Positions 1-64,000 of a DNA stretch of 64,000 nt are shown piece after piece. The translations under genes were made by a program, and so were the position numbers. The notes under the pieces were generated by a model. The model searched no databases, was not told where the DNA came from, and saw only the letters and a program-made list of their open reading frames with translations. Origin of the DNA: Persephonella hydrogeniphila. Lineage in GTDB: Bacteria; Aquificota; Aquificia; Aquificales; Hydrogenothermaceae. The DNA lies in NCBI RefSeq assembly GCF_900215515.1, contig NZ_OBEI01000001.1, forward strand, positions 124,001 to 188,000. The letters are read 5' to 3'. Each line of letters starts with the position of its first letter. Position 1 is the stretch's first letter.

Positions 1-82
1 TTATCTCAGAGCCACTGAGATTAGCAACTTCCTTCAAAACCTGATAAGTCGCTTTGTCTTCATCAAGGAGAATTATTTTCAT
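1..82 (-). CDS. Start of a small or receiver-like protein (truncated by window edge)
   Basis: Only the first 27 codons are inside the window, reading MKIILLDEDKATYQVLKEV and on. The hydrophobic strand followed by an acidic cluster (LLDED) resembles the first strand and acidic pocket of a response-regulator receiver domain, but this is too little to assign a family. It begins 9 bases after the mqnD stop on the same strand, so the two are probably co-transcribed. An AAAGGG element lies a few bases before the ATG. Confidence 0.5.
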   Translation of the reverse strand, partial: MKIILLDEDKATYQVLKEVANLSGSEI

Positions 83-91
83 CTTTACCCT

Positions 92-946
92 TTAAACAAA
101 CTTTATTTCTGGTAGTTCGTCAATAAAACCTTTTTCATAAGCTTCTTTCAGGAAAAGCTCTATAGCTTTCTTACCTCTTTCTCCGTAGTCTACTGTAAGC
201 TCATTTACATACATTCCTATAAACCTGTCTGCCTTTTCTCTGGACATATCCCTTGCATATTTGAGTGCATAATCTACAGCCTCTTCTCTATGTTCAAGTG
301 AATACTTGATACTCTCTCTTAAGATTTCAGATATCTCCTTCATAACTTCTTCCCCTAAATCTTTTCTTATAACATTTCCACCAAGGGGAAGAGGAAGACC
401 TCCTGTTTTTTCATACCACCACTTTCCAAGATCAACGATACATACCAGACCTTCATCCTGATATGTAAGCTGACCTTCGTGGATGATCAGTCCTGCATCA
501 ACTTTTCCCTCTTTAACAGCTTTTATTATCTGGTCGAAAGGTATTACTTCGTAATCGAAATCTTTTGTTCCCAGATAGAGTTCCAGTGCAAGAAACGCTG
601 AGGTAAGTGTTCCTGGTACAGCTATTTTCTTGTTTTTCAGTTCAGATGGGTCGAAACTTTCCTTTGCTACTATCATTGGACCGTAGTTATCTCCCATACT
701 TGCCCCGCTTGAGAGAAGGGCATATTTATCTGCAACATATGGGAAGGCATGGATTGATATCGCAGATACTTCGTACTCACCTTCAAGAGCTTTTCTGTTC
801 AATGTTTCAATATCAGATAGCACATCAACAAACTCATAGCCCTTTGTATCTATTTTTTTGTGGTTGATGGCATAAAACATAAATGCATCATCTGAATCTG
901 GGCTGTGGGCAACCCTGATCACCATTTTTCCTTCTTTTACTTCCAA
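92..946 (-). CDS. mqnD: MqnD, 1,4-dihydroxy-6-naphthoate synthase
   Basis: Converts cyclic dehypoxanthinyl futalosine to 1,4-dihydroxy-6-naphthoate in the futalosine route to menaquinone. The 284-residue protein has the periplasmic-binding-protein-like fold of the family. The N-terminal HSPDSDDAFMFYA motif, the central SAISIHAFPYVAD segment and GLIIHEGQLTYQDEG are typical of MqnD. The chosen TTG start has a GAGGT ribosome site 7 bases upstream. An internal ATG at 925 would match the usual family start better but has poorer Shine-Dalgarno spacing. mqnE lies nearby at 2669-3793, supporting a menaquinone role. Function is known for the family and inferred here. Confidence 0.9.
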   Translation of the reverse strand: MEVKEGKMVIRVAHSPDSDDAFMFYAINHKKIDTKGYEFVDVLSDIETLNRKALEGEYEVSAISIHAFPYVADKYALLSSGASMGDNYGPMIVAKESFDPSELKNKKIAVPGTLTSAFLALELYLGTKDFDYEVIPFDQIIKAVKEGKVDAGLIIHEGQLTYQDEGLVCIVDLGKWWYEKTGGLPLPLGGNVIRKDLGEEVMKEISEILRESIKYSLEHREEAVDYALKYARDMSREKADRFIGMYVNELTVDYGERGKKAIELFLKEAYEKGFIDELPEIKFV

Positions 947-960
947 CTTTTCTACCTCAT

Positions 961-985
961 TTATAAAGTTTATAAAATTTTATAA
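961..985. promoter_or_regulatory. Overlapping AT-rich palindromes upstream of mqnD
   Basis: Two overlapping inverted repeats lie between mqnD and the upstream pseudouridine synthase gene: TTATAAAGTTTATAA (961-975) and TTATAAAATTTTATAA (970-985). They sit 15-40 bases upstream of the mqnD start, where a promoter or operator would be. The base composition alone makes such palindromes fairly likely, so this is a weak call. Confidence 0.3.
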
Positions 986-1801
986 TAACCTTATACTTTT
1001 TCCAAAATTTTCAAAATCTTTAAATAGTTTTGCTTTAATCGTTATTTTTTTCTTTAAGAATGGATGGTAAAAAGAAATTATATATGAATGAAGCATGTGT
1101 CTTTTTACATTTTTTAAGATAGGGTTTGTTATGTTTTTTAGACCGTAGATTTTATCTCCTACTACAGGATGCCTGATTTTTGAGAGATGTATTCTTATCT
1201 GGTGTTTTCTTCCGGTAGGGATTTCTACTTTAAAAAGAGAAAATCCCATTGATGTTTTAAGGGTGTACACAAAACTTTTTGCTAATTTCCCATCTACAGG
1301 TATATTTATTACTTTCTTTTTGAAATCTGCTTCCTCGTGGGACAGGGCAAGGTACTGCTTGTGGATCTTTTTTTCCTGCCACAGTTTCTTAAATCTTTCA
1401 AAGATTTTGCTGTTTTTTGCAAAAAGTAAAACACCGGAAGTCTCCTTATCGAGCCGGTGTATAGCTCTTATTTTTCTGTCCTTTTTGTAAGATCTGAGTA
1501 AGTCCTCTACACTTCCCTTTTTGTTTTCGCTTTCTAAGAACGGAGGCTTATTTACAGCTATAATAAAATTGTCTTCGTAAAGTATATTTTTTTCTATGCT
1601 CCATTTTTCATCTTTTTCAAAAACTGGAAGCTCAACAATGTCTCCTGATTTTAATTGATGGGAGGCTATCCATACCCTTTTATTATTTACAAAAACTGTC
1701 CTGCTATCTATCAGTTCTTTGGCTCTATTTTTTGATACTCCAAGCTGTGAAGCTACAAAATCTTTCAGACTGGTCTCTTTTTTAACCTTTAATTTTTTCA
1801 T
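980..1801 (-). CDS. RluA-family 23S rRNA/tRNA pseudouridine synthase
   Basis: Isomerises uridine to pseudouridine in structured RNA. The 273-residue protein has an S4 RNA-binding domain at about residues 10-60 (ASQLGVSKNRAKELIDSRTVFVNN). A RluA catalytic domain follows, in which HRLDKETSGVLLFAK holds the catalytic aspartate and TGRKHQIRIHL is the conserved late motif. A TGGAG site precedes the ATG. The exact target uridine (RluC, RluD or other type) cannot be decided from sequence. It lies between mqnD and a secreted hydrolase on the same strand with short spacers. Confidence 0.88.
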   Translation of the reverse strand: MKKLKVKKETSLKDFVASQLGVSKNRAKELIDSRTVFVNNKRVWIASHQLKSGDIVELPVFEKDEKWSIEKNILYEDNFIIAVNKPPFLESENKKGSVEDLLRSYKKDRKIRAIHRLDKETSGVLLFAKNSKIFERFKKLWQEKKIHKQYLALSHEEADFKKKVINIPVDGKLAKSFVYTLKTSMGFSLFKVEIPTGRKHQIRIHLSKIRHPVVGDKIYGLKNITNPILKNVKRHMLHSYIISFYHPFLKKKITIKAKLFKDFENFGKSIRLL

Positions 1802-1819
1802 GAAACTCCAGTTACAATA

Positions 1820-2569
1820 TTATTTCAGGAACTGTAAAATATACCCTTTTACTTTTTTTAGCAATACCACACCGTGTCCTTTACCTGACACTATCAAAAG
1901 TGTCCCATTGTTTGAGTTTTCCATGTAGTATTTAGAATATTTGTAACTACCGAGGGGATCATTGAGGGATGATATATACATAACAGGGTTCATGTAAGAG
2001 GACAGAGAAAGTTTTACCCTGTCCTCTCCTACTATTTCTGGAGAACCTGGAGATATACATACCATTTTGTAAATGTCCTGCATTGACACTACAGGTATGA
2101 TAGATGTTGCTCCCAGCGAAGCTCCAATAAGGATTATTCTGTCTGGATCAATCTTCTCATTTTCTATCAGGTAATCTATCCATAGAGCTATATCATCAGG
2201 TATTTTTGAAAAATTAACTTTTTTATTGCTTTTCTTAAAGAAAGAAACAAGATCAAGAAGAGAGGAAAATCTATTGTTGAATACTATTTTATTTTCTTTT
2301 CCCTTTTGAAAAATCGATAGTCCGTGTCCCCTCAAATCTAAAAGTAACGTAGCAAATCCTTTCTCCCTTAATTCTTTTGCAAACTCTGACCATATCATAT
2401 GTGTAGTTCCAAACTGATGAGCAAAGATAATAACAGGATATTTATCTTTTTTTTCGTCTGGGTATTCTAAAAAACCTTTTAGCATAAAACCATCATCAGA
2501 TTCTATAGCTATTTCTTTTGAGTAAACCATCCCAAAAATAACAAAAAACAACAGAATTATTTTTCTCAT
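1820..2569 (-). CDS. Exported alpha/beta hydrolase
   Basis: A 249-residue serine hydrolase with an N-terminal Sec signal (MRKIILLFFVIFGMVYS), so probably periplasmic. The core shows IIFAHQFGTTHMIW as the oxyanion region, LLDLRGHGLS, the nucleophile elbow IGASLGA (serine), an acid in ISSLNDPLG and a C-terminal GKGHGV histidine. The substrate is unknown; dienelactone hydrolase, esterase and acyl-peptidase families share these motifs. It ends 18 bases before the pseudouridine synthase gene on the same strand. Confidence 0.75.
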   Translation of the reverse strand: MRKIILLFFVIFGMVYSKEIAIESDDGFMLKGFLEYPDEKKDKYPVIIFAHQFGTTHMIWSEFAKELREKGFATLLLDLRGHGLSIFQKGKENKIVFNNRFSSLLDLVSFFKKSNKKVNFSKIPDDIALWIDYLIENEKIDPDRIILIGASLGATSIIPVVSMQDIYKMVCISPGSPEIVGEDRVKLSLSSYMNPVMYISSLNDPLGSYKYSKYYMENSNNGTLLIVSGKGHGVVLLKKVKGYILQFLK

Positions 2570-2668
2570 GATATTTAATGATAAAAGCGATGAAGATTTC
2601 TTTCAATAGAACTTGCATTTTTTTATCTGTTGTTTACTATATTTGTATTATCAGAACAGAGGTTGAAG

Positions 2669-3793
2669 ATGGCTGTATCAGATATTGAAAGATTAGTATC
2701 TTTATCTTCAGATAAAGAGATATTTCCTATAATAGACAAAGTTTTAGAAGGTAAAAGGCTTTCTTTCGAAGAAGGCGTAAAACTTTTCGAAACCCCAGAT
2801 CTACTGACAGTAGGTATACTTGCCAACTATGTAACAGAAAAGAAAAACGGGAAGTATGCGTATTTTGTTATAAACAGGCAGATCAATCCTACAAATATAT
2901 GTGCTTTGGACTGTAATTTCTGTGCATTTGCTACAATGGACAAAAATGACCCGAAAGCGTATGAGATGAGCTATCAGGATATACTTGAAAAAGCAAGATA
3001 TGCTGTTTCTCAAGGGGCTTCAGAAGTCCATATAGTTGGAGGTCTTCATCCTGACTGGGATTTTGATGTTTATCTAAATATGGTATCTCTTTTGAAGAAA
3101 AACTTTCCCCGGCTTCATATTAAAGCGTTCACAGCAGTTGAGGTAGACTATTTTTCGAGGATATCAGGACTTTCCTACCGAGAAGTCCTTGAAAGACTCA
3201 AAGAAGCTGGTCTGGGAAGTCTCCCTGGAGGAGGGGCTGAAATATTTGCTCCGAGAGTCAGAAGAATTATAGCTCCATCAAAAATTGGATGGAAAAAGTA
3301 TCTTGAAATTCACAAGACTGCTCATGAATTAGGTTTGCATTCAACAGTAACTATGCTTTACGGTCATGTGGAAACTTTTGAGGAAAGGGTAGATCATATG
3401 ATAAAGATAAGAGAAGCCCAGGATGAAACAGGGGGTTTTACCTGTTTTATACCCCTTGCATACCAGCCTGAAAACAACGAGCTAAATATAACAGAACATA
3501 CACATGGTGTTGACGATCTTAAAACAATAGCAGTATCAAGGCTTATTCTTGATAATGTTCCTCATATAAAGGCATACTGGGTTATGATAGGAGAAAAAAT
3601 TGCCCAGACAGCGCTTAATTTTGGTGCTGATGATATGGACGGCACTGTTATGGAAGAGAAAATAGCTCATTTTGCAGGAGCAAAATCCCCTACACAGCAA
3701 CAGAAGGAAAAGCTTATAAGGCTTATAAAAGAAGCAGGAAAAATACCTGTAGAAAGGGATACTCTTTACAACCATATAAGGGTTTATGGATAA
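2669..3793 (+). CDS. mqnE: MqnE, aminodeoxyfutalosine synthase (radical SAM)
   Basis: Joins 3-[(1-carboxyvinyl)oxy]benzoate and SAM to form 6-amino-6-deoxyfutalosine, an early step of futalosine-dependent menaquinone synthesis. The 374-residue protein carries the radical-SAM cluster motif in NICALDCNFCAFA (CxxxCxxC) and the family motif SLPGGGAEIFAPRVR. The sister enzyme MqnC shares this architecture, but the AEIFAPRVRR segment fits MqnE better. I chose the ATG at 2669 because GAGGT lies just upstream; the reading frame is open further upstream without support. It overlaps the next small gene by 8 bases. Confidence 0.88.
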   Translation: MAVSDIERLVSLSSDKEIFPIIDKVLEGKRLSFEEGVKLFETPDLLTVGILANYVTEKKNGKYAYFVINRQINPTNICALDCNFCAFATMDKNDPKAYEMSYQDILEKARYAVSQGASEVHIVGGLHPDWDFDVYLNMVSLLKKNFPRLHIKAFTAVEVDYFSRISGLSYREVLERLKEAGLGSLPGGGAEIFAPRVRRIIAPSKIGWKKYLEIHKTAHELGLHSTVTMLYGHVETFEERVDHMIKIREAQDETGGFTCFIPLAYQPENNELNITEHTHGVDDLKTIAVSRLILDNVPHIKAYWVMIGEKIAQTALNFGADDMDGTVMEEKIAHFAGAKSPTQQQKEKLIRLIKEAGKIPVERDTLYNHIRVYG

Positions 3794-4037
3794 AAATTTT
3801 CCTGTAAGCAAGAAAAGAACGCCAATTCAATATGTCTTAGGTTTTCTTGTTTTAATACTTGTTGCGGTATCTTTCTTAGTTGTTCTTATAGCTGTTCCTT
3901 ATCTTTTTTATCTACTTTTAATGATATTTTTTAAGACATTGCAGTTTGGAGTTATTTTTGTAGTTCTTTTCTGGCTTATTATTGTGATTTTTCTCTGGAT
4001 AGGAAAATTAATTGAGATAATGGTGAAAAATGGATGA
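3786..4037 (+). CDS. Small two-helix membrane protein
   Basis: An 83-residue protein with two long hydrophobic segments, about residues 15-47 and 53-73, and a basic N-terminus (MDKNFPVSKKRTP), so it is probably an inner-membrane protein with both ends inside. It overlaps mqnE upstream by 8 bases and the phosphatase gene downstream by 8 bases, so translation is likely coupled. No family was recognised. Confidence 0.65.
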   Translation: MDKNFPVSKKRTPIQYVLGFLVLILVAVSFLVVLIAVPYLFYLLLMIFFKTLQFGVIFVVLFWLIIVIFLWIGKLIEIMVKNG

Positions 4038-4767
4038 TTTTCTAAATATCAAAACAGAAGAAAATGTTGTTGTTGTCGGAGACGTTCACGGCTGTTATCT
4101 TGAGTTTCTCCAGATGCTTGATGAGATAAAAAAAATGTACGGAGAAAAAACTCTTGTTGTTTCTGTTGGAGATACTGTTGATAGAGGAGATTTCAATGTA
4201 GAGATGTTAAATCTATGTTTTAGATTGAAAGAAGAAGGTAATTTTATAGAAGTTCAGAGCAACCATAACCTAAAATTATACAGATGGTTCAAGGGAAAAA
4301 AAGTAAATATTAGCTATGGAATGAAAAAGACTGTTGATCAGATTTTGTCTTTGCCAGAGGACGAAAGGAACAGGCTGAAGGAAAAATATATAAACTACTA
4401 CGAAACCCTTCCCCTTTATCTGATAATAAATAGTTCTGTAGTGGTAGCCCATGCAGGAATAAAAGACGATATGCTAGGAAAGGTAAACAAAAAAATAAAA
4501 GATTTTGTTATTTATGGAGAGACTACAGGCAGATATACAGAAGAAGGATTTCCAGAAAGGGTTGACTGGACAAGAGAGAGAGTTGTAAATGAAAATTCAC
4601 CAAAAATTGTTTACGGTCATGTTGTTTACAAAGAACCCTATATAAATAATCTATGCTACGGTATTGATACAGGATGTGTTTTGGGAAACAAACTGACAGG
4701 TTATAACCCTTTTACAGATGAGTTTATTTTTATAAAAGCAAAAAGAAGATACTTTTCATTTAGTTAA
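4030..4767 (+). CDS. PPP-type metallophosphatase (PrpE/ApaH-like)
   Basis: A 245-residue calcineurin-like phosphoesterase. GDVHG, GDTVDRG, the late VVVAHAG and VYGHVVYK motifs place it among serine/threonine phosphatase-type enzymes, close to PrpE-like diadenosine tetraphosphatases and the Pnkp phosphatase domain. The usual GNHE is altered to SNHN, so the glutamate is missing while the metal-binding Asn-His pair is kept. Substrate (Ap4A, phosphoprotein or nucleic-acid end) is undecided. It is the third gene of an overlapping mqnE-led group and converges with trpC, overlapping it by 12 bases. Confidence 0.8.
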   Translation: MDDFLNIKTEENVVVVGDVHGCYLEFLQMLDEIKKMYGEKTLVVSVGDTVDRGDFNVEMLNLCFRLKEEGNFIEVQSNHNLKLYRWFKGKKVNISYGMKKTVDQILSLPEDERNRLKEKYINYYETLPLYLIINSSVVVAHAGIKDDMLGKVNKKIKDFVIYGETTGRYTEEGFPERVDWTRERVVNENSPKIVYGHVVYKEPYINNLCYGIDTGCVLGNKLTGYNPFTDEFIFIKAKRRYFSFS

Positions 4768-5532
4768 CTCTCTAAGTTTCCTTCCTATATCTATCTCTCT
4801 CATTAAAGACTCACCTATCAAAAATGCATCAACCCCATATTTTTTTAATTCTAAAAGCTGACTTTTTTCTGAAAGACCACTTTCTGCAACAACAATCTCT
4901 GCACCTAACTTTTTCATCTCAGGTGCAAGTTTTTTTGAGAGGGATATGTCTACGCTGAATGTTTCAAGATCCCTGTTGTTGATACCTATTATCTTTGCTC
5001 CTGCATTTATCGATTTTGCACCCTCTTCAAAAGAATGAATTTCTACAAGGGGCTCCATACCAAACTCCCTTCCGTATCCAATTAAACTCTCAAGCTCTTT
5101 TTCAGAAAGAACCTTTGCTATCAATAGGAACGAGTCTGCTCCGTATGCATAGGCTTCTAATATCTGTCTTTTGTCTATAATAAAGTCTTTCCTCAGAATT
5201 GGTATCGTAGTTACAGCCCTTACCATTTTTAGAAATACAACATCTCCCTTGAAATAGTTTTTATCTGTTAGAACAGAGATTGCAGATGCTCCATTTTCTT
5301 CGTACACTTTTGCTATTTCAACAGGATCAAAATCTTCTCTTATCACTCCTTTAGATGGAGATGCCTTTTTTATTTCTGCTATGATGTTTATACCCTCTTT
5401 TTTTAGGACTCCTTCAAAATCCCTTACAGGGTCTCTACTTACAACTTTTCCTTCCAAATACTTTATGTAATCCGGTGTATAATCAAGAAGTTCCTCTTTT
5501 TTTGTTTGAATGATTTTATCTAATATATTCAA
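4756..5532 (-). CDS. trpC: Indole-3-glycerol phosphate synthase
   Basis: Closes the indole ring from CdRP in tryptophan synthesis. The TIM barrel shows IIAEIKKASPSKG (catalytic lysine and phosphate site), SVLTDKNYFKG, ILRKDFIID, IGINNRDL and VAESGL, all diagnostic of TrpC. The likely start is TTG at 5532, giving LNILDKIIQTKKEE, because GGGAG lies 6 bases upstream; an upstream ATG at 5571 would add 13 unconserved residues. No other trp gene is adjacent, so the pathway is dispersed here. Confidence 0.93.
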   Translation of the reverse strand: MNILDKIIQTKKEELLDYTPDYIKYLEGKVVSRDPVRDFEGVLKKEGINIIAEIKKASPSKGVIREDFDPVEIAKVYEENGASAISVLTDKNYFKGDVVFLKMVRAVTTIPILRKDFIIDKRQILEAYAYGADSFLLIAKVLSEKELESLIGYGREFGMEPLVEIHSFEEGAKSINAGAKIIGINNRDLETFSVDISLSKKLAPEMKKLGAEIVVAESGLSEKSQLLELKKYGVDAFLIGESLMREIDIGRKLRELTK

Positions 5533-5593
5533 TACACACTCCCGTTTTTTGTGATATTTTAACATATCCACACCTATTTAAAATCATACTTTT

Positions 5594-5622
5594 TTGACAT
5601 AAATTTAGATTAAATCTAAATT
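5594..5622 (+). promoter_or_regulatory. Promoter with overlapping palindromic operator for the U32 gene
   Basis: A consensus -35 TTGACA (5594-5599) is followed after 17 bases by TAAATT (5617-5622). Across the spacer and -10 lies a perfect 21-base palindrome (5602-5622) with arms AATTTAGATT and AATCTAAATT around a central A. A repressor bound here would block RNA polymerase. The predicted start would fall on the ribosome site of the U32 gene, so the exact -10 is uncertain. Confidence 0.5.
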
Positions 5623-5635
5623 ACGGAGGTAGTAA

Positions 5636-6877
5636 ATGTCAGATAAAAAGCCTGAAATTCTCGCACCTGTAGGACATTACGAAGGACTAGCTTCTGTAAT
5701 AAAAGCAGGGGCGGATGCTATATATATGGGTGTAGGAAAGATCAACCAGAGAGCCTTAAAATCAAACTTTACTATAGAAGATGTAAAAGAAATCAGAAAA
5801 ATAACACAGGATGCAGGGGTAAGACAGTATATTGTCTTAAATTCTATTGTTTTTGAAGAAGACCTTCCCTATATCAACGAAACACTTTATCAACTGAAAG
5901 AGATAGGTGTAGATGCTGTTATAGGGTGGGATATGGCTGTCCTGTCTAAATCCATTGAACTTGGTATGGAAACGCATCTATCAACTATGGCATCTGTTTC
6001 AAACTCACAGGCAGCAAAATTTTATGAAAAACTCGGAGTAAAAAGAGTTGTACCTGCACGGGAGGTTAAGCTTGAAGGTTTATTGGATATAAAAAATAAA
6101 ACAAATCTTGAGGTTGAGATATTTATCCATGGTGCAATGTGTATGGCTGTATCAGGTAGATGTTTTCTTTCCCATGATGTTTTTGAAAAATCAGGAAATA
6201 GAGGAGAATGCTATCAGGTTTGTAGACATGAGTTTGATGTAAAAATAGTATCAAAAAATACAGGAACTGAGTTCTATCTTGGTTCAGATTATGTTTTGTC
6301 AGCAAGAGATCTGGTAACTATAAACTTTGTAGATAAACTTATGTGGGCAGACAGCTGGAAGATAGAAGGCAGAAACAAGAATGCAGATTACGCTTATATG
6401 GTTACATACGCCTATAGGGAGGCCAGAGATAGGATTTTAAACGGGGAGTGGAACACAAAAGGATGGAAGGATTTGTGGGATATGCTTGAAAGGGTTTATC
6501 ACAGAGAATGGGACTCAGGGTTTTACTTTGGTGAGGGCTTCTTTGGAATTAATAAATCAATAGCTAAAGAGAAGAAGTTGTACGTTGGAGAGATAATCAA
6601 ATACTATCCAAAAATAAGTGTTGCTGAATTAAAAGTGGTTGATAATCCTATATCTATCGGAGATACAATCCATATAATCGGTAAAAAAACAGGACTTATT
6701 AGACAGACAGTAAGATCTATGCAAGTAGAAAAGAAAGACATAAAAACAGCAGAAAAGGGAATGGTGGTAGGCTTAAAAACTGATGACAGAGTGAGAGTAG
6801 GTGACAAAGTTTATTTAATAAAACAGGTGGAAAGTTCCGATAATAATAATGTTAACCCTCAGCTAATAACTAAGTAA
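5636..6877 (+). CDS. Peptidase-U32 family protein, TrhP-like tRNA hydroxylation factor
   Basis: A 413-residue U32-family protein. The family is named as peptidases, but TrhP and RlhA members act in 5-hydroxylation of tRNA U34 or rRNA. The start EILAPVGHYEGLASVIKAGADAIYMG, the HGAMCMAVSGRCFLS segment and GECYQVCRHEF supply four cysteines for the iron-sulfur cluster expected in the family. The C-terminal ~80 residues form a beta-rich domain (VSIGDTIHIIGKKTG-like). GGAGGT precedes the ATG. A perfect palindrome overlaps its promoter. TrhP assignment over RlhA or other U32 types is tentative. Confidence 0.8.
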   Translation: MSDKKPEILAPVGHYEGLASVIKAGADAIYMGVGKINQRALKSNFTIEDVKEIRKITQDAGVRQYIVLNSIVFEEDLPYINETLYQLKEIGVDAVIGWDMAVLSKSIELGMETHLSTMASVSNSQAAKFYEKLGVKRVVPAREVKLEGLLDIKNKTNLEVEIFIHGAMCMAVSGRCFLSHDVFEKSGNRGECYQVCRHEFDVKIVSKNTGTEFYLGSDYVLSARDLVTINFVDKLMWADSWKIEGRNKNADYAYMVTYAYREARDRILNGEWNTKGWKDLWDMLERVYHREWDSGFYFGEGFFGINKSIAKEKKLYVGEIIKYYPKISVAELKVVDNPISIGDTIHIIGKKTGLIRQTVRSMQVEKKDIKTAEKGMVVGLKTDDRVRVGDKVYLIKQVESSDNNNVNPQLITK

Positions 6878-6891
6878 AAAAGGAAGTTTAG

Positions 6892-7974
6892 ATGGCAGAT
6901 AATAAGGTGAACTGTGAGTTTTACAATAAACTGAAGGGAACCAAAAAACTAAGCCATGAAGATATAAAACTTCTTATGAATATTGTCAGGAAAGAGTTAA
7001 GTTTTCTTATAAAACACAACATCCCACCTGTTCCGAAAAATTACGAGAAATGGTTTTATATATTCTGCTCTCTTGCTGAGCAGAAGAAAGAGTTAGATGA
7101 TCTTGAGATAATCGGAATTTACAAAGATGTTTATGACGAAGATTACCATGCTGTTGATATATCAGGAGAAAAAGAAAGCGTACCTGAAACACTTGCAAAC
7201 AAATTTAAAGATATAGCAAACAAGCTTGACTCTTCTTTAAGGGAAATAATTAACAGCATAGATACTCATCAGGAACAGTTAAATGCACATACAGATAAGT
7301 TAGAACAGGTCAAGAAAGATGTAACCATCGAGACTGTCAATGAAGCTGTAATGGAGATTCTTGAAGAGCTTAAAAAGCTCAGAGGAGAGAATTCCAGATT
7401 GAAAAATGAGTTAAAATCGTACCATGCAGAAGTTATTTCTCTAAAAGAGGAACTCTCCCATGCAAAAAGAGAAGCAACTATCGATTTTCTCACAGGTCTT
7501 GTAAACAGAAGGAGATTTGAAAGAGCTCTGGAAGACGCAATAAGAGACAGAAAGATAAGGCATTATCCATCATCTATAATTTTTGTTGATATTGATGACT
7601 TTAAAAAGATAAATGATGAATATGGGCATGTGATTGGAGATATTGTTTTGAAAGAACTTGCTACGATATTCAAGTTTTATCTAAGAGCGAATACAATAGT
7701 TGGAAGATTAGGTGGTGAAGAGTTTGCTATACTTCTTCCGGGAGTTGAGCTGGAAGATGCAATAAAAGTAGCAGAGAGGTTAAGAAAGATCATTGAAAAT
7801 AGAGAGATAAAGGTAGATTTAAAAGGCAAGGAAAAAAAGCTGCATATAACGGCAAGTTTTGGTGTAACAGAGATAAAAGAGGATGATACTGTGGAAAGCC
7901 TTCTGATGAGAGCAGATGATGCAATGTACAGAGCAAAGAAAAAGGGTAAAAATAAAGTAGAAGTTGAAGTATGA
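6892..7974 (+). CDS. Diguanylate cyclase with coiled-coil N-terminus
   Basis: Makes cyclic di-GMP from two GTP. The 360-residue protein has a helical N-terminal region, a coiled coil at about 150-195 and a GGDEF domain from about 195 (ATIDFLTGLVNRRRF). The active site GGEEF is at 274-278 and FVDIDDFKKIND binds metal and GTP. The inhibitory I-site RxxD is absent, since the equivalent position reads RANT (265-268), so product feedback is probably weak. No membrane segment is seen, so it should be cytoplasmic. Its 14-base spacing after the U32 gene and 4-base overlap with the next gene suggest one operon. Confidence 0.9.
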   Translation: MADNKVNCEFYNKLKGTKKLSHEDIKLLMNIVRKELSFLIKHNIPPVPKNYEKWFYIFCSLAEQKKELDDLEIIGIYKDVYDEDYHAVDISGEKESVPETLANKFKDIANKLDSSLREIINSIDTHQEQLNAHTDKLEQVKKDVTIETVNEAVMEILEELKKLRGENSRLKNELKSYHAEVISLKEELSHAKREATIDFLTGLVNRRRFERALEDAIRDRKIRHYPSSIIFVDIDDFKKINDEYGHVIGDIVLKELATIFKFYLRANTIVGRLGGEEFAILLPGVELEDAIKVAERLRKIIENREIKVDLKGKEKKLHITASFGVTEIKEDDTVESLLMRADDAMYRAKKKGKNKVEVEV

Positions 7975-8825
7975 AACTTTTTATAACCGGTGGAACAGGT
8001 TTTGTAGGTAGTTATGTAGTTGACGATTTAGAAAGGGATTTCCAGATTGTAATGCCTGTCAGAACTCCCCAGAAAATCGGTAAAAGAACCGAGAATGTCC
8101 ATATAATAGATTTTTCTGAAAATCTCAGCAGACTGATAAAAGAGCACAAGCCGGATATCGTAATAAATCTTTTAGGAATACTCAATGAAAACAGAAAAAA
8201 AGGAGTTACCTTTCAGAAAGTACATGTTGAGTTTGTTAGAGAAATAGTTGAAGGTGCTATAGAAGCAGGTGTCCAAAAAATTATTCATATCTCAGCATTA
8301 GGAGCAGATATAAACTCAAAAAGTATGTATGCGCAAACAAAAGCAGAAGGGGAAAGAATTGTAAAAAACTCAGGAATTGATTATGTGATCCTGAGACCTT
8401 CGATAATCTTGGGAAAAGGGCAGAAACTTTTTGAAGACCTGAAAAAGTTTTCTTTTCTTACTCCTATTATCTTTGCACCTAAGGGGAAGGTTCAGCCTGT
8501 TCATATAGAGGATGTTGTAGAAACTATCAGGAAAGCAGTTGAAAACATTGAGCTGAAAAACACAGTCATTGAACTTTGTGGAAACAGGATAGTTTCATAT
8601 AAAGAACTGTTTGAGTTTGCTTTATCCTATATAGGCAAAAAAAGAGCTGTTATAGAAATGCCTTCTTCTTTTTTCTGGGCTATGATTCCTATATTCAGAC
8701 TTTTTCCTGATCCTCCGATAACAGAAGACCAGCTTTATCTCTTAGAAAAAGACAATATATGCTCAGGAAAACTACCAACCCAGAAAGATGTCCTCGGGAA
8801 GGTAAGAAATCCATTTAAGATATAG
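7971..8825 (+). CDS. NAD(P)-binding epimerase, NDUFA9-like atypical SDR
   Basis: A 284-residue Rossmann protein of the atypical SDR group that includes complex I subunit NDUFA9. FITGGTGFVGSYVVDDL is the nucleotide-binding turn, followed by NLLGILNE, ISALGA and YAQTKAEGE (YxxxK). The VQPVHIEDVV segment is typical of NDUFA9-like proteins. It may act on quinone or isoprenoid intermediates, but the substrate is unknown. The start ATGA overlaps the diguanylate cyclase stop. Confidence 0.82.
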   Translation: MKLFITGGTGFVGSYVVDDLERDFQIVMPVRTPQKIGKRTENVHIIDFSENLSRLIKEHKPDIVINLLGILNENRKKGVTFQKVHVEFVREIVEGAIEAGVQKIIHISALGADINSKSMYAQTKAEGERIVKNSGIDYVILRPSIILGKGQKLFEDLKKFSFLTPIIFAPKGKVQPVHIEDVVETIRKAVENIELKNTVIELCGNRIVSYKELFEFALSYIGKKRAVIEMPSSFFWAMIPIFRLFPDPPITEDQLYLLEKDNICSGKLPTQKDVLGKVRNPFKI

Positions 8826-8834
8826 GAGATTGTA

Positions 8835-9188
8835 TTGGAAGATTATTACAGCTTTGTTAAAGAGTGGATTATCTCATGGAATACCAGAGAGATAGAAAAA
8901 ATAATCTCACATTACTCAGATGAGGTAGAGATATCATCACCGATGATCAAAAAAGTGGGCTTCTCCGAAAATGGTTTGTTAAAAGGAAAAGAAAATGTTA
9001 AAAACTACTGGAAATCAGCTCTTAAAAGATTTCCAGATCTATATTTTGAACTGATAGATTATACTGTTGGGGAAAATTGTGTTACTGTCTTTTATATATC
9101 AGTAGCAGATCTCCTTGCAATGGAAACTCTTTGGTTTGACAGTGAAGGAAAGATAAAAAAGGTAAATGTCTGTTACAGACCTATATAG
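8835..9188 (+). CDS. NTF2/SnoaL-like small protein
   Basis: A 117-residue protein that starts at TTG with AGGAGA 5 bases upstream. The pattern FVKEWIISWNTREIEKIISHYSDEVEISSPM, then GKENVKNYWKSALKRFPDLYFELI, is that of SnoaL-like polyketide-cyclase or ketosteroid-isomerase-fold proteins. Such proteins bind small hydrophobic ligands, but no catalytic residue can be named. It follows the epimerase gene by 9 bases and converges with mtnP, overlapping it by 8 bases. Confidence 0.75.
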   Translation: MEDYYSFVKEWIISWNTREIEKIISHYSDEVEISSPMIKKVGFSENGLLKGKENVKNYWKSALKRFPDLYFELIDYTVGENCVTVFYISVADLLAMETLWFDSEGKIKKVNVCYRPI

Positions 9189-10023
9189 CTGCCCCCTCAA
9201 GTACATTTTCGCAACTGCAGTCAAATTTATCAGGTAAATTATCAATAAATTTAATGATAACCTTTTTTATCTCTTCATTTTTCTCTTTCATCATCTGTAT
9301 AACCTCGTCTGAGGTAAGCCTGTCCTCAGAAATACCTGCAGCGAGATTTGTAATAACATTTATAGAAGCAAAATGCATGCTCAGTTCTCTGGCAAGGACT
9401 ATCTCTGGAACAAGAGTCATCCCTACAATATCGGCTCCCAGTCTTGAGAGGGCTTTTATCTCTGCTGCTGTCTCAAGCCTTGGACCTTCTGTGGTCGCAT
9501 AAGTTCCTTTAAAATGGTATCTTATACCTTCCTCCTCAAGTATATTCCTCAGTGTGTTTCTCATAACCGGACAGAAAGGCTGTGTAACATCTATATGAAC
9601 AACTCTGTCTCCTGTTATGTACTCTTTAACAAGATCTTCATTAGTATCTTCATCATCATGAATTGTGTAAACACCTTCATAAAATGTGACAGGTCTTACC
9701 TTTGTAAAATCTAAAAACTGATCAGAAAGGACAAAATCTCCTGCTCTTAAAAGGGGATTTATTCCTCCTACAGCAGAAACAGATAGAATTTTCTTTACTC
9801 CAAGTTTTCTAAAGCCCCAGATATTCGCTCTGTAATTAATCAGATGTGGAGGATATTTATGACCTTTTCCATGTCTCGGTAAGAAAACTGCCCTTTTACC
9901 CTTATAGTCTGCTACTATATAGGCGTCAGAAGGTTCTCCAAATGGCGTTTGCAATCTTCTCTCTTCTATAATCTCTAAGCCATCAATTTCATAAAGTCCG
10001 CTGCCACCTAATATTCCTATCAT
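9181..10023 (-). CDS. mtnP: 5'-methylthioadenosine phosphorylase
   Basis: Phosphorolysis of methylthioadenosine in methionine salvage. The 280-residue purine nucleoside phosphorylase-family protein has IGILGGSGLYEIDG, the phosphate-site FLPRHGKGHKYPPHLINYRAN, SVSAVGGINP, TEGPRLETAAEI and the MTLVPEIVLARE base-site region. In organisms using the aminofutalosine route a nucleosidase or phosphorylase must remove adenine from 6-amino-6-deoxyfutalosine, so a double role is possible but unproven. GAGGT precedes the ATG. Upstream palindromes may be operators. Confidence 0.9.
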   Translation of the reverse strand: MIGILGGSGLYEIDGLEIIEERRLQTPFGEPSDAYIVADYKGKRAVFLPRHGKGHKYPPHLINYRANIWGFRKLGVKKILSVSAVGGINPLLRAGDFVLSDQFLDFTKVRPVTFYEGVYTIHDDEDTNEDLVKEYITGDRVVHIDVTQPFCPVMRNTLRNILEEEGIRYHFKGTYATTEGPRLETAAEIKALSRLGADIVGMTLVPEIVLARELSMHFASINVITNLAAGISEDRLTSDEVIQMMKEKNEEIKKVIIKFIDNLPDKFDCSCENVLEGAAI

Positions 10024-10034
10024 ATCTTACCTCT

Positions 10035-10070
10035 TCGATTTTATCGATTTATAACTTTATAAAGTTATAA
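10035..10070. promoter_or_regulatory. Palindromes upstream of mtnP
   Basis: A 13-base inverted repeat TCGATTTTATCGA (10035-10047) is followed by a perfect 22-base palindrome (10049-10070) with arms TTATAACTTTA and TAAAGTTATAA. Both lie 12-47 bases upstream of the mtnP start in the divergent spacer, where an operator would be expected. No family of regulator is recognised. Confidence 0.4.
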
Positions 10071-10121
10071 TTATTATTGAATAAAAACCTTCCATTTAAT
10101 ATATATAATACCTAAATTTAT

Positions 10122-10547
10122 TTGAAAAAATCAGGTTTAGAGAGAGTGAAAAGAGTTTTAACAATAATTGGTTTAATAATAATAGCGATCATTGATATAT
10201 ATCTTGCAAAGGAGTTGCTGTTTCCTGATAAAGAAGGGAAAAAGTTAATAGTTATTCCAGAAAAAAAGGAGAAAAACCCACCTCCTGTCCATAAAAAAGC
10301 AGAAAAAAAACAGACCAGACAAAAACCTGTTAAAAAAGAAATCCCTAAAAAAACAGAAAAAAACAAAGAAACTGAAAAACCAAAAAAGACAGTTCACAAC
10401 CAAAACACACACAAAAAAGAAAAAACCGATGAAAAAGAGATAGATGAGCTTATAAATCAGATTATAGAAGAAGCAAAGAAAGAATACCACTACAAAGAAA
10501 AAAAAGAAGAGCCTGTTATAAAGAGATTGTTCAGAATAGGAGATTGA
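10122..10547 (+). CDS. Single-helix membrane protein with Lys/Glu-rich tail
   Basis: A 141-residue protein read from TTG. One membrane helix (about residues 12-34, LTIIGLIIIAIIDIYLA) is followed by a low-complexity, highly charged region rich in Lys, Glu and Pro (about 45-105) and a short C-terminal helix (EIDELINQIIEEAKKEY). The arrangement resembles a periplasm-spanning linker of TonB or division type, but no conserved domain is present. The ribosome site is weak, and a GTG at 10149 is an alternative start. It stands alone between mtnP and the hemerythrin gene. Confidence 0.55.
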   Translation: MKKSGLERVKRVLTIIGLIIIAIIDIYLAKELLFPDKEGKKLIVIPEKKEKNPPPVHKKAEKKQTRQKPVKKEIPKKTEKNKETEKPKKTVHNQNTHKKEKTDEKEIDELINQIIEEAKKEYHYKEKKEEPVIKRLFRIGD

Positions 10548-10620
10548 TATATATCATAGTTTTTTTTCAATATCTATATTTCTATATTTAAGACAAAATA
10601 ATCTTAATTTGGAGGATTAG

Positions 10621-11043
10621 ATGCTTTTAGATATTTCTCAGATACCACAGGTAGCCCTTGAGAGAATGAATAAAGTACATGAGGAAGAGATAAAATTACT
10701 TAACGAGCTGTACAGCACTATAGATGAATGCTTAAAAGGAGAGAAAAGTTTAGAGGATGTAGATAAAGCATTTAGAGCATTCTATGAAGATGTAAAACAG
10801 CATTTTTCTTCAGAGCAGGAGATGATGGAAAAATATAACTTCTTCGCTTATCCGATGCACAGAGGCGAGCATGATATGGTTCTTGCACAGCTTGAAAATC
10901 TAAAAAGGAGATGGGAAAAAGACAGAAATCCAGAACTGATAAAAGCTTATGTAGAGAAGGAATTCCTGCCATGGCTTATGAATCACATACAGACAATGGA
11001 TACAGTTACTGCCCATTTTCTATCACACTTTATAAAAGACTAA
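10621..11043 (+). CDS. Bacteriohemerythrin
   Basis: A 140-residue four-helix oxygen-binding protein with a di-iron site. The ligand pattern is present: an early His in NKVHEEE, HFSSEQEMM (HxxxE), PMHRGEHDMV (HxxxH) and NHIQTMD (HxxxxD). It is soluble with no signal, so it probably buffers or delivers oxygen in the cytoplasm of a microaerophile. GGAGG precedes the ATG. The gene stands alone and converges with uvrC, overlapping it by 4 bases. Confidence 0.92.
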   Translation: MLLDISQIPQVALERMNKVHEEEIKLLNELYSTIDECLKGEKSLEDVDKAFRAFYEDVKQHFSSEQEMMEKYNFFAYPMHRGEHDMVLAQLENLKRRWEKDRNPELIKAYVEKEFLPWLMNHIQTMDTVTAHFLSHFIKD

Positions 11044-12752
11044 CCGAGATACCTTTTTATATTCTGGGCTACCTTTTCAGGTATCCCTAATTTTTTTAGT
11101 TCTTCAATTGGAGCTTCTGCAATTCTGTCAACAGTTTTATATGTTCTGTACAATATTTCCTTTCTTTTCTTTCCGACACCTTCAATTCTGTCTAAAACCT
11201 CTTTCAGTCCTTCTTTTTCTCTCAATCTTCTATTGTAAGAAACAGCAAATCTATGAGCTTCATCTCTTATTTTTGTAAATAGCTTTAAAAGCTCCTGATT
11301 TTCGTACAGATTTATCTCTTTTCCATCGTCTGTATAGAGTATCTCTTCTTTTTTTGCTATTGAGAAAATCCTCAGATTTTTTATACCAAGTGCATCTTTA
11401 ACAATCAATCCCTGTTTCAACTGACCTTTTCCTCCATCAATCAGAACAAGAGGGGGAGTTTCCATATCCATGTATTTCTTAAACCTTCTGTAAAGAACTT
11501 CCCTTAAGGATGCATAATCATCAATTCCCTTTACAGTTTTCACTTTGAATCTTCTGTACTCTTTTTTGTTCATATCTCCACTTTCCCATACAACACACGA
11601 ACCAACAGTAAAGTTTCCTTGAAGAGTAGAAATATCAAATCCTTCAATCCTGTCAGGAAGTTCAAAACCAAAAGTTTCTCTGAAAATCTTTTCCAGAACA
11701 GAAATGTCTGTAAAGTTGAAATTTCTGTTTATAAAGCTTAGAATCTCATCAGGAATACTATTTTTGATGCTTACTTTTTCTCCTTTTTTATCAGAAAGCC
11801 ATTTTGAGATGTTTTCTTTCTCCTTTATATCAACATTAAGTATTACTTCCTCTGGAATGTAATTTCCTTTTCCGTAGTATTCGGTTAATACTTGCTCGTA
11901 AAAGTCTTCATATAATCCGTACTCTTTAAAATCAAGAAAGTTTTTACCTACTATCCTGTGTCCTCTAACCACTACGAAAAGTACTTTTTTCCCATGAAAA
12001 TAAAATATATCGGCTTCTTCAAATGGAAGTCCCAAAACTTCCTGTTTCTGAATAAGATTTTCCATGGCTGTAATCTGATCTCTAATCACTGAAGCCTTCT
12101 CAAAAAGCATTTTTTCCTTGTACTCTTCTATCTTGTCGTAAAGCTGGTATATAACCTTTTTTACATTTCCAGAAAGAAAAGCCTTTGCAGATTTTGCATC
12201 GAATCTGTAATCAGATTTTGAGATTTTTCCAACACACGGAGCTGAGCAGAGCCCCAGATGGTAATCAAAACATACCATATTTCTTTTAGGCATAGGATCG
12301 CATGTTCTTAATTTAAAAAGTTTATGTATAAGATCTTTCATAGCCCTTGCTGTTCTTGCAGGAAGAAAAGGACCAAAGTAGTCTCCTTTTATCTCACCGT
12401 ATTTTCTGCTTATCAAGACTGTTGGATACTCGTCATCCGTAATAACAAGCATAGGGTATCCTGAACCTGATTTAAGTCGAACGTTGTATTTTGGTTTGTA
12501 CTGTTTTATCAGTTCACTTTCAAGAACAAATGCTTCATAATCTGATTTTGTTATTATCCATTCTATCTTTGAGCTTTCTTCAAATATTTTTTGTTCTTTC
12601 GGATCTACCTTAAGATTTTGCAGATGTCCTTTCAGTCTGCTTTTTAGATTTTTAGCTTTTCCTATGTATATATACTTTCCTTCTTTATTCCTAAACAGAT
12701 AAACTCCCGGTTTGTCAGGGGCTTTTTCTATCTGTTTTTTTAGCTCTCCCAT
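11040..12752 (-). CDS. uvrC: UvrC, excinuclease ABC subunit C
   Basis: Makes the two incisions of nucleotide excision repair with UvrAB. The protein of about 570 residues has the GIY-YIG nuclease domain (KPGVYLFRNKEGKYIYIGKAKNL), a UvrB-binding UVR motif (about 200-235), the RNase H-like C-terminal nuclease (IEGFDISTLQGNFTVGSCVVWESG; LVLIDGGKGQL) and a final helix-hairpin-helix pair. The ATG at 12752 lies just after the stop of the preceding gene; a TTG at 12770 inside that gene is possible. Slightly shorter than many UvrC proteins. Confidence 0.93.
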   Translation of the reverse strand: MGELKKQIEKAPDKPGVYLFRNKEGKYIYIGKAKNLKSRLKGHLQNLKVDPKEQKIFEESSKIEWIITKSDYEAFVLESELIKQYKPKYNVRLKSGSGYPMLVITDDEYPTVLISRKYGEIKGDYFGPFLPARTARAMKDLIHKLFKLRTCDPMPKRNMVCFDYHLGLCSAPCVGKISKSDYRFDAKSAKAFLSGNVKKVIYQLYDKIEEYKEKMLFEKASVIRDQITAMENLIQKQEVLGLPFEEADIFYFHGKKVLFVVVRGHRIVGKNFLDFKEYGLYEDFYEQVLTEYYGKGNYIPEEVILNVDIKEKENISKWLSDKKGEKVSIKNSIPDEILSFINRNFNFTDISVLEKIFRETFGFELPDRIEGFDISTLQGNFTVGSCVVWESGDMNKKEYRRFKVKTVKGIDDYASLREVLYRRFKKYMDMETPPLVLIDGGKGQLKQGLIVKDALGIKNLRIFSIAKKEEILYTDDGKEINLYENQELLKLFTKIRDEAHRFAVSYNRRLREKEGLKEVLDRIEGVGKKRKEILYRTYKTVDRIAEAPIEELKKLGIPEKVAQNIKRYLG

Positions 12753-12754
12753 CT

Positions 12755-13108
12755 CTACAGAGCGCAACAACCTTCATCTTCTGCAAAAGATATAAGGCTC
12801 ATTATCTCCTGAAAAGAGGGTACTTTATCACTTACATACTGGACAATCCCATACTGGTCAATCAGTATGAAGAAATCTTTATTTTCATCCAGTCCAAAGT
12901 TCTGAAGAAAATCCTTTGTTGTTATCTGAACATAATCTATAAGCTTCACATTTGCCTTCTCAAACTCTTTTTCGTACTCTTCAAGGAGGTCATCTTCAGC
13001 TTTGTATATAACTATATGATACCTTTGCTTCAGATCATACAGATTTTTCCCTTCAATTCCGTCAAGAAACTCAAAGTAAGGCACCTGACTTCCAACTTTT
13101 GTTATCAT
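12755..13108 (-). CDS. Peroxiredoxin-like protein lacking the peroxidatic cysteine
   Basis: A 117-residue protein with AhpC/TSA-like layout: VGSQVPYFEF, a HIVIYKAEDDLLEEYEKEF segment where peroxiredoxins carry the peroxidatic Cys, then DFFILIDQYGIVQYVSD. That cysteine is absent, and the only cysteines are a C-terminal pair (EDEGCCAL). It may be a redox-dead scaffold or use the terminal vicinal pair. An AGGAGGT site precedes the ATG. It sits 2 bases upstream of uvrC and is probably co-transcribed with it. Confidence 0.6.
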   Translation of the reverse strand: MITKVGSQVPYFEFLDGIEGKNLYDLKQRYHIVIYKAEDDLLEEYEKEFEKANVKLIDYVQITTKDFLQNFGLDENKDFFILIDQYGIVQYVSDKVPSFQEIMSLISFAEDEGCCAL

Positions 13109-13189
13109 AATACCTCCTAATTTGCATAATTTGCCAAAGTTTATAATATATATTGGTTTTTATTTAATATCAAATTTAAGGAGTTTAGA

Positions 13190-14995
13190 TTGAAACAGAC
13201 AGAAAAAGCAGTAAGAACAGATATAAGGAATATTGCTATTATCGCACATGTTGATCATGGAAAAACAACACTTGTAGATGCCCTTTTAAAACAGAGTGGA
13301 ACTTTCAGAGAAAATGAAGAGATAGATGAAAGAATTATGGATAACATTGATCTTGAAAGGGAAAGGGGAATAACAATAATGGCGAAAAATACAGCCATTT
13401 ATTACAAAGGAGTAAAAATAAACATCGTTGACACTCCCGGACACGCAGATTTTGGCGGTGAGGTAGAGAGAACACTTAAAATGGTTGATGGTGTAATTCT
13501 GCTTGTTGATGCAGCAGAAGGGCCTATGCCCCAGACAAGATTTGTTTTACAGAAAGCTCTTGAGGCAGGACTAACACCTCTTGTGGTCATTAATAAAATC
13601 GACAGATCTGATGCCAGAATAAATCAGGTTATAGATGAGATTTACGACCTGTTTATAGATTTAGATGCAACAGAAGAACAATTAGACTTCCCGATTATAT
13701 ATGCGATAGGTAAAGAAGGAATAGCAAAAGAAGAACCTGAAGATGATAGTACAGACTTAAGGCCTTTATTTGAAAAAATAATTGACTACATGCCTCCTCC
13801 CCAGTATGATCCGGGAAAGCCTTTCCAGTTTCTGATAACATCACTTGATTATGATAACTATGTAGGAAGGCTTGCAGTAGGTAGAGTTTTTAATGGAAGT
13901 GTAAAAGTAAACCAACCGGTTTCTGTTATAAAGTCTAACGGAAATATAAAAAAGGGTACTGTCAGAGCAATATACAGCTACAAAGGATTAAAAAGGGTTG
14001 AAACCAAAGAGGCAAAAGCAGGAGATATTATTGCTATTGCTGGCATAGATGAGATAAATATAGGAGATACCATCTCAGATATAGAAAATCCAGAGGCACT
14101 GCCTCCTATTGTTGTTGAAGAACCTACTATATCTATGATTTTTTCAGTAAATGACTCTCCATTTGCAGGAAAAAGCGGAAAATTCCTGACGTCAAGGCAT
14201 CTAAGAGATAGACTTTATAAAGAAACATTAACAAATGTTGCTATAAGAGTAGAAGATACCGATAATCCCGAGGCATTTTTAGTAATGGGAAGGGGAGAGC
14301 TTCAGCTTTCAATTCTTGCTGAGATGATGAGAAGGGAAGGTTATGAGTTCCAGGTTTCAAAACCTGAGGTAATTGTGAAGGAGGATAAAGGTCAAAAACT
14401 TGAACCTGTTGAAAGAGTTCTTATCGATATACCAGAAGAGTATATAGGGGTGGTTACAGAAAAGTTAGGTTCCAGAAAAGGAAAGATGATAAATATGGTA
14501 AACCACGGAAGCGGAAGGATCAGGTTGGAGTTTCTAATACCTTCAAGGGGACTTATAGGATACAGATCAGAATTTAAAACAGATACAAGAGGAGAAGGGC
14601 TTATCAACACAATATTTGATAGCTGGCAGCCATGGTCAGGTGATATAAAAATAAGGATAAATGGGGCTCTTGTATCAGATAGAAAAGGTGTCGCTACACC
14701 TTATGCTATATACAGTCTTCAGGACAGAGGAACTTTTTTTATTCCTCCAGGAACTGAGGTATATGAAGGTATGATCGTGGGAGAGCATAACAGAGATAAC
14801 GATCTGTGGATAAATGTAACAAGGGAGAAAAAGTTGACAAATGTAAGGGCAGCAGCAAATGACGAAAATATCAAAGTAACTCCACATACAGAGATGGATT
14901 TTGAAAGAGCTATGGAATGGATTAATGAAGACGAGCTAATAGAAGTAACACCTGATGGTGTAAGAATAAGAAAGAAAAATTTAAGAAAACCGTGA
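13190..14995 (+). CDS. typA: TypA/BipA ribosome-associated GTPase
   Basis: A translational GTPase of 601 residues acting on ribosome assembly and stress translation. The G domain has [15 protein letters not shown] (G1), RGITIMAKN (G2), [12 protein letters not shown] (G3) and NKIDRSDAR (G4), followed by EF-G-like domains II, III and V and the TypA-specific C-terminal domain ([16 protein letters not shown]). The start is TTG with AAGGAG upstream. Downstream DUF445 and sigma-54 activator genes follow closely on the same strand. Confidence 0.96.
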
Positions 14996-15681
14996 TGGAA
15001 AATTTATTACATTACATACTTCCACCTGTTTTGGGAGCTTTTATAGGATATATAACAAACTACCTCGCCATAAAGATGCTTTTTAGACCCTTTAAAGAGA
15101 AAAGAGTTTTTGGCATAAAAATTCCTTTCACTCCCGGTCTTATACCTAAAAGAAGGGAAGAGATTGCAGTTGCTATAGCAAAAACAATAGAACAGCATCT
15201 TTTAACAAAAGAAAAACTTCACAGATTATTTGAGGAAAGTGGATACAAAGACAGACTGAAAGCAAGAATAGAGATAATACTTGACCAGATGATAGATGAG
15301 ATATTTTCAGACATCCAGACGGCACTGAGAGAGGGAGTATCCCTTGGAAAGCTAAATATAAAGACAACAGTAATTGCGGTAGCATTTGAAAAATTTATTG
15401 AGAAAGCAGGGGACAAGATAAAAGAAAAATTGAAAAATAAGATGTTAGAAAAAGCATCAGACAGCATAGAAAAAAATATCGAAGAAGAACTTCCAATAAT
15501 TCTATCTCAGCTTAATATAAGAAAAATGGTTGTGGACACATTTATGGATATGGACATAGAAACCTTAGAAAAGATAGTTCTTGGATTTTCAGAAAAGCAA
15601 CTGAAACATATCACATATACAGGGGCTGTTCTTGGATTTCTAATCGGGGCTTTTCAAACGGTTTATTTACTATTAACTTAA
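14995..15681 (+). CDS. DUF445 family membrane protein
   Basis: A 228-residue protein with an N-terminal membrane helix (LPPVLGAFIGYITNYLAIKMLFRPF), a long amphipathic helical middle and a C-terminal hydrophobic segment (GAVLGFLIGAFQTVYLLL). The GYxTNxLAIKMLFRP signature and PGLIPKRREEIA are hallmarks of DUF445 (YheB-like) proteins of unknown role. It starts within the typA stop (TGATG), so translation is coupled. Confidence 0.85.
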   Translation: MENLLHYILPPVLGAFIGYITNYLAIKMLFRPFKEKRVFGIKIPFTPGLIPKRREEIAVAIAKTIEQHLLTKEKLHRLFEESGYKDRLKARIEIILDQMIDEIFSDIQTALREGVSLGKLNIKTTVIAVAFEKFIEKAGDKIKEKLKNKMLEKASDSIEKNIEEELPIILSQLNIRKMVVDTFMDMDIETLEKIVLGFSEKQLKHITYTGAVLGFLIGAFQTVYLLLT

Positions 15682-15716
15682 TATTAATAGCACATACATC
15701 CCAATGGGAGGGGCTT

Positions 15717-17135
15717 ATGCGACTATCTCCACGGGTTCCATTTAACAGAGAAATCTACATTGATTGTCAAAAGGAATTAGTTCCTGTAAAAGCTGAAAAT
15801 CTCTCTTTATTAGGTATTAAAATAAAGGATAACCTTGATAGATGTCTTGAAGAAGAAATTGTTGTTATTTTAGAGTTAGAAAATAGCGTTTCTCTTAGGG
15901 GGAAAGTTGCCAGAGATGAACTAAAAGAACATGTGATCGTTTTTTTTGAAGCTCCAGAGGTTATCGCTTCTACAGTGGGAAAATACCTTACAGTAAAAAT
16001 ATACCAGAGTGGAAGATGTCCTTTCTGTCACAAAATTATTGAAAATTCTGAAAAGTACTGCAAGAAATGTGGGATGTTTTTTGATTACACAAAACCGGAA
16101 ATAGTTCGGTTTATCCGTGATTTTAAAGTGGGCAAAGTCTTTTATGAACTTCTTGTTGAGACATCAAAAGAGCTTGAAGAAAATAAAGAGTTTATCGGTG
16201 TAAGTCAGGCTATTAAACAGGTTTTTGCCCTTATAAGAAAATATGCCACAAATGATTACCCTGTTCTCATAGTAGGAGAAACAGGAACAGGCAAAGAGTT
16301 AACAGCAAAAGCCATACATGAAAGGAGCAAAAGGGCAGATAAACCCTTTGTGGTTGTAAACTGTGCAGCAATTCCTGAGAATCTTCTTGAAGCAGAACTT
16401 TTCGGATACGAAAAAGGGGCTTTTACAGATGCCCATAAGAGAAAAATAGGAAAAATAGAGTATGCAAATGGAGGAACATTATTCCTTGATGAGATTGGAG
16501 ATATGCCTATGAATATGCAGGCTAAACTCCTTAGATTTCTGGAAGATCTTTCTTTTTCAAGGATTGGCGGGAATGAAACCATATACGCAGATGTAAGAAT
16601 AATAGCTGCAACAAATGTTGATCTTGAAAAAGCTGTTGAAGAAGGGAGATTCAGAGAGGATCTGTTTTACCGGTTGAATGTTTTGACTATAAAGATACCT
16701 CCCCTTAGAGAAAGAAAAGAAGATATACTTCCCCTTGCAAAATATTTCCTCATTAAGCATTCAAGGGAGGTAGAGAAAAAGATAAAAGGATTTACAAAAA
16801 AAGCTGAAGAAAAGCTGATAAATTACCCCTGGCCGGGCAATGTAAGAGAGCTGATAAACACAATAAGAAAGGCTGTTGTTCTCTCAGAAGGAGAATATAT
16901 AACAGATAAAGACCTTGATATAAAAGAAAAAAACAGCACATATACCTCTTACTGTTTCTCTACACAGTCTTTAAATCTAAAAGAAAATATAGAAAAACTT
17001 GAAGAGGATCTTCTCAAACAGGCTTTTATAGTCTCAAAGGGAAATATCTCAAAAATGGCAAAACTCCTCGGTATAAGCAGACCAAAGGTCTACTCACTGA
17101 TGGAGAAGCATAAAATAGGAGAAGTCCATAACTAA
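15717..17135 (+). CDS. Sigma-54 activator with PilZ domain and zinc ribbon
   Basis: A 472-residue enhancer-binding protein. Residues 1-90 look like a PilZ domain: RLSPR (RxxxR, 2-6) and NLSLLG (NxSxxG, 28-33) are cyclic-di-GMP contacts. A zinc ribbon follows (C101, C104, C115, C118). The AAA+ domain has Walker A GETGTGKE (187-194), Walker B LFLDEIG and a sigma-54 contact loop reading GAFTDA (234-239) in place of GAFTGA. A Fis-type helix-turn-helix is at about 439-465 (GNISKMAKLLGISRPKVYSLM). It converges, with a 4-base overlap, on the C39/repeat-protein operon, which has a -24/-12 promoter, so it is the obvious activator of that operon (inference). GGGAGG precedes the ATG. Confidence 0.9.
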   Translation: MRLSPRVPFNREIYIDCQKELVPVKAENLSLLGIKIKDNLDRCLEEEIVVILELENSVSLRGKVARDELKEHVIVFFEAPEVIASTVGKYLTVKIYQSGRCPFCHKIIENSEKYCKKCGMFFDYTKPEIVRFIRDFKVGKVFYELLVETSKELEENKEFIGVSQAIKQVFALIRKYATNDYPVLIVGETGTGKELTAKAIHERSKRADKPFVVVNCAAIPENLLEAELFGYEKGAFTDAHKRKIGKIEYANGGTLFLDEIGDMPMNMQAKLLRFLEDLSFSRIGGNETIYADVRIIAATNVDLEKAVEEGRFREDLFYRLNVLTIKIPPLRERKEDILPLAKYFLIKHSREVEKKIKGFTKKAEEKLINYPWPGNVRELINTIRKAVVLSEGEYITDKDLDIKEKNSTYTSYCFSTQSLNLKENIEKLEEDLLKQAFIVSKGNISKMAKLLGISRPKVYSLMEKHKIGEVHN

Positions 17136-18175
17136 AATCTTACAGGTAACCTAAACTCTAAGACATAATCAGGTGCATCATCTGTCAGACCCATAGAAAG
17201 AGCTACATTTAACGAGTAACGGTTTGATAAAGCCCATCCTGTTCCGAGTTTTAACATTGCAGAGTTCATAGTGGAATTGTTAACATCCGACTTTTTGCCA
17301 TCCACTTCACTCTGAGATGTAAATGTGTAATCCTGTGCAAACTGGAAGTTAATAGAAAAGTTGTATGAAAGGGCATAAGCAAATCCGAGATTTAGACTTA
17401 CTGTATCACCGGGATAAAACTTATCAAGTCTGGCAGACTGTGTTCCACTTTCTGTTCTTACAGTGTATATCTTGCCAACACTTTCAGGCATATTGTAGGA
17501 GTAAGCAATACCTCCAAAGATCACCACAGGATCTATACTTTTAATCAGATTTATACCTCCTTTAACTGCATAATAACCACTACCTGTTGGCAGATCTTTT
17601 TTGGGATCATCAAGATCAAACGGACTTTTCCCTGTTTTTGTTTTGAAAGCGAGAGATACAATGAGAGCAGGTCTGCTTTTTGTCTCTTTTAAAGGTTGAA
17701 CAGATAAAGCCAGAGATATATCTCCCAGACCGTAATCATCTGCTGTTGACTCTCCCTTGTTTGTTCCGACAACAGAATATCTCTCATGTCTGTATATAAA
17801 TGGAATATTTATCTCTGTTTGAATGTAATCTGTTAATCCGTACCGGAAAATTAGTCCGTACTGAAATATGTGTCTTCTTGCATTTTCTATACCAAACTCC
17901 CCCAGTGTAAGAAAAATCGGATCAAGTATCGCAAAACTGCTGAGGTATATCTGATTAGCAGAGTAATATACGTAGGAAAAGCTGTTTTCTATCTCAAACT
18001 GTCTTTTTTTCAGAAGGATATATCCCCTATCAAACTGGGTGAGGGATTCTTCATACTGTTCTTTTTTTCCTTTCTTCAGGATTTCTTTTGCTTTTTCGAC
18101 CTCGGAAGAAAAAGAATTGAAAAAAAGCAGGAAAAATAAGATAAACAATCCTGTATATTTTTTTGTATCCATCAT
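17132..18175 (-). CDS. Outer-membrane beta-barrel protein, last gene of the C39 operon
   Basis: A 347-residue exported protein with signal MMDTKKYTGLFILFFLLFFNSFSS, a short helical region (about 25-60) and then alternating amphipathic strands ending in a C-terminal phenylalanine (LEFRLPVRF), as in outer-membrane barrels. The GLTDYIQTEINIPFIYRHE and FGFAYAL-type patterns resemble the MetA-pathway/transporter-like barrel group. It is 29 bases after the C39 peptidase gene. It may form the outer-membrane exit or anchor for the repeat protein, which is inference from position. Confidence 0.75.
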   Translation of the reverse strand: MMDTKKYTGLFILFFLLFFNSFSSEVEKAKEILKKGKKEQYEESLTQFDRGYILLKKRQFEIENSFSYVYYSANQIYLSSFAILDPIFLTLGEFGIENARRHIFQYGLIFRYGLTDYIQTEINIPFIYRHERYSVVGTNKGESTADDYGLGDISLALSVQPLKETKSRPALIVSLAFKTKTGKSPFDLDDPKKDLPTGSGYYAVKGGINLIKSIDPVVIFGGIAYSYNMPESVGKIYTVRTESGTQSARLDKFYPGDTVSLNLGFAYALSYNFSINFQFAQDYTFTSQSEVDGKKSDVNNSTMNSAMLKLGTGWALSNRYSLNVALSMGLTDDAPDYVLEFRLPVRF

Positions 18176-18204
18176 GGCCCCCTTATTCTTTTTCTAATAA
18201 TACA

Positions 18205-18939
18205 CTAAAAATCACTAAAAGTTTTGTATCCTGGCAATATCTGCCTGTATATCGATTGCCTCATGAAATCTGATTTTATATAGTTGAGCTCTTCATCAGA
18301 TATACCAAATTTTGCTTTTTCATCCTTCGGGAAAATCACAAGTGCTATATTTTTGTACCATACTTTTTCAAAATCTCCTGCTGACATCACTGTATTTCCT
18401 CTTGAGGGATCGGATAAAAACACTCTGCCATTTTTTACTCCCTTAAAAATCACAAAATGTTTATAATTTCCTAAATTGATAGAAACGATAGCAGGTTTGT
18501 TAAGACTCGCAAGCTCTTTCAGATCTACCTTATAACCTGCAACCTTATAACCGAGAGCTACAGCTAATTTTTTTATATCCAGTAAAGAAAACCCTTTTCT
18601 TTTTATGATTTTTTTGACATTTCCAACTTTGAAAAGACCGTTAATCACTTGTTCTTCAGTTACATCGAGACCAAGGTAATATTTAAAAATGGTAGCAACC
18701 GTTGCAGAACCACAGCTAAAATCTAACTTCTGCCTGACTATATTTTTCATTTTTATCTCATTGAGAGGTTTTACTTTCGGCCTTATGTAAACTTTACCAA
18801 AGTTGTTACCGATAATAATAGGAACTAAAGCTGTTTTTTCCTGGGCTTTTATATAAAAAGCATGGCCAGGGAAAAGACCGGGGGATACAAGGAAAAGAAA
18901 AAAAGCTGAAAAAAATATGAATACTTTTCCCTTAGCCAT
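18205..18939 (-). CDS. Exported C39-family peptidase
   Basis: A stand-alone C39 (double-glycine) cysteine peptidase of 244 residues without the ABC-transporter part usual in bacteriocin exporters. The N-terminal hydrophobic segment (residues 6-29) suggests Sec export or membrane anchoring, placing the domain in the periplasm. The oxyanion Gln70 and catalytic Cys76 are in RQKLDFSCGSA, His161 in NYKHFVIFKG and Asp177 in LSDPSRG. Three exported proteins of the same operon carry ELxxVxG-type leader motifs, so it is likely their maturation protease. GGAGG lies 9 bases before the ATG. Confidence 0.85.
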   Translation of the reverse strand: MAKGKVFIFFSAFFLFLVSPGLFPGHAFYIKAQEKTALVPIIIGNNFGKVYIRPKVKPLNEIKMKNIVRQKLDFSCGSATVATIFKYYLGLDVTEEQVINGLFKVGNVKKIIKRKGFSLLDIKKLAVALGYKVAGYKVDLKELASLNKPAIVSINLGNYKHFVIFKGVKNGRVFLSDPSRGNTVMSAGDFEKVWYKNIALVIFPKDEKAKFGISDEELNYIKSDFMRQSIYRQILPGYKTFSDF

Positions 18940-18962
18940 GACCAGGGGCCTCCATGAGAAGA

Positions 18963-19367
18963 TTACATCCCGATATTTGATTTATTAAAGCTGTTAAGCA
19001 GATTAGAGATATTAATCGTTCCATTGTTATCTCCTTTGATAACAATAATATTTATAGGGATGTTAACAGCAGAATCTACAATATTTATGGGCATAAAAGC
19101 GTTCTGCTGGGCATTGCCAGAGAGAACTAAACTGCTGTCAAGGTTGAACTGAAGTCCACCATCATTTACAGTGATATCACCTACATCTACATTGTAAATA
19201 TTTTCTCCCACATTAAAAGTTCTAAGGTTGTCTGTATTAATAGTGAAATTAAACCCCTGAGCATATACAGAATCAAGTTCGTTATCTGATATTTCAACTA
19301 AACCACCAGCTGTAGATAAACCAAACAGCAATCCTGAACATATGACTGACATAACTAACTTTTTCAT
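18963..19367 (-). CDS. Small exported protein with ELxxVYAQG leader motif
   Basis: A 134-residue protein with a Sec signal (MKKLVMSVICSGLLFGLSTAGG) followed at 28-38 by SDNELDSVYAQG, a variant of the double-glycine leader also found in two other proteins of this operon. The rest is rich in Asn, Ile and Val (FTINTDNLRTFNVG, INIIVIKGDNNGTINIS), consistent with a beta-rich secreted protein, with no recognised domain. I chose the second in-frame ATG (19367) because AGGAGG is 8 bases upstream of it and only 2 from the first. Its upstream neighbour overlaps its beginning. Confidence 0.75.
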   Translation of the reverse strand: MKKLVMSVICSGLLFGLSTAGGLVEISDNELDSVYAQGFNFTINTDNLRTFNVGENIYNVDVGDITVNDGGLQFNLDSSLVLSGNAQQNAFMPINIVDSAVNIPINIIVIKGDNNGTINISNLLNSFNKSNIGM

Positions 19368-19369
19368 TT

Positions 19370-19699
19370 TCATTTCCTCCTGACCAAATCACCGCAAATC
19401 TGATAAATAATCATTTTTTTGTCAACAAACTGCATATGAACTCTTACATTGATAAAACCGTCGTACTGCTTACCAAATTTTTTCTTTGCCTGAGCAATAG
19501 ACCTGAGGACTGCCTCATTCATTATATTGGGAACAGTTTTATCTGTTTTTGGATATCCCATTATGTAGCTAAAACATGTATTGTCTATTACCTCGTATTT
19601 TTCAAAACCTCCGTTGCCGAAAGAAACGGTCAGTTCTTTCCCGTAAGAAAATCCTATCAAAACCCCTGTTAGCATCAATGCTGTTATCTTTTTCTTCAT
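19370..19699 (-). CDS. Small exported protein of unknown function
   Basis: A 109-residue protein with signal MKKKITALMLTGVLIGFSYG. The mature part (NIMNEAVLRSIAQAKKKFGKQYDGFINVRVHMQFVDKK) has the helix-strand pattern of small periplasmic alpha/beta proteins in which a helix of Ala/Lys repeats is followed by a strand. It lacks the leader motif of its neighbours, so it may be an accessory or chaperone rather than a substrate. AAGGAG precedes the ATG; it sits 44 bases after the repeat-protein stop. Confidence 0.7.
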   Translation of the reverse strand: MKKKITALMLTGVLIGFSYGKELTVSFGNGGFEKYEVIDNTCFSYIMGYPKTDKTVPNIMNEAVLRSIAQAKKKFGKQYDGFINVRVHMQFVDKKMIIYQICGDLVRRK

Positions 19700-19743
19700 T
19701 TTCTTTCTCCTTTAAAACGGGGGCAAAAGCCCCCTGATATTGC

Positions 19744-22332
19744 TTAGAATGTTGGTAAGCCTATACCTATACCCATACCTATATCTCCATTTCCTGCGAT
19801 GGCAGTTTCTCCGGAAGCTGTATTAGAGAAGTTAACAGCTGTTGCATTGTTAATCTGTGTAACTGAAGAACCAGATATAGTTCCTGCACTTAACATGTTT
19901 ACACCGGCGTTAACAGCTGAACCTGCAGCATTTACAAGGAGATATGTGTTTATACCAGCCTGTCCGTTATCGTTAATCTGTACAGAGTTCATATTGTTGT
20001 TCTGTTCTCCTTCGATAGAGCTGCAGTTACAGTTGTAGATATACTGCTTTTGTTTGTTTATATTTGCTGCTACAGCAAAGTCTGATGCGTCGGCGTAGTT
20101 CACATGGTTTTCTGCAGTTTGAGTGTTTGTTTGTGTTACTGTAGAGTCTGTTATGTCTCCGGTGTTCATAAGATTAAAGGCGATATTTGCAGCTGAATTT
20201 GCAATATTCGCTGTTATCAGTGTGCTGGCTACAGTCTGAGCATAATCATTAATCTGTACAGAGTTATTGTTGTTATTCTGCTCTTTTTCAGCAGGAATTA
20301 CAGCATGAATATTCTCAATCATCTGTCCAACTTCATGTTCTCCTGTTTTGTAGAAATAGCTGTTTGTCCATTCTGCGTTTCCGGCAATTGCTGTAGCACC
20401 ATTAGCTGTATTCTTAAAGTTTGACGCTACCTGTATATTGGTCTGGTTAATAAAACTACCGTTTATGTTTCCTGCATTCATCACATTAAGACCTGTGTTA
20501 ACCGCTGCAAGAGCAAAGTTTGAAAGAATCAAACTATTGACACCACTCTGTGTGTGGTCGTTAAGCTGAACAGAGTTGTTGTTGTTATCCTGATCATAAA
20601 CATATATAAGATCAGGAGGATTATCAGTTGTAAAGTTTCTTATAACCTGTGTCTGTTTATTGATATTAGCTGCTACAGCCATCGCATCGCTGTCATAAAG
20701 AGCATTTGCATTGTTTGTATGATTTGAAGCTGTCTGATTGTTTGTCTGGTTTAACTCGGTTGAAAAATCTCCTGTAGCAGGTTCTATCATTCCAACTTCA
20801 CCACCTGCCAGTACATTAACTCCTGTATTTGAAGCAGAATTAGCTATATTTTCTATGACAATACCGCTAACACCACTCTGTGCATTGCCATTAAGCTGTA
20901 CAGAGTTATTGTTGTTGTTCTGTGTACCTACTTCTGTCCAGTAGTTATTTACATCCTGTGTTATTCCTAACTCTGCATTTCCGGCACCTGCCAACAGTTC
21001 ACCTTTTGCTTTGTTATTAAAGTTAGAAGCCGTCTGAACATTAGCCTGATTCAAGCTTGAGTCTACAGTAGAACCACCAATATGCGCCAGATTAAGTCCT
21101 GTATTTACTGCAGATAGTGCTGCATTTTCCATGATCATAGCAGAAGAATCTGTCTGGGCATCTCTATTTAACTGGACAGAGTTGTTATTGTTGTTCTGAT
21201 TTTTTATCTGTGCCTTTGGATCCTTTGGATCTCTTGTACCTGTATAGTGACCGTTATCTATTATCTGCCTTTCTTTATTTATATTTACAGCTATAGCAGT
21301 TTCTGCTGATGCTTCATTGGTATGATTTGAAGCTATCTGATTGTTTGTCTGGGAGAGAGAAGATTCTTTTACATCTCCTGTAACATGAATCACATTTACC
21401 CCATTATTGGCTGATGAATTTGCTATATTTTTCAGGGTCATATAGTTTGTTTCTTTCTGGGCAAAATCGTTTAGCTGAACAGAGTTGTTGTTGTTATCCT
21501 GATCATAGATAATTACGTTTTCTGTTTTATCAGGATTATGAGAGAGGAGTGTTCCTCCGTTATTAATCATCTGTGTTGCACCTGCTTCAGCGTTGAATGC
21601 CACAGCTATAGAATCATCACCTGATGCTTCTGCATAATTATCGAAGTTTGATGCTGTCTGATTATTTATTTGCAGTCCTTCTGTTCCATCAACTCCAGCA
21701 GCAACAAAGTAGTTTTCTGCCGAGTTCACAGCAGATTGTGCTGCATTGGTTAACAGGATACCTGAGCTTCCTACCTGTCCTGTCTCATTAATCTGTACAG
21801 AGTTATTATTGTTGTACTGCTCTACAATCTCAACAGGATTTAAATCTTCTGGTTCAGTATTTACCCTTTGTGTTTCTTTATTCAGATTTCCTGCTATGGC
21901 GTTTAACTCTTCATAATGTGCATTGTTTGCATGGTTATTATGGTTTTTAGCTGTGTTTATGTTCTCCTGATGAAAACTGTTGCTATAAACTTTGTTTCCT
22001 GACGGAGGAGGTGGAGGTGGAGGAGTAACACTATCGTACAGATAGTTTGCAGTTGTGTTTACTGCAGAGTTTGCAAAAACCCCCCCATATCCTACCTCGC
22101 TTTTAACCATTCCTTCATCGTTTACCTGCACAGAATCGAGATTGTTGTTCTGGGAGTTCAGAGGTCCATGGTTTCCAAAAGTAGCGTTATGATTTTCCAC
22201 AATCTGAAGACCCTGACCTGAAACCTCTTCAAGAGCTTCATCTGATACAGCTTGTGGCTGTGCAAATGACGGTGATGATACTGCAACTGCCAGTAGGGCT
22301 GCTGCAAGTAAATTTCTTTTTGTGTGTCTCAT
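19744..22332 (-). CDS. Asn-rich repeat surface protein with C39-type leader
   Basis: An 862-residue exported protein. A Sec signal (MRHTKRNLLAAALLAVAVSS, cleavage near SFA-QP) is followed at 30-41 by SDEALEEVSGQG, a double-glycine-like leader. The rest is eight imperfect ~100-residue units, each with an Asn run plus SVQ[LIV]N; the SVQ starts at residues 67, 178, 284, 385, 477, 587, 691 and 783. A poly-Pro stretch is near residue 105. Asn ladders and ANSA.NTG repeats suggest a beta-solenoid or amyloid-like filament, although the curlin signature itself is not present. The ATG at 22332 has GGAGGT 7 bases upstream. Likely the main structural product of the operon. Confidence 0.85.
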   Translation of the reverse strand: MRHTKRNLLAAALLAVAVSSPSFAQPQAVSDEALEEVSGQGLQIVENHNATFGNHGPLNSQNNNLDSVQVNDEGMVKSEVGYGGVFANSAVNTTANYLYDSVTPPPPPPPSGNKVYSNSFHQENINTAKNHNNHANNAHYEELNAIAGNLNKETQRVNTEPEDLNPVEIVEQYNNNNSVQINETGQVGSSGILLTNAAQSAVNSAENYFVAAGVDGTEGLQINNQTASNFDNYAEASGDDSIAVAFNAEAGATQMINNGGTLLSHNPDKTENVIIYDQDNNNNSVQLNDFAQKETNYMTLKNIANSSANNGVNVIHVTGDVKESSLSQTNNQIASNHTNEASAETAIAVNINKERQIIDNGHYTGTRDPKDPKAQIKNQNNNNNSVQLNRDAQTDSSAMIMENAALSAVNTGLNLAHIGGSTVDSSLNQANVQTASNFNNKAKGELLAGAGNAELGITQDVNNYWTEVGTQNNNNNSVQLNGNAQSGVSGIVIENIANSASNTGVNVLAGGEVGMIEPATGDFSTELNQTNNQTASNHTNNANALYDSDAMAVAANINKQTQVIRNFTTDNPPDLIYVYDQDNNNNSVQLNDHTQSGVNSLILSNFALAAVNTGLNVMNAGNINGSFINQTNIQVASNFKNTANGATAIAGNAEWTNSYFYKTGEHEVGQMIENIHAVIPAEKEQNNNNNSVQINDYAQTVASTLITANIANSAANIAFNLMNTGDITDSTVTQTNTQTAENHVNYADASDFAVAANINKQKQYIYNCNCSSIEGEQNNNMNSVQINDNGQAGINTYLLVNAAGSAVNAGVNMLSAGTISGSSVTQINNATAVNFSNTASGETAIAGNGDIGMGIGIGLPTF
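19789..22155 (-). repeat. Eight tandem ~300-bp coding repeats in alternating A/B order
   Basis: Protein-coding repeats of 92-111 codons. The ends of units alternate: units 1, 3, 5 and 7 end in a NH(T/V/A)N segment followed by N(I/L)NKxxQ, while units 2, 4, 6 and 8 end in a NF(N/D/K/S)N segment followed by GN(A/G)(E/D) or NAE. The true period is therefore a two-unit block of about 205 codons repeated four times. Confidence 0.8.
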
Positions 22333-22346
22333 GACTTGTACCTCCA

Positions 22347-22559
22347 TTAGTAGTTTTTATTTTTACCGTCTGGTAAACTGCCTTTCTCATCCCAGAGGAT
22401 AATTTTCTGATTATCTTGGAAAGGAGATATAATACGAGGTTTCAGGAAACCTCCATAAACCTCTTCCAACTCAGCATCTTTTATTTCCTTTTGAGTTTCG
22501 TTTCCTGTTTGCACTGTAACAGTGATTACAGTCAGGATTACAGCTATCTTCTTGAGCAT
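22347..22559 (-). CDS. 70-residue exported peptide with double-glycine leader
   Basis: First gene of the operon. A Sec-like hydrophobic N-terminus (MLKKIAVILTVITVTVQT) is followed by EIKDAELEEVYGG (25-37), a close match to the classic double-glycine leader of C39 substrates, then a 33-residue Lys/Pro-rich C-terminus (FLKPRIISPFQDNQKIILWD). Cleavage after Gly37 would release that tail. It could be a signalling peptide, filament cap or minor subunit. The ATG at 22559 has GGAGAGGAGAGG directly upstream and lies about 18 bases from the predicted sigma-54 start site. Confidence 0.75.
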   Translation of the reverse strand: MLKKIAVILTVITVTVQTGNETQKEIKDAELEEVYGGFLKPRIISPFQDNQKIILWDEKGSLPDGKNKNY

Positions 22560-22586
22560 CCTCTCCTCTCCTTCGTTTTTTATATA

Positions 22587-22602
22587 AGCAACATGCATGC
22601 CA
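22587..22602 (-). promoter_or_regulatory. Sigma-54 (-24/-12) promoter of the C39/repeat-protein operon
   Basis: On the minus strand the sequence reads TGGCATG-CATG-TTGCT, with GG and GC separated by 10 bases. This matches the sigma-54 consensus TGGCAYR-N4-TTGCW in every key position. It lies 28 bases before the ATG of the first gene, giving a predicted 5' leader of about 18 bases that still holds the ribosome site. Confidence 0.85.
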
Positions 22603-22657
22603 GTTTGTAAGTAGTTGAAAATAAGATATTTTTTGAAATAGACCTTTTTCCAGAATC

Positions 22658-22674
22658 TGTAAAGAATTTTTACA
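22658..22674. promoter_or_regulatory. Activator site 1, TGTAAA-N5-TTTACA
   Basis: A 17-base inverted repeat TGTAAAGAATTTTTACA centred about 89 bases upstream of the predicted sigma-54 start. Same arms and spacing as two further sites at 22726 and 22744, which makes it a likely upstream activating sequence for the PilZ-type activator. Confidence 0.65.
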
Positions 22675-22725
22675 CAGAGGAGATATTCGAAAAAAAATCA
22701 GATTAACCAGATATTTATATTTAAC

Positions 22726-22742
22726 TGTAAAGATTTTTTACA
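22726..22742. promoter_or_regulatory. Activator site 2, TGTAAA-N5-TTTACA
   Basis: TGTAAAGATTTTTTACA, centred about 157 bases upstream of the predicted start and 18 bases from site 3, so sites 2 and 3 could hold adjacent activator dimers on nearly the same face of the helix. Confidence 0.65.
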
Positions 22743-22743
22743 C

Positions 22744-22760
22744 TGTAAAACTTTTTTACA
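22744..22760. promoter_or_regulatory. Activator site 3, TGTAAA-N5-TTTACA
   Basis: TGTAAAACTTTTTTACA, extending to a 10-base-arm inverted repeat (22741-22763) that contains the stop codon of the permease gene. It could also form a hairpin in the permease transcript, but no U-tract follows on that strand. Confidence 0.6.
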
Positions 22761-23814
22761 GTGTTTTTCTCAGTTTAGGATCAAGGGCGTCTCTAAGGGC
22801 GTCCCCAAGGAGATTAAAGGCAAGTATTGTTATGAATATTGCTATACCGGGAGATAAGATCCACGGATACTGTGATATTGCAGATATGCTCCTTGCAGCT
22901 GCAAGCATATTGCCCCAGCTTGAATAAGGTTCCTGAATACCGAGCCCAAGGAGAGATAAAGCACTTTCGCCAAGGATATACCCAGGGATGGAAAGTGTAG
23001 CTGCAATCAAAAGGTAGGAAAAGGTGTTAGGTATTATATGTCTTGTTATTATCCTGAAGGAGGAAGCTCCGTAGGATTTTGCAGCAAGGACAAACTCCTG
23101 CTCTCTTATAGAAAGAACCATTCCTCTTATGACCCTTGCAAGTCCTGCCCACCCGATAAACGACAGTATTATCACAATAAGAAAGTACACCTGAACAGAA
23201 GATAGAGTGATAGGAAATACAGCTCTTAGGGCAAGCATAAGATAAAATCCCGGAAAAGACATAACTATCTCAGATATTCTCATCAGGATATTATCGATTC
23301 TCCCGCCAAAATAACCTGATATCCCTCCTATAATTGCGCCTATAGTGAAAGAAACAAGGACTCCAACTATCCCGATAGAAAGGGATACTCTTCCTCCATA
23401 CAAAAGTCTTGAGAATATATCTCTTCCAAGATGATCAGCCCCAAGGAGAAATATTTTTCCTTCTTTTACTCCAAAAAGATGTAAATCTGTAGGAATTATC
23501 CCAAGCAGATAATGTTTATCCCCTCTGACAAAGAAATATATCGGATATTTTGTAGAATAATCAATTTTGTACCTTTTGAATACAGGATCTACAAGCTCGT
23601 ATCTGTAAACAAAAGGCCTTATATGGAATTTTCCCCTTTCATCAAAAAAATGTATCTGTGTAGGAGGGTGGTAAGGGGTATCTCTGTGCTGTATGTCATA
23701 TGGATAAGGTGCGATGAAATCAGCAAAGATAGCAAGAAAATAAAGAATTCCCAGAATATACAGTGAAACATAAGCAAATCTATTTTTCTTTATATAATAG
23801 ACAAGTTCCTTCAT
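22756..23814 (-). CDS. Opp/Dpp-type ABC permease (DppC/OppC-like)
   Basis: A 352-residue inner-membrane permease of a peptide or nickel-type importer. The N-terminal helix (FAYVSLYILGILYFLAIFADFIAPYPY) is followed by an unusually long periplasmic insertion (about 40-130), then ADHLGRDIFSRLLYGGRVSL and the permease core, with the EAA loop at AAKSYGASSFRIITRHIIPN. The gene overlaps the preceding degenerate GGDEF gene by 4 bases. ATPase and binding-protein genes are not in this window. Confidence 0.88.
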   Translation of the reverse strand: MKELVYYIKKNRFAYVSLYILGILYFLAIFADFIAPYPYDIQHRDTPYHPPTQIHFFDERGKFHIRPFVYRYELVDPVFKRYKIDYSTKYPIYFFVRGDKHYLLGIIPTDLHLFGVKEGKIFLLGADHLGRDIFSRLLYGGRVSLSIGIVGVLVSFTIGAIIGGISGYFGGRIDNILMRISEIVMSFPGFYLMLALRAVFPITLSSVQVYFLIVIILSFIGWAGLARVIRGMVLSIREQEFVLAAKSYGASSFRIITRHIIPNTFSYLLIAATLSIPGYILGESALSLLGLGIQEPYSSWGNMLAAARSISAISQYPWILSPGIAIFITILAFNLLGDALRDALDPKLRKTL

Positions 23815-24212
23815 TCTTTAAAATATTTCTCCAGCAGATAACCAAATTTATTTTTAGTTTTTTCTTCAAGATTTTTTATAAGCTCTTTGCAGTTTTTTCC
23901 ATCTTCAGGAAAATCTACATAAACTTCAACAACTTCTCCTTTAAAAAAGTCATATATAGCTCTGCTGATGAACTCAGCTCCTTTCTTGTCTGTTGCAGGA
24001 AGCAGGAGAAAAATATTTCCCTCAACTGTAGAAATTATATCTGTCTCTCTCAAAACTTCCTTCAGCACTTTTTCCAATTCTGAAAAAAGTTCTTTTCTTT
24101 CAGGTCTTAAAAACGCAACTGCAAACACCTCAGGACATTTAAATCTGTCTGCAAATGCTATCTGCAGTTCTATTAATTTTGAAAAATCTTCAAACAGTAC
24201 TTCTACAGCCAT
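23811..24212 (-). CDS. Degenerate GGDEF-like protein between the two permeases
   Basis: A 133-residue soluble protein. The segment LKEVLRETDIISTVEGNIFLLLPATDKKGAEFISRAI follows the GGDEF-domain pattern, with the active-site position reading VEGNIF and the I-site RETD (55-58) kept. It lacks the first half of a normal GGDEF domain. It could bind cyclic di-GMP without making it. GGGGG precedes the ATG; it starts 12 bases after the dppB-like stop and overlaps dppC-like. Confidence 0.55.
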   Translation of the reverse strand: MAVEVLFEDFSKLIELQIAFADRFKCPEVFAVAFLRPERKELFSELEKVLKEVLRETDIISTVEGNIFLLLPATDKKGAEFISRAIYDFFKGEVVEVYVDFPEDGKNCKELIKNLEEKTKNKFGYLLEKYFKE

Positions 24213-24224
24213 AGCTATCCCCCT

Positions 24225-25211
24225 TTATTTTAATACCCCCTCTATCTCCCTCTGCCTGACCCTCGGGTCAAGTTTTGCAAGTAGTATATCAGCTATAAGA
24301 TTTCCTATTATAAGCATAATAGCACCTATGTATAAACCCCCCATGACGAGATACAGATCCTGTGCCAGAACAGCATCAAGCATAAGCATCCCCATCCCCG
24401 GCCAGTTTACTATGATTTCAATAAGTGCAGCTCCAGATAGAAGACTTGCTATCTCAAAACCTAAAAGTGTAATAAACGGGTTTAGTGCATTTTTTAATGC
24501 ATGTTTATATATAACCTCCTTTTCTGGTAAACCCCTTGCCCTTGCAAACATAACATACTCAGACTGGAGGGATTCAATCATAGCACTTCTTACAAGTCTT
24601 ACAAGCCCCGCAAGGGAACCGATGGCAAGAACAAAAGCCGGAAGGGAAACATGCCATAATCTGTCGGCAATTTTACCCCATATGCTTAGCTGATCATAAT
24701 CAGGGGATGTAGCTCCACCGGTAGGAAATATACCTGTTTTTACAGCAACAAAAAGAAGCAGAAAGGCAAGAAAAAAGTTTGGTATGGACATAAATGTAAA
24801 GGAAAAAAGCTGGATAAATTTGTCTATCCATCTGTTTGGATTTAAAGCAGCCCATATACCCAGAGGAACAGCAAGTCCCCAAGCCAGAACAGCAGATGTT
24901 ATAGATAAGAAAAGGGTATTGCCAACCCTCTCTTTTATCAGCTCTAAAACAGGAACATGGTAGCTGAAAGAGTATCCCAGATCAAATTTTAAAGCATTTA
25001 CAAGCCATTTAAAGTACTGGACAAGTAAAGGTTTATCAAGTCCATAAGCCCTTTCTAACTCTTTTAATGTTTCTTTGGATATCTGGGGGTTCATTTTAAG
25101 CTGATCAAGGTAATTTCCCGGAGCAAGCTGAATAATCAAGAATGATATAAATGTTATTCCTATAACAAGAGGTATCATCTGAATAAGTCTTCTTATTACG
25201 TATAAAAACAA
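24225..25211 (-). CDS. Opp/Dpp-type ABC permease (DppB/OppB-like)
   Basis: A 328-residue permease with six predicted helices. MFLYVIRRLIQMIPLVIGITFISFLIIQLAPG is the standard start of this family, and the EAA loop MFARARGLPEKEVIYKHALKNALNPFIT is present. It pairs with the DppC-like protein to form the membrane channel. The start is TTG with GGAG upstream. It is divergent from tnpB. Confidence 0.9.
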   Translation of the reverse strand: MFLYVIRRLIQMIPLVIGITFISFLIIQLAPGNYLDQLKMNPQISKETLKELERAYGLDKPLLVQYFKWLVNALKFDLGYSFSYHVPVLELIKERVGNTLFLSITSAVLAWGLAVPLGIWAALNPNRWIDKFIQLFSFTFMSIPNFFLAFLLLFVAVKTGIFPTGGATSPDYDQLSIWGKIADRLWHVSLPAFVLAIGSLAGLVRLVRSAMIESLQSEYVMFARARGLPEKEVIYKHALKNALNPFITLLGFEIASLLSGAALIEIIVNWPGMGMLMLDAVLAQDLYLVMGGLYIGAIMLIIGNLIADILLAKLDPRVRQREIEGVLK

Positions 25212-25314
25212 CTTTTCTCCGGTTTCTACAGAGTTTATTATTACATAGTATAATGTATAATTTTTTTTAAAAACTACTTAACAAATTATATAAAAAATAT
25301 AATCAGGATAAAAA

Positions 25315-26796
25315 ATGGATAAAATAAAAAGAATACTAAGCATTAGAATAAGTGGAAAACAAAGGAGAGAAAGAATATCAAACCTGTTATATTCGTTAGC
25401 ACAATTTAGAAACCTGCTTATAATCTTTAATAAAAGATATCAAGAAAACTACGGAAAAAGGATACTAAATGAAAGCTATCTTTACTCTCTAATATCGGAT
25501 AAACCATACAATCCAAGAAAACCAAAAGAAGATGATGAAAATTACCAAGAAAAGCTAAAAAAGAATGAAGAAAAAATAAAGAACAACTACATAATTCAAA
25601 CATTGATAAGGCAATTAATAAAAGACTATAAAAGTTTTTTCAAAAGCATACAAAGATACAAACAAAATCCAAGTTCTTTTAACGCAGTTCCAAGACCATC
25701 AAAAGCAAAAAAGTTAAAAGACATTCCATCTTTTACAGCAGAACGCAATGTAAATACATTCAAAATAATAGAAGAAAAAAAAGGAAAATATATATTAATA
25801 ACCCTAACAAATGATAAAAAAGAAAAGCAGTATATAAAGGTAAAACTACCAAAAAATTTTAACTACGATATAAAATCAGCAGGAATAAAATTTATAGCAA
25901 GTAATGTTTATATAGATATAGTTTATGAAAAACCATTAATAAATGAGAAGAAAGAAAAAACACATTTAGCAGGAATAGACTTAGGACTAGACAACCTAAT
26001 AACACTATTTTCAACAAACAAAGGATTAAAAACAGTAATAATATCAGGGAAAGAAATAAAATCAATAAACCAATGGTATAACAAAGAAAAGGCAAAACTA
26101 CAATCACAAATAGATAATATCCAAAACCAGATAAACGAGTTAAAGAAAGAAAACTTAGACATAACAACATTAGAACAAGAAAAGAGAATGTTAATAAAAA
26201 AACAAAAAGAATTATCTGCATACAGAAACAGATGGATAACAGACACATTCCATAAAATAACAAGGAAAGTAGCAGACTTTTTAAATGAAACAGGACATAA
26301 AGAAGTCTACATAGGAAAAGGAGCAACAGAAAGTAAAAATGGGATAAATCTCAGCACAAAAACAAATCAAAATTTTGTAAACATACCGTTTAGAAAGCTA
26401 ATAAATCAGCTAAAATACAAATTAGAAGAATACGGGATAAAGCCAACAGAAATAACAGAAGAATTTACAAGTAAAACATCGCCATTTGCAGATTTAAATA
26501 AGCTAAAAGAAAAACTAAAGCAACTTTATAAAGGAATAAGAATAAAAAGAGGACTATACAAGGACTATGTAACAAACAAAGTATTTAATGCAGATGCAGT
26601 AGGAAGTTATAACATATTAAGAAAAGAGGCAAAGCCTCTAATAGACGAAAAAACACTGATGGACAAATTAGCAAGACCAATAAAAGTAAAACTAAATCAA
26701 CTTTTTAAAGTAACCTGCGAGTCTTTGGTAGAGATAGCAGGTAGAAGGACAAATCGGGTACACGACAGGAGAACACTGGTGAACAATGTTTTATAA
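25315..26796 (+). CDS. tnpB: TnpB-family RNA-guided endonuclease, no zinc ribbon
   Basis: A 493-residue TnpB (IS200/IS605 or IS1341-type accessory nuclease). RuvC motifs: GIDLGLDN with D222, and FNADAVGSYNI with D427. At the usual RuvC-II position the protein reads VYIGKG (G334) where most members have Glu; an alternative Glu pair is in ITEEFTSKTSP (E382/E383). The zinc-ribbon cysteines normally between TSKT and the last Asp are absent. A basic helical N-terminal half and a coiled coil (about 255-300) are present. No tnpA is nearby, so it cannot transpose alone. Very A-rich codon use differs from the neighbours. Confidence 0.88.
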   Translation: MDKIKRILSIRISGKQRRERISNLLYSLAQFRNLLIIFNKRYQENYGKRILNESYLYSLISDKPYNPRKPKEDDENYQEKLKKNEEKIKNNYIIQTLIRQLIKDYKSFFKSIQRYKQNPSSFNAVPRPSKAKKLKDIPSFTAERNVNTFKIIEEKKGKYILITLTNDKKEKQYIKVKLPKNFNYDIKSAGIKFIASNVYIDIVYEKPLINEKKEKTHLAGIDLGLDNLITLFSTNKGLKTVIISGKEIKSINQWYNKEKAKLQSQIDNIQNQINELKKENLDITTLEQEKRMLIKKQKELSAYRNRWITDTFHKITRKVADFLNETGHKEVYIGKGATESKNGINLSTKTNQNFVNIPFRKLINQLKYKLEEYGIKPTEITEEFTSKTSPFADLNKLKEKLKQLYKGIRIKRGLYKDYVTNKVFNADAVGSYNILRKEAKPLIDEKTLMDKLARPIKVKLNQLFKVTCESLVEIAGRRTNRVHDRRTLVNNVL

Positions 26797-26800
26797 TCTC
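26700..26800 (+). ncRNA. Candidate guide (omega/reRNA) scaffold at the tnpB 3' end
   Basis: TnpB guide RNAs normally overlap the 3' end of tnpB and run out past the element. This stretch is less A-rich than the rest of the gene and has an inverted repeat ACCTGC (26713-26718) with GCAGGT (26737-26742), and a second imperfect hairpin at 26772-26790. The coding sequence through it (CESLVEIAGRRTNRV) lies beyond the last RuvC motif. The element end, and so the guide, cannot be fixed from one copy. Confidence 0.35.
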
Positions 26801-26909
26801 TTGATTACATTTGTTTATCAGTTAGTATCTGTAAGTGTACCTAATTCTCTAACAAATAGAGAAAAAGGTAAATAGTTATAATCTACAAAAGTTTTAATTA
26901 GGAGGAGAT

Positions 26910-27686
26910 ATGGATAAAAAAAAGTGGAGAACAGCAATAAGCTGGCATTTTGATAATGAAGCTTATGTAAGGGGGTATAATCTTGGAGAGCTAATTGGAA
27001 ATCTTAGTTTTACAGAGGCTATATATCTCGTGCTGAAAGGAGAACTTCCATCAGAAAAAGAAAAACAGATGCTTGATGCTATTTTTGTTTCAACTGTAGA
27101 GCATTCTATAGCTCCACCTTCTGTTATAGCTGCAAGGGCTGTGGCAAGTGGAGGAAACTCCCTTCATGTTGGTGTGGGAGCCGGTATTCTTGCATTTGGA
27201 GAAGCACACGGAGGAGCACTGGAAGGAGCGATGAGATTTCTACAGGAAAATAAAGACAGAGATCCTGAGCAGGTTGTCAGAGAGTATTTTGACAGGGGAG
27301 AAAGGATTCCCGGTTACGGACACAGGTATTACAAGGAGTATGATCCCCGAACAAAAAGAATAATGGAGCTTGCAAAGGAGATAGGCTTCTTCGGAAAGTA
27401 CTGTGAGTTTGCTGTAGCTGTAGAAAAAGAGATAGAAAAACAAAAAAGGAAAAAACTTGTTATGAATGTAGATGGAGCTATAGCTGCTGTTGTTTCAGAA
27501 ATGGGATTTGACTGGAGACTTGGAAAAGGATTTTTCATAATAGGTAGGATTCCGGGACTTGTTGCACATGTTTATGAAGAACTAACTATGGAAAAACCAT
27601 TCTCAAAAAGATTAGATGAAGAAAAAGAGGTAGAGTATTTAGGAAAAACTCCACGGGAGCTTCCTCCTGAATACAGGAGAAGGTAG
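26910..27686 (+). CDS. Citryl-CoA lyase-like / citrate synthase-family protein
   Basis: A 258-residue protein, much shorter than citrate synthase and matching the C-terminal domain of ATP-citrate lyase and the stand-alone citryl-CoA lyase of reductive-TCA bacteria. Key segments are VEHSIAPPSVIAARAV, FGEAHGGALEGA, RIPGYGHRYYKEYDPR (catalytic His region) and IIGRIPGLVAHVYEE. It would split citryl-CoA to acetyl-CoA and oxaloacetate. A reading as a small citrate synthase cannot be excluded. GGAGG precedes the ATG. It stands alone. Confidence 0.72.
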   Translation: MDKKKWRTAISWHFDNEAYVRGYNLGELIGNLSFTEAIYLVLKGELPSEKEKQMLDAIFVSTVEHSIAPPSVIAARAVASGGNSLHVGVGAGILAFGEAHGGALEGAMRFLQENKDRDPEQVVREYFDRGERIPGYGHRYYKEYDPRTKRIMELAKEIGFFGKYCEFAVAVEKEIEKQKRKKLVMNVDGAIAAVVSEMGFDWRLGKGFFIIGRIPGLVAHVYEELTMEKPFSKRLDEEKEVEYLGKTPRELPPEYRRR

Positions 27687-27721
27687 TTGTTTTGGCTTCC
27701 CTGTGGTATACATTTTTATAA

Positions 27722-29731
27722 ATGACAGAGTTTGATAAAAGCTATGCAGACTTTCAAAGACGGCGCCGGAATATTTTTATAATATCTGTTATTGTTTTTG
27801 TTTTTATCGTAGGTAATCTGTACATATTCAAAGAGATATCAAAAGTAAAAGATGTATTTAACCCTTACATATTTCTTGTAATAATAAATATAGATGTTGT
27901 TTTTTTCCTTGCGATTCTTGCAATATCTTTAAGACACCTTATAAAACTGTTCTTTGAGAAAAAAGAGCACACAGGAAAGCTGAGAAAAAAGCTCTCTTTT
28001 ATTCTAATATCGATGGTTATCATTCCTGCGATGATACTGTCTGTAGCATCTATAAGTCTTATATCAAATGCGACGAACCTGTGGTTTAGCGGTAAAGTTG
28101 AAAATGCCTTAAGAACTCTTGAAAAGATAACAGAGGAGAACATAAAGGAGTACTCCCACTTTTTAGATGAGGTTGTTTATCTGTTAGAGAACAAAAGGAT
28201 AACACCTTATGAAGCCTTCAAAAAATTTAATATTGTTTCAATGGTAATACTTGACAGAAACAGAAAACCTCTCATGATTTATGGAAGACCAAGGAACAGT
28301 ATTGAAGATATAGATTTCAGAATTAAAAAATATATTTTTGAAAATAAAGGAAAGTACTACCTCAGATATATAACGAGATATCAGAACAATAAATACATCG
28401 TTATAGAGTACAAGCTTCCTCCCCTTCTTGAAAAACACAGAAAAGATATTAAATACATAGCAGATATATACTCTCAGTTCAGGTATTACAAAAATCCGAT
28501 AAGAGTTTCTTATATTGTAACAATGCTCACAATAACAATGTTTGTTATATTCGCTGCACTGTGGTTCGGTCAGTATGTTGTCAGAAATCTCACTTATCCG
28601 CTTGAAAGGCTTGTTGATGCATCAAAAAAACTTGCCCAGGGAGATCTAAACGTCCATGTAGATGTAAAAGCTCCAGATGAGATAGGAATTCTTATCGAAG
28701 AGTTCAACCATATGGTAGATGAGCTGAAAAATCTATACTTCCAGCTTCAAAGGAGTAATAAAGATCTTAAAGCAAACAAAGAGTATCTTGAAGCTATCCT
28801 TGAAAATGCAAGAACAGGAGTTATTTACTCTGACAGATTCGGGAGAATAGAAAAGATAAATAAAGCTGCATCGGAAATACTGGGAATAAATCCCGAGCAG
28901 CTGAAAGGCAAAGTCATAGAAGAGTTTATGGAAAGTATAAATTTAGATATAAAGAATTTAGACAAAGAACAGACTATAAATATTGACGGAAAAATTATAA
29001 TAGCAAAAATAACAAAGATATCAGCAAGGGGATATGTGCTTATATTTGACGATATAACAGAGATTGTTGCTGCTGAAAAAGTTCTCGCATGGAGAGAGAT
29101 CGCCCAGAGAATAGCCCATGAGATAAAAAATCCCTTAACACCTATAAGACTCTCAGCAGAAAGGATAAAAAGGCAGTACGAGAATAATAATCCTAAATTT
29201 CCTGAGATATTGAATAAATCTGTTGATGTTATCTTTACAGAGGTAGACCATCTATCAAAGCTTGTAAAGGATTTTGGGCAGTTTGCCTCTTCAGAAAAAA
29301 ATCTTAATCTGAAAGAGATATCACTAAAGGAGCTCCTTTCTGAACTGAAGAACAGTTATCAATCAGATCGGTTCAGGATTGAGCTTAATGCCCCTGACAA
29401 TATAAAAATAAATGCAGACCCTAAACTGATAAGACAGGCATTTTTAAATATAATTCAAAACAGTTATGAGTCTGTAAATGGAGACGGTAAACTTGAAATA
29501 TCAGCTAAAAAGAGAAATGGAAAAGTAGAGATTTTCTTCAAAGATAACGGAAAAGGTATTCCCCCTCAGGAGTTAGAAAAAGTGTTTATCCCCTATTACT
29601 CTAAAAAATCTAAAGGCTCAGGCCTGGGTCTTGCAATAACAAAAGATATTATAGAAAAGCATGGAGGAAGTATAAGAGCCCTTCCGTCAGAAGAGGGGGC
29701 TCTTTTTAAGGTTGAGCTAAAAGCAGCCTGA
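27722..29731 (+). CDS. NtrY-like sensor histidine kinase
   Basis: A 669-residue membrane kinase. Three hydrophobic segments (about 19-38, 48-70, 90-115), a periplasmic or linker region and a further helix (263-285) precede HAMP (about 285-340), PAS (about 350-450), the phosphorylated His466 in AWREIAQRIAHEIKNPLTPI and an HATPase domain with the N box (NIIQNSYES), DNGKGIPP and SGLGLAI. This is the NtrY layout, but no NtrX regulator follows; the next gene is convergent. No clear ribosome site lies before the ATG. Confidence 0.85.
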   Translation: MTEFDKSYADFQRRRRNIFIISVIVFVFIVGNLYIFKEISKVKDVFNPYIFLVIINIDVVFFLAILAISLRHLIKLFFEKKEHTGKLRKKLSFILISMVIIPAMILSVASISLISNATNLWFSGKVENALRTLEKITEENIKEYSHFLDEVVYLLENKRITPYEAFKKFNIVSMVILDRNRKPLMIYGRPRNSIEDIDFRIKKYIFENKGKYYLRYITRYQNNKYIVIEYKLPPLLEKHRKDIKYIADIYSQFRYYKNPIRVSYIVTMLTITMFVIFAALWFGQYVVRNLTYPLERLVDASKKLAQGDLNVHVDVKAPDEIGILIEEFNHMVDELKNLYFQLQRSNKDLKANKEYLEAILENARTGVIYSDRFGRIEKINKAASEILGINPEQLKGKVIEEFMESINLDIKNLDKEQTINIDGKIIIAKITKISARGYVLIFDDITEIVAAEKVLAWREIAQRIAHEIKNPLTPIRLSAERIKRQYENNNPKFPEILNKSVDVIFTEVDHLSKLVKDFGQFASSEKNLNLKEISLKELLSELKNSYQSDRFRIELNAPDNIKINADPKLIRQAFLNIIQNSYESVNGDGKLEISAKKRNGKVEIFFKDNGKGIPPQELEKVFIPYYSKKSKGSGLGLAITKDIIEKHGGSIRALPSEEGALFKVELKAA

Positions 29732-29734
29732 AGT

Positions 29735-30496
29735 TTATCTCCATATACCTTTTATAAACTCAAGGAGAATTTTATTAAACATCTCAGGATTTTCAAATGG
29801 AGGAAGGTGAGCTGAATTTTCAATCTCAATAAACTTAGAACCCGTTATTCCTTCTGCTATTTTTCTGACTATATCAGGAGGTGTAACCTTTTCGTCGTCT
29901 TTTCCTGCTATAACAACAGTCGGAATATTTATAGATGGAAGAAGTCCTGTATTATCTGGTCTGTCAGCAAGAGCTTTCAGGGCTTTTATAATTCCCTCCT
30001 CAGTAGCCTGTTCCATTATACACCTCAGCTTTTCCATTTTTTTGTTGTCTTTTTTAGTGGTAGGAGATGTCTGGGCATCAAGCATAAAATCTATCAGAAA
30101 ATCTTTTCCCTCTTTCTGTACTTTTTCTATAGTTGCATATCTTGCTTTTTTTGCCTCTTCTGTATCGGCTTCTGCCCTTGTGGAAACAAAAACAAAACCA
30201 TCAACAACTTCTGGATACCTTCTCCAGATATCAAACATTACATAACCACCCATTGAATCCCCTACAGGGATAAGCTTTTTTACACCAAAATCTTTTACTT
30301 TTCCAATTATGATATCTGTTAGTGTTTCTACGGTATATTCAGAAGGGAAATTCCTCTCGTTGCCAAATCCCGGATAATCTACAGCAATATAAGGAATTCC
30401 TTCTTTCTCTAAAAAGTCAAACTGGTGGCAGTACATCTCACTGTTTAAAGGAAACGCATGGAGGAATAAAACAGCCTTTTCGACAAAAACTCTCAT
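29735..30496 (-). CDS. Cytoplasmic alpha/beta hydrolase
   Basis: A 253-residue alpha/beta hydrolase without a signal peptide. LFLHAFPLNSEMY provides the oxyanion turn, GDSMGGYV the nucleophile serine, AGKDDEKV the acid and ENSAHLPP the histidine, with a cap domain of about residues 110-180. This is the layout of 3-oxoadipate enol-lactonase and related carboxylester hydrolases; the substrate is unknown. GGAGGG precedes the ATG. Confidence 0.8.
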   Translation of the reverse strand: MRVFVEKAVLFLHAFPLNSEMYCHQFDFLEKEGIPYIAVDYPGFGNERNFPSEYTVETLTDIIIGKVKDFGVKKLIPVGDSMGGYVMFDIWRRYPEVVDGFVFVSTRAEADTEEAKKARYATIEKVQKEGKDFLIDFMLDAQTSPTTKKDNKKMEKLRCIMEQATEEGIIKALKALADRPDNTGLLPSINIPTVVIAGKDDEKVTPPDIVRKIAEGITGSKFIEIENSAHLPPFENPEMFNKILLEFIKGIWR

Positions 30497-30530
30497 TACT
30501 ACCCTCCTTTTTTCTTTTAGTCTATTCTAT

Positions 30531-31826
30531 TTATAACTCCAGTTCAATATAATCATCTACAGCCTTTGCAAGAAATTTTTTTCCTGATATAACAGCCTGC
30601 TGTTTTGTCTCTTCAGCTATTTTTTTTGCTTTTTCCTTTTCTCCGAGAATGCTAAGAACTCTGAAGTAAGGCACATTCAAGCTAAGAGGATTCTTCATCT
30701 TCTTCATATTTTTTTCTATTTCTTCTTTTAGTTTTTGTATCTCAGCTAAATTTTCTTTGAAAACAGAGATATAAGCATTGTAAAAAACATAAAGAACACT
30801 TATTTTTTTCTCTGTAGAAAGATTGTTAAATGCAAGCTGTATATCTTCCCTGATCTGCTTTAATTTTTCTTCCTTTAATTCTTCCTTCAGGAAAATCTCA
30901 TTTATCCTGATGATAAGCCTGTGCTCTTTAGAAAGTATGTCTGGAAGGAACTCTGAAACCTGTTTGTACTCTTCTTCAAATCCCAGAATATAAATATTTG
31001 TTAAAAACTGGTTTATGTAGGATTTAAAAGGGTTCTGGGTGTAGGGAGTTAATACAGAAGGCTTTTTCAGACTGTAATTTTTCAGGTCTTTAATCTGCTT
31101 TACAAACTCTTTTATATACTTATCTATATCAAGAATAAGAGAGAGAAAAGAGTCTTCAAGCTGTAGATAAGAGCCTACTATATTTATTATCTGGAATATA
31201 TTGTTTTCTTCAGGATACGGAAGGATACCTTCATCTATCATAAATTTTTTCAGATTGTACCCTTTAATCAGATAGCCAAGGGCTTTTTCTTCATCTCCGT
31301 GTATCTTCAATGCATATATATACATGAACTGGTAAAAATCTATACTGTTTTTGTAGTTTTCTTTCTGCAAAGCAGGATACATGCTGTAAAAATCTTTTAT
31401 CTGGCAAATAAATTCCATAAGGTATTTTATGTAGTTTATCCTGTCGTCAAGTATAAGTAGGGCGTTTAATACTCTTTTTAATGTATATATTCTGATTAAA
31501 AAATCATTCGAGTTTGGAGATGAAAATCTTTCCATAATTCTATTTCCAAAAAAAACAGAGAGTCCAAACTCTCCAGAATGTTCTACGCTGTCAAAGATAG
31601 AATCAATTACCTGATATCCCTTTTTTTGTATATTTTCCATAATATTTGTTAGGAATCCCAGCGTAAACTTCAGTTCTTCTGTCCCGTACCCAAGGAGTAT
31701 ATCATCGTAATTTCCTTCTTTAGAACCAAAAGCTTTATTTAGCGATATGTATTCTTCGTAGAACTCTCTTACACTGCTTTCTTCTATATTCAAATCCTGT
31801 CTATAACCTTCAAGCAAAAAACTCAT
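30531..31826 (-). CDS. Helical protein of unknown function
   Basis: A 431-residue soluble, almost wholly helical protein rich in Glu, Lys, Leu and Tyr, with no signal peptide. Spacing of aromatic and small residues in helices such as ALKIHGDEEKALGYLIKGYNL and LSILGEKEKAKKIAEETKQQ suggests TPR-like repeats. No family was recognised. Its ATGA overlaps the xth stop, so it is translated together with exonuclease III. Confidence 0.65.
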   Translation of the reverse strand: MSFLLEGYRQDLNIEESSVREFYEEYISLNKAFGSKEGNYDDILLGYGTEELKFTLGFLTNIMENIQKKGYQVIDSIFDSVEHSGEFGLSVFFGNRIMERFSSPNSNDFLIRIYTLKRVLNALLILDDRINYIKYLMEFICQIKDFYSMYPALQKENYKNSIDFYQFMYIYALKIHGDEEKALGYLIKGYNLKKFMIDEGILPYPEENNIFQIINIVGSYLQLEDSFLSLILDIDKYIKEFVKQIKDLKNYSLKKPSVLTPYTQNPFKSYINQFLTNIYILGFEEEYKQVSEFLPDILSKEHRLIIRINEIFLKEELKEEKLKQIREDIQLAFNNLSTEKKISVLYVFYNAYISVFKENLAEIQKLKEEIEKNMKKMKNPLSLNVPYFRVLSILGEKEKAKKIAEETKQQAVISGKKFLAKAVDDYIELEL

Positions 31827-32617
31827 TTTATACCCTCAAATAGACCGATAACTGGGGCATGGTCTGAAGGTGTAGGTTTTCTTCTTTTCCTTGTCCATGT
31901 ATCAACATAAATATCTTTAAGGTGTTCTACTACCGGCTTTGTGGCAAGAATGTAATCTATCCTCATTCCTTCATCTCTCCAGACTGCACCTCCTATGTAA
32001 TCCCACCATGTAAACTGCTTTTTATCAGGGTACAGATACCTGAAGCAGTCTACAAATCCCCAGTTTAGAATATTTCTGAAAGCCTCCCTTTCTTCAGGCA
32101 TAGTCCCTATACTGTCTTTTAGTAGTTCTGGATTCCAGACGTCTTTATCTTCAATAGCAACATTAAAATCCCCTACCATTATTATTTTTTCTTCAGGGGA
32201 GAAATTATCCTTTAAAAATTGGGAAAATCTCCTGTACCAGTCTAACTTATAGTAGTATTTATCTTCACCCCTCAGATCGCCATGGGGTGCATAAACATTT
32301 ATAATCCAAAGATCTCCTGTTTTTACAGATAAAACCCTTTTCTGCTGGTCAAAATATTCGTCTCCTATTCCTTTTATTATGTGGTCAATATTTCTTCTAA
32401 GCAGGACTGCAACACCGTTATATGCCTTTTGACTGTAAACTACAGCTTTGTACCCTATTTCTTCAAAATCCTTATATGGAAAAAGTTCTTCCTGAACTTT
32501 TACTTCCTGCAGGCACAGAATATCAATATTTTTTTCCTTTTCCTGAAGCCACTTTAAGATAAGTTCTTTCCTTGCCCTTATTGAATTTACATTAAAACTG
32601 CAGACCTTTAATCCCAT
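31823..32617 (-). CDS. xth: Exodeoxyribonuclease III / AP endonuclease
   Basis: A 264-residue repair enzyme that cleaves 5' of abasic sites and removes 3' blocks. Motifs: CSFNVNSIRAR, LCLQEVKVQEE (metal-binding Glu), NVYAPHGD, VGDFNVAIEDKD (catalytic Asp and Asn) and the C-terminal PSDHAPVIGLF (catalytic Asp-His). Family, length and motif order all fit XthA. Upstream spacing to the PilZ protein gene is about 43 bases. Confidence 0.93.
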   Translation of the reverse strand: MGLKVCSFNVNSIRARKELILKWLQEKEKNIDILCLQEVKVQEELFPYKDFEEIGYKAVVYSQKAYNGVAVLLRRNIDHIIKGIGDEYFDQQKRVLSVKTGDLWIINVYAPHGDLRGEDKYYYKLDWYRRFSQFLKDNFSPEEKIIMVGDFNVAIEDKDVWNPELLKDSIGTMPEEREAFRNILNWGFVDCFRYLYPDKKQFTWWDYIGGAVWRDEGMRIDYILATKPVVEHLKDIYVDTWTRKRRKPTPSDHAPVIGLFEGIK

Positions 32618-32660
32618 AAAGAAATTATACAGGTACAGAAATAAAAATCTGTGAAAAAAT

Positions 32661-33746
32661 TCATAGTTGTCTTAATTTCTTGAGTATCTCAAACTGTCTT
32701 TTTGTTGCAAACTCTCCTATTATCTCTTCATCTCTCCCAGACAGATTGAGAAACTTAATTCCAGCTCTTGTTGTTCTTCCCAGAGAAGAGAGATATCTTA
32801 TCTGCCCAAGAACGTTTACCGTATATCCGTCTAATACAAAAATGATATCTACTGTATCTCCTGTTGTCAGATTATCTGTGTCTGTTAGAAAGACGCCTAT
32901 TCCTCCAACAGATATATCGTCTATTATCCCTTTTACTTCTGTAGAGTTTTTTATTATTACTACAGGAAGTTTCTTTGAAAGTCTTACTCTGATATATCTC
33001 CTTTTTTCCTGCGGTATAGGAGCGTATCTAAAATCTGTAAGAATGAGGATTCCTCTGTTGTAATCAATCTCTTTAATTTTACATTCTATAGTTTTATTCA
33101 GATTTTCAACCTTTATAAAGACATAATGGTCTTTTTCGAATATCTTGTTAATACAGTTACTTACATCAAAAAAAACATTTCTTCCTTCGGCTCTTAAAAA
33201 TTTTGCTTTGCATACGACAGGAACTTCAAAAAAGTAATCTATCACTTTTATGTCTTCTTTTTTGACTTTTAGAATATCAATTATATTTTCCGTTTCTTCT
33301 GTTTTCTTTTCTCCGGTAATTTCAGATATTTTTTCCTGCAGTGTGTCTATATAATCTATATTTGCCTTATCCAGCGTAGACAGGTAGATCTCTATGAGAG
33401 ATATAAAATTCTTAAGGTAGATGATATCTTTATCTTCCTGTATAAGATACTCAAGAAAATCTTTTGCCATAACCATGAACACTTTAGACAGTACAGCTCT
33501 GATATCTACCTTTGTCTCGTACATCTTCAGACCAAGGGAGTACAGCTGGTCAAAGGGACTATTCTTAAACGAGAACAGTTCATCATATAAATTACCGGCA
33601 AGGCTCTTTATTCGTATTTCGGGTATAGTTTTTTTTGATATTTTTGTAAAGTAAGATGAAAACTCTTTAACAAACTTTTCCTTGTATTCTCTAAAAAACT
33701 CATCTGTCTTAATTAAAGAGTTGAAAATATTTTTGGTGATATCCAA
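32661..33746 (-). CDS. PilZ-domain cyclic-di-GMP receptor with helical N-terminus
   Basis: A 361-residue soluble protein. Residues 1-160 are helical and unrecognised, 170-245 form a beta-rich YcgR-like segment, and 247-360 form a PilZ domain with the binding motifs RRYIR (RxxxR, 249-253) and DISVGG (DxSxxG, 277-282). It probably changes partner binding on cyclic di-GMP, for example in motility or adhesion. The start is TTG with GGAGC upstream. Confidence 0.82.
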   Translation of the reverse strand: MDITKNIFNSLIKTDEFFREYKEKFVKEFSSYFTKISKKTIPEIRIKSLAGNLYDELFSFKNSPFDQLYSLGLKMYETKVDIRAVLSKVFMVMAKDFLEYLIQEDKDIIYLKNFISLIEIYLSTLDKANIDYIDTLQEKISEITGEKKTEETENIIDILKVKKEDIKVIDYFFEVPVVCKAKFLRAEGRNVFFDVSNCINKIFEKDHYVFIKVENLNKTIECKIKEIDYNRGILILTDFRYAPIPQEKRRYIRVRLSKKLPVVIIKNSTEVKGIIDDISVGGIGVFLTDTDNLTTGDTVDIIFVLDGYTVNVLGQIRYLSSLGRTTRAGIKFLNLSGRDEEIIGEFATKRQFEILKKLRQL

Positions 33747-33807
33747 TATAGATTGCTCCTGTGACTTTTTAATTAAAAATATAGAAAATAGATATCTATG
33801 GGAAGTT

Positions 33808-34899
33808 TTATCTTATGTATACCTTATCTAATGGTGTTTCTGTAAGAATCTCGCAGCTGTTTTTTCTAACAACTACTATATTTTCTAACCTTACTCCTCC
33901 TTTTTCAGGGATGTATATTCCCGGTTCTATTGTTATTACAGTATTTTCCTGTAAGATTTCTTCGGATTTCTCGGATACCCTTGGTGGTTCATGTATCTCT
34001 ATCCCAACTCCGTGTCCTGTGGAATGAATGAAATAATCCCCATAACCGTATTTTTTTATAACAGACCTCGCAGCCTCATCAATCTCTCTTACAGGAACAC
34101 CTGCTTTTACCTTTTCGACCGCTTTTAGATGTGCTTCTTTTACAATCTCGTATATTTTTTCAATCTCTGGGTCTACCTTTCCATAAAAAACAACCCTTGT
34201 AAAATCAGAGCAGTATCCACGGTAAACCATACCCATATCTATAAGAACAGGACTGTTTTTTTCTATTTTCTGATATGATGTTTCGTGGTGGGGAATTGCT
34301 GAGTTTTTGCCCGAGGCAACGATTGCAGGGAAACTCTCTCCTGTTCCTCCTTCAATGAAAATACTGTTTATTATCTCTCTCCTCAAATCGAGCTCATTTT
34401 TTGCTTTTGGGATATAATCTACAATCTGCTTGAAAACCTTATCTGTTTTAAAAACAGCCTCTTTTATTATCTGTATTTCTTCCTCTGTTTTTGATATCCT
34501 GAATTCATCAAAAAATCCAGCATATCCGATAAGTTCTCCTTTCAGTCTTTCTTCTTTTTTACCTTCTTTGTTCACCAGCTTTTTGTAAAAAAATATAGTA
34601 GTCCTGTCCTCCTCAAACCCTATCCTCTCACCTCCGTATTCATTCAGAATTTCCCTGAGATGTTCCATCTGATTTTTGTTATCTTTCCCCAGTAAAATAA
34701 GTTCCCAGCCTTTTAGCTTTTCCTTTGCCCCTTCGTAATATCTGCTGTCTGTGATAAATATCTTTTTATCCGGAGTTAGTAATATAAAAGCATTAGAAGA
34801 TTTGAAACGGGAAAGATAAAAAATATTGGGCTGGCTTGATACAAAAAAAGAGCTTAAACTTTCTTTGACGATCTTTTCCTGTATTTTATCTACTTTCAT
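33808..34899 (-). CDS. pepP: Xaa-Pro aminopeptidase (M24)
   Basis: A 363-residue metallopeptidase removing N-terminal residues before proline. The creatinase-like N-domain is followed by the pita-bread domain with all five metal ligands: two Asp in LIDMGMVYRGYCSDFTRVV, His in HSTGHGVGIEIHEPP, and two Glu in ITIEPGIYIP and GGVRLENIVVV. It belongs to the PepP/PepQ/YpdF group; exact specificity is not fixed. GGGAG precedes the ATG. Confidence 0.9.
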   Translation of the reverse strand: MKVDKIQEKIVKESLSSFFVSSQPNIFYLSRFKSSNAFILLTPDKKIFITDSRYYEGAKEKLKGWELILLGKDNKNQMEHLREILNEYGGERIGFEEDRTTIFFYKKLVNKEGKKEERLKGELIGYAGFFDEFRISKTEEEIQIIKEAVFKTDKVFKQIVDYIPKAKNELDLRREIINSIFIEGGTGESFPAIVASGKNSAIPHHETSYQKIEKNSPVLIDMGMVYRGYCSDFTRVVFYGKVDPEIEKIYEIVKEAHLKAVEKVKAGVPVREIDEAARSVIKKYGYGDYFIHSTGHGVGIEIHEPPRVSEKSEEILQENTVITIEPGIYIPEKGGVRLENIVVVRKNSCEILTETPLDKVYIR

Positions 34900-34953
34900 A
34901 TTTTTCTCCCAAAAGGTTGCTTTTTTAAAATATTCGTATTATATTATATGTTA

Positions 34954-34969
34954 GTTAGCGTTTACTAAC
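34954..34969. promoter_or_regulatory. GTTAGY-N4-ACTAAC palindrome upstream of pepP
   Basis: GTTAGCGTTTACTAAC, 55 bases before the pepP start and at the predicted start of the candidate small RNA. The same 16-base layout recurs at 38082-38097 as GTTAGTAAAAACTAAC. Confidence 0.4.
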
Positions 34970-34992
34970 GATGCCCTGCTGGAGCCATCAGT

Positions 34993-35019
34993 GGGGGCTG
35001 TTTAGCCCCCTCTTTTTTT
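34993..35019 (+). terminator. Rho-independent terminator, plus strand
   Basis: A perfect 7-base GC-rich stem GGGGGCT (34993-34999), loop GTTT, AGCCCCC (35004-35010), then TCTTTTTTT. It is the strongest terminator in the window and overlaps the purF stop codon by its last bases. Confidence 0.8.
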
Positions 35020-36397
35020 ACAAAACAGGATAATTACCGTCAAAACAGGCTGTACAAAAGCCTTTTTGTCTATGTTTGTTTGCCGATTCTATCATTCCTT
35101 TTAATGAAAGATAGTACAGTGAGTCTGCACCTATATACTCCCTTATCTCTTCCACAGTTTTGTTTGCTGCTATTAACTCCTCTTTTGTCGGTGTGTCTAT
35201 ACCATAATAACAGGGGCTAATAACAGGAGGAGAACTAAGTAAAAGGTGTATCTCTTTAGCGCCAGCTCTCCTGAGCATATTGACTATTTTCTTACTTGTC
35301 GTTCCCCTGACAAGAGAATCATCAATAACAACCAGTCTTTTCCCCTCTATAACCTGTCTTACAGGATTGAGCTTCAATCTAACGCTTAAATCTCTTATTT
35401 CCTGCTTTGGCTGTATAAAACTTCTTCCTACATAATGATTTCTTATAAGACCTATTTCCATAGGAATTCCGCTCTCTTCTGAATATCCCATTGCTGCAAT
35501 TAATCCGGAATCAAGGACAGGTATAACATAATCAGCATCCACTCTGAATTCTTTTGCAAGAGTTCTTCCCATCTCTTTTCTTATTTCATACACCCAATCC
35601 TGAAAGATAAGACTGTCAGGTCTTGCAAAATAAACAAACTCAAAAATACATTTTTTTGGGTTCTCTGCATGATCAAGGGGGAAATATGATCTCATACCTG
35701 CATCATCTATAACCAGAACTTCCCCCGGCTTTATATCTCTTAGGTACTCGGCATCAATTATATCAAGGGCACAGGTTTCGGAAGCTACAAAATAACTCCC
35801 ATCTCTGCTTTTTCCCAGAACAAGAGGTCTAAAACCGTATGGATCTCTTACTGCTATAAGCTGTTTTTCTCTCAATATAAGGAGAGAATATGCCCCTCTT
35901 ACTTTAGACATTGCTGAAAAAACAAGGGGAAGAAATTCAGTATCGTTTTTGTGAAGCATTATATGGGAAGGAGGAGGTTCTTTTGCCTTTGCTATTAGAT
36001 GAACAAAAACTTCCGTATCAGATGTTGACCTGAATATTGCTCCATTTTTTTCTAATTCAGCTCTTATCTGATTTGCATTAACAAGATTTCCGTTGTGTGC
36101 TATAGCAAATGATCCTCCATAAAAATGGGCAAAGAACGGCTGAATATTTTTTGGGTCTGAGCCTCCGGCTGTAGAATACCTTACATGGCCTATCCCTATG
36201 TCTCCTTTAAGCTCATTGAGATCTTCCTGTTTAAATACCCTTGTTACAAGACCTTCACCTAATTTTAGATTTATATTGTATCCATCAGATACAGCAATCC
36301 CTGCAGATTCCTGACCTCTGTGCTGAAGGGCATGAAGCCCTAAAAATGTCATATGAGATGCAGCTGTATTGTTAAAGACTCCAAAAACTCCACACAT
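35018..36397 (-). CDS. purF: Amidophosphoribosyltransferase
   Basis: First step of purine synthesis: PRPP plus glutamine to phosphoribosylamine. The 459-residue protein begins MCGVFG, so the catalytic N-terminal Cys follows Met directly. The PRPP loop VVIDDSLVRGTTS is present. C250, C396, C448 and C451 match the four iron-sulfur ligands of Bacillus-type PurF. Those enzymes usually also have a short propeptide, which is missing here; an in-frame stop shortly upstream rules it out. Confidence 0.95.
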   Translation of the reverse strand: MCGVFGVFNNTAASHMTFLGLHALQHRGQESAGIAVSDGYNINLKLGEGLVTRVFKQEDLNELKGDIGIGHVRYSTAGGSDPKNIQPFFAHFYGGSFAIAHNGNLVNANQIRAELEKNGAIFRSTSDTEVFVHLIAKAKEPPPSHIMLHKNDTEFLPLVFSAMSKVRGAYSLLILREKQLIAVRDPYGFRPLVLGKSRDGSYFVASETCALDIIDAEYLRDIKPGEVLVIDDAGMRSYFPLDHAENPKKCIFEFVYFARPDSLIFQDWVYEIRKEMGRTLAKEFRVDADYVIPVLDSGLIAAMGYSEESGIPMEIGLIRNHYVGRSFIQPKQEIRDLSVRLKLNPVRQVIEGKRLVVIDDSLVRGTTSKKIVNMLRRAGAKEIHLLLSSPPVISPCYYGIDTPTKEELIAANKTVEEIREYIGADSLYYLSLKGMIESANKHRQKGFCTACFDGNYPVL

Positions 36398-36442
36398 ATT
36401 TCCTTCCTGTACTTATTGTTTGTACCTAAAATTTTATCTTAA

Positions 36443-38056
36443 TTACCTTATTGTTTGTATCCATTTTTTCATAAGATGACCGTTTCTGAATATATCTATT
36501 TCTGGCTCTTTTATAGATGCTCCTGTTATTAGAACTTCTTCATCAGCAAAAACAACAGAGATAGGAACAAACCTTAAATTCTGTATTGTATATAAAGTTT
36601 TTCCACTGCTGAGCTCTTTTACTTCTATACTTTTGTTCTGTTTTCCTACAGCAAGTTTTGTTTTGGAAGGAGATAGGGTGGCGCAGTATACAGGAGTTCC
36701 AATTTTGATCTCTTTAATAGTTTTCATTTCCGGAGTAGATATTTTTATATATCCATCGGTTGAAGATGTGATTATCTCCTTACCGTCATTTGTCGCTTCT
36801 ATATCTGTTATTCTGCTTTGGTGTACTTTAATTTTGCTTATTATGGTATCTGAAACTGTATCAAAGACAACAACATTACCATTATCTGTTCCTATGTAGA
36901 TCTTTCCTTTTATATATTTTCCTGAATATGGTGTGTACCCTATATCTTTTTCAGAGATTATATTCCCTGAGTTCATCTGGGCTATCTTTATTTTTCCATC
37001 TTTTGTGATAAAGTAAATTTTTTTCTTGTCTTTGCTTACTGCTGTTATTATTGACTCCATAGGGTAAAGTTTTGATAAAACAGGGAAGGTAGTTTTCATA
37101 TCCCATATCAGAATTTTGTCTACTTTTTTACCTTTAAGCTCTTCAGGGAGGGCATATGCCAGTTTTCTTATAGGTTTTATACCTACTACATATCTACCAT
37201 CTTCTGATATTCCATAATTGATAAATTTGTCAAAGTTTCTGACATCCTTTGGATCATACAGAGAGATCTGAGGTTTAAACTCTTTTATGTCCCAGAAGTA
37301 TATTCCTGCTTTTCCGAGTGTCACAAGGTATTTTTTATCAGGTGTAAAAGTTATAGGACCGTATGCCTGTATTGGTGGAAGCTGAACAGCCTTGAGCACA
37401 TACATTACTGTTATCTCGTCGCCTTTTTTAACCTTTAAAACAAATTTGTCTTTGTACTGATTTTTCTGAACCAGTATCTCATGTGTACCTTCTTCAAGCT
37501 CTAAATTTTGAGGAAAGGTACCGATTTTTTTGCCATCTATGTAAAGCACTGCATCTTCAGGATTCGCATCAAAATGTACTACTGCCTTTTCAAGGTTCAC
37601 AAAAAGTTTTGTAGTCTTTCCGTACTCTATTGTTACAATTCTTGAAGTTCCAACAGCACCAAGTTTGAAAACAAGATGGTGTTCTCCTACATCTAATTTA
37701 TCTTTAAAAGGTGTCTTACCAAGAGGATTTCTACCTTCTAATACTGTTGCACCTTGAGGTTTTGTGTCCGCAATCAGAATACCTTTTGGCTTTGGATGAA
37801 ATGTAAGTTCTGTAGTGTGGTCAAAATAAACCCACACATTTTTCTTTCTCTCCATATCGAATGGAGATGTTGCCACTTCCACAGTGTATTTCCCTTCTTT
37901 TAGCTCTATTTCTAACGGTGTATCTCCTACATACTTACCATTGATATAAACCTTTGCATTGGGTGGTTCTTTAATAACAAGCTTTCCCTTTCCTTCACAG
38001 GAGGTAATAAAAACTGCCGCCACAAAAAATAAAAAAAATGTCAGGGCTTTTTTCAT
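36443..38056 (-). CDS. Lipoprotein with PEGA repeats and a WD40-like propeller
   Basis: A 537-residue lipoprotein: signal and lipobox ending FITSC with the lipidated Cys at 20. Three PEGA-type beta modules follow (about 24-215; PPNAKVYINGKYVGDTPLEIEL and PEDAVLYIDGKKIGTFPQNLEL). The rest is a beta-propeller of WD40-like blades (about 225-537), for example ITDIEATNDGKEIITSSTDGYIKI. It is exported and likely faces the periplasm as a scaffold. It is divergent from the NapH/CcoG-like gene. Confidence 0.8.
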   Translation of the reverse strand: MKKALTFFLFFVAAVFITSCEGKGKLVIKEPPNAKVYINGKYVGDTPLEIELKEGKYTVEVATSPFDMERKKNVWVYFDHTTELTFHPKPKGILIADTKPQGATVLEGRNPLGKTPFKDKLDVGEHHLVFKLGAVGTSRIVTIEYGKTTKLFVNLEKAVVHFDANPEDAVLYIDGKKIGTFPQNLELEEGTHEILVQKNQYKDKFVLKVKKGDEITVMYVLKAVQLPPIQAYGPITFTPDKKYLVTLGKAGIYFWDIKEFKPQISLYDPKDVRNFDKFINYGISEDGRYVVGIKPIRKLAYALPEELKGKKVDKILIWDMKTTFPVLSKLYPMESIITAVSKDKKKIYFITKDGKIKIAQMNSGNIISEKDIGYTPYSGKYIKGKIYIGTDNGNVVVFDTVSDTIISKIKVHQSRITDIEATNDGKEIITSSTDGYIKISTPEMKTIKEIKIGTPVYCATLSPSKTKLAVGKQNKSIEVKELSSGKTLYTIQNLRFVPISVVFADEEVLITGASIKEPEIDIFRNGHLMKKWIQTIR

Positions 38057-38081
38057 TTTGCAACCTCTCTCTTTTTTTTAG

Positions 38082-38097
38082 GTTAGTAAAAACTAAC
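38082..38097. promoter_or_regulatory. GTTAGT-N4-ACTAAC palindrome in divergent promoter
   Basis: GTTAGTAAAAACTAAC lies between the PEGA lipoprotein (start 38056) and the NapH/CcoG-like gene (start 38160). It shares layout with the site at 34954-34969, so one regulator may act at both. Confidence 0.4.
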
Positions 38098-38159
38098 AAT
38101 GATAATTATAATATATTATAATATTTTACTGCTTTTAAATTTTTACGGAGGTAAATTTG

Positions 38160-39041
38160 ATGTCAACTGAGATTCAAGCTCAATCCTGTCCGCAACCTTC
38201 TTTTATGGAAACACACAAGTTCACTCTGCTTAGAAACACAGCATATATTCTTGTTATTCTTGCTCTGATAGTCATTCCTGAACTGAAAATAGCAAAGATT
38301 GATCTTGCCCATGACGAGGCATGGATATTTGGAGAAAAGGTTTCTGTAGAGGATGGTCTTATGCCGGTTGTTATGGCTGTAGGATTCTTTGCTATATTGG
38401 TTATAGTGATGAACCTGTTTAACGGCAGAGTTTTTTGTGGATGGATATGTCCCGGTGGATGGGTTGCGGAGATTCAGGATTTAATAAGAAAAAGGATGTA
38501 CAACCCAAGATCTCAGGCGCTGAGTAAAGCAGGTTACTATATAGTTTCCCTTATAACAGCTGTTTTATTTTTAGCCCTTTTCTTTAACTGGGTTACTGAT
38601 CTGAGAGTGTTTTTCTACTCAACAAATCCTATGTTTCCATGGATGTGGGCAGCATTTTTATCTGCACTTGTGGTTGTGTATTTTGAAGTTTTTATAGGAA
38701 AAAGATGGTGTAGAACCTTCTGTCCTACCGGTATATACCAGAAAATCACACCATATCACCATAAGTTCAAGACAACAATGGCTCCTCAGTTCGACCTTTC
38801 AGATTGTGGTTCCTGTAGAGAGTGTATAAAAAACTGTCCAATGGCTTTAGATCCAAGAAGGATGGCATACATAAATGACTTTTACAAAGGAATACAGGCA
38901 TGTATTGTATGTGGAGAGTGTGTAGATACATGTAAACAGGTTATGCTTCCCCAGTGTAAAGAACCTCTTATGACATGGGTCACAGATCTGCCTGAAAGAG
39001 ATCCTGATTTTATAGCAGGTAAAGTCAAAAAAACAAAATAG
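38160..39041 (+). CDS. NapH/CcoG-like membrane iron-sulfur protein
   Basis: A 293-residue inner-membrane ferredoxin with four predicted helices, the family motifs FCGWICPGGWVAEIQ and RTFCPTGIYQ, and two C-terminal 4Fe-4S clusters (CGSCRECIKNCP and CIVCGECVDTC). Relatives take electrons from quinol (NapH) or reduce copper for cytochrome oxidase assembly (CcoG). No nap or cco gene is nearby, so the partner is unknown. The ATG at 38160 has GGAGGT 7 bases upstream. Confidence 0.82.
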   Translation: MSTEIQAQSCPQPSFMETHKFTLLRNTAYILVILALIVIPELKIAKIDLAHDEAWIFGEKVSVEDGLMPVVMAVGFFAILVIVMNLFNGRVFCGWICPGGWVAEIQDLIRKRMYNPRSQALSKAGYYIVSLITAVLFLALFFNWVTDLRVFFYSTNPMFPWMWAAFLSALVVVYFEVFIGKRWCRTFCPTGIYQKITPYHHKFKTTMAPQFDLSDCGSCRECIKNCPMALDPRRMAYINDFYKGIQACIVCGECVDTCKQVMLPQCKEPLMTWVTDLPERDPDFIAGKVKKTK

Positions 39042-39065
39042 AAGCTCCTTTAAGGGAGCTTTTTC
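39042..39065 (+). terminator. Terminator after the NapH/CcoG-like gene
   Basis: AAGCTCC-TTTAAG-GGAGCTT followed by a short T run begins right after the stop codon. It separates this gene from the rng operon. Confidence 0.75.
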
Positions 39066-39125
39066 CCTTGATTAAAAACTCTCCCTGATTTATTATTTAA
39101 AATCATTACAGCAGTAGGGTATTTT

Positions 39126-40526
39126 GTGAACAGAGAGTTAGTTATCATTTCATCTAAAGACCTTTATTTATATGTTATTTTTGAAGATGGAGAAGCTGTA
39201 GAACTCAGAGTTGAATACAAGGATCTTCTAAAGCAATCCGGTAACATATACAAAGGCAAGGTAAAAAGAATAGTTCCTGCGATGAATGCTGCCTTTATAG
39301 ATATAGGAGAGGACAGAGAAGCATTTCTTCCACTTAAGGATATAAATCATTGCGGCGAGCTGAAAATAAATGAAAGTGTCATAGTACAGGTAAAAAGATC
39401 TGCTGTAGGAAACAAAGGAGCAAAACTTTCCTGTAAGGTAACATTACCGGGAAAGTATCTGGTACTGATACCTAACAACTCTTATGTTTCTATATCATCA
39501 AAAATAGAAGACAAAGAGCAGAGGGAGAATTTAAAAGAGCATATTAAATGGCTTTTAGAACCTTTTAATGACAAAGAGTTTGGGTACATAATAAGAACGT
39601 CAGCTTCAGAAGCATCAGATGAAGCTATAATAGAGGACTTTATATCTCTGAAACAGCTATGGGAGAACATACTAAAAACATCTAAAAAGAAGAAAACACC
39701 GTCTCTCCTGTATGAAGAATCAAGTAAGATTTACAGTATACTGAGAGATTATGCCGGAAAATTTTCTAAAATCGTATCAGATGATATAAAAAAACTTAAA
39801 GAAGTTAAAGAGTACATAAAGAAAAACTTCAAACAGGAAATAAAATTAGAGCCATACAGAAAAAGAAAAATATCCCTGTACACTTATTACGAGATAGACA
39901 AAATAATAAACAAGATACTGAACCCTTATGTATGGTTAAAAAATGGAGGTTATCTTGTTATTGAGGAAACAGAAGCCCTCGTTTCTATAGATGTAAACAG
40001 TGGGAGTCACTGTAAACATAAATCTCTTGAAGAGACTGCATACCACACAAATATAGAGGCGATGAAAGAGATAGCAAAACACCTTAGATTGAGAGATTTA
40101 GGAGGAATAATAATAATAGATTTTATAGATATGAAAGATGAAGAGAAGAAAAAAGCGCTAATTGAGCAATTTCAGAATGAGATAAAAAAAGATAAAAGGC
40201 CTGTAAAAATTAAAAGTTTTACCTCGTTAGGTCTATTAGAACTCACAAGGAAAAAGATAGAAGACAGCCTTATAAAACAACTTACAGATGTGTGTTTTAC
40301 ATGTACAGGAAATGGGTTCATAAAGAGTAAGTATCTACTTATGTTTGAGATAGAAAAGAAAATATCTGAGATGAAACCCTTTGTAAAACTTACAATAAGG
40401 ATCAATCCTGCCCATTATAAAGCTGTGAAAAAGCTTATATCTGAATTGAAACTTGAAGATAGTATTGATATTATTTCTGATAGCAGTCAGCATATAAACA
40501 AATTTTCAGTAGAGAGAGAAATATGA
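39126..40526 (+). CDS. rng: Ribonuclease G/E family endoribonuclease
   Basis: A 466-residue RNase G-type enzyme processing rRNA and degrading mRNA. The N-terminal S1 domain contains IYKGKVKRIVPAMNAAFIDIG, the catalytic Asp residues are in LVSIDVNSG and IIIIDFIDM, and CFTC near the end is the zinc-link. It lacks the long RNase E scaffold tail. The start is GTG with AGGG upstream. Its stop overlaps the bamD-like start by 4 bases. Confidence 0.93.
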   Translation: MNRELVIISSKDLYLYVIFEDGEAVELRVEYKDLLKQSGNIYKGKVKRIVPAMNAAFIDIGEDREAFLPLKDINHCGELKINESVIVQVKRSAVGNKGAKLSCKVTLPGKYLVLIPNNSYVSISSKIEDKEQRENLKEHIKWLLEPFNDKEFGYIIRTSASEASDEAIIEDFISLKQLWENILKTSKKKKTPSLLYEESSKIYSILRDYAGKFSKIVSDDIKKLKEVKEYIKKNFKQEIKLEPYRKRKISLYTYYEIDKIINKILNPYVWLKNGGYLVIEETEALVSIDVNSGSHCKHKSLEETAYHTNIEAMKEIAKHLRLRDLGGIIIIDFIDMKDEEKKKALIEQFQNEIKKDKRPVKIKSFTSLGLLELTRKKIEDSLIKQLTDVCFTCTGNGFIKSKYLLMFEIEKKISEMKPFVKLTIRINPAHYKAVKKLISELKLEDSIDIISDSSQHINKFSVEREI

Positions 40527-41422
40527 AAAAGATAGTGGTAGCTTTTGTTTCTGCAGGTCTACTTTTTTCCTGTGCAGAAAAGGTGGTAAAAAAAGAGCAG
40601 GTTTTAACAGAAGCCTACAGGTTGTATGAAAAAGGCGAGTACGATGATGCCAAAGAGTATTTTAAGAAAGCGATTTATGAAGCTCAGAATATGACAACAA
40701 CAGATATAATGAAAGCCAGATACCATCTGGCGAATATATACTATCTTGAAGAAAATTACATAGATGCTATCGTTGAGTTTGAAGAGTTTTTGTCTTTATT
40801 TCCAACAGCTCCTCAGGTACCTGAAGTTCTGTACAAGCTGGCAGATTCCTACCTGAAAGTGTCTCCATCCCCTGATAGAGATCTTACATATGTAAGAAAG
40901 GCTATGGAAAAAGCTGAAGAACTTGTTGATAACTATCCAGAGAGTATATATGTAGAAAAAGCGAAAAAAATAATACAAAAGTGCAGAAAAATTGAGGCAA
41001 CACATCTTATAGAAATCGCAGACCTGTATGAACATCTTGGAAAACATTACTCTGCTGCTGTTTATTACAATCTTGTTTACGATGATTTTTCAGACCAGAT
41101 ACAAAAAGATTTTATAGAGTATAAGATAGCATACAATCTTGCAAATGCAGAGAGACAGTACAAAGATGAAATAGAAGAATACACAGAAAAGATAAAAAAC
41201 TTAGAGAAAAAGATAAAAGAAGAAAAAGATGTGGAAAAGAAAAATGTCCTTATAAACAGAAAAAAACTACTTAAGGAACACATAGATAAGCTAAAAAATA
41301 GAATAAGAAAAAGCAAAGAAAGAGCTGTAGCAATCCTCAAACATGCATTAGATAGCTATCCTGATTCAAAATACAGAAAAGACATGGAAAATCTATTAAA
41401 AAACCTTGAAAAGGAGGGATAG
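40523..41422 (+). CDS. bamD: BamD-like TPR lipoprotein
   Basis: A 299-residue lipoprotein (LLFSC lipobox, Cys 17) with TPR repeats: AYRLYEKGEYDDAKEYFKKAI, ARYHLANIYYLEENYIDAIVEFEEFLSLFP and later helices, plus a coiled coil (about 215-265). BamD is the essential helper of BamA in outer-membrane protein insertion. This protein is longer at the C-terminus than the usual 240-residue BamD, and CpoB-like proteins are an alternative. The stop is 2 bases before the rsfS start. Confidence 0.75.
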   Translation: MKKIVVAFVSAGLLFSCAEKVVKKEQVLTEAYRLYEKGEYDDAKEYFKKAIYEAQNMTTTDIMKARYHLANIYYLEENYIDAIVEFEEFLSLFPTAPQVPEVLYKLADSYLKVSPSPDRDLTYVRKAMEKAEELVDNYPESIYVEKAKKIIQKCRKIEATHLIEIADLYEHLGKHYSAAVYYNLVYDDFSDQIQKDFIEYKIAYNLANAERQYKDEIEEYTEKIKNLEKKIKEEKDVEKKNVLINRKKLLKEHIDKLKNRIRKSKERAVAILKHALDSYPDSKYRKDMENLLKNLEKEG

Positions 41423-41424
41423 AG

Positions 41425-41796
41425 ATAGATACAAAAGAGATCTTAAATGAGATCATAAAAGCTGCCGAAGAGAAAAAAGGAAAGGATATTGTTGCCCTTG
41501 AGATAGGAAAAGTTTCTCCTATTGCCGATTATATGGTTATTATTACAGGAGATGTACCTGTCCATACAAAGGCGATATGCGATGAGATCACACAAAAGTT
41601 GAAGGAAATGGGAATCATACCTACCCATGTTGAAGGATATAATGAAGGAAGATGGATAGCTATTGATTATGGAGATATTATGGTAAACATCTTTATACCT
41701 GAGCTTAGAGAGTATTACAACCTTGAGTGGCTATGGTCTGATGCACCTGTAGTATACTCAAAAAAAGAAGGGAAAGATGAGCATAGGGATATTTGA
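41425..41796 (+). CDS. rsfS: Ribosomal silencing factor RsfS, apparent ATA start
   Basis: A 123-residue protein that binds ribosomal protein uL14 and keeps subunits apart. Residues EILNEIIKAAEEKKGKDIVALEIGKVSPIADYMVIITG and LEWLWSD match the family. The first 36 residues have no ATG, GTG or TTG; the family start (M-D-T-K-E) aligns with ATA GAT ACA AAA GAG at 41425, and AAGGAGG is 7 bases upstream. The first ATG (41533) would delete the conserved N-terminus. It overlaps murI by 20 bases. Confidence 0.82.
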   Translation: MDTKEILNEIIKAAEEKKGKDIVALEIGKVSPIADYMVIITGDVPVHTKAICDEITQKLKEMGIIPTHVEGYNEGRWIAIDYGDIMVNIFIPELREYYNLEWLWSDAPVVYSKKEGKDEHRDI

Positions 41797-42553
41797 TTCA
41801 GGTATTGGCGGTCTTACAGTTTTTAAAGAGATATCAAGAGAGTTTCCTCAAGCAGATATATACTACCTCGGTGATACAGCAAGAGTCCCTTACGGAAACA
41901 AATCAAAGGAGACAGTAATAAGGTATTCTATAGAAGCTGCTAACTATCTCAGAAGTTTTGGTATAGATGCACTTATAATAGCATGTAATACTGCTTCTTC
42001 TTATGCTCTTGATACACTCAAAGAAAGTTTAGATATCCCAGTTATAGGTGTAGTGGAACCGGGGGTTGAGACTGCTCTAAGGTATACAGAAAACAAAAAA
42101 GTTGGTGTTATAGGGACATCTGCAACAATCAGAAGTAATTCTTACAGATTTCTTCTTGAAAAGGAAAATATAGAAGTATTTCAGAAAGCCTGTCCGTTGT
42201 TTGTTCCACTTGTAGAAGAGGGTATTGTTGATGGGGAGATAGCCGAACTTATTATAAAAGAGTATTTAGAGGAACTTGTGAAAAAGGGAATAGACACTTT
42301 AATACTGGGATGTACTCATTATCCACTACTGAAAAAAACTATTGAGAAGATATATCCACATCTAAAAATAGTGGACTCGTCACAGGCTATCACAGATTTT
42401 CTTCACAGAGAAAATTTATACTTTGAGGGAACAGGGAAAAGAAAGATCTATATAACAGATGAGTCTGAAAATTTCGAAAGATTTAAAAATATCCTTGTAG
42501 GTGATAATATTCCCCTTGAAAAGATTGAACTATCAAAGCTGTGTACACTTTAA
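41777..42553 (+). CDS. murI: Glutamate racemase
   Basis: Supplies D-glutamate for peptidoglycan. The 258-residue protein has the two catalytic cysteines, in IIACNTASS and LGCTHYPLL, and the N-terminal IGIFDSGIGGLTVFKEI. It starts inside rsfS (20-base overlap) and is last in the rng-bamD-rsfS-murI group, converging with uvrD. Confidence 0.95.
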   Translation: MSIGIFDSGIGGLTVFKEISREFPQADIYYLGDTARVPYGNKSKETVIRYSIEAANYLRSFGIDALIIACNTASSYALDTLKESLDIPVIGVVEPGVETALRYTENKKVGVIGTSATIRSNSYRFLLEKENIEVFQKACPLFVPLVEEGIVDGEIAELIIKEYLEELVKKGIDTLILGCTHYPLLKKTIEKIYPHLKIVDSSQAITDFLHRENLYFEGTGKRKIYITDESENFERFKNILVGDNIPLEKIELSKLCTL

Positions 42554-44637
42554 ACAGTTTCTAAAAAATCCTTCATTATAGTTTTTTGTCCGACATTTTC
42601 AAATAAAACTGTTGCTTTATTACCGTTTATTGAGATAACAACACCTTTCCCGAAAGCCTTATGTTTTACAAGCTGACCTTTTTTTATTCCACCAACAGAA
42701 AAAGTATCACTTTTGACCGGTTCTTTTTTAGAAATGGGTTTTTTATCTGAAAGAATCTTTATGTCTTCTTTGATCTCCTTTAAAAATCTTGATGGTTTAG
42801 TTTCATTTAAATAACCGCTGAAAGAAGCCCTTTTCCTCGCATAACTCATAAAAACTTTTTCTTTTGCCCTTGTTATTGCAACATAGAACAGCCTTCTTTC
42901 TTCTTCCATCTGCTCGATATCTTCAAAAGCCCTTCCACTGGGGAATATCCCATCTTCAAGACCGGCTATAAAAACTACAGGAAATTCAAGTCCTTTTGCT
43001 GCGTGAACAGTCATTATTTTAACTGTGTTTGAGTCCTGTATATTATCCTGCGCCTGAGAGAGTGAACTTTCTTCTAAAAACTCTAAAAAAGTTCTACCTG
43101 ATTTCTCAACCTCTTTCAGTGCATTAAAAAGCTCATGTACGTTTGCTATCCTGTCTTCCCAGTCTTTATATTTGTCCTCAAGATAACTTTCATACCCTAT
43201 TACGTCAACGATATATTTTGCAGTCTCAGAAGGTTTTTCATTCCCGTGTCTTCTTATATACTCTACAAGCTCTAAAAACTCCTGAACTCTAATCTGGACT
43301 TTTTTCGGCAGGTTTTCATATGCATCGTTTAAAGCCTGAATCCAGTCAGTCTCAAAAAATGAGTGTATTTTCTGGAATGTTTTTTCTCCTATTCCTCTTG
43401 GAGGAAGATTAATAATCCTTTTAAACGCCTGTGTGTCTTTAGGCTGTAGGGCAAATCTGAGATAAGAAAGTATATCTTTTATCTCTGCCCTTTCATAAAA
43501 TTTAACACCTCCTATCACCTGATAGGGGATATTATGTTTTATAAAAGCCTCCTCAATATTTCTTGATAGATAAGACATCCTTATAAGAACAGAAAAATCT
43601 GAAAAGTTGTATCCATGTTCTACAAGGGATTTTATCCTTTTTCCTATAAACTCGCTTTCTCTTTTGTCTGTTTCCAGAATAACAAGATGTATATCTTCAC
43701 CGCCTTTTTTATCTGTCCATAGTTTTAGTATTTTTTCTTTCCATCTTCCTTTTGCACCTTTTATTACTTTGTTTGCTACATACAAGATCTTCTCTGTTGA
43801 TCGGTAATTCCTTTCTAATTTTATTATCTTTGTATCTGGAAAATCATTCTCAAATTCTAATATATTTTCCGGATTTGCTCCTCTCCATGTGTATATACAC
43901 TGCTGGGGGTCTCCTACTACGGTGATACAATCTCTGTTTCCTACAATTAGCTTAAGTATCTCATGCTGGACAAGATTAGTGTCCTGATACTCGTCTACAA
44001 GTATGTAATCAAATTTATCCTGCCATTTCTTCAGTATATCTGGATTTTCTCTGAACAATCTGACAACATTCAAAAGAAGGTCATCAAAATCCATTGCATT
44101 TGAAAAAACAAGATGTTCGTTGTATTTTTCATATATCTTAGGAAGATGAGGCAGAGTAAATGCGTAAAAATCCAAGACAGATTCATCAAGGTTCTGTTTT
44201 ATCTGGCTTATAACATTTTTTATTTTCTCTGGTTTGTAGATCTCACCATCAACATTTAGCTCTTTTATCACATCTTTTATAGCTTTTTTACTATCTTCCT
44301 CATCATAAATAACAAAATCTCTGTTGTAGCCTATATGCTCTGCTTCTATTCTTAGTATCTTTGCAGATAGGCTGTGGAATGTTGTTATCCATACAGGTTC
44401 TTCTTTAAGATCGAGGGCATCAATTACCCTCTCTTTCATCTCTGATGCTGCTTTATTTGTAAATGTAATGGCAAGTATCCTATCTACAGGAATAGATAAC
44501 TTTTCTACAAGATACATTATTTTGTGGGTTATAACCCGTGTTTTTCCTGAACCAGCTCCTGCAAGTACAAGAAGCGGAGAGGAAAAATGTAGAACCGCTT
44601 TTTTTTGTTCCTCGTTTAGACCTTCAAGTATTTCCAT
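42550..44637 (-). CDS. uvrD: UvrD/PcrA superfamily I DNA helicase
   Basis: A 695-residue 3'-5' helicase for excision repair and replication-fork clearing. AGAGSGKTRVITHKI is the Walker A, followed by ILAITFTNKAASEMKERV, DEYQDTN (motif II), GDPQQCIYTWRGA (motif III), LERNYRS (motif IV), VKIMTVHAAKGLEFPVVFIAG and EERRLFYVAITRAKE. The C-terminal tudor-like segment (LVKHKAFGKGVVISI) is typical of PcrA. GGAGGAG precedes the ATG. Confidence 0.95.
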   Translation of the reverse strand: MEILEGLNEEQKKAVLHFSSPLLVLAGAGSGKTRVITHKIMYLVEKLSIPVDRILAITFTNKAASEMKERVIDALDLKEEPVWITTFHSLSAKILRIEAEHIGYNRDFVIYDEEDSKKAIKDVIKELNVDGEIYKPEKIKNVISQIKQNLDESVLDFYAFTLPHLPKIYEKYNEHLVFSNAMDFDDLLLNVVRLFRENPDILKKWQDKFDYILVDEYQDTNLVQHEILKLIVGNRDCITVVGDPQQCIYTWRGANPENILEFENDFPDTKIIKLERNYRSTEKILYVANKVIKGAKGRWKEKILKLWTDKKGGEDIHLVILETDKRESEFIGKRIKSLVEHGYNFSDFSVLIRMSYLSRNIEEAFIKHNIPYQVIGGVKFYERAEIKDILSYLRFALQPKDTQAFKRIINLPPRGIGEKTFQKIHSFFETDWIQALNDAYENLPKKVQIRVQEFLELVEYIRRHGNEKPSETAKYIVDVIGYESYLEDKYKDWEDRIANVHELFNALKEVEKSGRTFLEFLEESSLSQAQDNIQDSNTVKIMTVHAAKGLEFPVVFIAGLEDGIFPSGRAFEDIEQMEEERRLFYVAITRAKEKVFMSYARKRASFSGYLNETKPSRFLKEIKEDIKILSDKKPISKKEPVKSDTFSVGGIKKGQLVKHKAFGKGVVISINGNKATVLFENVGQKTIMKDFLETV

Positions 44638-44692
44638 ATCTCCTCCGGCTTTTTAGGTGAATAAATATTATACCGGAGGAGAGTTTTATCAA

Positions 44693-46687
44693 TTATGTTT
44701 TAAACTCTTCTAATATTTTGCTGAGCTTTTCTGTCATCGCATATAGATGCTCTGTAGCTTTTGCAATCTCTTCTACACTTTTGGTGTTTGCAGAGGAGAT
44801 CTCGTTGATCTTCTCAATTTCTGTTATAAGCACTTTTATCTCTTCTACAATTGATTTTATAGATTCAGATGCATCTTCAGATGTTTCAACAGTTTTGTCC
44901 ATAGCTTCGCTTACGCTTTCTACATCTTTTTCTACACTTGCAGACTCTTCTGCAAGGAGGTTTACTGTTTTTGCATTTGTCGATATCTTCTCAACAATAG
45001 AGTTTATCTCATTAAGAAGCTCAGCTATAGTATCTGTTATATTCTCAACATACTCTCTGGATTTTTCAGCAAGATTTCTTACCTCATCTGCCACAACAGC
45101 AAAACCTTTTCCAGCTTCCCCTGCCCTTGCTGCCTCTATCGCTGCATTAAGTGCAAGGAGGTTTGTCTGGTTTGCTATATCTTCTATAAGTTTCAGAACG
45201 TTTTTAGTTCTGTCTGTAGACTCTTTTAGTCTTTCCAGTTCACCAACTATTTTTTCTTCTTCTAAAGCACTCTGTTTGACAGTATTTATCAGCTGGATCA
45301 TCTGCTCTTTTACTTTTGAGAGTATACTGTTCGCTTTTTTAATCTCATCTCTTGTTCTATCTAACTTGGAGACAGAGCTCTCAAGAGGTTTTTGTATTGT
45401 AAGAGCCTTTGTTGTCGTTTTGTTTACTATATCAGCCTCTTCTTCAACTCTTTTCTCTATTTCTGAGGCTGTGGCAGACAGTTCAGCAGCTATAGAGGTG
45501 TTCTCCTGTGCAGATACTTTAGCCTGTTCTATGGCTTCTCTGGAAGCTTCTATAAGATAGTTAACAGAGTCTGCGATACTCTTTAGTTCGTCTTTTGTAG
45601 TAACTTCTACTTTCTTTGTGAAATCTTTTGAATCTGCTATTTCTCTCAGTTCACTTTCTATAAGCTCTACATTCTGTGTAATTGATCTGCTAATTACATA
45701 TCCGATGATAATAATAAACGCTGCCACTATAACAGTTATCACAAGAACAACTATAAAGTTTCTGAAAGCTGTAGATTTAAGAGACTGTATATCACTGACC
45801 ATCATCTTAGACATTTCATCTTCTACCTTTTTCATAAGATTTATCTTTTCTGTCATAGTTTTAAACCAGTATGTAGGTTCAACATTGAAATTTCCTGTTT
45901 CTACATTTTGTATAGCTATCTTTTCCATTCTTTCAACTTCTTCAACAGCTCTGCCTCTAACAATTCTGTTGTATATATCAAGCATTTTCTTAGGAGCAAC
46001 AAGTCTGAATGAAGTAAGAAAAGCCTTCTGTTCGCTTAGAAGGGATATATACTTCCTGTAAAGCTCAGGTGTAAATGCATCCTTAGCAAACACAGCAGAT
46101 AAAACAGCTCTTTCTATTCCCATTCTCTCCTTTGCCATAAGAAAATCAACATACGGCACAATCTCATGCATTATTGTGGCGTCAGATGTATACTTGGCAA
46201 ATGCTCCTATAACAGAAAGTAGATTAGAATTAAGCTTTGTGTAGTAAGAGATGGCATCTTTAAGCTGTATAGATAAAGAGTCTACCTTACCTCTTATAGA
46301 ATCAAGTCTATTTAGCTGAGATTTTATCTCCTCAAGTTTCAATTTTATATCTTCAGGAAAATTCTGGATGTCTAATTTTTTTAGATAAGCCTCAAATTCT
46401 GCACGTTTCTGATCGGTTAAAACCCTTTGCTTCGAAAGCTGTGTTCTGAATTTTTTCCCACTACTTCCTATAAAACCTGCAGTGGCTCCTCTCTCTTTTT
46501 GGAGCTCATGTACAAGGGCAGATATTTTTGTGGAGAAAATCACATTTTTTTCAAGAGAAGCCTGATTTTGGTAAATTCTGTAATCCTCATAAAGGATAAT
46601 AGATGCGTAAAAAAGGGTGGTCAGTAAAGGGATAAGCACCAGCAAAAGAATTTTCACTTTAATAGAGATGTTGTTCAAGAATTTCAA
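44693..46687 (-). CDS. Methyl-accepting chemotaxis protein with NIT-like sensor
   Basis: A 664-residue chemoreceptor. Helix 1 (about residues 8-30), an extended periplasmic helical sensor with the nitrate/nitrite-sensing (NIT) motif [18 protein letters not shown], helix 2 (about 308-335), HAMP, and the signalling hairpin with the tip [39 protein letters not shown]. It is the only chemotaxis gene here. The start is TTG at 46687, with GGAGG 7 bases upstream; an upstream ATG at 46711 lacks such support. Confidence 0.9.
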
Positions 46688-46739
46688 TCCATTACCTCCA
46701 TAAATAATCATAATTTTTTATCGGAATTAATAGAAAAAA

Positions 46740-48509
46740 TTAAAGCATAAAATGTTTCCTCATGAACTGGTTATAAAGCCCCTCTTTTTCCATCAGTTCC
46801 TGATGGGTTCCTTCTTCAACAATCTCTCCCCTATCAATGACATAGATATAATCAGCCTGCTGAACAGTGCTAAGTCTATGGGCTATTATTATCGTTGTTT
46901 TTTCTTTCAGATACTCCTGAAGGGCATTAAAAAGTCTGTACTCTGTATGGGTATCCAGTGCAGATGTTGACTCGTCTAAAATAACTATTTTAGGGTTCTG
47001 GAGTATCATCCTTGCTATTGCAAGTCTCTGTCTTTGTCCGCCTGATAGCTTTATTCCATTTTTTCCTATCAGAGTATCAAGCTTATCTGGAAGGTTTTCT
47101 ACAACATCTTTCATCTGTGCTATCTCAAGTGCTTCCCATATTTTACTTTCTGGAATATCTTTTCCCAGTGTAAGATTAAACCTCACAGTATCATTAAACA
47201 TCATCGGGTTCTGAAGAACCAGGGAAACATTTTCCCTTACAACATCTAATCCTATCTCTTTAACTGATATATCGTCGTACAGCACATCACCTTTATCAAC
47301 AGGATAGAAACCTACCATTATATGAGCCAGTGTAGTCTTTCCGCTACCACTTGCCCCGACTATAGCAACTTTCTTTCCTGTTTCTGCTATCAGATTGACT
47401 CCTTTTATCACATAGTTTTTGCCATCGTAAGAGAAATAAACATCTTTTAGTTTTACTGAGCATGTTTTTTTATTTTTGAACGAGTTGAGTATGTGGGGAT
47501 ATTTGGGCTCTTTTTTCATCTCAAATATTTTATTGATCCTTTTAAGAGCCGCATCTCCTGAATGGAAAGCATACTGAATACCTAAAAGCTCCTGAACAGG
47601 AGTCATCATTACCCACAGATAACCAAATATGGCAAGCATAAGTCCTATTGTAAGATCAGAGTAAGCAACAAAAAGTATACTTACTGCTCTGAAAATCTCA
47701 TATCCTGATAGAAAAACCAGCATAGATAGTCTTGCAGCAGCATCACTTTTCCATCCGAACTCTATTGATGTTTCTTTCACTTCTTTTGCTGTTTCAAGGA
47801 CAGATTTAATAAATGATTTTTCTCTATTGCTTGCCCTTATCTGCCAGAAAAGGTCTAATGTTTCCACAAGTTTTTCCTGAAATTTCTCAACTGCTTTGTT
47901 TTCAATAGCTTTAAGCTTACCAATCTTCCTCCCAACAACAGTAGTGAAATAAATAACAACAGGATTTAACAGGACAATAAGAAGACCTAATTTCCAGTTA
48001 ATCATAATAAGAACTAAAGCAACACCTATAATTGTTAATACAGAGATGATAAATCTGCTTACTGTTTTTCCAATAAAATCATCTATTGTGTTTACATCTG
48101 TAATAAGTTTTGATGCTATTCCCCCGCTTCCTACAGTTTCAAACTCTGACATAGAGAGGTCTTTAATATGATTCAGTAGATCTTCTCTTATCTTATAGGT
48201 AACATTTTTTGATATTTTTGTGAAAATCTTGGACTGGAGAGCGTTTAATACAAAAAATAAAAATCTCATTACCAATACGATTATCAAAGCTGCCAGTGTA
48301 TATGTAACAGGATTTCCTTCTCCGAAAATCCTCTGGTATGTATGGACAAATATTCCCGGTTTATTAAGGAGAACTTCATCAACAAGTAGTGGCAGGAAAA
48401 GGGGAGTTGGTATACTTACTGCAGTTGCCAGAATGGCAAAAAGATGTCCTAAGAAAAGTTCCCGCTTATATTTTTTTATTTCCTGAAAAATCTTTCCCCA
48501 GTCGTACAT
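46740..48509 (-). CDS. ABC exporter, fused membrane and ATPase domains (MsbA-like)
   Basis: A 589-residue half-transporter working as a homodimer. Six membrane helices (about 15-320) precede the ATPase with Walker A VGASGSGKTTLAHI, LQNPMMFND, signature LSGGQRQRLAIARM and Walker B IVILDESTSALD. It belongs to the lipid A, drug or peptide exporter group, substrate unknown. It starts 9 bases upstream of... the aldo/keto reductase stop on the same strand lies 9 bases before its ATG, so the two are likely co-transcribed. Confidence 0.9.
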   Translation of the reverse strand: MYDWGKIFQEIKKYKRELFLGHLFAILATAVSIPTPLFLPLLVDEVLLNKPGIFVHTYQRIFGEGNPVTYTLAALIIVLVMRFLFFVLNALQSKIFTKISKNVTYKIREDLLNHIKDLSMSEFETVGSGGIASKLITDVNTIDDFIGKTVSRFIISVLTIIGVALVLIMINWKLGLLIVLLNPVVIYFTTVVGRKIGKLKAIENKAVEKFQEKLVETLDLFWQIRASNREKSFIKSVLETAKEVKETSIEFGWKSDAAARLSMLVFLSGYEIFRAVSILFVAYSDLTIGLMLAIFGYLWVMMTPVQELLGIQYAFHSGDAALKRINKIFEMKKEPKYPHILNSFKNKKTCSVKLKDVYFSYDGKNYVIKGVNLIAETGKKVAIVGASGSGKTTLAHIMVGFYPVDKGDVLYDDISVKEIGLDVVRENVSLVLQNPMMFNDTVRFNLTLGKDIPESKIWEALEIAQMKDVVENLPDKLDTLIGKNGIKLSGGQRQRLAIARMILQNPKIVILDESTSALDTHTEYRLFNALQEYLKEKTTIIIAHRLSTVQQADYIYVIDRGEIVEEGTHQELMEKEGLYNQFMRKHFML

Positions 48510-48517
48510 CTTCCAAC

Positions 48518-49525
48518 CTACAGGTCTGCAAATAAGTCAAGGAACCACTGGGGATAAGGTCTTTCTGACTGGGTAATCTGGTCAAGGTATTCTACATCTT
48601 CCTGTGATAAATCCCATCTGACACATCCCAGATTGTCCTTAAGCTGTTCAAGACTTCTTACTCCAATTATTACAGAGCTTATAAAAGATTTTGATTTGAC
48701 CCAGTTTAATGCAACCTGAGAAACTGTTGCGTTGTATTTTTCTGCTATTTTTTTTAGCTCGTCAATAATAAAATATCCCTTCTCAAAATCAAATCTGAGA
48801 AAAGGTCTTTCCATCCTCGAATATCTGCTGTCTTCTGGATGAGGAGAATCCTTAGAATACTTTCCTGTTAGAAAACCTCCTGCAAGGGGACTCCATGCAA
48901 GAATGCCTAAGCCGAGAGCTTCACATGCAGGAACAACCTCAAACTCAATATCCCTCCCGAGTAAAGAGTAATACATCTGGGCAGATACAAACTTTGTGTA
49001 ATTTTTCATCTCTTGAATAGAAACAGATCTTGCAATCTGCCAGCCTGCAAAATCTGATATTCCTATATATCTTATCTTTCCCATTCTTATAAGGTCATTT
49101 AAAGCTTCTAAAGTTTCCTCTATAGGAGTGTGGTTGTCCCACCAGTGAAGCTGGTACAGATCTATATAGTCTCTACCTAATCTTTTTAATGAGTTGTCTA
49201 CAGATCTGAATATATGATATCTGGACAACCCCCTGTTGTTAGGATCCTTCTCATCCATAACACCCCTTACTTTTGTGGCAATGATTACATCGTTTTTTTT
49301 ATTGCCAAGGGCTTTTCCCAGCAGTTCCTCTGATTCTCCAAATGCATATATATCAGCCGTATCAAAAAAGTTGATACCGTTATCAAGGGCATAATCAACT
49401 ACCCTTTTTATCTCGGAAAAATCCATAGTTCCGGCAGTTCTCCATCCTTTCTCTGTAAATGTCATCGCCCCGAGACATATCACAGAAACCTTAAGTCCTG
49501 AATTTCCGAGATTTCTGTACTCCAT
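48518..49525 (-). CDS. Aldo/keto reductase
   Basis: A 335-residue NADPH-dependent oxidoreductase of the AKR family. The tetrad residues are in NFFDTADIYAFG (Asp, Tyr), VIIATKV (Lys) and YQLHWWD (His), and the cofactor region is SVIIGVRSLEQLKDNL. The length and the YRNLGNSGLKVSVICLG start fit the YajO/Gfo-like long AKR group. The ATG at 49525 has AGGAGA 5 bases upstream; the open frame extends further without a ribosome site. Confidence 0.9.
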   Translation of the reverse strand: MEYRNLGNSGLKVSVICLGAMTFTEKGWRTAGTMDFSEIKRVVDYALDNGINFFDTADIYAFGESEELLGKALGNKKNDVIIATKVRGVMDEKDPNNRGLSRYHIFRSVDNSLKRLGRDYIDLYQLHWWDNHTPIEETLEALNDLIRMGKIRYIGISDFAGWQIARSVSIQEMKNYTKFVSAQMYYSLLGRDIEFEVVPACEALGLGILAWSPLAGGFLTGKYSKDSPHPEDSRYSRMERPFLRFDFEKGYFIIDELKKIAEKYNATVSQVALNWVKSKSFISSVIIGVRSLEQLKDNLGCVRWDLSQEDVEYLDQITQSERPYPQWFLDLFADL

Positions 49526-49539
49526 AACCTTCTCCTGAT

Positions 49540-49935
49540 TTATTTGATATCTGCACACACTATATTTGCTGTACCTACAACAAGAAGATTCCCATCGCCT
49601 AAGTGGGTTACTGATACACTGAAATGATCAAGACCATAGAAGGTAAATTTTTTACAGGCTCTCTCAGCTGATTTTTTCAGCTCTTCCATACATATTTTTT
49701 CTGCTTCTACATAAAAATTTGCGTAATTTTTGTACTTCTGGTATATATGGAGAGAGCCTGCACTGAGGGTATAGCTCATATAAAAAGAGTCTTTAACTCT
49801 TATCTCAGAGGCTACTTCCTTTATATAGGGTAGTATACTACCTTTCACAGCTCCTATAAATATCTGTTTTTCTCCTCCATAAGAAAGGCTAAATAAAAAC
49901 AAAAAAACAAATAATAAATTTCTTAAAGCCATCAT
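49540..49935 (-). CDS. Small exported protein of unknown function
   Basis: A 131-residue exported protein with signal MMALRNLLFVFLFLFSLSYGG. The mature part has three cysteines near its end (KICMEEL, RACKKF, IVCADIK) and a strand-helix-strand pattern (ILPYIKEVASEIRVKDSFYMSYTLSAGS). No family was recognised. It lies between sbcD and the aldo/keto reductase, 14 bases from each. Confidence 0.6.
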   Translation of the reverse strand: MMALRNLLFVFLFLFSLSYGGEKQIFIGAVKGSILPYIKEVASEIRVKDSFYMSYTLSAGSLHIYQKYKNYANFYVEAEKICMEELKKSAERACKKFTFYGLDHFSVSVTHLGDGNLLVVGTANIVCADIK

Positions 49936-49948
49936 CGGTTTTCCCCCT

Positions 49949-51094
49949 TTAAAAATCAATAAAATCAGGGTTTTCTTTCAGATATTTTTTTACTTCATCT
50001 ATACTATCAAAAGATTTCAAAAATGTCAGTGTTTCCACTACAGAGCTAAAAATCTGCTCGTCACCGATAAGTTTTTTCAGTTCTTCTTTAATATTTTCTT
50101 CTGTTGTCTCTATAATAACTCCGTCTGTGTCTACAAACTCCCTTGTAAGATTAAAGTTAATGTGCAGTAAATTGCTTTCTTCAGAAGATATTCCTTCATT
50201 TTTAAAATACCCAATCACATCAGAAGGAGCTAATTTTTTCAGGGTTCCTTTCAGAATAATAACAGGTTTTTTACCTTCCTCAAATCTCTCTAAATCCTGT
50301 TTTATCTGCTTTACAGTCTGGTCTATCTCTTCTTCAGACAGAGTGTAATACAGAAAAGGTCTTCTCCTTTTAAGATGTATAAACTCTGGTTTTATAGTCT
50401 TCCCATCTACCTGAACATAATAAAAACCCTTTCCTCTTTCCTCTTCTTTTTCGTTGTACGCTGTGAACTCGGTCGAACCGGGATAGACTACAGTGGCTTT
50501 GTTTATAACAGCAGGAGTTTGTGCAATATGATAATGACCTATTCCTATATAATCAAAACCTTCTATCAGTTCTACAGTCATGTTCAGAGACGAGTCTGGA
50601 AAATAAGGCTGGAACTCCTGATGTAAAAGAAGAATTCTAAATCCGTTTCCCATCTCTTCAAGATATTTTTCGAGAATCTTCTTTATACCTTCTATCTGTC
50701 TTAATCCTGCCTTTGATATATACTTCAACCCTCCTATAAACAGACCCTCATACTCCAAAACTCCCGAATCTACAAGGTTTAATCCAAGAGGTTGGAGAAT
50801 CTTTAAAGGGGAGATATCTCTTACCTGACTTCCCCTATCGTGATTTCCGGAAATCACAAAAATAGGAATATTCGCATCTCTAAGTCTTTCCAAAATCTCC
50901 ATTCCCTGAAGGATAACATGATTTGAAGGTCGTGAAGAGTGGAAAAAATCGCCAGTATGGATAACAAAGTCCACCTTTTTTTCTATAGCAAAATCAACAG
51001 CCTCGTTAAAAACATCAAAAAAATCTTCGGATCTCTCTTTAAGACCGTACTGGTGGTATCCAAGATGAGTATCAGATATATGGATAAATCTCAT
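49949..51094 (-). CDS. sbcD: SbcD/Mre11-family DNA repair nuclease
   Basis: A 381-residue metallophosphoesterase nuclease that works with SbcC/Rad50 on DNA ends and hairpins. All five motifs are visible: HISDTHLGYHQYG, VIHTGDFFHSS, VISGNHDRGS, ILLLHQEF and IGIGHYHIAQTP. No sbcC gene is adjacent. It overlaps the end of a small membrane-protein gene by 1 base. Confidence 0.88.
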   Translation of the reverse strand: MRFIHISDTHLGYHQYGLKERSEDFFDVFNEAVDFAIEKKVDFVIHTGDFFHSSRPSNHVILQGMEILERLRDANIPIFVISGNHDRGSQVRDISPLKILQPLGLNLVDSGVLEYEGLFIGGLKYISKAGLRQIEGIKKILEKYLEEMGNGFRILLLHQEFQPYFPDSSLNMTVELIEGFDYIGIGHYHIAQTPAVINKATVVYPGSTEFTAYNEKEEERGKGFYYVQVDGKTIKPEFIHLKRRRPFLYYTLSEEEIDQTVKQIKQDLERFEEGKKPVIILKGTLKKLAPSDVIGYFKNEGISSEESNLLHINFNLTREFVDTDGVIIETTEENIKEELKKLIGDEQIFSSVVETLTFLKSFDSIDEVKKYLKENPDFIDF

Positions 51095-51297
51095 CAGGTA
51101 GACTGCCTTTTGCCGAAAAGTTTTTCAAATACGGCATCAGAAGGACAGAATCCTGTAAATGCTGACAGATAAAGCATAAATATAATAAAGTAAACTATAT
51201 ATTTACCCCAATCATACCCTACATTTAATAAAATCATAGCAATTAATAAAAGAGTTCCCATAACAAATCTCTGTGCCCTTACTGCTGATTTTGACAT
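51094..51297 (-). CDS. DUF2892 (YgaP-type) small membrane protein
   Basis: A 67-residue protein with two helices. The pattern AQRFVMGTLLLIAMILLNVGYDWGKYIVYFIIFMLYLSAFTGFCPSDAVFEKLFG follows the DUF2892 family found as the membrane part of YgaP rhodaneses. GGAGGT precedes the ATG at 51297. It overlaps sbcD by 1 base and is divergent from the NYN protein. Confidence 0.82.
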   Translation of the reverse strand: MSKSAVRAQRFVMGTLLLIAMILLNVGYDWGKYIVYFIIFMLYLSAFTGFCPSDAVFEKLFGKRQST

Positions 51298-51368
51298 CTT
51301 TATACCTCCGTTTTTTATATCCGTATAATATAATTTTAACAGTATTAAAATATAAGGAGAAATTATTA

Positions 51369-51908
51369 ATGCACAATCAGGACAAGCTAAGAGCCCTTTA
51401 TAAAAATCAGAGAGTTGCAGTGTTTTTGGACATACAGAACCTGTACTATTCGGCAAGAGACGCATTTAATAGAAAAGTAAACTTTGAAAGTGTTCTTGAC
51501 AGAGTATTGAATGAAAGAGTTCTCATCAGAGCTATAGCTTACCTTGTAAAACTCCACGGAGTTGATCAAAAGGGTTTTATAAACACATTAAAACATATAG
51601 GATATCAGGTAAGGGTAAAAGAACCTAAAGTGTTCAAAAGACTTGATGAAAACGGTAACCTGTGGACAACAGTAAAGGCTGACTGGGATATGGGAATAGC
51701 TATGGATGCTATATCACTTGCAGAAAAAATAGATGTAGCTATTCTTGCCAGTGGGGATGGAGATTTTGCTGATCTTGTAAGATATCTCCACACAAAAGGA
51801 GTTAAAGTAGAAATAGCTGCTTTTAAGCAGACAGCGGCAAAGGAGCTAATAGAAATAGCAGATGAGTTTATAGACCTTACAGCCTTTGGAGAAGATATAT
51901 TTCTGTGA
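51369..51908 (+). CDS. NYN-domain (LabA/PIN-like) RNase protein
   Basis: A 179-residue PIN-like NYN protein. The acidic metal site is formed by VFLDIQNLYY, KADWDMGIAMDAI and LASGDGDFADLVRYLHTKGVKVEI, the usual motif set of LabA-like proteins that act as RNases or regulators. AAGGAG lies 9 bases before the ATG. It is followed by 106 bases of intergenic DNA carrying the operator pair of the next ATPase. Confidence 0.85.
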   Translation: MHNQDKLRALYKNQRVAVFLDIQNLYYSARDAFNRKVNFESVLDRVLNERVLIRAIAYLVKLHGVDQKGFINTLKHIGYQVRVKEPKVFKRLDENGNLWTTVKADWDMGIAMDAISLAEKIDVAILASGDGDFADLVRYLHTKGVKVEIAAFKQTAAKELIEIADEFIDLTAFGEDIFL

Positions 51909-51981
51909 AATTCTCATAACTTGCTTAACTGTGTTAGAGAATTCCCGCCGTAATTTGCAAAAATTTTTTACTTGTATTAAT

Positions 51982-53142
<1,161 letters not shown>

Positions 53143-53310
53143 GAATCTTTTTGTTCTTTATCGGCAGTTGCAATCGTTTTGAAAACCTTTACAATATTAT
53201 ATCAGGCTGATACTGGTTTAGGGAGAGCTTTTTATCAACTTCTCTGTAAAATCTTGAAAAGATATACTTTTTACAAAAATTATAAATAAAAAAACGGAGG
53301 ATAAATATAG

Positions 53311-53898
53311 ATGGAAGAAAAAAAAGAAGAAGTAAAGAACGAGGAAACAGGAGAGGTTGAGGAGATATCATTAGAAGAGTGTTTAAAAGAGAATGAAACA
53401 CTAAAAAAAGAGCTTGAAGAATTAAAAGCAAAACTACAAAAAACAGAAGATGCAGCAAAAAAACTGAGTGTTCTCTACCAATCTTTACAAAAAGAGTTTG
53501 AAGATTACAAAGCAAGAATGAGAAAAGAAAAAGAAGAGGCAAAAGAAGAAGGAGCTTTAAGACTGGCAAAAGGTTTCATGGAGATAGTAGATAACTTTGA
53601 AAAAGCTCTGGAAAGTGCCCAAAAAACAACAGATATAAACGCCCTTATGAAAGGTATTCAGATGATACACTACCAGCTGTCAAGATTTCTTCAAGAGCAG
53701 GGAATAGAAAAGATAGAAACTTCTACTGGATTTAATCCTATGGAGCATGAAGCTGTTGAGACAGTCGTTTCGAAAGAACATGCTCCCAATGAGATAATAA
53801 AAGTAATACAGACAGGTTACAAATATAGAGGCAGGACAATAAGACCGGCAAAGGTTATTGTAGCAATACCTCCGGAGGAAAGAGAAGAAATAACCTGA
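53311..53898 (+). CDS. grpE: GrpE, DnaK nucleotide-exchange factor
   Basis: A 195-residue GrpE with the long N-terminal coiled coil (about 25-90) and the beta-wing region, [22 protein letters not shown] and [22 protein letters not shown] precedes the ATG. It overlaps the dnaJ-like start by one base. dnaK is not in the window, and no CIRCE or HrcA site was found upstream. Confidence 0.95.
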
Positions 53899-54803
53899 TG
53901 GACTTATACAGAATTTTGGGAGTTGGCAGAGATGCCACTCCCGATGAGATAAAAAAGGCTTTCAGAGAAAAAGCAAAAAAATACCATCCTGATATAAATC
54001 CAAAACATGAAGAACTATTCAAACAGATAACCCATGCATACGACATACTTATAGATCCAGAAAAAAGGAAAAAATATGATAGAACGCTGGAGAGCCTTGA
54101 AAGAAAAGATTTTGGTAAAATTTTTGGAGATCTTCTTGCTGATTTTCTCGGATTTCACTCGAAACCTATAAAAGGCGAGGATATAAAACTTAAGCTTAAG
54201 ATATCTGTTGAAGAGGGTTTCTGTGGAACAGTTAAGGAGATCATTTATAAAAGAAAGATAAGATGTCCTACCTGTAATGGAAATGGAATTACAAAAGACT
54301 CCAGAATAAAAGAATGCAAAAAATGCAAGGGAAAAGGGAGAGTCAAAAAGGCTTTTATAGAAATACCCTGTTTTGAGTGTTTCGGAAGGGGAGTAATAAT
54401 CATAAATCCGTGTCCACTGTGTAATGGTTCAGGTAGAGTTTTGAAACAGGAGAGGAAAAAAATACAGATACCGGCAGGTGTTTTAGATAAACAGACCGTA
54501 ATTCTTGAGAAAGGGGGAAACGAAGGACTGAATGGGGGTAGTAGTGGAGATCTGCTTATTAAAATCTCGATAAAGAACGGTAGATTTAAACTTAAAAAAT
54601 TAGACCTCCTCTCCAATGTATACATAAACAGAAAAGAGCTCAAAGATGCAGGATATATAAGTATTACAGATATAGAAGGAAATATCCTTAGAGTTCCGGT
54701 AGAACATTCAGACAAACCTGTGAAAATCAGAATAAAAAATAAGGGATACAGGAATACTTCTGGAAAGAGGGGAGATCTTATACTAAAGCTGATTCCTGTA
54801 TAG
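53898..54803 (+). CDS. dnaJ: DnaJ-type co-chaperone with reduced G/F region
   Basis: A 301-residue DnaJ. The J domain has the HPD motif (KYHPDINP), and four CxxCxGxG zinc repeats are present (CPTCNGNG, CKKCKGKG, CFECFGRG, CPLCNGSG), followed by the substrate-binding barrels. The Gly/Phe linker is reduced to about 15 residues (FGKIFGDLLADFLGF) and the protein is shorter than the usual 370. Translationally coupled to grpE. Confidence 0.92.
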   Translation: MDLYRILGVGRDATPDEIKKAFREKAKKYHPDINPKHEELFKQITHAYDILIDPEKRKKYDRTLESLERKDFGKIFGDLLADFLGFHSKPIKGEDIKLKLKISVEEGFCGTVKEIIYKRKIRCPTCNGNGITKDSRIKECKKCKGKGRVKKAFIEIPCFECFGRGVIIINPCPLCNGSGRVLKQERKKIQIPAGVLDKQTVILEKGGNEGLNGGSSGDLLIKISIKNGRFKLKKLDLLSNVYINRKELKDAGYISITDIEGNILRVPVEHSDKPVKIRIKNKGYRNTSGKRGDLILKLIPV

Positions 54804-54840
54804 ACAACTCTTTGTTTTCTGTTTCTATTAGTATTTCATA

Positions 54841-55150
54841 GGGGTATTCGCTGGAGTGTGTAAAAATAAAATTCAATAAAATATGAGATAGTTTCAAAGG
54901 AAGCTTTTACACACTACCAGTATAATAGAGAGCGTAAATAGTAAACTTAGGAAAGCACCAGATGGGAAGAGGGTATTTCCCTCAGATGAATCTCTGCTAA
55001 AGAGCCTTTATATAGTAGCTATGAAGCTTGAGAGAAAGTGGTCAAAAAAGCCCATTACAGGCTGGGGCAGGATTTAGGGTCAGCTTTCTATACTATTCGA
55101 AGGTAGGATTTAGGCTATGGTACTATTTACACAGTTTTTTAGACACTCCC
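54841..55150. mobile_element. Internally deleted IS256-family element
   Basis: The left end at 54841-54866 reads GGGGTATTCGCTGG and then GTGTGTAAAA. The right end at 55123-55150, read in reverse, gives GGGAGTGTCTAAAAAACTG and then TGTAAATAG. Both match an end at 59942-59969 (GGGGTGTCC...GTGTGTAAAA). Between them is only a transposase C-terminus, so about 310 of an expected 1,300 bases remain. The right end abuts the truncated SDR gene. Confidence 0.75.
54901..55113 (+). pseudogene. IS256 transposase C-terminal fragment
   Basis: In frame from 54901 the fragment reads HTTSIIESVNSKLRKAP and then VFPSDESLLKSLYIVAM and KPITGWGRI, which is the C-terminus of a mutator/IS256 transposase. In-frame stops at 55075 and 55111, and the missing catalytic DDE region, show it is dead. 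Confidence 0.85.
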
Positions 55151-55154
55151 TCTT

Positions 55155-55634
55155 TTGGACAACGAAAGCATAAAATATCTGGTAAGAGGTACTATTAAAG
55201 AGTATGGAAGATTGGACATTCTCCTAAACAATGCAGGAGTTCTTGCGTGGAAACCATTAAGACAACAGACATTTGAGGAAATAGAAGCTCAAGTTAGAGT
55301 AAATTTTGAAGGATTAATAAAAATCACCAAAGAGTTCCTGCCATATATAACAGATAGCATAATAAACATTGGAAGTGGAGCAGGAAAATCTCCATTTCCT
55401 GATTTGACTACCTACTGTGCGACAAAATATGGATTAAGAGGGTTTACCCAATCTTTAGCATTTGAAGAAAGACATTTGAGGATATATGCAGTCAATCCCG
55501 GAATGACAGCAACGAGAATGACAAACTATCAGGGAGTTCCACCAGAAAAGGTTTCAAAAGTGATTCTAAATACTGCAAAAGGTCTTTATAATTTACCTTC
55601 CGGTTCAGATGTTGATGTTTGGAGGTATATTTGA
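55155..55634 (+). pseudogene. 5'-truncated short-chain dehydrogenase
   Basis: The remaining 159 codons carry the middle and end of a classical SDR: ILLNNAG, the catalytic Ser in INIGSGAG, YCATKYG (YxxxK) and VNPGMTATRM. The N-terminal TGxxxGIG nucleotide-binding strand is gone. The break falls exactly at the right end of the IS256 remnant, so the insertion or its deletion removed the start. No cofactor binding is expected. Confidence 0.8.
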
Positions 55635-55638
55635 AAAA

Positions 55639-55657
55639 TTTCCTTCTAAAAAGGAAA
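55639..55657. promoter_or_regulatory. Palindrome 1 before ATPase gene 2
   Basis: TTTCCTT-CTAAA-AAGGAAA, 21 bases upstream of the start codon and covering the -35 area of a possible TATGAT promoter (55661-55666). Same arms and 5-base spacer as the copy at 55671. Confidence 0.55.
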
Positions 55658-55670
55658 AAATATGATAAAA

Positions 55671-55689
55671 TTTCCTTATGAAAAGGAAA
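55671..55689. promoter_or_regulatory. Palindrome 2 covering the start codon of ATPase gene 2
   Basis: TTTCCTT-ATGAA-AAGGAAA, whose spacer holds the ATG start codon (55678). It begins 32 bases after palindrome 1, about three helix turns. Confidence 0.55.
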
Positions 55690-56979
55690 GATATATTCAA
55701 AGAACTTATTGTTGAGTTTCAGCAGGATGGAATACCTGACTTTATAGAAAGAGATTTATACCTTCCGATTAACACAAACAAAATAATATCAGTTATCGGA
55801 GTTAGGAGAAGTGGAAAGACTTATTTATTGTTCCAAACTATAAAAAAACTTTTAGAAAATACCCCAATTGAAAGAATTATTTATATAAACTTTGAAGATG
55901 AAAGACTTGATTTAAAAGCTCAAGATTTATCTTCTATTTTAGAAGCTTACAAAGAACTTTATCCTGAAATTTCACTAAAAGATACATATTTATTTTTTGA
56001 TGAAATTCAAAATATAGAAGGCTGGGAAAAGTTTGTAAGAAGGGTTTATGATAAATACACAAAAAATATTTATATTACAGGTTCAAACTCTAAACTTTTA
56101 TCAAAGGAAATAGCAACAGCCTTAAGAGGTAGAACTATATCTTATGAAGTTTTTCCATTGTCTTTTAAAGAATTTCTCAAATTTAAAGGTTTATCTTTTG
56201 AAGAAAAAGATTTTTATAATATTGAAAAAAGAGGAGTATGGAAAAAAGAATTTTTAGAATATTTAGAATACGGTGGTTTTCCAGAAATAATATTTTTTGA
56301 TGATGAAAAATTAAAGTTAAAAACTTTGCAAAATTATTTTGAAGTAATGCTTTATAAAGACTTAGTTGAAAGATTTCAGATAAAAAATCCTTTAATTCTT
56401 AAATATTTCATAAAAAGAGTTGTTGAAAATCTAGGAAAACCTTTATCTGTAAATAATATATTTAATGAACTTAAATCCCAAGGATATAAAATAAGTAAAG
56501 ACAGCTTGTATGAGTATCTTGAAATGATAGAGGATATTTATTTATCTATAATTGTAAAAAAATACTCAAAATCTATGTTAAAAACAGAATTTTCGCAAAA
56601 AAAAGCCTATATAGTTGATAGTGGACTTATAAATGCCTTGTCATTTTCATTTAAAGAAAATTATGGAGCTTTATTAGAAAATCTTATAGCAAAAGAATTT
56701 AGGGCAAATGGATATGAAATTTTTTACTATAAAGAAAAGAAAGAATGCGATTTTGTAGTTGTAAATAAGAATAGAATAATGCCTGTTCAAGTAAGTTATA
56801 GTTTATACAACGAAGAAACTAAAGAAAGAGAAATAAATGGATTATTAGAAGCAGCAAAATTTCTAAATGTTAAAAATGGAATTATTTTGACTTTTGATGA
56901 GTTTGATCAAATTATCAATGATGATATAGAAATTAAAATTTTTCCAGCGTATTATTACCTTATAACTTTTCTAAACTGA
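55678..56979 (+). CDS. AAA_14/DUF4143 ATPase (ATPase 2)
   Basis: A 433-residue P-loop ATPase of the COG1373 group. Walker A IGVRRSGKTYLL, Walker B LFFDEIQNIEGWE, sensor ITGSNSKLLSKE, then FPLSFKEFLKFKG and a C-terminal DUF4143 nuclease-like region (LLENLIAKEFRANGYEIFYYKEKKECDFVV ... PVQVSYS). There is no ribosome site before the ATG, so translation may be leaderless. The function is unknown; family members are scattered and often vary between strains. Confidence 0.85.
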   Translation: MKRKDIFKELIVEFQQDGIPDFIERDLYLPINTNKIISVIGVRRSGKTYLLFQTIKKLLENTPIERIIYINFEDERLDLKAQDLSSILEAYKELYPEISLKDTYLFFDEIQNIEGWEKFVRRVYDKYTKNIYITGSNSKLLSKEIATALRGRTISYEVFPLSFKEFLKFKGLSFEEKDFYNIEKRGVWKKEFLEYLEYGGFPEIIFFDDEKLKLKTLQNYFEVMLYKDLVERFQIKNPLILKYFIKRVVENLGKPLSVNNIFNELKSQGYKISKDSLYEYLEMIEDIYLSIIVKKYSKSMLKTEFSQKKAYIVDSGLINALSFSFKENYGALLENLIAKEFRANGYEIFYYKEKKECDFVVVNKNRIMPVQVSYSLYNEETKEREINGLLEAAKFLNVKNGIILTFDEFDQIINDDIEIKIFPAYYYLITFLN

Positions 56980-56986
56980 GAATTAA

Positions 56987-58633
56987 ATGACTGATTTAGA
57001 AGTAAAAAATGTCACTGTCAGGTATAAAAATAAGATAGGGATTAGTAAAGCTTCCTTTGAAGCAAATGATGGAGAAATTATTGGATTTATCGGTCCTGAT
57101 GGAGCTGGAAAGAGCTCATTAATGCATGCCATAGCTGGAGTTATAAAATTTGAAGGTGAAATCACCTATAAAGGATACACTTACTACAGCCCAAAAGAAG
57201 CAGAAAAAGTAAAACAACATATTGGTTTAATGCCTCAAGGGATAGGACTTGTTTTATATCCACTTCTAACAGTCAAAGAACATTTAGAATTTTTCACAGC
57301 AATCAGAAATCTAAAAAAAAATGATGAATACTGGGAATATCGGGAAAGACTTTTGAAAATGGCTGGATTGTATCAATTTCAAGACAGGCAGGCAGGACAT
57401 CTAAGCGGTGGAATGCAGCAAAAACTATCTCTAATCTGCACATTAATTCACAAACCAAAACTTTTAATTCTTGATGAGCCTACAACAGGAGTTGATCCTC
57501 TTAGCAGGAAAGAACTATGGGAAATAGTTGATGAGATAAGAAAAAAAGAAGGAATAATAGCTCTTATCAGCACAGGATACATGCAGGAAGCAGAAAAAAT
57601 GGATAAAGTTTTCCTTTTTGAAGATGGTCAAATTATTGCAAAAGGAACTGCTAAAGAACTTGAAGATTCAGTAAAAGATTACACTTATGTGGAAACTGAC
57701 TGCAAATCTCTCGGAGTTGAAGAATGTTTTTCTTTTAACAAAAGAACATACTCATTAAAACCTCTGAATATTCCACATGCAGAGCCTGACCTTGAAAGTG
57801 TTTTCTTTGTCCATGCATTAAAAAAACTGAAACACATCCCAGAAATCACAGTAGAAGAAAGAGAAACAGAAATTGAAATTCCAGAAATAGTTATGGAAGC
57901 GAAAGGACTGACTAAAAGATTTGGTGATTTTGTAGCAGATGACCACATTGATATGGTTCTGAAAAAAGGTGAGATTTTAGGGCTTCTTGGGGCAAATGGT
58001 GCAGGAAAAACAACATTTATAAAAATGCTTTTAGGTCTTTATCCAATAGATGAAGGAGAACTTTGGCTGCTTGGTAGGAAAATAGAAAGTTATAAAGATA
58101 GATTAGAGCTCAAAAGTAAAATCGGATATGTAAGTCAAAAATTTGCACTTTACAAAGATATGACTGTCAGAGAAAATCTAATTTACTTTGCAAATATGCA
58201 CAAAATACCCACAGCAAAGGCTTTAAAAAGAATAAACAAGCTTGCAGGAGGTCTTGGATTTAAAGAATATATGAATTATCTTCCTATAGAACTTCCACTT
58301 GGTATAAATCAAAGATTTTCCGTTGCAGCAGCAATTTTGCACGAACCAGTTGTTTTATTCTTAGATGAACCAACAAGTGGTGTTGACGCAGTTGCACGGG
58401 CACAGCTATGGAAACTGTTACATCAGTTAAAACAAAAATGGGGAATTTCAATACTAATCACCACACACTACATGAGCGAAGCTGAATACTGCGATAGGGT
58501 GGTTGTTTTAAAACAGGGTAAAAAGATTGTTGACGACACACCACAAAACCTCCACCAGAAATTCTTAGACGCAAAAAGTTTTGAAGATATTTTTATTAGA
58601 TTTTATGAGGAAGAAAGTTTAACAAAAACTTGA
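56987..58633 (+). CDS. ABC-2 exporter ATPase with two fused nucleotide-binding domains
   Basis: A 548-residue protein with two ABC domains. Domain 1 has Walker A GPDGAGKSS, signature HLSGGMQQKLSL and Walker B LLILDEPTTGVD; domain 2 has GANGAGKTT, a degenerate signature (LPLGINQRFSV) and VLFLDEPTSGVD. This is the YbhF/RbbA-type layout that drives two ABC-2 permeases, which are encoded at 60202-62393. ATPase gene 3 and IS debris separate them. A membrane fusion protein is not present. Confidence 0.88.
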   Translation: MTDLEVKNVTVRYKNKIGISKASFEANDGEIIGFIGPDGAGKSSLMHAIAGVIKFEGEITYKGYTYYSPKEAEKVKQHIGLMPQGIGLVLYPLLTVKEHLEFFTAIRNLKKNDEYWEYRERLLKMAGLYQFQDRQAGHLSGGMQQKLSLICTLIHKPKLLILDEPTTGVDPLSRKELWEIVDEIRKKEGIIALISTGYMQEAEKMDKVFLFEDGQIIAKGTAKELEDSVKDYTYVETDCKSLGVEECFSFNKRTYSLKPLNIPHAEPDLESVFFVHALKKLKHIPEITVEERETEIEIPEIVMEAKGLTKRFGDFVADDHIDMVLKKGEILGLLGANGAGKTTFIKMLLGLYPIDEGELWLLGRKIESYKDRLELKSKIGYVSQKFALYKDMTVRENLIYFANMHKIPTAKALKRINKLAGGLGFKEYMNYLPIELPLGINQRFSVAAAILHEPVVLFLDEPTSGVDAVARAQLWKLLHQLKQKWGISILITTHYMSEAEYCDRVVVLKQGKKIVDDTPQNLHQKFLDAKSFEDIFIRFYEEESLTKT

Positions 58634-58668
58634 TAATGATACTGATACAGTCGTTAAGCTAAATATTA

Positions 58669-58683
58669 TACGATAGTATCGTA
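58669..58683. promoter_or_regulatory. Palindrome 1 before ATPase gene 3
   Basis: TACGATAGTATCGTA, a perfect 15-base inverted repeat 65 bases before the start codon of the next gene. Confidence 0.55.
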
Positions 58684-58700
58684 CATTTTTATTGATTTTT

Positions 58701-58717
58701 ATACGATGATATCGTAT
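58701..58717. promoter_or_regulatory. Palindrome 2 before ATPase gene 3
   Basis: ATACGATGATATCGTAT, with the same arms as the copy at 58669, spaced 33 bases from it and 31 bases before the start codon. Confidence 0.55.
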
Positions 58718-58748
58718 ATTTTTAGAAAACAGTTTAAGGACTGATTAT

Positions 58749-59909
58749 ATGGAAGAAATTCTTTATAGATTCAATCCCTGGTGGGAAGAATCTTATAAAA
58801 CAGACTTCATTGACAGACCCAGATATACTAATAAACTTTTAGGAAACATAGACAGCAAAAATATAGAAATTATTACAGGGTTACGTAGAGTTGGTAAAAC
58901 TACCATATTGAAAATTTTAATCGAAAAATTGATCTATCAGAAAAGAATTTCTCCCAAAAATATTTTTTTTATCTCTCTGGATTTTTATGGATTGGAAGAA
59001 AAATCAATACTTGAAATTGTTGAAGAATACTTAAAAGTTCAAAAAATTTCTTTCCGGGAAAAAGTGTATATATTTTTTGATGAAGTTACCTATAAAAAAG
59101 ACTTTTCTCAGCAATTAAAGAATTTGTATGATCTATATAATGCTAAAATATTCGCCACCTCTTCATCTTCTTCTATATTAAAGGATAAAAAGGCATTTTT
59201 AACAGGAAGAGAAAGATTAACAGAAATACTTCCCCTAAATTTTGAGGAATTTTTAAAATTCAAAAAAGTGGAAATAAAAAAATCAGATAAACATTTGATA
59301 GAAAGTTATTTTGAAAAATACATGGAAATAGGAGGAATCCCCGAATATGTTTTGACAGAAGATATAGATTATATAAAACAGCTTGTAGACGATATAATCT
59401 ACAAAGATATTGTATCTGTCCATAATATAAAAAATCCGTTACTTGTCAGAGAGTTTTTTCTTCTTTTAATGGAAAGGGTAGGAAAACAAATTAGCTTTAA
59501 TAAAATTGCAAAAATTTTAGATATTAGCGTTGATACTGTAAGAAGATATTTTGATTATTTTCTCCAGACCTATCTAATCTACACAGTTGAAAAATGTGGA
59601 AAATTAAACGAAAAGTTAAAATCTCCTAAAAAAATATACATTGGAGATGTTGGGATAAAAAATGCTATCACAGGTTTTAGAGATAAAGGAGCAATATTTG
59701 AAAATCTCGTTTATCTAAAAATAAAAGATAAAAAACCTTGCTATATTTATGAAAATGGGATTGAACTTGATTTTATGACAGATGACAAAACTTTAATAGA
59801 GGTTAAATATAATTCACAATTAAACGAGAAACAAAAAAAACTGTTAGAAAACATTCCTGCAAAGAGAAAAATTATAGTAGATAATATAGATAAATTTTTC
59901 GCTTTATAA
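58749..59909 (+). CDS. AAA_14/DUF4143 ATPase (ATPase 3)
   Basis: A 386-residue ATPase of the same group as ATPase 2 but not a close copy. Walker A ITGLRRVGKTTIL, Walker B IFFDEVTYKKDFSQQ, sensor FATSSSSSILK, LPLNFEEFLKFKK, a winged-helix-like region (about 225-275, ISFNKIAKILDISVDTVRRYFDY) and the C-terminal nuclease-like fold (FENLVYLKIKDKKPCYIYENGIELDF ... LIEVKYN) with D and EVK residues. AAGGA is 8 bases upstream. It lies between the ATPase and permease genes of an ABC-2 exporter. Confidence 0.85.
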   Translation: MEEILYRFNPWWEESYKTDFIDRPRYTNKLLGNIDSKNIEIITGLRRVGKTTILKILIEKLIYQKRISPKNIFFISLDFYGLEEKSILEIVEEYLKVQKISFREKVYIFFDEVTYKKDFSQQLKNLYDLYNAKIFATSSSSSILKDKKAFLTGRERLTEILPLNFEEFLKFKKVEIKKSDKHLIESYFEKYMEIGGIPEYVLTEDIDYIKQLVDDIIYKDIVSVHNIKNPLLVREFFLLLMERVGKQISFNKIAKILDISVDTVRRYFDYFLQTYLIYTVEKCGKLNEKLKSPKKIYIGDVGIKNAITGFRDKGAIFENLVYLKIKDKKPCYIYENGIELDFMTDDKTLIEVKYNSQLNEKQKKLLENIPAKRKIIVDNIDKFFAL

Positions 59910-59941
59910 ACTAGGTAATTAGTTCATAAGATGAAAAATTA

Positions 59942-59969
59942 GGGGTGTCCACTAAAGTGTGTAAAATTT
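59942..59969. mobile_element. Solitary IS256-type terminal inverted repeat
   Basis: GGGGTGTCCACTAAAGTGTG then TAAAATTT, matching the ends of the remnant at 54841-55150. Only the end itself is left; next to it begins a fragment of a metal ABC permease, so a deletion has joined them. Confidence 0.65.
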
Positions 59970-59977
59970 AAATTAGT

Positions 59978-60142
59978 TCCTCTCTGTCCTTCCAAAACTC
60001 CTATTTAGTAGTAGCATCATCAGGAATAGTTCTGACTTTTATTTCTGTTTTTGTAGCAGTTTATTTTGATTTTCCTGTTGGATATACAATTCCTGCTGTT
60101 TTGTCTTTCTTTGGAATATTTTTGGCTCTGATAGAATTATAG
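59978..60142 (+). pseudogene. C-terminal fragment of a Zn/Mn ABC permease (ZnuB-like)
   Basis: In frame up to the stop at 60140 the DNA encodes YLVVASSGIVLTFISVFVA, then VYFDFPVGYTIPAVLSFF and LALIEL. This is the last helix pair of ABC-3 metal permeases such as ZnuB or MntB, which carry a D(L/F)P(T/V)G motif there. The rest is missing up to the IS256 end at 59942-59969. Confidence 0.6.
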
Positions 60143-60201
60143 ATTTTGAGTCTACAATCTTATGATAAGCTAAAGATATAAATTTTAAGGAGAAAACTTT
60201 A

Positions 60202-61317
60202 TTGAATCTTGGAGTTATAAAGGCATATATCTTAAAAGAAATTGTTGAGTTAGTCAGGTCAAAATTTATCATACTGGTTTATCTTTTTCCCAGTATGGTT
60301 ATTCTTTTATTTGGTTACGGAATAAGGATGGAAGTTACCCACTCAAGAACTGTTATCTTAGACCACGACAACAGTAAACTATCTACAGAGCTTATATCTA
60401 AGTTTGAGCATTCAAAATATTTTGATACAAGAGTCTTAAACAAACCTGAAAATGAGATTCTAAAAGAAATGAAAAAAGGAAAAGTAGATATTCTTATCAT
60501 TATTCCTGAAAGTTTTGAAAAAAGGCTTCTACATGGACAGAAAACAGAAATAGGAATTTTTGTTGATTCTTCCTTTCCAATGCGTGGGACTACTATGCAG
60601 AGCTATGCTGAAGGAGTTATATATAATGCTGCCCAGAGCTATATGAAAAATATCCCTGTCAAAAATCTAATAACAATCAATAACAGAAATCTTTTTAACC
60701 AGTCAATGAGAGATGAGAATGCTATAGTCCCGGGTTTGATAGGAATTATTCTGTTGGTTGCACCTGCTATTTTATCTGCACTTTTGATTGTTAAAGAAAA
60801 AGAAACAGGAACAATATTTAATTTTTATTCTTCTCCTGCAGGCAAAATAGATTTTTTGATAGCAAAGCTAACTCCCCCTTTTATACTACATTCAGCAAAC
60901 ATTTTTATTCTATTTTTATGGGCGACATACTTGTTTGAAGTTCCTTTTAGAGGCAGTTTCTTTATTTATTGGCTTTCTTCTGAAATTTATATAATAATCA
61001 GCGTCGGTATAGGTCTTCTTGTCTCTGTAATAACAAGAACTCAGATAGTCGCTCTTGTAGCAACTATAATCATAACTGTTATTCCGGGATTCCTGTACTC
61101 AGGGATATTGATGCCTATTTCTTCAATGGTCGGTTCTGCTTATATTGAAGCTCATATATTTCCTGTTATGTATTTTAATCATATTGTGTATGACTGCTTT
61201 CTGATCGGTCAGGGATTTAGCTCTGAGAAGAATGTTCTTTATTTTGGAGTTTTGATTTTTTATGCTTTCGTTCTTTTATCCCTCGGAACTTTATTTATGA
61301 AGAAGGAAATGAGATGA
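60202..61317 (+). CDS. ABC-2 exporter permease 1
   Basis: A 371-residue permease with one N-terminal helix, a large extracytoplasmic domain (about 45-175) and five further helices (about 175-365), the YbhS/YhhJ layout. The start is TTG with AAGGAG 9 bases upstream. It overlaps permease 2 by 4 bases. With the twin-ABC protein at 56987 it would export a drug, lipid or peptide; substrate unknown. Confidence 0.85.
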   Translation: MNLGVIKAYILKEIVELVRSKFIILVYLFPSMVILLFGYGIRMEVTHSRTVILDHDNSKLSTELISKFEHSKYFDTRVLNKPENEILKEMKKGKVDILIIIPESFEKRLLHGQKTEIGIFVDSSFPMRGTTMQSYAEGVIYNAAQSYMKNIPVKNLITINNRNLFNQSMRDENAIVPGLIGIILLVAPAILSALLIVKEKETGTIFNFYSSPAGKIDFLIAKLTPPFILHSANIFILFLWATYLFEVPFRGSFFIYWLSSEIYIIISVGIGLLVSVITRTQIVALVATIIITVIPGFLYSGILMPISSMVGSAYIEAHIFPVMYFNHIVYDCFLIGQGFSSEKNVLYFGVLIFYAFVLLSLGTLFMKKEMR

Positions 61318-62393
61318 AAGCTTTTTTAAGTATTTTTATTAAGGAAATAATCACATTTTTGAGGAACTGGGGACTTGTCCTTGTTGTTTTGTATTCGTTT
61401 ACATTTGATGTTTATATAGCAGGTGAAGGCTTTGAAGTAAAGCCGAGGAATGTTTCTGTAGGGTACGTTGATTACTCAGGAGGTGTTATATCTCAGAAGA
61501 TACTGAATCATCTTCATAAGCCGGAATTTCAGGAGCCTATCAGATTTAATTCACAGGAGGAATTGAGCAAAGCCATTTTTAATAGAGAGATCATTGTAGG
61601 GATTGTTTTTGATTCTGATTTTGAAGAAAAGCTCTACAAAGAGGGCAGAGCAGAAATAAATGTTCTACTTGATTCGACAGCAGCTGCCCAAGCTTATGTA
61701 ACACTTTCTTATCTCCAGAATATAGTGCTAAGACTCTCAGACATTAAATTCCCTGTAGAACTAAAGACTCACAAACTTTTTAATCAGAATGCAGATACAC
61801 GGAAATTTATTTCTTTTTCAGAGTTTTTATCTGTAATAACACTTCTTGGAGTTATCCTCTCTGCTGTGGTTTTTGTCAGAGAGAAGGAACAGGGAACTTG
61901 GGATATTATGCTTTTGATGCCTGTAGATTCAAAGCTTATTATTCTTGCAAAAAGTTTATCCCAGATTTTGATAAACATTTTAGGAGCTATTATATGTGTT
62001 GGTATTGTCCTGTTTAATATTTTTGATGTTCCTATTAACGGTAATTTCTGGGTTTTTATGCTTTTTACATTTGTTTATCTTTTTGCTGTCAGTGGTATAG
62101 GTCTTTTTATTGCCTCTGTTGCAAAAGATATGCTTCAGGTTGCACAACTTTCTGTAATTATAATGATGCCTATGATCTTTTTAAGTGGAGCATGGACTCC
62201 TATCTACTCGATGCATCCGGTTATACAGTACCTTTCTTATCTTTCTCCTCTCAGATACTACATAGAAGGAAGTCTGAGTATATTCTTCAGAGGAATCTCA
62301 TCTATAGATCTGATTCCTTATTTTTCAGCCTTGGCAATACTCAGCCTTGCCCTATATATCTTTGGATTCAAGAAAATAGGCAAACTGTTTTGA
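61314..62393 (+). CDS. ABC-2 exporter permease 2
   Basis: A 359-residue ABC-2 permease similar in layout to its neighbour: N-terminal helix, large outside loop (about 40-165) and a five-helix core with REKEQGTWDIMLLMPVDSKLIILAK and FLSGAWTPIYSMHPVIQYLSYLSPLRYY. It starts inside the permease 1 stop (ATGA), so the two form a heterodimeric channel. The tRNA-Cys gene begins 5 bases after its stop on the other strand. Confidence 0.87.
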   Translation: MKAFLSIFIKEIITFLRNWGLVLVVLYSFTFDVYIAGEGFEVKPRNVSVGYVDYSGGVISQKILNHLHKPEFQEPIRFNSQEELSKAIFNREIIVGIVFDSDFEEKLYKEGRAEINVLLDSTAAAQAYVTLSYLQNIVLRLSDIKFPVELKTHKLFNQNADTRKFISFSEFLSVITLLGVILSAVVFVREKEQGTWDIMLLMPVDSKLIILAKSLSQILINILGAIICVGIVLFNIFDVPINGNFWVFMLFTFVYLFAVSGIGLFIASVAKDMLQVAQLSVIIMMPMIFLSGAWTPIYSMHPVIQYLSYLSPLRYYIEGSLSIFFRGISSIDLIPYFSALAILSLALYIFGFKKIGKLF

Positions 62394-62397
62394 AGAA

Positions 62398-62469
62398 AGG
62401 CGGGGGCGGGAATCGAACCCGCGCATAAGGGATTTGCAGTCCCCTGCCTTACCACTTGGCTACCCCGCC
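62398..62469 (-). tRNA. tRNA-Cys (GCA)
   Basis: The minus strand folds as a cloverleaf: acceptor arm GGCGGGG with CCCCGCC, a D arm, anticodon arm GGGGACTGCAAATCCC with anticodon GCA, and T arm CGCGGGTTCGAATCCCGC. Discriminator base U. CCA is not encoded. It marks the right edge of the accessory region. Confidence 0.95.
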
Positions 62470-62511
62470 GTAGGAAGATATATTATAGCACAGATTTAGT
62501 TTTATGCCAGA

Positions 62512-62904
62512 CTACCTCTCAAGTACATGTTTTTCAGGTATTACGCAGTAGAACTTACCGGTGAAAACTATCTCATTTTTCTCATTCTTTGCATTCACTT
62601 CAACAGTCCTTCTGTTTCCTTCTTTTTCTATAACAATACCTTCAAAAAACAGGTGTTCTCCAACCCTAACAGGTTTCAAAAACTTTACCTCTGCCTTTGC
62701 GAGAACTACATTTGGATGGTTTACAGCAAGCATGGCACAGTAATCTCCAGCGGAAAATATAAAGCCACCATGGACAAGCCCTTTCTCATCGGCTCTCATC
62801 TGATCTGTTATTTCAAGGATCACAGAGGCAAATCTGTCTGTTTCTACGGCTGTTGGAACTCCTGATAACGACTGGTCAATCTCTTTGTGAGTTTTTATTT
62901 CCAT
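62512..62904 (-). CDS. PaaI-like hotdog thioesterase
   Basis: A 130-residue hotdog-fold protein. RADEKGLVHGGFIFSAGDYCAMLAVNHPN is the catalytic helix with the HGG turn, followed by KAEVKFLKPVRVGEHLFFEGIVIEKEG. It resembles small acyl-CoA thioesterases of the PaaI group and the ligand domain of FapR. The ATG at 62904 has GGAGGG 4 bases upstream; an ATG 12 bases earlier overlaps that site. It overlaps the end of the penicillin-binding protein gene by 29 bases. Confidence 0.82.
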   Translation of the reverse strand: MEIKTHKEIDQSLSGVPTAVETDRFASVILEITDQMRADEKGLVHGGFIFSAGDYCAMLAVNHPNVVLAKAEVKFLKPVRVGEHLFFEGIVIEKEGNRRTVEVNAKNEKNEIVFTGKFYCVIPEKHVLER

Positions 62905-64000
62905 TTCGCCCTCCATTTTTATCTGGTTTCTGTTTGTAGTAAAACATTATACGATCAACAAGTTTCCTAAGTACAGGGGCAGAAACTGTACCTCCTCCGA
63001 TAAATTCCCATTTTCTAATTTTTTTTGGTTCGTTGGCAAATATCACAACTGTAAATTTTGGATTTTCTGCAGGGAAATAACCGGCAAACCATGTGTAAAA
63101 TTTTTCATTGGAGAGAGCTTTTATTTTTGGATCGTACTTCTGGGCAGTTCCTGTTTTTCCGGCTATTGTAAAAAATTCAGATTTACCTTTCTTTGCTGTT
63201 CCTATTTCAACGACATCTTCGAGAACTTTCCTGAGTATCTTTACCGATTTCTCTGATAAAACTTTTCTTAAAACTATTTTTTCTGGTTTTATTGTTTCTC
63301 CTGTTTCTCTATCTATCATCTCTTTTACAAAATTTGGTTTGAGGAGATATCCTCCATTTGCGATTGCAGAGTATGCCATTGCTATCTGAATAGGTGTTGC
63401 TGTCCAGTTCTGTCCAATTGAAGCATAGGCTACTTCTACGGGTCTTTTATCCTTTCTTAATAGTCCTGAAGCTTCCCCGGGAAAGGTTTTTGTTGAGTCT
63501 CCGAAACCAAGCTGGTACAGTTTTTTGTAAAATTTATCGTAGTCAAGACTTAGGGCTATTTTTATAGCTCCTGCATTTGATGAATATATGATAATCTCAT
63601 CAGCTTTCAGATACTTAAATTTTTTGTGATCCCGTATTTTTATTCCGTCTACTACTATCTTCCCTTCTTCGCAGTAGTACTCTTTTGTAAATGATACTTT
63701 TCCTTCGTCTATAGCTTCTGCAAGAACAAATGGTTTTGCAAGAGATCCCGGTTCATAGGCACTGTGAAACGAGATATTCCTGTGGGATTTGTATTTCCAA
63801 TATTTGTTCGGATTGTAGTTAGGGTATGTTGCATTTGCTATTATATTACCGTTGTTAGGATCTACAATAAGAATTAAGGCTTCTTTTGGTTTTCTTTCCT
63901 TAACAAACTCCCTCAGAACGTCCTCTGCTATAAACTGGATATTACTATCTATAGTCAGTTTTATATCATAACTTTTTGTACCCTTTTGATCTTTTTCTAT
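62876..64000 (-). CDS. Class B penicillin-binding protein (FtsI/PBP2-like), C-terminal part
   Basis: The 5' end lies beyond the window. The 374 visible codons hold the transpeptidase domain: the acyl-serine motif EPGSLAKPF (SxxK), YSSN (SxN) and AGKTGTAQKY (KTG), with the TPIQIAMAYSAIANGG helix typical of FtsI and SpoVD-type enzymes. It crosslinks peptidoglycan in division or elongation; the division role (FtsI) is the better guess, since PBP2 differs around the SxN motif. The C-terminus is Lys-rich. Confidence 0.85.
   Translation of the reverse strand: MEKDQKGTKSYDIKLTIDSNIQFIAEDVLREFVKERKPKEALILIVDPNNGNIIANATYPNYNPNKYWKYKSHRNISFHSAYEPGSLAKPFVLAEAIDEGKVSFTKEYYCEEGKIVVDGIKIRDHKKFKYLKADEIIIYSSNAGAIKIALSLDYDKFYKKLYQLGFGDSTKTFPGEASGLLRKDKRPVEVAYASIGQNWTATPIQIAMAYSAIANGGYLLKPNFVKEMIDRETGETIKPEKIVLRKVLSEKSVKILRKVLEDVVEIGTAKKGKSEFFTIAGKTGTAQKYDPKIKALSNEKFYTWFAGYFPAENPKFTVVIFANEPKKIRKWEFIGGGTVSAPVLRKLVDRIMFYYKQKPDKNGGRNGNKNSQRD

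Follow-up and report, generated by a model that had tools for sequence, protein, structure and literature searches.

A predicted sigma-54 promoter with three palindromic activator sites upstream of a Fap-like operon in Persephonella hydrogeniphila, and its candidate PilZ-containing activator

The window, i.e. the whole stretch of 64,000 nucleotides analysed here, comes from a bacterium of hot springs or vents and contains a minus-strand operon with likeness to Fap functional-amyloid loci and, convergent with it, the gene of a sigma-54 activator of the bEBP class. The genes are as follows.

22347–22559, minus strand: first gene, 70-aa small protein with an ELEEVYGG motif and a KIILWDE heptapeptide
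19744–22347, minus strand: 867-aa repeat protein, FapC-like amyloid candidate, with six QxNNNNSVQ units about 92–110 aa apart
19370–19699, minus strand: 109-aa secreted protein of no known family, conserved in the operons of relatives
18963–19373, minus strand: 136-aa secreted protein with an ELDSVYAQG motif, conserved in the operons of relatives
18205–18939, minus strand: FapD/FilB-like C39 peptidase (PF03412, 79 bits; NF058616, 125.6 bits, cut-off 330)
17132–18175, minus strand: FapF/FilC-like outer-membrane barrel (NF058560, 167 bits, cut-off 700)
15717–17135, plus strand: activator, a bEBP of 472 aa with the order PilZ, zinc ribbon, AAA+ (Sigma54_activat), HTH_8

We name the operon only Fap-like because the FapD and FapF scores lie below the family cut-offs. 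None of the 70-, 867-, 109- and 136-aa proteins matches the NCBIfam models of FapA, FapB, FapC or FapE, and no Pfam family scores above its cut-off in the 867-aa protein, the repeat architecture of which is similar in kind to that of Fap. Based on these likenesses the operon is predicted to encode a Fap-like functional-amyloid system, the products of which would form amyloid.

The motifs ELEEVYGG (70 aa), ALEEVSGQG (867 aa) and ELDSVYAQG (136 aa) all lie near the N-termini of the respective proteins, and the FapD-like C39 peptidase may cleave there. The 70-aa protein belongs to a family marked by a leader-like ELxxV(Y/S)GG motif and by the heptapeptide K(I/V)(I/V)LWDE, which hardly varies (e.g. 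L049, L145, L148), and strong matches (E < 1e-9) were found in 17 of the 112 genomes searched, all of them activator-bearing. In genome G080 a member of this family adjoins the activator gene outside the amyloid operon, and at locus L148 a 58-aa form without the leader motif lies ahead of a GGDEF gene. The small protein is possibly a partner or feedback element. Genome G080 also carries several tandem large N/Q repeat genes with 136-aa partners (locus L087), and two copies of the repeat gene have a three-site sigma-54 promoter of their own. Outside the operon, a 133-aa protein encoded between two permease genes (23811–24212, minus strand) shows GGDEF-like similarity at sub-threshold level only, and a gene for a stand-alone TnpB-family RNA-guided nuclease (25315–26796, plus strand) adjoins the oligopeptide permease genes.

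The region upstream of the first gene contains these elements.

22587–22602, minus strand: −24/−12 sigma-54 promoter, TGGCATGCATGTTGCT, conserved in relatives; start predicted at about 22576
22608–22620, minus strand: IHF-like element, TTTCAACTACTTA, one mismatch to WATCAANNNNTTR, 5 bases upstream of −24
22658–22674: proximal activator site 3, TGTAAAGAATTTTTACA, centre at about −90
22726–22742: distal activator site 2, TGTAAAGATTTTTTACA, 18 bp from site 1, centre at about −158
22744–22760: distal activator site 1, palindrome TGTAAAACTTTTTTACA, centre at about −176, conserved in orthologues

As reported in a preliminary description of this DNA, the −24/−12 element has exact GG-N10-GC spacing and ends 28 bases before the ATG at 22559 on the minus strand; calling it a consensus promoter was slightly generous, because it has one mismatch to TGGCAC-N5-TTGCW. 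Taken alone, the element carries no statistical weight, since 64 kb would hold about 0.7 of them by chance at one mismatch or fewer; it gains significance from being conserved in relatives. A search for a sigma-70-like promoter on the minus strand near the first gene found none, and the genome encodes a single Sigma54_DBD protein, RpoN (195.9 bits). Sigma-54 RNA polymerase is predicted to transcribe the Fap-like operon from 22587–22602.

Sites 1, 2 and 3 are exact 17-bp palindromes of the form TGTAAA-N5-TTTACA and lie where they had been placed before. With the −12 position taken at 22588 and the start at 22576, from which the centres were counted, the earlier values of −89, −157 and −175 are each one base off. 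In simulations chance yields about 0.02–0.03 exact sites in 64 kb and 0.53 in the genome, and the probability that three exact sites fall within 103 bp somewhere in 2 Mb is about 1e-10, which bears out the earlier view that such a cluster is unlikely to be accidental. The whole 2.0-Mb genome contains four exact sites and no match to a reversed control pattern. It had been anticipated that other hits would be few and mostly near −24/−12 elements; the first part is correct, with one further site, while the second fails in the organism's own genome, where this site lies inside a gene. The fourth site (C6:25090) was considered as a second target and rejected, as it falls within a 604-codon ORF with no −24/−12 element nearby. 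In relatives many exact sites do sit near −24/−12 elements.

We compared 112 genomes of the order, 29 with and 83 without the N-terminal domain of the activator. The array is found upstream of orthologous operons in the genus, the family and the order as well as at other promoters, and 47 promoters (two families) were collected. The two distal sites are 18–22 bp apart in nearly all of them, and in most the proximal site follows at about 54–74 bp and then the −24/−12 element. In an alignment of six Persephonella promoters conservation is focused on the three sites, the IHF-like element (TTTTCAA--ACTTA) and the −24/−12 element. At orthologous operons the array and its spacing are kept while the sequence in between has diverged, which supports the original assignment as a sigma-54 promoter with upstream activator sites.

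Palindromes can also be read as RNA or DNA hairpins, here as a terminator of the upstream permease gene, and not as protein sites. Distal site 1 overlaps the stop codon of this gene and forms, together with its flanks, an 11-bp stem, and the RNA fold has a z of −3.8. However, the T-tail belongs to the plus strand and does not follow the permease gene on the minus strand, sites 2 and 3 are separate from the stem, and ahead of unrelated genes the sites recur at comparable distances from −24/−12 elements. We regard a hairpin as highly improbable, largely on account of this recurrence and the T-tail on the wrong strand. As protein-binding sites, the palindromes would be upstream activating sites of the sigma-54 promoter.

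Among the 47 promoters, 27 contain WATCAANNNNTTR at one mismatch or fewer between the proximal site and −24, compared to 5.4 expected (500 shuffles, maximum 12). Several promoters with a far layout have both the site-to-element and the element-to-promoter distance longer by about 10 bases, which may hint at helical phasing. The element at 22608–22620 may serve an IHF-type protein; the genome encodes five proteins of the HU/IHF family.

Which protein binds the sites is indicated by their distribution. The 29 activator genomes together contain 183 exact sites (6.3 per genome; 16 matches to the reversed control), the 83 genomes without activator 60 (0.7 per genome; 33 matches to the control), a difference with p of about 1e-12 in a rank test that ignores phylogeny. 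Likewise, the joint pattern of site and promoter occurs in 26/29 activator genomes vs 4/83 others, again in statistics that ignore phylogeny. FapF is matched in 24 genomes, of which only G069, with a fragment at a contig end, lacks the activator, and all 23 genomes with a full-length FapF have the activator (23/23). In most activator genomes the activator gene adjoins the operon. The site persists where the two are unlinked, as in G080 (about 100 kb apart), in G076 and others (on different contigs) and in G059–G062; and it is present together with the activator in genomes where fapF was not found (G071–G075, G077). That the site follows the activator in these unlinked and fapF-less genomes is a stronger argument than the co-occurrence p-values.

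The organism's own genome encodes seven full bEBPs, and five of the six others contain receiver domains, so that a genuine sigma-54 unit could be served by one of these, mostly two-component response regulators, or by an unrelated dimeric regulator. Dimers of Fis-type HTH domains commonly read palindromes of 16–18 bp, which fits this possibility as well. In contrast, the site tracks the PilZ-bEBP across the 112 genomes, including the unlinked and operon-less cases, in a comparison that covered this one of the seven bEBPs, and the gene adjoins the operon in most activator genomes. Another binder is therefore distinctly unlikely in our estimate, and the favoured candidate remains the PilZ-bEBP encoded at the other end of the locus, as the preliminary description had proposed. 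That description did not recognise the operon as amyloid-like; the PilZ sensor domain, the IHF-like element and a regulon that is wider in relatives are likewise additions to it.

The activator matches the AAA+ family PF00158 (246.5 bits) and HTH_8 (28.5 bits). Its GAFTGA loop reads GAFTDA, as in three other Persephonella, whereas the other orthologues that reach the loop have GAFTGA; the variant might weaken the contact to sigma-54. The N-terminal PilZ domain scores 18.9 in Pfam, under the gathering cut-off of 22.5, and the N-terminus shares 66% identity with that of a Persephonella MAG. An AlphaFold2 model of residues 1–150 (pLDDT 88.6) has PilZ domains as its best PDB matches, many of them c-di-GMP-bound, with the MrkH structures 5kgo and 5kec among the matches. 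Both c-di-GMP motifs are present, RxxxR as MRLSPR and (D/N)xSxxG as NLSLLG. The first is invariant in 28 orthologues; R2, R6 and S30 are invariant in 21 and G33 is nearly so. The second is kept in all but one genus, where the glycine is replaced by alanine. A zinc ribbon with four cysteines, invariant in orthologues, follows the PilZ domain. Based on this model and the motifs, the PilZ domain most likely binds c-di-GMP and is the predicted receptor.

Some PilZ proteins are non-binding, and the activator may use the sites in response to another signal. In that case PilZ would serve structure or protein-protein contacts, and sensing would fall to the zinc ribbon or to a partner. The sub-threshold Pfam score, the invariant cysteines of the zinc ribbon and the glycine-to-alanine change in one genus would agree with such a role. 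Against this, both motifs are otherwise conserved in orthologues down to 30% identity, and the target genes, among them a PilZ-bearing BcsA and GGDEF genes, are of the kind that c-di-GMP typically controls. A signal other than c-di-GMP appears unlikely. The organism's own genome (G000) has 31 GGDEF matches in 2.0 Mb, a heavy investment in c-di-GMP for its size.

Only one promoter of this genome, that of the amyloid-like operon, has exact sites, so that the wider regulon is visible in relatives and not here. There, the same three-site sigma-54 architecture precedes genes for a PilZ-bearing cellulose synthase (BcsA) and a BcsS homologue (L035, L141; same-length homologues at L155, L156), operons of the GT4/Poly_export/Wzc-like type (L056, L138, L146), GGDEF (diguanylate cyclase) genes (L137, L148) and genes for beta-helix and beta-propeller surface proteins (L139, L140, L144). 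Further targets are proteins without known family, some with N/Q-rich repeats (L133). In our view it is reasonably likely, though less so than the reading of the single operon, that the PilZ-zinc ribbon-AAA+-HTH class controls a matrix regulon in Aquificales comprising amyloid-like fibres, cellulose, exported polysaccharide, surface proteins and, as feedback, diguanylate cyclases, by means of a 2+1 enhancer array with an IHF-like bend.

c-di-GMP is the signal by which bacteria settle down. In the mechanism that we propose, c-di-GMP would bind the N-terminal PilZ domain and thereby license the AAA+ domain. Dimers or higher oligomers of the activator would occupy the adjacent distal pair as well as the proximal site, and looping of the DNA, probably helped by an IHF/HU-family protein at 22608–22620, would bring the activator to the polymerase, where it would drive formation of the sigma-54 open complex. 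High c-di-GMP would then switch on the matrix fibres. We assign a probability of roughly 0.8 to the overall reading, i.e. a sigma-54-dependent Fap-like operon with the three sites as UAS for the PilZ-bEBP encoded at 15717–17135 and gated by c-di-GMP. The sites, their conservation and spacing, the co-occurrence with the activator, the PilZ fold and motifs and the matrix-type targets in relatives were computed here; that the activator binds the three sites, and the c-di-GMP dependence with its sign, we infer from these. The activator is probably a c-di-GMP-gated sigma-54 regulator of matrix genes. If so, the activator would carry, as a fused part, a PilZ domain dedicated to bringing c-di-GMP into sigma-54 control, and one enhancer layout would link amyloid, cellulose and exported polysaccharide in deep-branching thermophiles. 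The precise DNA signature would then make the matrix genes of Aquificales predictable.

In the open-access papers and reviews searched we found no description of a PilZ-bEBP (PilZ-NtrC) fusion, and in the open-access literature searched no sigma-54 matrix regulon of Aquificales; nor did these papers contain the combination of PilZ, zinc ribbon and bEBP, the DNA signature that goes with it or, for Aquificales, a matrix gene set of several components. NtrC-type sigma-54 promoters combine 17-bp palindromic upstream sites with a 5-bp centre, an IHF-type bend and a −24/−12 element. The present promoters share the palindromes and the −24/−12 element, may share the bend, and differ in the TGTAAA half-site and the recurrent 2+1 arrangement. 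Complete Fap systems have been reported only from Proteobacteria, while reports of fapD-fapF pairs extend to five further phyla (PMC3792158, PMC6173800). As in Pseudomonas Fap, homologues of the FapD C39 peptidase and the FapF barrel are encoded in one operon with a large repeat protein, but here their scores are well below the cut-offs and the FapA/B/C/E models are without match. FleQ, FlrA and VpsR are c-di-GMP-responsive bEBPs for matrix or motility genes (PMC12564702), similar to the predicted c-di-GMP-dependent activity of the present bEBP. FleQ binds c-di-GMP at the AAA+ domain, and for none of the three proteins does the review list a PilZ domain (PMC12564702), whereas the present activator is predicted to receive c-di-GMP at a PilZ domain of its own. 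MrkH of Klebsiella is a PilZ transcription factor (PMC12564702). It resembles the present activator in having a PilZ receptor within a DNA-binding activator of surface fibres, and the predicted fold matches MrkH among others. MrkH is not known to be a sigma-54 AAA+ activator. BrfA of Pseudomonas fluorescens PF07 is, according to the citing text, a c-di-GMP-sensing bEBP that directly activates fapA and the Fap operon (PMC13101488, citing Guo et al. 2024). Both systems would place a c-di-GMP-sensing bEBP on a Fap amyloid operon, the c-di-GMP part being predicted here. The citing text makes no mention of PilZ in its account of BrfA (PMC13101488), while the present activator combines an N-terminal PilZ domain with a zinc ribbon, belongs to Aquificales and has sites that precede a wider set of matrix genes in relatives.
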